IMG/VR virus record: IMGVR_UViG_3300031839_000507
Location: 1-23,376 of that record
From: a virus
Strand: one strand, 5' to 3'
DNA length: 23,376 nucleotides
Both the position numbers and the translations under genes were made by a program. Below the pieces are notes generated by a model. The model saw nothing but the letters and a program-made list of their open reading frames with translations, made no database searches and had not been told where the DNA came from. Shown one piece after another: positions 1 through 23,376 of this stretch (its first letter is position 1; each line of letters opens with the position of its first letter).

Positions 1-1
1 A

Positions 2-202
2 GCTTACGTAGGAGGATTAGACGAAAACGGAGAGCCAAAAGACACTATGTCTCTATACCAAGATATTGCGTTCATGCGGTTGTTTGAGTCTTTAAGCGTT
101 ACATTTGGCAAATTAGACCTTTATGGTCACAACGAATTTTCTAACAAAGCTTGTCCGTCTTTTGATGTACAAAGCAAATATAAATTTTTAATAAAAGAAT
201 AA
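2..202 (+). CDS. N-acetylmuramoyl-L-alanine amidase (endolysin), C-terminal part
   Basis: This is the 3' end of a gene that begins before the window; 66 residues are visible. It resembles the C-terminal half of T7-lysozyme-type amidases (Amidase_2), which cut the bond between muramic acid and the first peptide residue of peptidoglycan during lysis. A YVGGLDENGEPKDT segment is followed by GHNEFSNKACPSFDV. The His of GH and the Cys of ACP are eight residues apart and a Lys lies at +6 from the His. That matches the zinc ligands H122 and C130 and the catalytic K128 of T7 lysozyme. The upstream zinc histidine is outside the window. A holin-like gene follows after one base, giving a compact lysis module. 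Confidence 0.85.
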   Translation, partial: AYVGGLDENGEPKDTMSLYQDIAFMRLFESLSVTFGKLDLYGHNEFSNKACPSFDVQSKYKFLIKE

Positions 203-203
203 C

Positions 204-365
204 ATGGAATTTTTAACAGCTAATTGGGTAGAGATTGCTTTAGCCCTTGTAACATTTCTAGGTACTTACACAGCCTTAACTGAAACTACGAAAGACGATA
301 AGATTATCAATATCTTAAAACGAGTTTTACAAGCAGTAGTATTTGGTAAGAGTAGAAGAAAGTAA
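204..365 (+). CDS. Small single-span membrane protein, holin candidate
   Basis: This 53-residue protein starts at the ATG one base after the amidase stop. Residues 8-24 (WVEIALALVTFLGTYTA) form one hydrophobic helix, and the C-terminus is basic (GKSRRK), so the tail is probably cytoplasmic. The size, single span, basic tail and position directly after the endolysin fit a small holin that makes the membrane lesion at lysis. Holins have no diagnostic motif, so the call rests on topology and context. It could instead be another small phage membrane protein. A terminator follows directly, so this looks like the last gene of the late transcript. Confidence 0.6.
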   Translation: MEFLTANWVEIALALVTFLGTYTALTETTKDDKIINILKRVLQAVVFGKSRRK

Positions 366-378
366 AGCCTAACCAGCT

Positions 379-434
379 CTAGCGAGAGTCGCTAGTTTAA
401 TAAGGGTAGCCCAAACGTGGGTTGCCCTTTTTTT
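379..434 (+). terminator. Rho-independent terminator after the lysis genes
   Basis: A 10-bp stem with two G-U pairs (GGGTAGCCCA at 404-413 with TGGGTTGCCC at 418-427) has a 4-base loop and is followed by seven T residues (428-434). Just upstream is a separate perfect 7-bp hairpin (CTAGCGA, loop GAG, TCGCTAG; 379-395). Together they separate the lysis genes from the early region. Confidence 0.85.
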
Positions 435-450
435 ATGCCCTGTATTTTGG

Positions 451-522
451 TTGTTACAACTTGTATACAAGTAAATACAAGTAAGGGTAATTAGGTTTAT
501 TAGATTAAATACACTATATTTG
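451..522 (+). promoter_or_regulatory. Early promoter with overlapping operator-like repeats
   Basis: TATATTTG at 515-522 matches the Bacteroidota -7 element TAnnTTTG exactly. It lies 22 bases before the first early ATG (545), and TTAG at 491-494 could serve as the -33 element. Upstream is a perfect 14-bp palindrome, ACTTGTATACAAGT (459-472), overlapped by two adjacent exact copies of ATACAAGTAA (465-474 and 475-484). TTGTTACAA (451-459) is a further near-copy of the half-site. The palindrome plus tandem half-sites just upstream of the promoter looks like a binding site for a dimeric regulator. The small HTH protein encoded at 2465-2695 is one possible binder; that link is inference. Confidence 0.65.
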
Positions 523-544
523 CGTTAAACAAACAATTAACACA

Positions 545-745
545 ATGAAAAAAACAAGACAATTTATCGAATGGACGACAGTTTGGATTGATAAAAGAAG
601 AAAAAACAGTGTAAGGTTTCTTGAAGTAAAAGAATTAAGATTGTTAAATCAATTCTTCAACGAAGATGAAATGGAATGTATTGAAATTAGAGTTAAAGAC
701 CACTTTGGAACAAAAGAAGAATTTGAAAATATAAACTTTGGATAA
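545..745 (+). CDS. Hypothetical early protein
   Basis: This 66-residue protein is encoded by the first gene behind the early promoter, with the ATG in an ACACAATG leader typical of this region. It is rich in charged residues: basic in the first third (KKTRQ, DKRRKN) and acidic at the end (FNEDEMECIE, EEFENINFG). No motif, signal or membrane segment is visible and I do not recognise the family. Its position suggests an immediate-early product, perhaps one that acts on the host, but nothing in the sequence shows this. Confidence 0.6.
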   Translation: MKKTRQFIEWTTVWIDKRRKNSVRFLEVKELRLLNQFFNEDEMECIEIRVKDHFGTKEEFENINFG

Positions 746-758
746 AAACACACACACA

Positions 759-956
759 ATGAAACACACAGATTTATTTATCGTCATAGACGAAAGGACA
801 TTAAACACCATGAAAGGCTTTGGCGGTAAAACTGCTAAGTTTAAGAGTGCTGACCAAGCTATCGAAGTAGCCAGTATGAAGCTAGAGATTTTTTCTATAC
901 ACCCTGTTAAATTCCAGCATGAATTCATACAGCACGTAGCACCTTTAACTCACTAA
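759..956 (+). CDS. Hypothetical early protein
   Basis: This is a 65-residue protein starting at ATG 759. The frame can be extended upstream to a TTG at 738, but that start would overlap the previous gene and lacks the ACACACAATG leader seen at 759. Sequence highlights are FIVIDERTLNTMKGFGGKTAKFKSADQ, then a short helix ending in HEFIQHVAPLTH. The pattern suggests a compact alpha/beta protein. No family is recognised. The next ATG follows the stop after one base. Confidence 0.55.
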   Translation: MKHTDLFIVIDERTLNTMKGFGGKTAKFKSADQAIEVASMKLEIFSIHPVKFQHEFIQHVAPLTH

Positions 957-957
957 C

Positions 958-1062
958 ATGATACCATCTTCAGATTGCTGCGGAGCAGAAACTACCGAAA
1001 CCGAAATGGGTATATGCCCTCAATGTTTAGAGCATTGCGAATTTAACGAAGACGAAGAGTAA
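958..1062 (+). CDS. Mini zinc-ribbon-like protein
   Basis: This 34-residue gene sits between stop 956 and ATG 1063. It contains DCCGAE near the N-terminus and CPQCLEHCEF further on, giving five Cys and one His in a pattern typical of a small zinc ribbon, then an acidic tail (NEDEE). Comparable mini proteins with a CCGA...CPxCxEH pattern occur in many phages, with no known role. The tight packing between its neighbours and the conserved cysteines support a real gene despite the length. Confidence 0.6.
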   Translation: MIPSSDCCGAETTETEMGICPQCLEHCEFNEDEE

Positions 1063-1203
1063 ATGAAAACAACCTACCCAGAAGAACCAATCAAAGACTA
1101 TAACGAGTGGAGGCGTTGGTTAAGTCAGCAGGTTTTAGACGCTGACGAAAGGAGAGTAATAGAACAATTTAAACAATCAATAATTAAAGCAAGAACAAAA
1201 TGA
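1063..1203 (+). CDS. Hypothetical small early protein
   Basis: This is a 46-residue protein whose ATG directly follows the preceding TAA and whose TGA overlaps the next ATG (ATGA at 1200-1203). That tight spacing suggests translational coupling. The sequence is charged and mostly helical (EEPIKDYNEWRRWLSQQ, then DADERRVIEQFKQSIIKARTK). No known motif is visible and the function is unknown. Confidence 0.55.
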   Translation: MKTTYPEEPIKDYNEWRRWLSQQVLDADERRVIEQFKQSIIKARTK

Positions 1204-1676
1204 GTGAAAGTAACAGAGAATATTTTGGAGCAGAGTACGTTGTAGCTAGAGGGGAGGGGTTAGATTTAAGCGGAGGTGTGCTAACTTCTGCTGGGCTTAC
1301 AGATGTAGATTTAGCTAAAACCTATAATAAAAAAGTCACAGCTAGAGTAGACGGAAATTTTGTGGGGTGGGCTAGTGAAGTAGGATTTATAAACTACTAC
1401 TGTACTAAAGGAAAGCATTTGAAAAAAATAGAAGACGTAACGTACTGGGGTAATGTTGGGTGTAGGTATCACCAAATGATGCAGCATTGTTTACAGGGTG
1501 CTGACGTAGAAGAGCTATTAAACTCTAAAAGAAATAACGAGGTCTTTAAAACTAAAAAAGATAAAGAAAGATATTTAGGAACCTACTTCGGTCAGGAATT
1601 ACCAAAGTCAGGTAGACCTATACAAATTCAATGCAAATCTTTATACGATAAAAAAGGAAATTCACTTTATAAATAA
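1200..1676 (+). CDS. Hypothetical early protein
   Basis: This 158-residue protein is coupled to the previous gene by ATGA. The N-terminal half is glycine-rich and likely beta (GAEYVVARGEGLDLSGGVLTS). The middle holds two cysteines around residues 68 and 88 (NYYCTKGKH, GNVGCRYHQMMQHC), and the C-terminal third is basic (KTKKDKERYLGTYFGQ). I do not recognise the family. It stands directly before an OB-fold-like ssDNA-binding candidate, which makes a DNA-metabolism role possible but unproven. Confidence 0.6.
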   Translation: MSESNREYFGAEYVVARGEGLDLSGGVLTSAGLTDVDLAKTYNKKVTARVDGNFVGWASEVGFINYYCTKGKHLKKIEDVTYWGNVGCRYHQMMQHCLQGADVEELLNSKRNNEVFKTKKDKERYLGTYFGQELPKSGRPIQIQCKSLYDKKGNSLYK

Positions 1677-1681
1677 ACAAC

Positions 1682-2245
1682 ATGAAACAAGCAACTTTAA
1701 GCAGCCTGCAAGGCAACGGAACTTGGACTACAAATCAAGGAAAACTAATGTACGCCTTTCACGTACAACTCTCAGACGGTGTAGCTGGGGAGTGTAATTC
1801 GATAAGCGAAACACCACCATACAAAGTAGGAGACAATGTATACTACGAGATAAAAGGTCAAAGCCCAAAGGGTACGCCCCGATTAAAGGTTAGTACCAGT
1901 CCACCATTTCAAGGTACAGCTAGACAGCAGCCTGTAAACAAAGACGAGACTACTAGAAGAATAGAAGCGTCTTGGGCTATAAATGCAGCAATAAGCTCTC
2001 TAGGCATTTTAAAGGGTGATAGAGACACTTACTTAAACACGGTGGAGGCTATGGGTCGGGAGCTTCTTTTAAGGCGCGACAGCATCGTTAAAACGCCTTA
2101 CAACGAGCCTGTGGCTTCTTCCTCTACTCGATGGAGTGACGAAGACATGAATAGAGCAGAGTCGGCTCAAGATGAGTCAGACAAAAATATGCAACAGAAA
2201 ATGCGTGAAGCTTCTGAGAAAATAAAATTAGACTTACCATTTTAG
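1682..2245 (+). CDS. OB-fold-like protein, candidate phage ssDNA-binding protein
   Basis: This is a 187-residue protein. Residues 1-75 show an alternating beta pattern (ATLSSLQGNGTWTTNQG, YAFHVQLSDG, KVGDNVYYEIKG, GTPRLKV) that resembles an OB fold. A proline/glutamine-rich linker follows, then a helical segment around residues 97-138 (RRIEASWAINAAISSLG through ELLLRRDSI), then a disordered acidic C-terminus ending in KLDLPF. An acidic tail ending in PF is a hallmark of SSB proteins, which use it to contact replication partners. The location upstream of the replication initiator fits. The helical segment is echoed in the next gene. The function is inferred from fold pattern, tail and context; no signature motif was seen. 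Confidence 0.55.
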   Translation: MKQATLSSLQGNGTWTTNQGKLMYAFHVQLSDGVAGECNSISETPPYKVGDNVYYEIKGQSPKGTPRLKVSTSPPFQGTARQQPVNKDETTRRIEASWAINAAISSLGILKGDRDTYLNTVEAMGRELLLRRDSIVKTPYNEPVASSSTRWSDEDMNRAESAQDESDKNMQQKMREASEKIKLDLPF

Positions 2246-2247
2246 TC

Positions 2248-2490
2248 ATGGGTAAAATGTCAGAACAAGCTGTAAAAGCACAGGAAGAAAATAACTACAT
2301 TTACGAAACAGATTATATGCCTGTTACAAATGCAGAGATAAAGTGGGCTATAGAAAACGCTATAAACTCTGTAGGGAGTTTAGACTTCGAGCCTACCGAA
2401 GCATACTTTAACAGAGTAAAGCGTTATGCAAAAGAGATATTATTAACTTTAAAGGAACTAAGCGATGAGGTCAATGGGAGCGTTCATTAA
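2248..2490 (+). CDS. Small protein resembling the C-terminal segment of its upstream neighbour
   Basis: This 80-residue protein starts two bases after the ssDNA-binding candidate. Residues 28-70 (NAEIKWAIENAINSVGSL through KEILLTLKEL) align with the helical segment of the previous protein: both have a WAI.xAI.S.G.L core, then a conserved Tyr and E.LL. It looks like a free-standing version of that segment, perhaps an oligomerisation or interaction module. An alternative start is the ATG four codons downstream. The role is unknown. Confidence 0.55.
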   Translation: MGKMSEQAVKAQEENNYIYETDYMPVTNAEIKWAIENAINSVGSLDFEPTEAYFNRVKRYAKEILLTLKELSDEVNGSVH

Positions 2491-2695
2491 GATACATTTT
2501 AAAACACACGAAAGGTTAAACGATGCTTTAGGATTGAGTAAGAATACTGTAAATAGATGGTATAACTCTAACCCAAAAAGATTCTATATGTATATTCCGC
2601 AACTCCAGAAGTGGAGTAACGAGACTACGGAAAATATACTTGAAATGATTAATCAACGATGTGACGATGTGCAAGCTATTAAGGATGTTAAGTGA
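2465..2695 (+). CDS. Small helix-turn-helix protein
   Basis: This 76-residue protein overlaps the previous gene by 26 bases in another frame. Residues 15-45 (HERLNDALGLSKNTVNRWY, then NPKRFYMYIPQLQKWS) look like a helix-turn-helix: a hydrophobic helix, the turn GLSKNT, and a recognition helix TVNRWY, as in Cro/XRE-type regulators. The third ATG codon (2474) is an alternative start. Its size, HTH pattern and early position make it a candidate regulator, possibly of the palindrome and direct repeats at 451-484. That pairing is inference. Confidence 0.55.
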   Translation: MRSMGAFIKIHFKTHERLNDALGLSKNTVNRWYNSNPKRFYMYIPQLQKWSNETTENILEMINQRCDDVQAIKDVK

Positions 2696-2789
2696 GCCGT
2701 CTTCTACACCGAATAAGATTACTACAGCAGTAATTATAGTTATTGGAACTTTCCTTTTATTAGGGCTTATAGAACGGCTCTATGGGTAG
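2685..2789 (+). CDS. Small single-span membrane protein
   Basis: This is a 34-residue frame overlapping both neighbours (11 bases with the upstream gene, 8 with the downstream one). Residues 12-29 (ITTAVIIVIGTFLLLGLI) form a clear transmembrane helix, preceded by a polar N-terminus and followed by ERLYG. The exact fit between two coding frames and the strongly hydrophobic core support a real gene. The function is unknown; small membrane proteins of this type are common in early phage operons. Confidence 0.5.
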   Translation: MLSEPSSTPNKITTAVIIVIGTFLLLGLIERLYG

Positions 2790-3414
2790 AAACTTCAAAG
2801 GGGTATGGATTCCAGCAGACTTGTATTTAGATACAAACTTAACTTGGACGCAGAAGATTATTTTACTAGAGGTAGATTCTTTCTCTAAGAATAATTTAGA
2901 CTGCTTTGTGAGTAATGAGCATTTAGCAGGTTTGATAGGAATTTCTGAGAGTGGAATAGAAAAAGCTATACGTAGTTTAGTAGACAGCAAAAGGCTAGAA
3001 CGAAAGCGTACTTTTATAAATGGGGGTAACCGCCGTCTACTGAGGTTACCTACCTCACTCAGGTGCGGTTCGCAACCTCACTCAGATGAGGTTCGTACCC
3101 TCACTCAGGTGAGGCATACTATAACCAATGACCTTAACCAACTACCTAAACCAATTAAAGGGCGACCTAAAAATTTTGATGAGGTTTTAGATTACTTTAA
3201 AGATTTAGGAATGTTATTGGACGAAGCACAAAAATTTGTAGATTGGTACGATTCAGTAGGGTGGAAAGTCAAAGGCGGTAATTCAATTAAAGACTGGAAG
3301 GCTTGCGCGAGACAATGGAAACGCAGAAATAAACAAAACACGCATGGAAAAAAAGGATTTAACACAGACAACTTTACACCTGAAGCCCTTAACGATTTCG
3401 TTAATAACGGATAA
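2782..3414 (+). CDS. Phage replication initiator (winged-helix, lambda O / DnaD-like type)
   Basis: This is a 210-residue protein. Residues 1-90 contain the N-terminal winged-helix typical of Bacteroidota phage and plasmid initiators: FKGVWIPADLYLD, then a helix with QKIILLEVDSFSK, then FVSNEHLAGLIGISESGIEKAIRSL and a basic wing (LERKR...RRLLRL). Residues 83-126 are a low-complexity linker encoded by an iteron array. Residues 130-190 hold the usual C-terminal block (FDEVLDYFKDLGMLLDEAQKF, WYDSVGWKVKGG, IKDWKACARQWKR), also common to this group. It would bind the origin inside its own gene and recruit helicase, as O does in lambda. The next gene overlaps its end by 71 bases. Confidence 0.8.
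   Translation: MGRNFKGVWIPADLYLDTNLTWTQKIILLEVDSFSKNNLDCFVSNEHLAGLIGISESGIEKAIRSLVDSKRLERKRTFINGGNRRLLRLPTSLRCGSQPHSDEVRTLTQVRHTITNDLNQLPKPIKGRPKNFDEVLDYFKDLGMLLDEAQKFVDWYDSVGWKVKGGNSIKDWKACARQWKRRNKQNTHGKKGFNTDNFTPEALNDFVNNG
3030..3114 (+). repeat. Iteron array, candidate replication origin
   Basis: Three copies of a 23-bp unit start at 3053, 3076 and 3099 with exact 23-base spacing. All begin with CCTCACTCAG; units one and two match at 19 of 23 positions, and the third matches over its first 16. Each contains an inverted repeat of the form CCTCAC-TCAG-GTGAGG. A degenerate unit at 3030-3052 keeps only the TGAGGTT core in register. Because 23 is not a multiple of three, the repeats are read in different frames, so they must be maintained as DNA and not as peptide. 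They lie within the initiator gene, as in lambda ori. Confidence 0.75.
3121..3159 (+). repeat. Three AT-rich 13-mers beside the iterons, candidate unwinding element
   Basis: Three adjacent 13-base units (ATAACCAATGACC, TTAACCAACTACC, TAAACCAATTAAA) share the AAACCAA/TAACCAA core with period 13. They start six bases after the last iteron. This resembles the AT-rich region next to the lambda iterons and the 13-mers of oriC, where the duplex opens. The repeat is in coding sequence, and 13 is not a multiple of three. Confidence 0.55.
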
Positions 3415-3934
3415 CAAAACCTTAGTCAAACCGACAGAGGCTTGGGAGTCGGGAACGAATATACAGACAGCCGTAAAGCACAACCCACAAATTGTAAGGG
3501 GTTGGATTATGGCAGAGGTAGGTAGGCTTATAAAAGAAGTGGATGCAAATAAAACTCTCTCTACAGACGAAGAGATACAATTCTGTTGTAGGAGTATTTT
3601 AGAAGAACACCCCACTTTAAAGCTAGAAGAGATACGGGTTTGTTTCGTTATGATACGACAAGGGAAATTTGGTAAACTATTTGAAAGGCTAAAAACAGCA
3701 GAGATTTTAGATTGCTTGAGAAAGTACGAAGGTGAAGTACGAACCGAAGTAATGGAGTCACTACACAGGAAACGAAAGTCAGAGTCATTTGATACTATCG
3801 AACGTTCAAAAGATTACAAGCCTTTAGGTGAGTTTTTAAAGGACGTACTCAACGAGCCTACACCAGACAGAAATTTTGATAGGCTAGGGACTAGATTAAA
3901 AAATAAAAATAAGTCGCATAACGAAGAGAAGTAA
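3344..3934 (+). CDS. Conserved replication-associated protein, DUF6633-like
   Basis: This is a 196-residue protein starting inside the initiator gene (71-base overlap in another frame). The middle, residues 45-130 (PQIVRGWIMAEVGRLIKE, STDEEIQFCCRSILEEHPTL, LEEIRVCFVMIRQGKFGKLFERL, AEILDCLRKYEGE), matches what I remember of a Bacteroidota family labelled DUF6633, which is common next to phage and transposon replication initiators. The C-terminus is charged and probably disordered. By position it is analogous to lambda P, so a helicase-loading or accessory role is possible; no ATPase motif is present. The next in-frame Met is near residue 50, so the upstream start is preferred. Confidence 0.6.
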   Translation: MEKKDLTQTTLHLKPLTISLITDNKTLVKPTEAWESGTNIQTAVKHNPQIVRGWIMAEVGRLIKEVDANKTLSTDEEIQFCCRSILEEHPTLKLEEIRVCFVMIRQGKFGKLFERLKTAEILDCLRKYEGEVRTEVMESLHRKRKSESFDTIERSKDYKPLGEFLKDVLNEPTPDRNFDRLGTRLKNKNKSHNEEK

Positions 3935-4004
3935 CCTATCTTTACGCTATTCATAGTATCGGTTGTTCTTTCGGTATTGTGGATAAGTGTGTGCGTTTGT
4001 TTAA

Positions 4005-4032
4005 AGGGAGGGGCATTAGCCTCTCTTTTTTT
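4005..4032 (+). terminator. Rho-independent terminator at the end of the early operon
   Basis: GAGGGGC (4008-4014) pairs with GCCTCTC (4019-4025) around an ATTA loop, with one G-U pair. The stem is extendable by G-U and A-U pairs and is followed by seven T residues (4026-4032). It lies between the early operon and the NinG gene, 16 bases before the GTG chosen as start of that gene. Confidence 0.75.
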
Positions 4033-4047
4033 GTCTTATATTTCGCT

Positions 4048-4446
4048 GTGCGAAAGCGAGAGAAAAAGAAACTAGACGATGCCCTAAGCAAGTACGTGCG
4101 TAAGAGCAACGCAGATGAAAACGGATTTATAAACTGTTTTACTTGTGGTGCGAAAAAGGACTGGAAGTATGAAACCGATTGCGGTCACTTTCAAAGCAGG
4201 TCAAAGATGAGTACAAGATTTCTTTACGAACCTGAACATGGTATGGTTAATGTCATGCCCCAATGTAAGAGGTGTAATATGAGAGGGGGAGAACAGTATC
4301 TTTTTAGTAAACGCTTGGACGAAGTGTTTGGAAAAGGTACAGCCGAAAAGATTGAAATTATGAGCAATAAAACACGCAAGTTTTCTACACAAGAAATGAT
4401 AGAGTTGAGAGAACACTTTACGCGAAAATTTAATGAGCTGCCTTAA
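4048..4446 (+). CDS. ninG: NinG/Rap-type recombination protein
   Basis: This is a 132-residue protein from GTG 4048. The frame stays open upstream to a GTG at 3979, but that stretch contains the terminator hairpin and T-run and encodes an unlikely hydrophobic run (ISLSFFVLYF). The match to the NinG core begins exactly after it. The core is KLDDALSKYVRKSNADENGF, C30-x2-C33 (CFTCG), GHFQSR, STRF, PQC73KRC76N, GGEQYLFSKRLDEVFGKGTAE. The two Cys pairs probably bind zinc. In lambda, NinG (Rap) is a structure-specific nuclease that acts on recombination intermediates. The usual N-terminal extension with another Cys cluster is absent, so this is a short form. It overlaps the next gene by 14 bases. 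Confidence 0.85.
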   Translation: MRKREKKKLDDALSKYVRKSNADENGFINCFTCGAKKDWKYETDCGHFQSRSKMSTRFLYEPEHGMVNVMPQCKRCNMRGGEQYLFSKRLDEVFGKGTAEKIEIMSNKTRKFSTQEMIELREHFTRKFNELP

Positions 4447-4969
4447 CAGATTCTTTAAGGAGAACTACGACGAACTGTTAAAAGTTTCAAACCGTTACGT
4501 TGGAGGATATGGGGGCGACTTACTTCACGATTTAGCAGTATACTATTTAGAAGAACCTAGACCACTTTTGGAGAAGATGTGTGAAGACGGAGATTTAATG
4601 AAATACATATGCAGAACAATGGCTATATGTGGTTTCAGCAGCACAACCAGATTCTACTACAAGTATAAAAAATATAGCGAGAAATTAGTAAACTACCCTC
4701 CGTCTCTATTGAAAGCTGTTGATGAAGATGTTGATAACGAATATGATACAACGGAGACAATTAAATATATTAACACTATATTGCAAGACATGGATTGGTT
4801 TAACGCAGAAATTTTCCGCATATACTATCTTCACAGTCACTCATTAAAATCATTATCTAATGCCACAGGTATCTCAAAAAGCACCCTCTACAACGCCCTC
4901 AAAAAAGCCCAAGAAGAAGTCAAAGAAAAAGTCAAAGGGTATAGGAGACTCGATAGAGAAGATAACTGA
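4433..4969 (+). CDS. Sigma-70 region-4-like HTH protein, candidate late transcription regulator
   Basis: This is a 178-residue protein. The N-terminal half has GGDLLHDLAVYYLEEP and MKYICRTMAICGF, which resemble sigma-factor-like helices. Residues 117-165 (QDMDWFNAEIFRIYYLHSHS, LKSLSNATGISKSTLYNALKKAQEEVKEKV) give a standard region-4-type helix-turn-helix with GISKSTLYNAL as recognition unit. Proteins of this type occur just before the terminase in many Bacteroidota phages and are thought to drive late genes. That role is inferred from position and fold. Its last 110 bases also encode the N-terminus of the next gene in another frame. Confidence 0.6.
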   Translation: MSCLNRFFKENYDELLKVSNRYVGGYGGDLLHDLAVYYLEEPRPLLEKMCEDGDLMKYICRTMAICGFSSTTRFYYKYKKYSEKLVNYPPSLLKAVDEDVDNEYDTTETIKYINTILQDMDWFNAEIFRIYYLHSHSLKSLSNATGISKSTLYNALKKAQEEVKEKVKGYRRLDREDN

Positions 4970-5279
4970 AGCTACAGGAATAAAGAAAGTAGTCGAAACA
5001 GTTTTAGGAGAAGACTGTGGATGTAGCAAACGTAAGGAATGGTTAAATAAACGCTTTCCTTATGCGAAACCTATGAACGAAGGGGACAAGAAGATTTTTG
5101 AAGACACCTTAAAACCTGCTATGTCACGCAACCGTCTATACGATGGAGAAATGCAATTAGTAGTGGACGTATACGAAAGGGTATTTTCACAACGTAAGAA
5201 GAAAACACGATGCGGTTCTTGTATGCTCGGTTACATGAAGCAAATAGAAAAAGCATACGAAGCCTCATGTAATGAGTAA
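4860..5279 (+). CDS. Conserved phage protein with CxC and CxxC motifs
   Basis: This is a 139-residue protein from ATG 4860, overlapping the sigma-like gene by 110 bases. The first 26 residues are a Lys/Ser/Pro-rich tail (KKPKKKSKKKSK). The conserved body starts at GIGDSIEKITEATGIKKVV and continues with DCGCSKRKEWLNKRFPYAKP and ends with RCGSCMLGYMKQIEKAYE. CxC and CxxC could form one metal site. The family is familiar from flavobacterial phages but has no known function. No ATG, GTG or TTG lies nearer the conserved body, so the deep overlap appears real. A basic tail and metal site suggest nucleic-acid binding; that is inference. Confidence 0.65.
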   Translation: MPQVSQKAPSTTPSKKPKKKSKKKSKGIGDSIEKITEATGIKKVVETVLGEDCGCSKRKEWLNKRFPYAKPMNEGDKKIFEDTLKPAMSRNRLYDGEMQLVVDVYERVFSQRKKKTRCGSCMLGYMKQIEKAYEASCNE

Positions 5280-5637
5280 GGTAGTTTTCTCAGCATACTT
5301 AGACGGTATGTCAAGGAGAAAGGATAGGTCGGTTTCTCTAAGGTTTATTACCCAAGAGAAAACATCTTTAGAGGTGATGAAAATTGACGAGATGCTTCAA
5401 CAATTTGGAATATTATATTTCAGAGGGGAGGAGAAAATGAACGCAGACGAAATAGAGGAGCTGGATAACATAGACCTAGATTTATACGACGAACCAAAAT
5501 CACAGTCACAAAGGTTAAGGGCTGTACTATTCGTCTTATGGAAACAGGAAGGGGAAGAGGGAGACTTTAAGAAATTCTACAAGCAAAAGACAGAAGAGAT
5601 AATACAACACTTTAAAAACAAACTAGAAGATGAGTAA
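5272..5637 (+). CDS. Conserved hypothetical phage protein
   Basis: This is a 121-residue protein overlapping the previous gene by 8 bases. The C-terminal half, SQSQRLRAVLFVLWKQEGEE then FKKFYKQKTEEIIQHFKNKL, is a pattern I recognise from many flavobacterial phages immediately upstream of the terminase. The N-terminal half (SVSLRFITQEKTSLEVMKID) is beta-rich and is followed by an acidic linker (ADEIEELDNIDLDLYDE). No activity is known. The constant position suggests a role in late-gene control or packaging, but nothing in the sequence proves it. Confidence 0.65.
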   Translation: MSKVVFSAYLDGMSRRKDRSVSLRFITQEKTSLEVMKIDEMLQQFGILYFRGEEKMNADEIEELDNIDLDLYDEPKSQSQRLRAVLFVLWKQEGEEGDFKKFYKQKTEEIIQHFKNKLEDE

Positions 5638-5887
5638 ACAAACACACACAAGCAGGTTACTAGATTACCTACGTACCCACAGCACAATAACCTCACTAGA
5701 AGCAATAAGAGATTTAGGGAACACCAGACTCTCAGCTTCTATATTTAACCTCAAAGAAGAGGGGTACTACTTCGAGACTAAAACAGTAGAAGTACCTAAT
5801 AGGTTTGGCTCAACTACTAAAGTAGCTGAATACAAACTTATTGATAATATCAATAAAAAGCAATACACTATATTCGATGCCATTTAA
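5630..5887 (+). CDS. Winged helix-turn-helix protein (HTH_39-like)
   Basis: This is an 85-residue protein. SRLLDYLRTHSTITSLEAIRDLG, then TRLSASIFNLKEEGYYFET and a beta wing (FGSTTKVAEYKLI) give a textbook winged helix of the HTH_39 type: the turn at ITSLEA and recognition helix TRLSASIFNLK. Phages often carry such a protein beside the terminase, where it may bind packaging or promoter DNA. It overlaps both neighbours (8 and 11 bases). I am confident of the fold and not of the target. Confidence 0.7.
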   Translation: MSKQTHTSRLLDYLRTHSTITSLEAIRDLGNTRLSASIFNLKEEGYYFETKTVEVPNRFGSTTKVAEYKLIDNINKKQYTIFDAI

Positions 5888-6188
5888 AAAAGGAGAGTCA
5901 GGAAACCCTAAAGGAAAACCAAAAGGACTCAAGAGTAAAACTACAGAAGCAGCTAGAAACATACTGCTTAAACTTCTGGACGGACAGATACAATACGTAG
6001 AAAATGAATTTGATTTACTTAGAGAGTCTAACGGAAAAGAGTATCTAAAAATACTAGCGACATATTTGCCGTACATTATTCCTAAACAGACAGAGACTCA
6101 AGTAACAGTAAACGAACCTAGAACTGAACCAAGTTGGTTTGCAGACGTATTAGAACGTGAAGACCAAAAGGACTCGATAGATGGATAA
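5877..6188 (+). CDS. DUF5681-like protein, candidate small terminase subunit
   Basis: This is a 103-residue protein from ATG 5877. An ATG 12 codons upstream exists, but the conserved start MPFKKGESGNPKGKPKG fits only this position. The N-terminal FKKGESGNPKGKPKG motif is the DUF5681 signature. It is followed by a helical region (KTTEAARNILLKLLDGQ) and a proline-containing acidic tail (PSWFADVLERED). Proteins with this motif sit at the small-terminase position in many phages, where they would recognise the genome for packaging. The assignment rests on motif and position upstream of the large subunit. Confidence 0.6.
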   Translation: MPFKKGESGNPKGKPKGLKSKTTEAARNILLKLLDGQIQYVENEFDLLRESNGKEYLKILATYLPYIIPKQTETQVTVNEPRTEPSWFADVLEREDQKDSIDG

Positions 6189-6438
6189 CATAGAAGAGGT
6201 AGAATTTACTGAGCAAAAGGAATACAACGTACTCCAGCTCACAGGTTTTTTAGACTCTATTTTAGGGGTATCACACGAAGCTAAACCTAGAGCAATTTAC
6301 AGCCTATCTAAAATCATAGATAAGATTATGAAAGATAAAGACGTAGATAGAAACGAAGCCTTTAAAACGTTTGAGTTAGAGGTACGCCTTCCACTCCTAG
6401 AAACAGAGAACTCACCAATATATTTAAACGATATATGA
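6181..6438 (+). CDS. Hypothetical protein between terminase-region genes
   Basis: This is an 85-residue acidic, helical protein that overlaps the previous gene by 8 bases and the next by ATGA. AKPRAIYSLSKIIDKIMKDKDVDRNEAFKTFELEVRLPLL suggests two or three amphipathic helices. No family is recognised. Its position between the small- and large-terminase genes leaves a packaging accessory role open. Confidence 0.55.
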   Translation: MDNIEEVEFTEQKEYNVLQLTGFLDSILGVSHEAKPRAIYSLSKIIDKIMKDKDVDRNEAFKTFELEVRLPLLETENSPIYLNDI

Positions 6439-6581
6439 TACAAGGATTCTGTTTTGGGGTGGTGTTTATACTGTGTACTGCTGACCTAATTTATAAGATT
6501 AGAGAGTACGACATGATAGACAGTAACAACGCTATTTGTATAGTCTTCTCGTTAATAGGATTTTTAGAAGCTTTATGGTAA
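6435..6581 (+). CDS. Small two-span membrane protein
   Basis: This is a 48-residue frame starting in ATGA overlap with the preceding gene and ending directly before the terminase ATG. Two hydrophobic stretches (FCFGVVFILCTADLIY and AICIVFSLIGFLEALW) flank a polar loop (RDY-type residues KIREYDMIDSNN), suggesting a hairpin of two membrane helices. The precise fit between two coding frames supports it. A membrane protein here is unexpected; the function is unknown. Confidence 0.55.
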   Translation: MIQGFCFGVVFILCTADLIYKIREYDMIDSNNAICIVFSLIGFLEALW

Positions 6582-7736
6582 ATGCTCCCACAGCCTAAAA
6601 CATACTATGACCTCAAAGCCTGTAAGAAGAGGGTAGCAATTTTTCAAGGGGGAACTCGTAGTGGAAAAACGTACTCTATTATTTTACTGCTTATAGAGTG
6701 GTGCTTAAACAATAGCAATTCAGGTTATACGATTACAGTAGTACGTAAGTCGTTTCCAAGTCTTAGGGCTAGTGTACTTAGAGATTTCATATACATACTC
6801 AAATCAGAGAATTGGTATAGCGAGAAGTATCACAACAAGACAGAGAACACCTACGACCTATGGGGTACAAGATGGGAGTTTATTTCAATAGACCAGCCAA
6901 GTAAGATTCGTGGAGCTAAAAGAGAAATTTGTTTTATAAACGAGTGCAATGAATTAACGCTGGAGGACTTCAGACAATTAATACTGAGAACTTCTATACG
7001 TATGATTTTAGACTACAACCCTTCAGACGAATACCATTGGATTTACGATGAGGTTATACCTAGAGAAGACTCAAATTTCTATAGGAGTACTTACAGAGAC
7101 AACCCCTTCTTAGGAGATGAAACGATTAAGGAGATTGAACGGCTCAAGGAAACGGACGAGAACTACTGGAGAGTTTACGGGCTAGGAATAAGGGGTAAGA
7201 GTAGAGAGACTATATTTCAAACTGAGATTTATACTGAGCTACCAGAACACGCAAAGCTCGTAGCCTATGGATTAGACTTTGGTTTCAGTAATGACCCTAC
7301 GGCTTTAGCTAAAGTATACCTGCACGATAATGAGATTTACATTGAAGAAATGATTTATCAAGGAGGTCTAACCAATAGCGACATAGCAGAGAGATTAACA
7401 GATTATGGGGTGACTAGGCATGACGAGATAATAGCTGACTCCGCAGAGCCTAAAAGTATAGAGACTATACATAGGCTACACTTTAATATAAAACCCTCTA
7501 AGAAAGGAGCTGACAGCATTAGGGTAGGAATAGATACTATGCGTAGGCACAAGCTATTTATTAAAGACGACAGCCTAAACGCACAAAAAGAGTTTAGAAA
7601 CTACAAATGGAAAACAGACAAAAACGGGAAGATGTTAGCTACTCCTGTAGACGCATACAACCATTTAATAGATGCGGTGCGTTATGTTTGTTTAAATAAG
7701 ATATTAAGGAAAACAGGAAAATACTATGTATCGTGA
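6582..7736 (+). CDS. terL: Terminase large subunit
   Basis: This is a 384-residue two-domain packaging motor and nuclease of the Terminase_3 type (PBSX XtmB-like). In the ATPase domain, the Walker A motif is GGTRSGKT at residues 23-30. The Walker B segment is around residues 116-121 (ICFINE), with E121 as the likely catalytic glutamate, followed by CNEL. Coupling motif candidates follow in DYNPSDEYHWIY (144-155). In the RNase-H-like nuclease domain, acidic residues D232 (GLDFGFSNDP), D286 (IIADSAEP) and D364 (HLIDAVRY) match the expected metal-binding triad. The enzyme pumps DNA into proheads and cuts the concatemer. It starts directly after the TAA of the small membrane protein gene and overlaps the next gene by 4 bases. 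Confidence 0.95.
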   Translation: MLPQPKTYYDLKACKKRVAIFQGGTRSGKTYSIILLLIEWCLNNSNSGYTITVVRKSFPSLRASVLRDFIYILKSENWYSEKYHNKTENTYDLWGTRWEFISIDQPSKIRGAKREICFINECNELTLEDFRQLILRTSIRMILDYNPSDEYHWIYDEVIPREDSNFYRSTYRDNPFLGDETIKEIERLKETDENYWRVYGLGIRGKSRETIFQTEIYTELPEHAKLVAYGLDFGFSNDPTALAKVYLHDNEIYIEEMIYQGGLTNSDIAERLTDYGVTRHDEIIADSAEPKSIETIHRLHFNIKPSKKGADSIRVGIDTMRRHKLFIKDDSLNAQKEFRNYKWKTDKNGKMLATPVDAYNHLIDAVRYVCLNKILRKTGKYYVS

Positions 7737-8305
7737 ATAAGAAAAAAACCCTATACGTACCTGAAGGCTACCAAGATGTAAGCGTAAGGCAGTACAAGAA
7801 TATGCTCAAGCTATTTGATAAGAAACTACCAGAAAAGGAACTTTCTTTATTAGTCGTTTCTGCTCTATGTGATATTAGTAAAGAAGATTTAGAGAACGCA
7901 GAATGGGAGGGCGTAAACAAAGTAATGAATATGGTGAGCTGGGTAACTCAAGAGCCAGATACCAGCCCTAAGAAAAACCCTTTGATTCGGGAGTTCACTT
8001 TGAAAGGAGTAGAGTACGGATTCATACCGAATTGGACTAAGCTAACTTTAGGAGAGTTCGCAGACCTAGAAACATACACAGGATTAGGAGCGTATGATAA
8101 ATTAGAAAGCATACTCTCAGTTCTATACAGACCGATAATAAAAAGGAGTGTAGACAGCTATACGATAGAACCCTATAACCCGAACCATGAAAAACAGCAA
8201 GCTATGTTAGAATGCAAAATGGATGTTGCGGTTTCTGCAATGGTTTTTTTTTATCGTATCGGGACGATATTAGCGAAAGATTCGCAACGCTCTTTGAAAC
8301 CGTAG
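7733..8305 (+). CDS. Tail assembly chaperone, frame-0 product
   Basis: This 190-residue protein overlaps the terminase by 4 bases (GTGA-type junction with ATG at 7733). The N-terminus (TLYVPEGYQDVSVRQYKNMLK) and middle (GVEYGFIPNWTKLTLGEFADLE, ESILSVLYRPIIKR) match the first member of a conserved gene pair in Bacteroidota siphophages. The end of the gene carries a run of nine T residues, and a second frame continues at -1. This gene arrangement, with a short product and a frameshifted long product, is the hallmark of tail assembly chaperones such as lambda G/GT. These coat the tape measure during tail assembly. The chaperone function is inferred from that logic. It is unusually far (about 5.8 kb) from the tape-measure gene. 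Confidence 0.6.
   Translation: MNKKKTLYVPEGYQDVSVRQYKNMLKLFDKKLPEKELSLLVVSALCDISKEDLENAEWEGVNKVMNMVSWVTQEPDTSPKKNPLIREFTLKGVEYGFIPNWTKLTLGEFADLETYTGLGAYDKLESILSVLYRPIIKRSVDSYTIEPYNPNHEKQQAMLECKMDVAVSAMVFFYRIGTILAKDSQRSLKP
8244..8285 (+). promoter_or_regulatory. Likely -1 ribosomal frameshift site
   Basis: Nine T residues (8244-8252) are read in frame 0 as GTT TTT TTT TAT. A one-base backward slip changes this to TTT TTT TTA and opens the frame that ends at 8496. An inverted repeat (TATCGT at 8252-8257, ACGATA at 8264-8269) lies immediately downstream, followed by a second small hairpin (GCGAA at 8273-8277, TTCGC at 8281-8285). Either could stimulate slipping. Confidence 0.65.
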
Positions 8306-8496
8306 AGAAGTCAAGCCAGAGTAAAATACATAGCAAATGGGGGTGGTACAATATCATGTATGAATTAGCGGATGGTGACCTTACTAAAATGGAAACGGTA
8401 ACTCTTATATATATAGAGGAAGCCTTAACCTTTTTAGCTTATGAGAAAGACATACAAACCTCTAAAAATCTTAATGTAAATGGACACCGTAGTTGA
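8251..8496 (+). CDS. Tail assembly chaperone, -1 frame extension (lambda T analogue)
   Basis: This is the frame reached by the -1 slip; the fusion with the upstream frame would have 254 residues (173 from frame 0, 81 from here). The segment includes ISERFATLFETVEK, then KWGWYNIMYELADGD, then a helix TLIYIEEALTFLAYEKD. The KWGWY...LA.GD pattern is conserved downstream of this chaperone in related phages. An ATG at 8212 gives an independent start for a 94-residue product, but it lies inside the upstream gene and its first residues (MQNGCCGFC) look like shadow sequence. The frameshift reading is preferred. Confidence 0.6.
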   Translation, partial: LSYRDDISERFATLFETVEKSSQSKIHSKWGWYNIMYELADGDLTKMETVTLIYIEEALTFLAYEKDIQTSKNLNVNGHRS

Positions 8497-8953
8497 TATT
8501 AATAACGTCTTCAAAGAAATTGTAACGAAGCACCTTCAGTTACAAAAGTTCTATACGTTTAGTTTAGACGAAATAGACATAGATAAAATTACCGTAGACC
8601 TATTTCCACTTCTGTACGCACAATGTACAGGAGCTTCTATTGATGGAGGTGTAACTGTATTTACCTATGAGGTAATAGTAGCTGACCTAGTAATAGAAAA
8701 GCAGTCAGATTTACTTACTCAAGTATATGCTGAGACGCTGTTAATTATGCAGGACGTAATAGCTCAGTTCGTTCTGAGTATGAACAGCCAATCTATTTTA
8801 GATAGCGACACCCAACATTGGGGCTTCACTACACCCATTTCATGCGACCCTTTTACAGCTAGATTTTCTAACCTACTAACAGGTTGGCAGACTTCTTTTG
8901 AGATACGAGTACCTAACGCTATAAACCTCTGCATTGCGCCTTATACGTCTTAA
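8480..8953 (+). CDS. Tail terminator / neck protein candidate
   Basis: This is a 157-residue protein. VVDINNVFKEIVTKHLQLQKFY at the start, YEVIVADLVIEKQSDLLTQVYAETLLIMQDVIAQF in the middle, and NLLTGWQTSFEIRVPNAINLCIAP at the end form a pattern I know from Bacteroidota siphophages at the head-tail junction. There a protein caps the tail tube after assembly. The call rests on this pattern and on the neighbours (chaperone pair upstream, gp10-like protein downstream). It overlaps both adjacent genes. Confidence 0.6.
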   Translation: MDTVVDINNVFKEIVTKHLQLQKFYTFSLDEIDIDKITVDLFPLLYAQCTGASIDGGVTVFTYEVIVADLVIEKQSDLLTQVYAETLLIMQDVIAQFVLSMNSQSILDSDTQHWGFTTPISCDPFTARFSNLLTGWQTSFEIRVPNAINLCIAPYTS

Positions 8954-9539
8954 CATAGAAATAGCAGGGGTAAACTACTTTCTACCCTTAAATGAGTTTA
9001 CAGACATTCTTAACGACTTCGGTAAGGAGGTGGTCAAACGAGCGCAAAAGAATTTAGATAGAAAAAAGAAAAATGCTTCAGGAAACTTGAGGGAGTCTTT
9101 AGCTTATTCCGTTACCGTAGACGACAATGAGTTCTCAATGACTTTCGATGCCCCTAACGCCCCTTACTGGGAGTATGTGAACTACGGGGTCAAAGGAAAG
9201 ATAAGTGACGCTCTAGCACCCCTTTCTCCTTTTAAGTTTGGAACGGGAAATACAAACGGAGGATTAACGAAAGGCATACGAGAGTGGATAAATACCAAAC
9301 CTATTAAGCAATGGAAAAGCCTAACTTCTGGAAGGTTTCTATCTTACGACCAAATGACTAGTTTAATAAGTCGTAAAGTTTACCTGTATGGTATAGCTAC
9401 TTCAGACTTCTATACAGATGCTTTTGTCAGAACCTTAAAAAAATACAGACCAAAATTGGAGGAGGCGTATGTTGAAGATTATGGAGAGTTTTTAGATAAG
9501 GAGTTTTCCAAAACAATAAATATTGAAATAGTTTTATAA
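8934..9539 (+). CDS. HK97 gp10-like tail completion protein
   Basis: This 201-residue protein has no ATG near its beginning; the TTG at 8934 is the only usual start before the conserved region, giving a 20-base overlap with the previous gene. LNDFGKEVVKRAQKNLDRKKKNASGNLRESLAYSV, then APYWEYVNYGVKGK, PFKFGTGNTNGG and GIREWI are typical of gp10-like head-tail joining proteins in this group. The ASGNLR.SL and APYWEY..YGVKGK blocks are the clearest. It probably binds at the neck. It overlaps the next ATG by one base. Confidence 0.65.
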   Translation: MRLIRLNIEIAGVNYFLPLNEFTDILNDFGKEVVKRAQKNLDRKKKNASGNLRESLAYSVTVDDNEFSMTFDAPNAPYWEYVNYGVKGKISDALAPLSPFKFGTGNTNGGLTKGIREWINTKPIKQWKSLTSGRFLSYDQMTSLISRKVYLYGIATSDFYTDAFVRTLKKYRPKLEEAYVEDYGEFLDKEFSKTINIEIVL

Positions 9540-10933
9540 TGGCATACACAGTAGACCACGATTCGGGACAAGGAGTACAAGGAGTAGCAGACGATATTTA
9601 CTACCAAGTAAGAGACACTACTAACTACGCTGACCCAAAATATAGGTATCTAGTTAGACTGACTATAGACTCAGTAGTGATAGGTACGTTTAAGCAACTG
9701 CCTAATAACGCAAACTGCGCTGTATTTAGAATACAGGATATTATCTCTGACTATGTACAGCAAGACGAAACCATACTAAGGCTAGGTCAATACGATGCTG
9801 ACAACGCCCTAAGTTTAACTACAATATTTGCTCTAAACGAAAAAGCTATACAAACTGTCTCTGTAGAGTTTGGGTATGAAAAAGCTGCTACAGTAAATGA
9901 CGCTCCAGTACAGACATTTCTGCCAGCACTAGACACTACGCTAAAAGCTATAAACGGAAGTCTTAGGTCTTTAAATGTAAACTCTAACGCAGCTAACTCT
10001 GTTAATCTTTTTGAGCTAACTAATTCCGCAGGTCGGCTTCTCTCAGTAACTACAGAAAACTCAAACAGTCAAATAGAGCAATGGGTTTTGGAAGGTCAAT
10101 TTGGAGCTTTAGCTTTTCTTAACGGTGACGATGTGGGTAGTGATAACTGTAACTATTTCCATGTATCTTATTTTACAGCAGCAGGAGTAGCTTTAAATAC
10201 AGGCTACTTTACAAACAACCCAACTTACGGGGGGGTAGTTCCAGCAGCAGGGCTAACAGATGAGCAGTCTATTTTATACTTCGGGGCATATCCTAGAAAC
10301 CTAGAGCTGCAAAATATAGACACTTCCTTACGCCCCTCGAACAATGCAACATGGGACTATTACGAAATACAAGCAGCCTCTAGTACTACGCTTGCTGGAA
10401 ATGAAGCGAGTGTAGTTTATAGGTTTAATAAATTTTGTGACACTAGATACAACCAAACTTTAGCTGAGGTAAATATACCTAGCGAATATTTCTTGAGCTG
10501 GTGGAACGATGTAGGGGGTATAGACAACTTACTATGTGATGGGTCTTCTAACGTTACCCAGAGCATAAAAAGAAGTAGCTTTAGGTCTATGGGGGGTAAC
10601 GCATTTCAAGCTAGTAATACTGTACCCTATAGCAAAGGCTCTCAAGAGGGAGGTATGACAAGTGTAGGAAATTTAACTACTACTTCGATTACTTTAAATA
10701 CAAGGGAAAATAACCCTACCAACCTAAACAACTTAATAATGTCTCTAGTAAATTCTCCTAGAGTCTACCTATACGCCCCAGCCCTTCAGCAGCCTAGTTT
10801 ACCTAAGAGCGCAAACTGGTCAAGGTGTATTGTTAAGGGAGCGCAAATAGGTTTTAAGACAGCCTTAAACGATAAGATTTCTAACTACACAATAGAGATA
10901 GAGATAAGCCGTAGAAAGCCCAACGTACAATGA
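9539..10933 (+). CDS. Tail protein (beta-rich, tail-tip or distal-tail type)
   Basis: This 464-residue, beta-rich protein has no membrane segment. The N-terminus (PKYRYLVRLTIDSVVIGTFKQLPN, VFRIQDIISDYV) matches a structural family found just upstream of the large tail-tip protein in Bacteroidota siphophages. The rest has alternating beta segments, many Asn and Ser, and a C-terminal SNYTIEIEIS. I consider it a tail-tip/distal-tail component. It is not a portal: the helical stem and clip patterns of portals are absent. It is coupled to the next gene by ATGA. Confidence 0.6.
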   Translation: MAYTVDHDSGQGVQGVADDIYYQVRDTTNYADPKYRYLVRLTIDSVVIGTFKQLPNNANCAVFRIQDIISDYVQQDETILRLGQYDADNALSLTTIFALNEKAIQTVSVEFGYEKAATVNDAPVQTFLPALDTTLKAINGSLRSLNVNSNAANSVNLFELTNSAGRLLSVTTENSNSQIEQWVLEGQFGALAFLNGDDVGSDNCNYFHVSYFTAAGVALNTGYFTNNPTYGGVVPAAGLTDEQSILYFGAYPRNLELQNIDTSLRPSNNATWDYYEIQAASSTTLAGNEASVVYRFNKFCDTRYNQTLAEVNIPSEYFLSWWNDVGGIDNLLCDGSSNVTQSIKRSSFRSMGGNAFQASNTVPYSKGSQEGGMTSVGNLTTTSITLNTRENNPTNLNNLIMSLVNSPRVYLYAPALQQPSLPKSANWSRCIVKGAQIGFKTALNDKISNYTIEIEISRRKPNVQ

Positions 10934-13900
10934 TAGAGATAATAGCTAACGCTCAGACAGGAGCAGCCGTATACAGCTTAGACGTACAGGAAATGCCTGT
11001 AGAGTTTAACTACTCTATTCAGGAGATGAGAGATATTTCTCAGTCTCGCGCTCCACACTCGTTACGCTTCGATATGCCTATGACTGATAATAACAATCAG
11101 TTTTTTGGACAGTTTTATAACGTAAACTTTGTTAGCGCAAAATTCAACGTAGGGGTAAAAACTAACGTAGAGGTATTTGACTCTGGCGTAGTAATTATGG
11201 TCGGGGTTTTACAACTACACTCAGTCAATCCAACAGGGAAAAAGTATAGCGTAAGCATACTCTCGGAGGCGGCTTCTTTTATAGATGCGGTAAAAGACAT
11301 TAGTTTTAACGAGGTTTTCATAGACGAAGCTGGTTTAGTAGATGCAGATTTAGACCATCCTCTAACAGCAGAAAATATTGTAGATAGTTGGGACTTATCA
11401 AATGACATTACAGCAGGAGGGGTAGGAGCAGGTACTATAGTTTACCCACTTTCAGACTGGGGGTTAGGAGGTGATTCTCCTCAAGGGTATGGATTTTACT
11501 ATGACTCTGAAGGTGGAGGCATGGGTCAAAGTGGAACGATAGAAATACAGAACGCACTAGCTCCATATAACTTTAAACCATCTATAAGTGTACCGTATTT
11601 AATTAGACGCATAGCTCAAAAGGCAGGCTTTACTATTTCCTCTACTTTTTTAGAGGGTGCTGAGTTCAGACACTTGTATATGTTCTTAGCTACAGAGCTA
11701 GAGAGGACGGCAGGAAGACCTTTTTATGCTTCTAAAGTGGGTTTAACAAGTGACTATCAAATACCGTTGTCTTCAGGTATAGCTATTTCTCAATTACCTT
11801 TTGATAACGAAAGCGTACCGTTTAATGATATAGACGGTTTGTTTAATGGAGGAGTATTTACCCCTACTTTAAATGGTAACTTTTCCTTTAAGTACAGCTT
11901 CTATGTAACGTCTCTCTCTACCCCAGACACAGGTGCGTTCAGCGTAGTGGTATATGCTGTTAAAAACGCTGCTACAGAATGGGACGTACAATACCAATAT
12001 TCTCACAACTCGACGTATGGTTCAGCCTCTACTCTTATAGGTGAAAACATCTCCATATCTTGTAATATAGGCGACACAGTAACTTGGTATGTTGGGGCGA
12101 CCAATATCAATAATGCTGTTACAATAAAAGAAGTAAGTGGGGTAAATGTAAGTTTCATAGAGTTACAGCAATACACATCTACTGGACTGTTCGTTGATGT
12201 TTCCGCAAATTTTCCAGATGTAAAAGTAGGAGAATGGTTAAGCGAGATTATTAACAGATTCAATCTAATAATCTATAGCATACCTGAAGCCCCAACCGTA
12301 TTATATTTAGACACCTATAATAATTTACTTGATTCAGGAACAGAGCAAAAAGACTGGTCAGAAAAAGTAGACATAGATACAATAAAAATAGAACCCACTT
12401 TAAAATACCAAAAGAAGATAGTAAGGTTTGAGGATGGAGAGGGTGACGACTGGAGGAACGCATGGTGGCAAAAACAATATAACTTTGTTAAAGGGAGGTG
12501 GATTCAAGAAAACGAAAACTCCTTCGCTACAGATGAACAAAGAATAGGGGGAATGTTCCAACCTCTAAGATTAGCGCATATACCGTCTTCTTTTCAGAAC
12601 GGAGCTACGGTAATTCCTAACGTATTAGTTCCTAGACTTTACGAACTTGGATGGAATAACGACAGCCTAAAAGAAGTAGTTAGCGCGAAGCCTATTTTAG
12701 CTTACTATCATGGAGTAGAAGATATTGACAACGGAGCAGTATTTAGAATAGGGGGTAATATAGTAGGGTATGAAGATGTAACTACTTACCCGTTCTTTTC
12801 TCAATACAACACAACCCCTGTTACCTCTTCTAGTAATGCTTTAAATTGGGGTTACGATTGGCCTGACAATATAGACCATCCATTAATTAACGCAGGAATA
12901 ACAGCAGGTATTACTAACCTATATGCTGTAAGAAAATACTGGGCTAGAAGATTACATGAAGAGTACTCTAGTGAGTCTCGTATAATGACTTGTAAAGCCT
13001 ACCTAACTCCTCAAGACATTAATCAGTTACTCTGGACGGACGAAATATTTATAAACGAAACCTTTTGGAGATTAGTAAAGGTATCTAACTTTGCTACAGG
13101 AGGTAACGACCCCTGCACTCTGGAGTTAGTTAAATTGATAAACTCCAGCAACTATAACTCTACGCCTTTATGCGACTTAGCTCCTACAAGTTTTAACACC
13201 GATGGAACGGTAAACTTTACCGAGCTAGACACAGGGGCTTCAGCAAGCCCTACACAGGATTGTTGTACTGCGTATGGTTATACTTGGGACAATACAAATA
13301 GCGTATGCTTTTGGGCTTCTAATGGAGGCGGTTCTCCAAACCCTAATGGGGGAGGTAGCAACCCAGCTCAAGACGCAACGAAAAATCTAGGTACAAGTAA
13401 TACAGGTGGAAAAGTAATTGGAGACGTAGCAAGTTCTGAAGGGAAGTCCATAAATGCAAATGGTATTTTAGGAAGCACTCAGCAATTTCTTATGACTACG
13501 ACTACAACAGATGCAGCAAACACCGCAGCAGAGGGAATAGGGGGAGAGAAAGAATTACCATTTAACCCTAACTGCATATACCTTATTACAGCAGACATTA
13601 TAAGCGTAGACACAGGAGGCTCTGCTGGGACTATAGGAGACACAGTAACTCTACGCTATCAAGCTACACTAGGAAATACCGCAGGAACTTCTAGGAGTGT
13701 AGGAAGCACCCTTATAAACTCTGAGGCAGACGCAGGGGCTTCGCGCTCAGTTACGATAAACCAAAAGCAAAACGGAGCAGGAGAGATAGCATATTGGGAA
13801 ATGCTTTGCGTAGGAGAGGTGAATAAAGATATTACTTGGCTTTTAGATATTAAGATGCTCCAGCTTACTTTTCCTGACAGCACTAATAGAAACGACCTAG

Positions 13901-13977
13901 CTATATGGAATTTAACAGATAATCCTCTTATAACTTTAAACCTTACAGGAGACGATTACTTAACTTGGAATCTATGA
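10930..13977 (+). CDS. Large tail-tip / baseplate-hub-like structural protein
   Basis: This is a 1015-residue protein. Residues 1-110 (VEFNYSIQEMRDISQSRAPHSLRFDMPMTDNN, FFGQFYNVN, VGVLQLHSV) match the N-terminal domain typical of the large tail-tip protein in phages of Bacteroidota. Mid-regions include PYLIRRIAQKAGF and a segment with LVKLINSSNYN. Around residues 770-800 is a CC...GYTWDN...VCFW block, then a Gly/Asn/Pro-rich linker (GGGSPNPNGGGSNP) and a beta-rich C-terminal domain that could carry host-contact functions. It probably forms the distal tip to which fibres attach. The assignment is from N-terminal pattern and position before the tape measure. Confidence 0.65.
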   Translation: MIEIIANAQTGAAVYSLDVQEMPVEFNYSIQEMRDISQSRAPHSLRFDMPMTDNNNQFFGQFYNVNFVSAKFNVGVKTNVEVFDSGVVIMVGVLQLHSVNPTGKKYSVSILSEAASFIDAVKDISFNEVFIDEAGLVDADLDHPLTAENIVDSWDLSNDITAGGVGAGTIVYPLSDWGLGGDSPQGYGFYYDSEGGGMGQSGTIEIQNALAPYNFKPSISVPYLIRRIAQKAGFTISSTFLEGAEFRHLYMFLATELERTAGRPFYASKVGLTSDYQIPLSSGIAISQLPFDNESVPFNDIDGLFNGGVFTPTLNGNFSFKYSFYVTSLSTPDTGAFSVVVYAVKNAATEWDVQYQYSHNSTYGSASTLIGENISISCNIGDTVTWYVGATNINNAVTIKEVSGVNVSFIELQQYTSTGLFVDVSANFPDVKVGEWLSEIINRFNLIIYSIPEAPTVLYLDTYNNLLDSGTEQKDWSEKVDIDTIKIEPTLKYQKKIVRFEDGEGDDWRNAWWQKQYNFVKGRWIQENENSFATDEQRIGGMFQPLRLAHIPSSFQNGATVIPNVLVPRLYELGWNNDSLKEVVSAKPILAYYHGVEDIDNGAVFRIGGNIVGYEDVTTYPFFSQYNTTPVTSSSNALNWGYDWPDNIDHPLINAGITAGITNLYAVRKYWARRLHEEYSSESRIMTCKAYLTPQDINQLLWTDEIFINETFWRLVKVSNFATGGNDPCTLELVKLINSSNYNSTPLCDLAPTSFNTDGTVNFTELDTGASASPTQDCCTAYGYTWDNTNSVCFWASNGGGSPNPNGGGSNPAQDATKNLGTSNTGGKVIGDVASSEGKSINANGILGSTQQFLMTTTTTDAANTAAEGIGGEKELPFNPNCIYLITADIISVDTGGSAGTIGDTVTLRYQATLGNTAGTSRSVGSTLINSEADAGASRSVTINQKQNGAGEIAYWEMLCVGEVNKDITWLLDIKMLQLTFPDSTNRNDLAIWNLTDNPLITLNLTGDDYLTWNL

Positions 13978-14138
13978 AGCATTGGATGAACGCAGTAGGC
14001 TACGGATTACCCTCAATGATTAGATTGGGGTCTTCGTATATATATAAGGGAAGCCCCTTACTTAAAACGTGGTATGGACGTTATGATTTAGAGACTTCAG
14101 TTTTAACTAAACTAAAACTACTAAAAGACAATGGTTAG
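13974..14138 (+). CDS. Hypothetical small protein before tape measure
   Basis: This is a 54-residue frame starting in ATGA overlap with the tail-tip gene and ending 8 bases into the tape-measure gene. It is basic, with SSYIYKGSPLLKTWYGRYDLETSVLTKLKLLKDNG. The perfect fit between the two large genes argues that it is real. No motif is recognised. A small structural or assembly role is likely by position. Confidence 0.55.
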   Translation: MKHWMNAVGYGLPSMIRLGSSYIYKGSPLLKTWYGRYDLETSVLTKLKLLKDNG

Positions 14139-16023
14139 ACCAACAGATTTATTAATTAGGTTAAGAGGAGTAAACGAAACCGACACAGCTACGAACGAAG
14201 CAGTAGCAAATATGGAGGCTTTAGAAAACTCTGGTAGGAGAGCTGCTAGGGAGACGAAAAAAGATTGGGGAGGGGTAAGAGACTTATTTAGCACTCTGCT
14301 TCCTAGAGGGCTTCAAAGGACTGTGAGACAGTTCAAATCTACCACTCGTTCAGTAGGTAGGTTGTCTAAAAGTTTTAAGGTTCTTAAAGCTGCTTGGGCT
14401 GCCGTTGGTATTGGGGCTATTATTATAGGACTTGAGTTGCTAATTGAAAATTGGGACAAGGTAACTGACGCTATTAACGGTACAACTGAGGCGCAGAAAG
14501 CCCAAGCTGAAGCAACACAAGCAGGAGAGGATGCAACTAGAAGAGCTACTTCAGAAATGGAAGTTTATTTAGATGTTCTGCAAGATGTAAATGCAAAAGA
14601 TGAGTCTCGTTTACGAGCTATGAACGAGCTAATAAAAAAGACAGGACTTCTAAAAGGTGTAAATTTAGAAAGTGTTGAGGGACAAAAGGAGGTTCAGAAA
14701 GTTTACGATGATTACATAAACAACTTAGAAAAGGAACAAAAGCTAAAATCTATAACAGCAAGTTTAGACGCTAAAAAAGCAGAGATAGACAAGGGAGTTT
14801 ATAACAATTTAACTGTACAACAGCAAGCGGTTTTGATAGCTATGACCAAGCTGGGGCTAACAGACGCAGCTATACAGCAAGCTATAGAGTATGGGCTTGA
14901 AAACAAGCTGAAAATGGAGGAGGAGGTGTTGGCTTTAAAAGAACTACAGAGAGTAGCACAAGACGAGTATTCGGAAACGGAGTCCACGATACTAAAAGAT
15001 TTAGCCGCACAAACGGAGTTAATGAGAAAAGCGGAGGAAGAAGAAAGGGAAGCCGAAAAGAAAAAACAAGACGCTCTGAATAAAGCAGCGAAAATAGCAG
15101 CCGACATAGCTAGACAAGCAGAAGCAGACGCAAAATACTTAGCTGATTTAGAGAAGAGGATTAGCGAAGAGATTATGTTGGCTAAGATTGAGGACGAGCA
15201 AAAACGAGCAGAGAAGGAGTTAGAGCTACGCTATGAAGAAATGTTAGAGAAGGCTTGGTTTGCAGGAGCTACAGCAGAGCAGCTACTTTTAATAGACGAA
15301 AAGTACGAGCAAGACAAAGCAGCGTTAAAGGAGAGCTATAGAGAAGAAGATTTTGACGAGAAAAGCCCAGAGCAAGTAGCCCAAGAACAGCAAGCTCTCC
15401 AAGACGAGATATTCTTGGCTTTAATGAATGAAAAAGATAGGGAGGAGACTTTGCTTATGCAGAAGTATGATAGACGTATAGAGTTAGCAAATGGAAACCA
15501 CGAACTAGAGCTAGAAGCTGAAAAGATTTTCCTAGCAGACATGGAGGCTTTGACAGAGGAGTCAGAGAAAAAGATTCAGAGCATAAAAGAAGCAGGAATA
15601 AAGGCTACAGTAAGTGCAGCTAGAGGGTTGTTTAGTACAATGGGTAGAATGGCAGAGGATGGTTCTGAGCAAGCAAAAGCCCTAGCTATTACAGACGTTC
15701 TTTTAGCTCAAGCCGTTTCTTTAGCTAATGGAATTAAAGTAGCTACGAAGTCAGCAGCTACTCCCTATGATATGGCAGCAGGAATTATAACCGCTATAAC
15801 TGCGGTAATGGGAGCGTTTGTAGGGGTCGATGCTATACTAAATGAAGCAGGTACTTCGTCAGGTGGAGGAGGTGGAGGAGTACCTAGCACCACGCCTTTA
15901 GTTCCTGAACAAGTATCTAGGACAGAGACAACTGGTAAAGCGTTTGTAGTTCAGAGCGACTTAGAGGGGGCAGCCTTGCAAGCAAATCAGTTGTATAGTC
16001 AAACAGCATTAGGAGGTGGATAA
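14131..16023 (+). CDS. Tail tape-measure protein
   Basis: This is a 630-residue protein. Residues 30-80 are basic and helical; a hydrophobic segment near residues 84-108 (LKAAWAAVGIGAIIIGLELLIENW) is typical of tape measures. Then comes a long alpha-helical and coiled-coil region with Glu/Lys/Ala-rich stretches (about 150-480) and a second hydrophobic, Ala/Gly-rich part (about 515-570). The C-terminus has a glycine run and TGKAFVVQSDLEGAALQANQLYSQTALG, a pattern I know from Bacteroidota tape measures. With the usual rule of about 0.15 nm per residue, the tail would be roughly 95 nm. It works with the chaperones and the tail-tube protein. Confidence 0.85.
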   Translation: MVRPTDLLIRLRGVNETDTATNEAVANMEALENSGRRAARETKKDWGGVRDLFSTLLPRGLQRTVRQFKSTTRSVGRLSKSFKVLKAAWAAVGIGAIIIGLELLIENWDKVTDAINGTTEAQKAQAEATQAGEDATRRATSEMEVYLDVLQDVNAKDESRLRAMNELIKKTGLLKGVNLESVEGQKEVQKVYDDYINNLEKEQKLKSITASLDAKKAEIDKGVYNNLTVQQQAVLIAMTKLGLTDAAIQQAIEYGLENKLKMEEEVLALKELQRVAQDEYSETESTILKDLAAQTELMRKAEEEEREAEKKKQDALNKAAKIAADIARQAEADAKYLADLEKRISEEIMLAKIEDEQKRAEKELELRYEEMLEKAWFAGATAEQLLLIDEKYEQDKAALKESYREEDFDEKSPEQVAQEQQALQDEIFLALMNEKDREETLLMQKYDRRIELANGNHELELEAEKIFLADMEALTEESEKKIQSIKEAGIKATVSAARGLFSTMGRMAEDGSEQAKALAITDVLLAQAVSLANGIKVATKSAATPYDMAAGIITAITAVMGAFVGVDAILNEAGTSSGGGGGGVPSTTPLVPEQVSRTETTGKAFVVQSDLEGAALQANQLYSQTALGGG

Positions 16024-16058
16024 ACGACCTTATATAGAATAGTATAAAGACAATAAAA

Positions 16059-16280
16059 ATGGTAGTATATTATATTTTTGTAGAACGAGCAGGTAAAGCT
16101 GAAATTATGAACGCAATGCTTGACGAAGGGTACTCAATTTTAGATTGGTCTTTTATGGTAATAGACTCAATAGAAAAATCAGGAGGTACTGAAATGACTT
16201 GCGAATTTGACACTAAACGTAATGCTGAAGACTTCATATACGAGCTAGAGATAGCAGGGTTTGAAGTTGAAGTATTATAA
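16059..16280 (+). CDS. Small acidic cassette protein 1
   Basis: This 73-residue protein has 16 Asp/Glu against 5 Lys/Arg. The pattern is beta (VVYYIFVERAG), helix (KAEIMNAMLDEGYSI), beta, beta (TEMTCEFD), helix (AEDFIYELEIAGF), beta (EVEVL), i.e. a ferredoxin-like beta-alpha-beta-beta-alpha-beta order predicted by eye. It lies between the tape measure and the protease, together with the next gene, and is the first of nine small acidic genes in this part of the genome. The function is unknown. The start is ATG in a TAAAAATG leader. Confidence 0.65.
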   Translation: MVVYYIFVERAGKAEIMNAMLDEGYSILDWSFMVIDSIEKSGGTEMTCEFDTKRNAEDFIYELEIAGFEVEVL

Positions 16281-16295
16281 AACAACTTAAAGATG
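16276..16295 (+). repeat. Duplicated gene leader, copy 1
   Basis: TATAAAACAACTTAAAGATG at 16276-16295 is identical to 16578-16597. Both copies end in the start codon of a gene (16293 and 16595). A 20-base exact repeat 302 bases apart, placed at gene starts, suggests that the small gene between them arrived or duplicated by recombination at the leader. Confidence 0.8.
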
Positions 16296-16577
16296 AAAGT
16301 AGATATGTTTAATTACGACATTTTTTTAGAAGAAATAAATGATTTTATCGATACGGTAGAGTCAATGGGATTTGGACTTGGCTATTGGGACGAGGACAAG
16401 AAAGTAATAAATTTTAGCCCAACTGATTTTTATATTATGGGTTTATCTATGGACGAGCAAATACGCTTTATTGAAAAGGCTTCCGAAGAAGTATGGGGAC
16501 GTACCCAGTTTATTCACGAAATAAGAGGTATAGGACGTGATGAAATTTTAGTGGAGTACACAGATTACTATATGTAA
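16293..16577 (+). CDS. Small acidic cassette protein 2
   Basis: This is a 94-residue protein with 21 Asp/Glu and 8 Lys/Arg. It begins with a helix-rich stretch (FNYDIFLEEINDFIDTVESMGFGLGYW), then beta (KKVINFSP), a helix (SMDEQIRFIEKASEEVW) and a beta end (DEILVEYTDYYM). The Phe/Gly turn after the first helix (ESMGFG) resembles turns in the other cassette proteins (LDEGYS, IDLGFE, LEDFGYD). The start codon is inside a leader identical to that of the protease gene. The function is unknown. Confidence 0.65.
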   Translation: MKVDMFNYDIFLEEINDFIDTVESMGFGLGYWDEDKKVINFSPTDFYIMGLSMDEQIRFIEKASEEVWGRTQFIHEIRGIGRDEILVEYTDYYM

Positions 16578-16597
16578 TATAAAACAACTTAAAGATG
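16578..16597 (+). repeat. Duplicated gene leader, copy 2
   Basis: This is the second exact copy of the 20-base leader described at 16276, here ending with the ATG of the prohead protease gene. The protease copy is likely the original, because that gene is essential and conserved; the polarity is inference. Confidence 0.8.
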
Positions 16598-17827
16598 GCT
16601 AACAGAAAACTAGTAGAACTACTTATAGAAGAAGACCAAGACGCTTTTGGAGTCGAGGCTATTAGCCTTGTGAAGTTTCCTGCAATAGAAGAGAACTTTA
16701 TCTTTTTCTCTAAGGACAAGAAGCAAAAGGCTTTAAGTCTAGCAGCTATAGACGAGGACAAGCGTACCTTAATAGGGGCGGCTCTTATTCCAGATAAGAA
16801 CATACCACGTTACGATGAAATGAGTGACGAAGAGTATGACGTTTATTTTTCTCAAGATACAGTTAAATTAGCTTCTGAGTTATTCCTAAAATCTAACCGT
16901 ACTAACGAGCATACATTTGAACACCAAGAAAAGGTGGACGGAGTAAGCGTAGTAGAGTCTTGGATAGTAGAAGACCCAGAAATGGATAAGTCTAAGCACT
17001 ACGGTATGAGTATGCCAGAAGGTACTTGGATGGTTCGCGTTCACGTAGGAAACGATGAAATGTGGGAAGCTGTAAAAGAGGGTTCTATTCGTGGGTTTTC
17101 TATAGAGGGTTACTTCGTTGATTCAGTACAAGAAATGTCTACTAAGGTAAAACGCTCTAATATGTCCGATATAGTTAAAAAGCTATGGGGCTTCTTTAAG
17201 CGCAAGTTCTACGCAGAGGTAAACCTAGAGAACGGAAAAGTAATAGCTACCGATGGAGAGGCTCTTACAGCAGGTGCGAAGGTATTTACTTTAGATGACG
17301 AAGGGCTACCTATAGAGATAGATAACGGAACGTATAAGACTGAGGCAGGGGTAGAGCTAGAAGTATTTGAAGGTGTGCTTATAGAGTACGATGGAGAGGT
17401 TCAGGCTGTAGAAGATAAGATAGAAGAGGAGGTAGAGGTAGAAATGGAAAAAGTAGAATTAGACCAAATGAAGGTCAAGTACTACAAAGCCCTATTAAAA
17501 GGGAGAATACAGACTTATTTGGGTATTCAATCTAAATCGCGTATATTAGGAGAAACCAAAAGGGAAATGAGTTTAGATACAGATTGGAAAAGAGCAGACA
17601 TAGAAGATTTCTTAGACAAGTGGGCGGATGATTGGGAAACCAACTTTGAACAAGGGGGTTGGGTAGAGTATAGGGTGCAAACAACAATACCTGATGATTT
17701 TGAAAAAGAAGCAGAATATCTAGTCCGACAAATAGGTATAAAAATGGAAAAAATAGATTGGGATTATGACGAAGATAATTGGGGTATGCGAACATATTAT
17801 GGATTAGTAGCTTTTAATATAGACTAA
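16595..17827 (+). CDS. XkdF-like prohead protease with an unusual C-terminal extension
   Basis: This is a 410-residue protein. Residues 1-175 match the XkdF-type prohead protease: AISLVKFPAIEENFIFF, GAALIPDKNIPRYDE, NEHTFEHQE (about 103-111), VESWIVEDPEMDKSK, and RGFSIEGYF (about 166-174) with a candidate catalytic His and Ser. Residues about 205-265 (YAEVNLENGKVIATDGEAL, GTYKTEAGVELEVFEGVLIEYD) are the linker domain that in related phages leads into the scaffold. After an acidic stretch (DKIEEEVEVEMEKVELD, about 271-287) the sequence changes to an unfamiliar 120-residue domain ending in VEYRVQTTI, a helix, and YYGLVAFNI, which resembles the small acidic proteins nearby. The scaffold half appears separately at 19718. 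Confidence 0.75.
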   Translation: MANRKLVELLIEEDQDAFGVEAISLVKFPAIEENFIFFSKDKKQKALSLAAIDEDKRTLIGAALIPDKNIPRYDEMSDEEYDVYFSQDTVKLASELFLKSNRTNEHTFEHQEKVDGVSVVESWIVEDPEMDKSKHYGMSMPEGTWMVRVHVGNDEMWEAVKEGSIRGFSIEGYFVDSVQEMSTKVKRSNMSDIVKKLWGFFKRKFYAEVNLENGKVIATDGEALTAGAKVFTLDDEGLPIEIDNGTYKTEAGVELEVFEGVLIEYDGEVQAVEDKIEEEVEVEMEKVELDQMKVKYYKALLKGRIQTYLGIQSKSRILGETKREMSLDTDWKRADIEDFLDKWADDWETNFEQGGWVEYRVQTTIPDDFEKEAEYLVRQIGIKMEKIDWDYDEDNWGMRTYYGLVAFNID

Positions 17828-17838
17828 AGGAAATTAAA

Positions 17839-18105
17839 ATGAGTGCAGAAAGAATAGTACAAGATTATCTCGGTACATGGGAGCTATACATAGTTATCAT
17901 GGATATTGCTATGGAAGAGATAGGGGCAACTGGGAAGTTGTTAGAGCTAATGGAGGACGCTTCTGACGCACTAGCAGACGGTGATACAGATGCGACATTT
18001 AGGTTATTAGATATGGCATACGACACAGCAGAGTCTCAATACGGAGTAGGAGTAGAAACAGATTTAATAGTTGAGCTATTAGTAGAATTAATTAATTTAA
18101 AATGA
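17839..18105 (+). CDS. Small acidic cassette protein 3
   Basis: This 88-residue, almost all-helical protein has about 20 Asp/Glu and 4 Lys/Arg. ELYIVIMDIAMEEIGATGKLLELMEDASDALADGDTDATFRLLDMAYDTAES gives two or three amphipathic helices. It differs from the beta-containing cassette members. The stop overlaps the next ATG (AAATGAAAAA at 18102-18105). It is not recognised. Extreme acidity recalls DNA-mimic proteins, but no specific similarity is visible. Confidence 0.6.
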   Translation: MSAERIVQDYLGTWELYIVIMDIAMEEIGATGKLLELMEDASDALADGDTDATFRLLDMAYDTAESQYGVGVETDLIVELLVELINLK

Positions 18106-18395
18106 AAAATAAAAAAACAGAGCTAGGCTACAACGGCTGGGCGAATCGTGAGACATGGTTAATATCAGTATGGGAGTACATTGAATACTTTGTAGACGTT
18201 TATTTTGATAATGGGGACAAGCCTGATGATGTAGACTCAAGAGATTTAGAAAGTATGTTTGACGACATAATAGACCGTCCTAATAGTGGCATAGAGTCAG
18301 ATTTAATTGGAGGCGCAATATCTCTAATTGATTGGTATGAGATTGAACGCCACGTTAAGGAGCAGCTAGAAGAAAAGATAATGGATAACTTCTAA
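18102..18395 (+). CDS. Small acidic protein with YNGWANRETW motif (DUF7249-like)
   Basis: This 97-residue protein has 24 Asp/Glu and 10 Lys/Arg. The N-terminal YNGWANRETWLISVW is a well-known short motif (YNGWxNxETWxxxxW) in proteins of phages, plasmids and host genomes; I believe the label is DUF7249. A helical, acidic body follows (DDVDSRDLESMFDDIIDR, LIDWYEIERHVKEQLEEKI). No biochemical function is known to me. Its wide spread among mobile elements supports the idea that the surrounding island is a collection of accessory genes. Confidence 0.7.
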   Translation: MKNKKTELGYNGWANRETWLISVWEYIEYFVDVYFDNGDKPDDVDSRDLESMFDDIIDRPNSGIESDLIGGAISLIDWYEIERHVKEQLEEKIMDNF

Positions 18396-18408
18396 TAAAA
18401 AGAATATG
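18393..18408 (+). repeat. AT-rich leader repeat, copy 1
   Basis: TAATAAAAAGAATATG ends in the ATG of the gene at 18406. The same string, extended upstream by AGTTTAA, occurs at 18637-18655 and 18863-18881, and with one change at 19106-19125. It marks four successive gene starts about 224-247 bases apart. Confidence 0.75.
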
Positions 18409-18633
18409 GAATATTTAGGAGGGTTTAAAGTCTTTGACGCTGACGCTAATGAGATACAAGATTTAATAGATTGGAACACTCAAAGTTTTGGCAGGGGTGC
18501 TTCTTTAAGTGACGCTACTTACGAAGTTTTCCAAGATGGAACAGATGTATTAGTAGATATTTATGGGAGTGACCGTAGTGTAGTTCAAACGATTTACGTT
18601 TGGATTGAGGACGAAGGATATGATTTACCTTAA
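18406..18633 (+). CDS. Small acidic cassette protein 5
   Basis: This 75-residue protein has 16 Asp/Glu and 3 Lys/Arg. The pattern is a beta start (GGFKVFDAD), helix (ANEIQDLIDWNTQ), beta (TYEVFQDG), beta (DVLVDIYG) and helix (VVQTIYVWIEDEGYDLP). The WIEDEGYDLP end parallels SLEDEGYKITEV in the next gene. It stands behind the repeated AATAAAAAGAATATG leader. The function is unknown. Confidence 0.65.
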   Translation: MEYLGGFKVFDADANEIQDLIDWNTQSFGRGASLSDATYEVFQDGTDVLVDIYGSDRSVVQTIYVWIEDEGYDLP

Positions 18634-18668
18634 TGAGTTTAATAAAAAGAATATGGATATTTATATAG
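18633..18668 (+). other. Eleven-codon micro-frame MSLIKRIWIFI, relic or leader peptide
   Basis: ATG AGT TTA ATA AAA AGA ATA TGG opens in the stop codon of the previous gene and ends at 18668. The first eight codons copy those that start the gene at 19103 (MSLINRIW). The real downstream gene starts inside it, at ATG 18653. It is either a translational coupling peptide or what remains after duplication of the 19103 gene start. Confidence 0.45.
18637..18655 (+). repeat. AT-rich leader repeat, copy 2
   Basis: AGTTTAATAAAAAGAATATG ends at the ATG of the gene at 18653 (repeat core 18637-18655). It matches the copy before 18879 base for base. Confidence 0.75.
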
Positions 18669-18868
18669 ACGGTTTAGAAAAAGGAAGACATTACGAAGTT
18701 TTAGAAAAAATAATTGACTTAGGCTTTGAAGCATACGCGCGTCTTGAAAACTATGGGAGGTATGCAGTCGTTGAAATTTTAGGCGTAGACGAGTGGGATA
18801 TGGCAGGTGACTTAGGATATTATCTTGAGTCTTTAGAAGACGAGGGATATAAAATAACGGAAGTTTAA
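18653..18868 (+). CDS. Small acidic cassette protein 6
   Basis: This is a 71-residue protein from ATG 18653. The frame is open to an upstream ATG-less start at 18605, but that would overlap the previous gene, and the repeat leader points to 18653. It has 18 Asp/Glu and 6 Lys/Arg. The order is beta (DIYIDG), helix (HYEVLEKIIDLGF), beta (EAYARLENY), beta (YAVVEILGV), helix (AGDLGYYLESLEDEGY) and beta (KITEV), matching cassette proteins 1 and 7 in length and layout. The function is unknown. Confidence 0.65.
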   Translation: MDIYIDGLEKGRHYEVLEKIIDLGFEAYARLENYGRYAVVEILGVDEWDMAGDLGYYLESLEDEGYKITEV

Positions 18869-18881
18869 TAAAAAGAATATG
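18863..18881 (+). repeat. AT-rich leader repeat, copy 3
   Basis: AGTTTAATAAAAAGAATATG ends at the ATG of the gene at 18879. It overlaps the stop codon of the gene before, so coding and leader are merged. Confidence 0.75.
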
Positions 18882-19103
18882 CAATTTGAATTACTTGTAA
18901 ATACGTTTGATAATAACAATCATAGAGAAATAGAAAATGTTATTGAAGACCACGATTTTGATATGTTTGGTTCAATACCTTACGTTGAAATAATAAAAGA
19001 TGGTGATTATTATATTCTTGCTGACAGCTATGAAGACGTTTATATTTTCTCTGACATTTTAGACCATCTAGGAATAAACTACACCCTTAGAGAAGTTTAC
19101 TAA
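18879..19103 (+). CDS. Small acidic cassette protein 7
   Basis: This is a 74-residue protein with 17 Asp/Glu and only 3 Lys/Arg. The order is beta (FELLVNTF), helix (NNHREIENVIEDHDF), beta (VEIIKDG), beta (YYILADS), helix (YIFSDILDHLGI) and beta (YTLREVY), the same order as cassette proteins 1 and 6. The stop overlaps the start of the next gene by one base. The function is unknown. The charge is as extreme as in known DNA-mimic inhibitors, but no homology is seen. Confidence 0.65.
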   Translation: MQFELLVNTFDNNNHREIENVIEDHDFDMFGSIPYVEIIKDGDYYILADSYEDVYIFSDILDHLGINYTLREVY

Positions 19104-19363
19104 TGAGTTTAATAAATAGAATATGGGACGTATGGACTAACTCAGCACAAGAGGAGTTAATCGTTATGCTAGAAGAGTTCGCATACGACTATGATTACGA
19201 CACTAGATTCTTAGCAGTAGCAGGACAGATTGAAGACGCTATTTACGATGAAGACTACGAGAGGGTACGCTTACTATTCCAGAAGTATGCCCCTGAAACA
19301 CTCCGTACTATAGACGGACAATTATTTATGGAAATTATTGACGAAGCCGATTATGGATATTAA
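19103..19363 (+). CDS. Small acidic cassette protein 8
   Basis: This 86-residue, mainly helical protein has about 20 Asp/Glu and 6 Lys/Arg: AQEELIVMLEEFAYDYDYDTRF, AGQIEDAIYDEDYERVRLLFQKY, GQLFMEIIDEADYGY. Its first codons (MSLINRIW) are themselves the fourth copy of the leader repeat (19106-19125), so here the leader has become coding sequence. The micro-frame at 18633 carries the same codons. The function is unknown. Confidence 0.6.
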   Translation: MSLINRIWDVWTNSAQEELIVMLEEFAYDYDYDTRFLAVAGQIEDAIYDEDYERVRLLFQKYAPETLRTIDGQLFMEIIDEADYGY

Positions 19364-19655
19364 ATTAAACGCAGTAGAGTCTCTACAAACAGTATTAGAC
19401 ATATTAGAGGACTTTGGATATGATACTGAAGACACAACAATTAGTGACGAAAGTAGCGGCTCTAACATATGGGTTTTTTTACATGGCTACATTTCTTATT
19501 TTGATAACTTTGATATGTTACAATTTGAATACGATTTAGAGGACGCTTTAATAGAGGTAGGAATAAATAGAGACGTAGATATAAAAAAGCTAAAGCCAAT
19601 ATATTCTAATGGTCAAACTATAGCAGTTCAGGTCAGCATTGAGTTGAGAAAATAA
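19353..19655 (+). CDS. Small acidic cassette protein 9
   Basis: This is a 100-residue protein from ATG 19353; an upstream TTG at 19338 is possible but adds only five residues inside the previous gene. It has 20 Asp/Glu and 7 Lys/Arg. The first helix SLQTVLDILEDFGYD resembles the helix and Gly turn of the other members. Then come beta (NIWVFLHGYI), a helix (QFEYDLEDALIEVGI) and a beta end (TIAVQVSIELRK). It overlaps the previous gene by 11 bases. The function is unknown. Confidence 0.6.
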   Translation: MDIKLNAVESLQTVLDILEDFGYDTEDTTISDESSGSNIWVFLHGYISYFDNFDMLQFEYDLEDALIEVGINRDVDIKKLKPIYSNGQTIAVQVSIELRK

Positions 19656-19717
19656 AAATAAAAACCGAATTTGGATATTAAAAAAACAGGTGAATAAACA
19701 CCTTTATATATATAAGT
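19656..19717 (+). other. Intergenic spacer with decayed leader and hairpin
   Basis: CCGAATTTGGATATTAAA (19665-19682) resembles CCGATTATGGATATTAAA at the start of the gene at 19353, but with TTG in place of ATG and no open frame behind it. It may be a relic of another cassette gene. Next comes a 5-bp hairpin (AGGTG 19688-19692, CACCT 19699-19703) and the palindrome TTATATATATAA (19704-19715), directly before the ATG of the scaffold gene. Confidence 0.45.
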
Positions 19718-20215
19718 ATGAGTAAGTATAAATTTGAAGAAGAAGTAGTAGAAGAGAAAGTCGAAGAAACTACAGTAGAGGAGTCAGCCCCAGACTCCCA
19801 CGAAACATTTGTAAATATTTTAGTCGAAATGGGGCTTTCGGCAGAACAAGCTGAAGCTGTGCATCAAATGGCAATGGATTTAATTGAAGCAAGCGAAGGC
19901 GAAATAACAGAAGAAGTGAGTACAGAAACCACAGAAAAAGTCGAGGCATCTCGCCAGCGTCATGGACGCAGAAGTTTAAGACGTTCAAGAGGTCGTAAGC
20001 AATTTAACAAAGAAGGTCGTGAGGCTCGTATGTTAAGCCGTCTACGTCGTCAGAACATTGAGTTGCGTAAGCAGCTTCGTGAGTTTGGTCAGTCGCCTGC
20101 AACCAAGCCACTCAGAAACGCTCCTTATGGAGAAATAACTGAGGAAAGCAATACTACAATGAGTAAAGCTACAAGTCAGGCATTTAATATGATTAATAAA
20201 AATTTAAGTAAATAA
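19718..20215 (+). CDS. Scaffold-like capsid assembly protein
   Basis: This is a 165-residue protein. The start is acidic (FEEEVVEEKVEETTVEE), followed by a helix (FVNILVEMGLSAEQAEAVHQMAMDLIE), a basic segment (RQRHGRRSLRRSRGRKQF), a coiled-coil-like stretch (LSRLRRQNIELRKQLREFGQSPATKPLRNAPYGE) and SQAFNMINKNLSK at the end. ELRKQL.EFG..PA.KPL and the MINKN-type end are known to me from the C-terminal part of protease-scaffold polyproteins in Bacteroidota phages. It directly precedes the capsid gene, as expected. The acidic beginning mirrors the acidic stretch at which the protease gene departs from its relatives, so the two may once have been continuous. Confidence 0.65.
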   Translation: MSKYKFEEEVVEEKVEETTVEESAPDSHETFVNILVEMGLSAEQAEAVHQMAMDLIEASEGEITEEVSTETTEKVEASRQRHGRRSLRRSRGRKQFNKEGREARMLSRLRRQNIELRKQLREFGQSPATKPLRNAPYGEITEESNTTMSKATSQAFNMINKNLSK

Positions 20216-21249
20216 TGAGCTATTCACGTTCACTAACAAAACAGCGTAGAGAGTTCGCTAACCCTACTGTTTCTCCTGCTACAACTTACGCAGGGGTACA
20301 TGCTGCACCTTTCGTAGCACCAGCTCTCAAACTCGCCAATACCTTAACACAAGGTTTCGTGCGACAAATCGACGGCATTCAAAATAAAGCCGTAATTTCT
20401 AGCCTTTCGTCTTCGGGCGTTATTCAGGCTGCTAACTGTGATTGGAATGACAACGACTCCCTAACTTTAGGAGAGAGAGTATTATCTCTTACTGACCTAT
20501 CAGTTATGGAGGCTTTATGTCGTGGAACATTACTCCCTACATGGGCTGGAATGACAGGAGCAAGAGAAACTATGACCGCAGGTTCACCTGAGTTTGTAAA
20601 CTTCACTATGGCTACTGTAGCTGGATATGCTGCTCAAGGAGTAGAGACTTCTGTTTGGCAAGGTTCTTCTGTTTTTGCAGGAGGTTTCCTTTCTAACGAT
20701 GGAACTTTTGATAACGCAGGTTATAACGCTTCTATTATCGGAGCTGACTTACCTGCTGCTAACGAAGCAACTGTAGGTTCTACAGGTTTCGATGCTGCTG
20801 CAAGTGTTATCGTAGGAGCTACTGGAGCATTTCACGTAGTATACAACAACGCAGTTGAAAACTGCCCTGCTATTCTAAACCGTCCAGATATTGCTTACTA
20901 CTGTTCTCCAAAGACAGCAGGAGCATACATGACTGGTCTAGCTATTTCAGGAGCGCATCAAGGTGTGAATATGCAGTCTACTAACCAAGCGTTTGACACT
21001 TTGCAATACTTAGGTATTCCAATTCACGTTTGTCAAGGGTTTCCAGACGACTGTTTAGTTCTTACATACGAAGAGAACTTAGTAGTAGGTTCTAACTTGA
21101 ACACAGATTACACTTCAGCTCAGTACATTGACGCTTGGCAGTTTGACGGTTCAGACAACGTAAAAATTGCAATGCGTTTCGGTCTAGGTTGTCAGATAGG
21201 TATACCTGCTGACGCAGTAGTTGGAGCTTTCGCAGCAATATTCGCATAA
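20215..21249 (+). CDS. Major capsid protein (HK97 fold expected)
   Basis: This is a 344-residue protein starting in overlap with the scaffold stop (TAATGA). It begins with a basic helix-prone end (SYSRSLTKQRREFAN), has LTLGERVLSLTDLSVMEALCRGTLLPTW, then a Gly/Ala-rich body, and closes with DGSDNVKIAMRFGLGCQIGIPADAVVGAF, a pattern typical of capsid proteins in Bacteroidota siphophages. Position after protease and scaffold fits. Base composition is higher in C/T and codon use is more biased to GCT, TCT and GTA than in surrounding genes, as expected for a highly expressed structural gene. Confidence 0.8.
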   Translation: MSYSRSLTKQRREFANPTVSPATTYAGVHAAPFVAPALKLANTLTQGFVRQIDGIQNKAVISSLSSSGVIQAANCDWNDNDSLTLGERVLSLTDLSVMEALCRGTLLPTWAGMTGARETMTAGSPEFVNFTMATVAGYAAQGVETSVWQGSSVFAGGFLSNDGTFDNAGYNASIIGADLPAANEATVGSTGFDAAASVIVGATGAFHVVYNNAVENCPAILNRPDIAYYCSPKTAGAYMTGLAISGAHQGVNMQSTNQAFDTLQYLGIPIHVCQGFPDDCLVLTYEENLVVGSNLNTDYTSAQYIDAWQFDGSDNVKIAMRFGLGCQIGIPADAVVGAFAAIFA

Positions 21250-21276
21250 TTGTTTAACCCTTTAAATTAAGAAAAA

Positions 21277-21831
21277 ATGGCATGTGATTTAAGTAGCGGA
21301 AGAACCGTAGGGTGCAAGTCTGGAATTGGAGGAATTGTCAGAGTTTATATAGGTAACTATGCAGACATACCAGCAGGTTCAGGTTATACTGAAACAGCAG
21401 GAGTAGTTTCTGTTATTGCGGCTCAAGATTTTTATTCGTTTGATGTACGTGCGGAGACTTCAAGTATGACTTGTAACTTCCAAGCTAACGCAATAAACGG
21501 AACAACTTTCTTTGAGCAAAACCTGTCTTTGGTTTTCCAAAAACTAGATTCAACAGATATAGCAGACATAAGAAACCTTTGTGAGGGTCGCCCGAATATT
21601 TGGGTAGAGGCTCAAGACGATAAGTCAGCAGGAGTGCCAAATGTTTATCTTTTGGGTGCAGCTTATGGAATGAATGTAACAGGAGGTTCAGTTGTAACTG
21701 GAACAGCAATGGGAGATATGACTGGATATACTATCGAACTGCAAGGTAAGGAACGAGAAGTATTCTTACAGGCAGCCGACGGTACTAATGCAGCTCCTCT
21801 AAACGGAGTAACAGGTGCATCAGTAGCATAA
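21277..21831 (+). CDS. Major tail-tube protein
   Basis: This is a 184-residue protein. CKSGIGGIVRVYIGNYADIPA at the start, AINGTTFFEQNLSLVFQKLDSTDIADIRNL in the middle and YLLGAAYGMNVTGGSVVTGTAMGDMTGYTIELQGKE near the end fit the tail-tube protein of Bacteroidota siphophages. Such proteins stack into the tube around the tape measure. It is directly downstream of the capsid gene, yet more than 5 kb from the tape-measure gene, so the tail module is split. A strong terminator follows. Confidence 0.75.
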   Translation: MACDLSSGRTVGCKSGIGGIVRVYIGNYADIPAGSGYTETAGVVSVIAAQDFYSFDVRAETSSMTCNFQANAINGTTFFEQNLSLVFQKLDSTDIADIRNLCEGRPNIWVEAQDDKSAGVPNVYLLGAAYGMNVTGGSVVTGTAMGDMTGYTIELQGKEREVFLQAADGTNAAPLNGVTGASVA

Positions 21832-21857
21832 TAACTCTGTTAATAATAATCTATAGA

Positions 21858-21886
21858 AAGGGGTGGCTTAACGGCTACCCCTTTTT
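21858..21886 (+). terminator. Rho-independent terminator after the tail-tube gene
   Basis: AAGGGGTGGC (21858-21867) pairs with GCTACCCCTT (21874-21883), with one G-U pair and loop TTAACG, followed by T residues to 21886. It probably lowers transcription downstream of the abundant capsid and tube genes. Confidence 0.85.
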
Positions 21887-21898
21887 AACTTTCAAGAT

Positions 21899-22645
21899 AT
21901 GACTAGACCTAGATTGTCGGGAAACCGTTTAAAGGCTTTTGAGCACCTTACAAGCGACGAGAACCGCATACTGGTAGTAGGGGACTTGCATTGTCCGTTC
22001 GACCATCCACGAGCCTTAAAACACGCTCAGGAGACGTATGCGAAGTTTAACTGTAACATGGTTATCTTCATAGGGGACGTTTTAGACTCAAGTGCAAATT
22101 CTTTCCATGAGTCAGACCCAGACGGTATGGGAGCAGGTGACGAATTACAGCTAGCGAAAAAGCACGTAGCAAAATGGTATAAGGCTTTTCCAGAAGCTAC
22201 GGTAATTATCGGAAACCATGACCGCATCGTAGCTCGTAAAGCATTTAGTGGTGGTATTCCTAGAGAGTGGATTAAGCATTACAACGATGTTTTAAATACT
22301 CCAAACTGGGTTTGGACTGAAAGGCTAGTAATAGACGATATGCAGTTTGTACATGGGGAAGGTGGTACGGCTCGTACAAAAGCAAAGAACGACCTAATGA
22401 GTACAATTCAAGGTCATATACACACTCAGATGTATACAGAGTATTTTGTTGGCGCGAACTATAAAATATTTGGCTGTCAAGTTGGATGCTTAATAGATAG
22501 GGACGCTTACGCTTTACAGTACGCAAAGCATTTCCGTAAACAGGCTTTAGGGGTAGCGGTTATATTAGGAAACCACACCTGCATAAATGTACCTATGGAG
22601 CTAGGTAAAAAAAGAACACCTACACAAAAGGCTACGGTCTTGTAA
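21899..22645 (+). CDS. Calcineurin-like metallophosphoesterase
   Basis: This is a 248-residue protein with all metal motifs in order: GDLH (28-31), GDVLD (58-62), GNHD (104-107), H151 in VHGEGG and GHIH (171-174). These bind two metal ions and hydrolyse phosphoester bonds. The enzyme is common in structural clusters of Bacteroidota phages, where the substrate is not known. No signal peptide is present, so it acts in the cytoplasm. It follows a terminator, so it needs its own promoter or read-through. No TAnnTTTG match is visible just upstream. Confidence 0.85.
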   Translation: MTRPRLSGNRLKAFEHLTSDENRILVVGDLHCPFDHPRALKHAQETYAKFNCNMVIFIGDVLDSSANSFHESDPDGMGAGDELQLAKKHVAKWYKAFPEATVIIGNHDRIVARKAFSGGIPREWIKHYNDVLNTPNWVWTERLVIDDMQFVHGEGGTARTKAKNDLMSTIQGHIHTQMYTEYFVGANYKIFGCQVGCLIDRDAYALQYAKHFRKQALGVAVILGNHTCINVPMELGKKRTPTQKATVL

Positions 22646-22674
22646 ACGAAACTGAATTATTTATATATAAAGGT

Positions 22675-23376
22675 ATGATACAGTTAGATTCTACAGCAGC
22701 AAAAAAATTCGCGGTACATTTAGAAGGCTATGAAGGTATAGGGGAGGGGGAACTGGTTAAAAATGGTGACTTCTCTGAGTTAGGTTCAGACCTTGTCACG
22801 AATGGTGACTTTGCTGAGATAGGTTCTGAGCTTGTAACGAATGGAGATTTTAGTGCTGTTCCATTAGGTAGTGAACTTGTAATCAATGGAGATTTTGCAA
22901 CGGATACTGATTGGACTAAAATTAATGGTGCAACAATTAGTGGAGGTAAAGCTAATATTGATGGGGATGGCACTTCGTTTACATCTATAAGACAATCTAA
23001 TATTTTTACTGAAGGTAAAATTTACCAAGTAACTGCTGATGTAATAATAACAAGTGGGTTAGGTTTGAAATTTCAAGATGGTGCTAACAATGAAAATATT
23101 GGTTTTGCAACTACATCAGGTACTTACACATTTTCTTTTGTTGCTACAAGTGATTCTTCTTTTGTTATAGGTAGAAGAACTGGGGGTACTGCTTTTGAAT
23201 CTTCAATCAACAACGTTTCAGTCAAGGAACAAACCAACCTTGTCACAAATCCAAACTTTACGGATACTTCAAGTGAGCTTGTTACAAATGGGAACTTTGC
23301 AACGGATACAGATTGGACGCTTATTGCACCAAACATTAATATAAGTGATGGTAAATTAAATTTTGTTTCCGCAGCT
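22675..23376 (+). CDS. Tail fibre / adhesin with repeated carbohydrate-binding-like modules, 5' part
   Basis: The frame is open from ATG 22675 to the end of the window (234 codons, no stop), so the gene is incomplete. After a short N-terminal part (MIQLDSTAAKKFAVHLEGYEG), LVxNGDF-type motifs occur six times: four in quick succession (residues about 28-80), then a full beta module with DWTKINGATISGGKANIDG, GKIYQVTADVIITSG, SGTYTFSFVATSDSSFVIG and SINNVSVKE, then a second round starting. This module resembles CBM-like jelly-roll repeats in marine phage fibres and could bind surface sugars. The start codon sits behind TTATATATAAAGGT, similar to the leader of the scaffold gene. Confidence 0.7.
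   Translation, partial: MIQLDSTAAKKFAVHLEGYEGIGEGELVKNGDFSELGSDLVTNGDFAEIGSELVTNGDFSAVPLGSELVINGDFATDTDWTKINGATISGGKANIDGDGTSFTSIRQSNIFTEGKIYQVTADVIITSGLGLKFQDGANNENIGFATTSGTYTFSFVATSDSSFVIGRRTGGTAFESSINNVSVKEQTNLVTNPNFTDTSSELVTNGNFATDTDWTLIAPNINISDGKLNFVSAA

Follow-up and report, generated by a model that had tools for sequence, protein, structure and literature searches.

The analysed DNA, referred to here as the window, is a virus record of 23,376 bases whose major genes all lie on one strand. One of these genes encodes a protein of 210 residues in which an N-terminal winged helix is followed by a linker that is disordered in the structure model (residues 96-122, pLDDT < 50) and by a C-terminal helical domain of the phrog_15768/28809 family. 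The protein contains an HTH_36 domain above the Pfam cut-off (28.8 bits versus 25), and a PHROG search matched it to profiles of replication initiation proteins. At E <= 1, Pfam detected neither Phage_rep_O (PF04492), which recognizes lambda O itself at 5.7e-36, nor RepA_N (PF06970), and by Pfam the initiator is outside both families. Among its relatives RepA_N was matched only by one distant locus, L089, and there below the cut-off (7.3e-5). The N-terminal domain matched phrog_391, 678 and 345 at 2e-6 to 8.5e-5; lambda O matches the same three profiles, 678 and 345 across its N-terminal half, and in a direct profile comparison the similarity to lambda O was not significant. The modelled N-terminus aligned with 4pql_B (Z 8.6, rmsd 4.0 over 102 residues) and 4pt7_B (Z 8.4, rmsd 3.8 over 97 residues), both tied with many MarR-type winged helices. 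The first-pass annotation had called the initiator specifically Bacteroidota-type. This had to be given up, as Pseudomonas phages, Bacillota phages and others encode initiators of the same kind, and the N-terminal domain fits lambda-O-like PHROG profiles. The features of the locus are collected in Table 1.

Table 1. Features of the initiator locus (positions in the window).
Feature	Position	Strand	Basis and remarks
Replication initiator gene, 210 aa	2782-3414	+	HTH_36, PHROG replication-initiation profiles, structure model
Degenerate fourth iteron	3030-3052	+	14 of 23 positions match, right half-site TGAGGTT intact; direct-repeat family
Iteron 1, core CCTCACTCAGGTGCGG at 3053-3068	3053-3075	+	Direct-repeat family, Tandem Repeats Finder, core scan
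Iteron 2, core CCTCACTCAGATGAGG at 3076-3091	3076-3098	+	Direct-repeat family, Tandem Repeats Finder, core scan
Iteron 3, core CCTCACTCAGGTGAGG at 3099-3114	3099-3121	+	Direct-repeat family, Tandem Repeats Finder, core scan
Candidate unwinding tract: TAACCAATGACCT, TAACCAACTACCT, AAACCAATTAAAG	3122-3160	+	Repeat p = 0.019, 67% AT, position of TAATACA in relatives
DUF6633-like gene, candidate helicase loader or loader partner	3344-3934	+	Overlaps the initiator gene; putative function
Intrinsic-terminator-like stem and T run	4003-4030	+	Consensus scan

Three 23-bp inverted-repeat iterons lie in the linker-coding part of the initiator gene, and the core of iteron 3 is a perfect inverted repeat with arms of 6+6 bases (CCTCAC-TCAG-GTGAGG). 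Tandem Repeats Finder reported positions 3041-3114 with a period of 23, 3.2 copies and 82% match. In the 23,376 bases the cores are unique at up to three mismatches, with 0.07 matches expected by chance. The array was compared with 300 synonymous-codon shuffles that keep the protein and the codon usage: its score of 28.5 was reached by none of them (mean 8.6, maximum 15.0). It codes for initiator residues of about 87-111 and overlaps the segment that is disordered in the model. Since each of the three copies is translated in a different frame (TSLRC, PHSDE and TLTQVR), there is no peptide repeat and selection acts on the DNA. The three iterons, the degenerate copy ahead of them and selection on DNA instead of peptide had all been proposed from the sequence on first reading, and each of these proposals was borne out. 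A turn of the cumulative GC-skew at the array, which had also been predicted, was absent; with all major genes on one strand, this result says little. By a generic inverted-repeat score the initiator gene was indistinguishable from its shuffles, because one pair of 6-bp arms is weak evidence, whereas periodicity set it apart. A scan for DnaA boxes in the window returned one match, which is the chance level. Exact matches of CCTCACTCAGGTGAGG in four other contigs (L055, L057, L060 and L064) fall in unrelated genes and were set aside as chance-like.

The tract behind the array had been described as three AT-rich 13-mers beginning six bases after the last core; the distance is in fact 7. Two copies are good (3122-3134 and 3135-3147, 85%), the third is poor (8/13), the repeat reaches p = 0.019 and the enrichment in AT is modest, with 67% in the tract against 61% in the whole initiator gene and 65% over the 48 nt after the array. 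Regarding instability, 20% of the 48-nt windows of the initiator gene equal these 48 nt. The top strand of the tract is G-poor. An AT-rich unwinding region is therefore weak in the window's own sequence and becomes convincing only through the relatives, many of which carry TAATACA at this place. In the window and its near clade TAATACA is absent and TAACCAA occupies its position; the 13-mers of the first-pass annotation are this TAACCAA element.

The gene that follows the initiator matches DUF6633 at E 0.0011, below the Pfam cut-off. We found no loader signature in it, its model is poor (pLDDT 51), and its position is that of loaders beside related initiators. A replication gene adjoins the initiator in 8 of 10 annotated relatives, the other two giving no statement: a DnaC-like loader in a Porphyromonas phage and in Skulduggery, a phage of the laboratory host Pseudomonas fluorescens SBW25 whose layout is the same, replication protein P in Psychrobacter, a DnaB-like helicase in Vibrio and in Pseudomonas HU1, an ATPase in a plasmid and in Oceanospirillum, and a protein annotated as DnaA-like initiator in Lysinibacillus. 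No DnaB gene was found in 15 related records, which are fragments; this is in line with the use of a host helicase. The host is likely a member of the Bacteroidota, judging from the terminase, whose best matches among those listed come from Flavobacterium phages and one gut phage, at 38-41% identity. In L052, L053 and L054 the DUF6633 gene is preceded by quite different, unrelated initiators, so that initiator and origin seem to be exchanged as a block ahead of this gene. The initiator of L052 has a 22-bp palindromic array of its own, of the TAGACAATTTGTCTA type.

Downstream, the terminator-like element could mark the end of an initiator-loader operon. It falls inside a mechanically called NinG ORF (3979-4446) in which homology to NinG begins only at residue 25-29, and the true start of NinG is therefore probably further downstream. 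NinG is followed at 4433-4969 by a divergent sigma-70-like protein (TIGR02937, below cut-off), possibly a late-gene regulator. Elsewhere in the window, a run of small acidic ORFs of 74-105 aa that may be mutual paralogues extends over 18102-19655, and a 39-bp tandem repeat at 22762-22851 encodes repeated LVTNGDF units in an open ORF from 22675, the product of which is probably a receptor-binding or tail protein.

Relatives of the initiator were found at 40 loci in viral contigs, and the spacing was examined in 11 clade representatives (44-100% identical). Self-identity of their linker DNA exceeded that of codon shuffles by 0.186 at lag 23 (t 12.6) and by 0.163 at lag 46, compared with only 0.042 at the best lag in the N-terminal coding DNA that served as control. 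The half-sites that recur at 23 bp are CCTCAC/GTGAGG in the window, L003-L008 and L015-L019, CACCC/GGGTG in L009-L014, L046 and L047, CGGT/ACCG in L048 and CGG/CCG in L021, where the signal is weakest. Thus, in the 11 representatives the 23-bp spacing is kept through four unrelated iteron sequences. The case named in advance as refuting an origin, that relatives keep the amino acids of the linker and lose the repeats, was not encountered. The opposite was found: linker identity in the CACCC class is 36-44%, and a 23-bp array with another half-site is present. Although its protein is nearer to that of the window than the L015 group, the CACCC class has a different iteron. This class is one clade in the tree of N-terminal DNA (98/97), and the type of iteron thus follows the domain that binds DNA. 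The trees hinted at recombination between the N- and C-terminal domains; we did not retain this idea, as the C-terminal data do not reject a single CACCC clade (p-AU 0.077 for protein, 0.267 for DNA). When aligned, the CCTCAC and CACCC classes share an identical recognition helix, SESG[IV]EK, whereas the wing reads NGGNRR in one and GGSHRT in the other. The wing is therefore a candidate for the specificity switch between the two iteron classes.

Arrays of their own were also detected in more distant initiators, namely in Pseudomonas prophages and phages (L065-L067, L088, L097 and L099), a Lysinibacillus phage (L098), a Paraclostridium plasmid (L095), an Oceanospirillum phage (L096) and marine and gut contigs. 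Under the same strict filter, 15 of 33 initiator-like genes had an array compared with 7 of 238 control genes, at least two of the seven being initiators themselves. As a positive control, lambda O was detected by the period method (period 20, 0 of 200 shuffles). The rep gene of TP901-1 gave no significant period, and hence the method misses some origins. A held-out set of 106 further loci was fetched with two other initiators as queries and reduced to 52 non-redundant genes dissimilar to the earlier ones. A significant array was found in 43 of them and none was detected in the remaining 9. The period was 22 or 23 in 31 of the 43, and all midpoints fell in the linker at residues 93-130. Judged from these sequences, layout and spacing are retained in relatives from several bacterial phyla, while the repeats are rewritten.

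The element TAATACA was first noted directly 3' of the array in 19 of 30 genes of the first set, where 4.1 were expected; in the held-out set 30 of 43 genes have it behind the array, where 9.0 were expected. Counted in the 90 nt after the array, it occurs at L015-L019, L022, L033, L035, L065-L068, L088, L095-L099 and L100-L205. The held-out genes contain 52 copies in 3.87 kb of post-array sequence and 2 in the other 29 kb of the same genes. TAATATA and CAATACA are variants also seen there in these relatives. The reverse complement has zero copies in the post-array tract of relatives; the element is always on the coding strand, and its codon phase is constant in all 76 copies, encoding Asn-Thr. 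Given this single phase, the peptide may contribute to the conservation. However, after the array 62 of 72 Asn-Thr pairs use AAT-ACA and 2 use AAT-ACT, compared with 5 and 12 of 42 elsewhere in the same genes. As ACA and ACT are equal in AT content, this choice is not accounted for by the peptide or by AT-richness alone. In most lineages only 0.3-4% of windows are as unstable as the post-array tract, which in relatives is usually less stable than any other part of the gene. Runs with A at every third base that resemble DnaA-trios also occur after the array; nearly all are at codon position 1, where they follow Thr/Asn/Ser/Lys codons and are inseparable from the composition of the peptide, and for this reason they were dropped in favour of the codon-choice test. 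In the open-access literature, to which our search was confined, we found no description of TAATACAA in such origins and no paper on such origins in Bacteroidetes or Flavobacterium phages. A cross-phylum TAATACA element appears to be undescribed.

We consider it probable, at roughly 0.86, that the array is the replication origin of the phage, located inside the initiator gene and read by the product of that gene. Initiator dimers would bind each iteron via the winged-helix domain, and the 23-bp spacing, about 2.2 helical turns, could wind them into a complex like the O-some of lambda that opens the tract downstream of the array. The top-strand motif, TAATACA in relatives and TAACCAA in the window, might then be held single-stranded by the initiator or the loader. 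The product of the next gene together with the C-terminal domain of the initiator would recruit the host DnaB helicase; we propose the host enzyme because no helicase gene was found in the 15 related records. As the linker is little constrained as protein, one segment can be coding sequence and origin at the same time.

Inverted repeats are typical of operators as well, and a small gene for a 76-aa HTH protein (2465-2695) is located just upstream of the initiator gene. The initiator or this protein could therefore control transcription from the array while replication starts elsewhere, and autoregulation could even coexist with origin function. However, the site is absent from every promoter region of the window at up to three mismatches, and an operator would not call for a 22-23-bp linker array that recurs in almost all lineages and is invariably located in the initiator gene, or for a motif tract behind it. 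We regard control of transcription in place of replication as improbable. Action of the repeats as RNA, with hairpins in the initiator mRNA slowing translation or transcription between the two domains, is still less probable. Folding of the transcript is indeed far more stable than that of shuffles (z -4.5), but this is to be expected of the RNA from any array of DNA palindromes. The repeated copies, with centres at a constant distance of nearly two helical turns, suit proteins bound side by side instead of one hairpin. Furthermore, there is no Rfam match, and the neighbouring genes in relatives are replication genes.

A packaging, partition, copy-control or recombination site could by chance lie in an initiator gene, and pac sites may indeed be intragenic, as in gene 3 of P22 (PMC8022706). 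Here the site accompanies the initiator and not the terminase genes, is found on the plasmid record L095 as well, and its class follows the DNA-binding domain of the initiator, which makes such a site very improbable. Linkers tolerate repeats, and the array could in principle have arisen by drift or slippage in a disordered segment without any function of the DNA. The period, no multiple of three, places the copies in three reading frames, none of the 300 protein-preserving shuffles reproduced the array, and independent arrays occur in 43 of 52 held-out genes. These results largely refute drift, to which we assign next to no probability.

If the array is the origin, a testable rule follows for a large and widespread class of phage initiators: the initiator gene would be all that is needed to locate the origin, with spacing and not sequence as the guide. 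Variable iterons at constant spacing and layout would offer a natural series for the joint change of initiator and origin specificity, and TAATACA points to a second, sequence-specific step of origin opening that models based on lambda leave open. A more general proposal, for which we see even odds, is that a single origin code in two parts is common to the HTH_36 phage initiators of Bacillota, Pseudomonadota and Bacteroidota-type lineages, consisting of a freely changing iteron at 22-23 bp and a nearly fixed top-strand T-AAT-ACA that is read single-stranded by a conserved partner, with TAACCAA as the variant of the window's clade. The linker array with 22-23-bp spacing is a property of HTH_36 initiators found here and not part of an established definition; the window has it, at 23 bp. 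TAATACA is common among these initiators (30 of 43 held-out) and not defining, and the window is without it.

Among the closest known arrangements is that of ori lambda, which lies in gene O, and of the O/18-type origins in P22, L and Stx phages, where inverted-repeat iterons lie mid-gene in the initiator at a spacing of about 20-24 bp, as in the window (PMC8022706, PMC7466680). Lambda iterons are inverted repeats that bind O dimers, unlike most plasmid iterons (PMC5043065), and lambda, P22 and L have different iterons inside distantly related initiator genes (PMC8022706); iteron sequence likewise varies between the relatives of the window. In origins of the lambda type an AT-rich tract lies just 3' of the iterons, whereas the tract of the window is weak and carries TAACCAA, and TAATACA in relatives. 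A helicase-recruiting gene follows in the lambda type; its counterpart by position in the window is the DUF6633-like gene, a candidate for a helicase loader or a partner of one. The window initiator also differs from lambda O in having no Phage_rep_O domain, in its C-terminal domain and in a spacing that is uniformly 23 bp. The lambda-like layout suggested on first reading thus stands as regards the array in the linker (43 of 52 held-out) and the loaders, protein P, ATPases or helicases beside homologous initiators, and is weak as regards the unwinding region of the window itself.

RepA_N plasmids such as pSK41 and the chimeric pPR9 type combine a winged-helix N-terminus with binding sites central in rep (PMC5703833), a layout similar to that of the window. 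In pSK41 the Rep boxes occupy the central part of rep, which codes for the linker, and the N-terminus of pPR9 Rep is of the phage-like HTH_36 kind (PMC5703833). In the window, too, the array encodes the linker between the two domains, and 4pql and 4pt7 align with the modelled N-terminus over about 100 residues, a likeness of the degree that winged helices generally show. In contrast to these plasmids, the window has no RepA_N match and another C-terminal family, and it belongs to a phage with a separate downstream gene. For plasmid Rep proteins, sequence-specific binding to single strands of the AT-rich region has been reported (PMC4081077). In SPP1, oriL in gene 38 places repeats and an AT-rich unwinding element inside the initiator gene with the helicase loader next (PMC6316719), although SPP1 encodes a DnaB-type helicase itself and possesses a second origin; the likeness meant here is one of layout. 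In comparison with these systems the layout itself is already known; new are its breadth, the conservation of spacing despite turnover of the repeats, and the TAATACA element.
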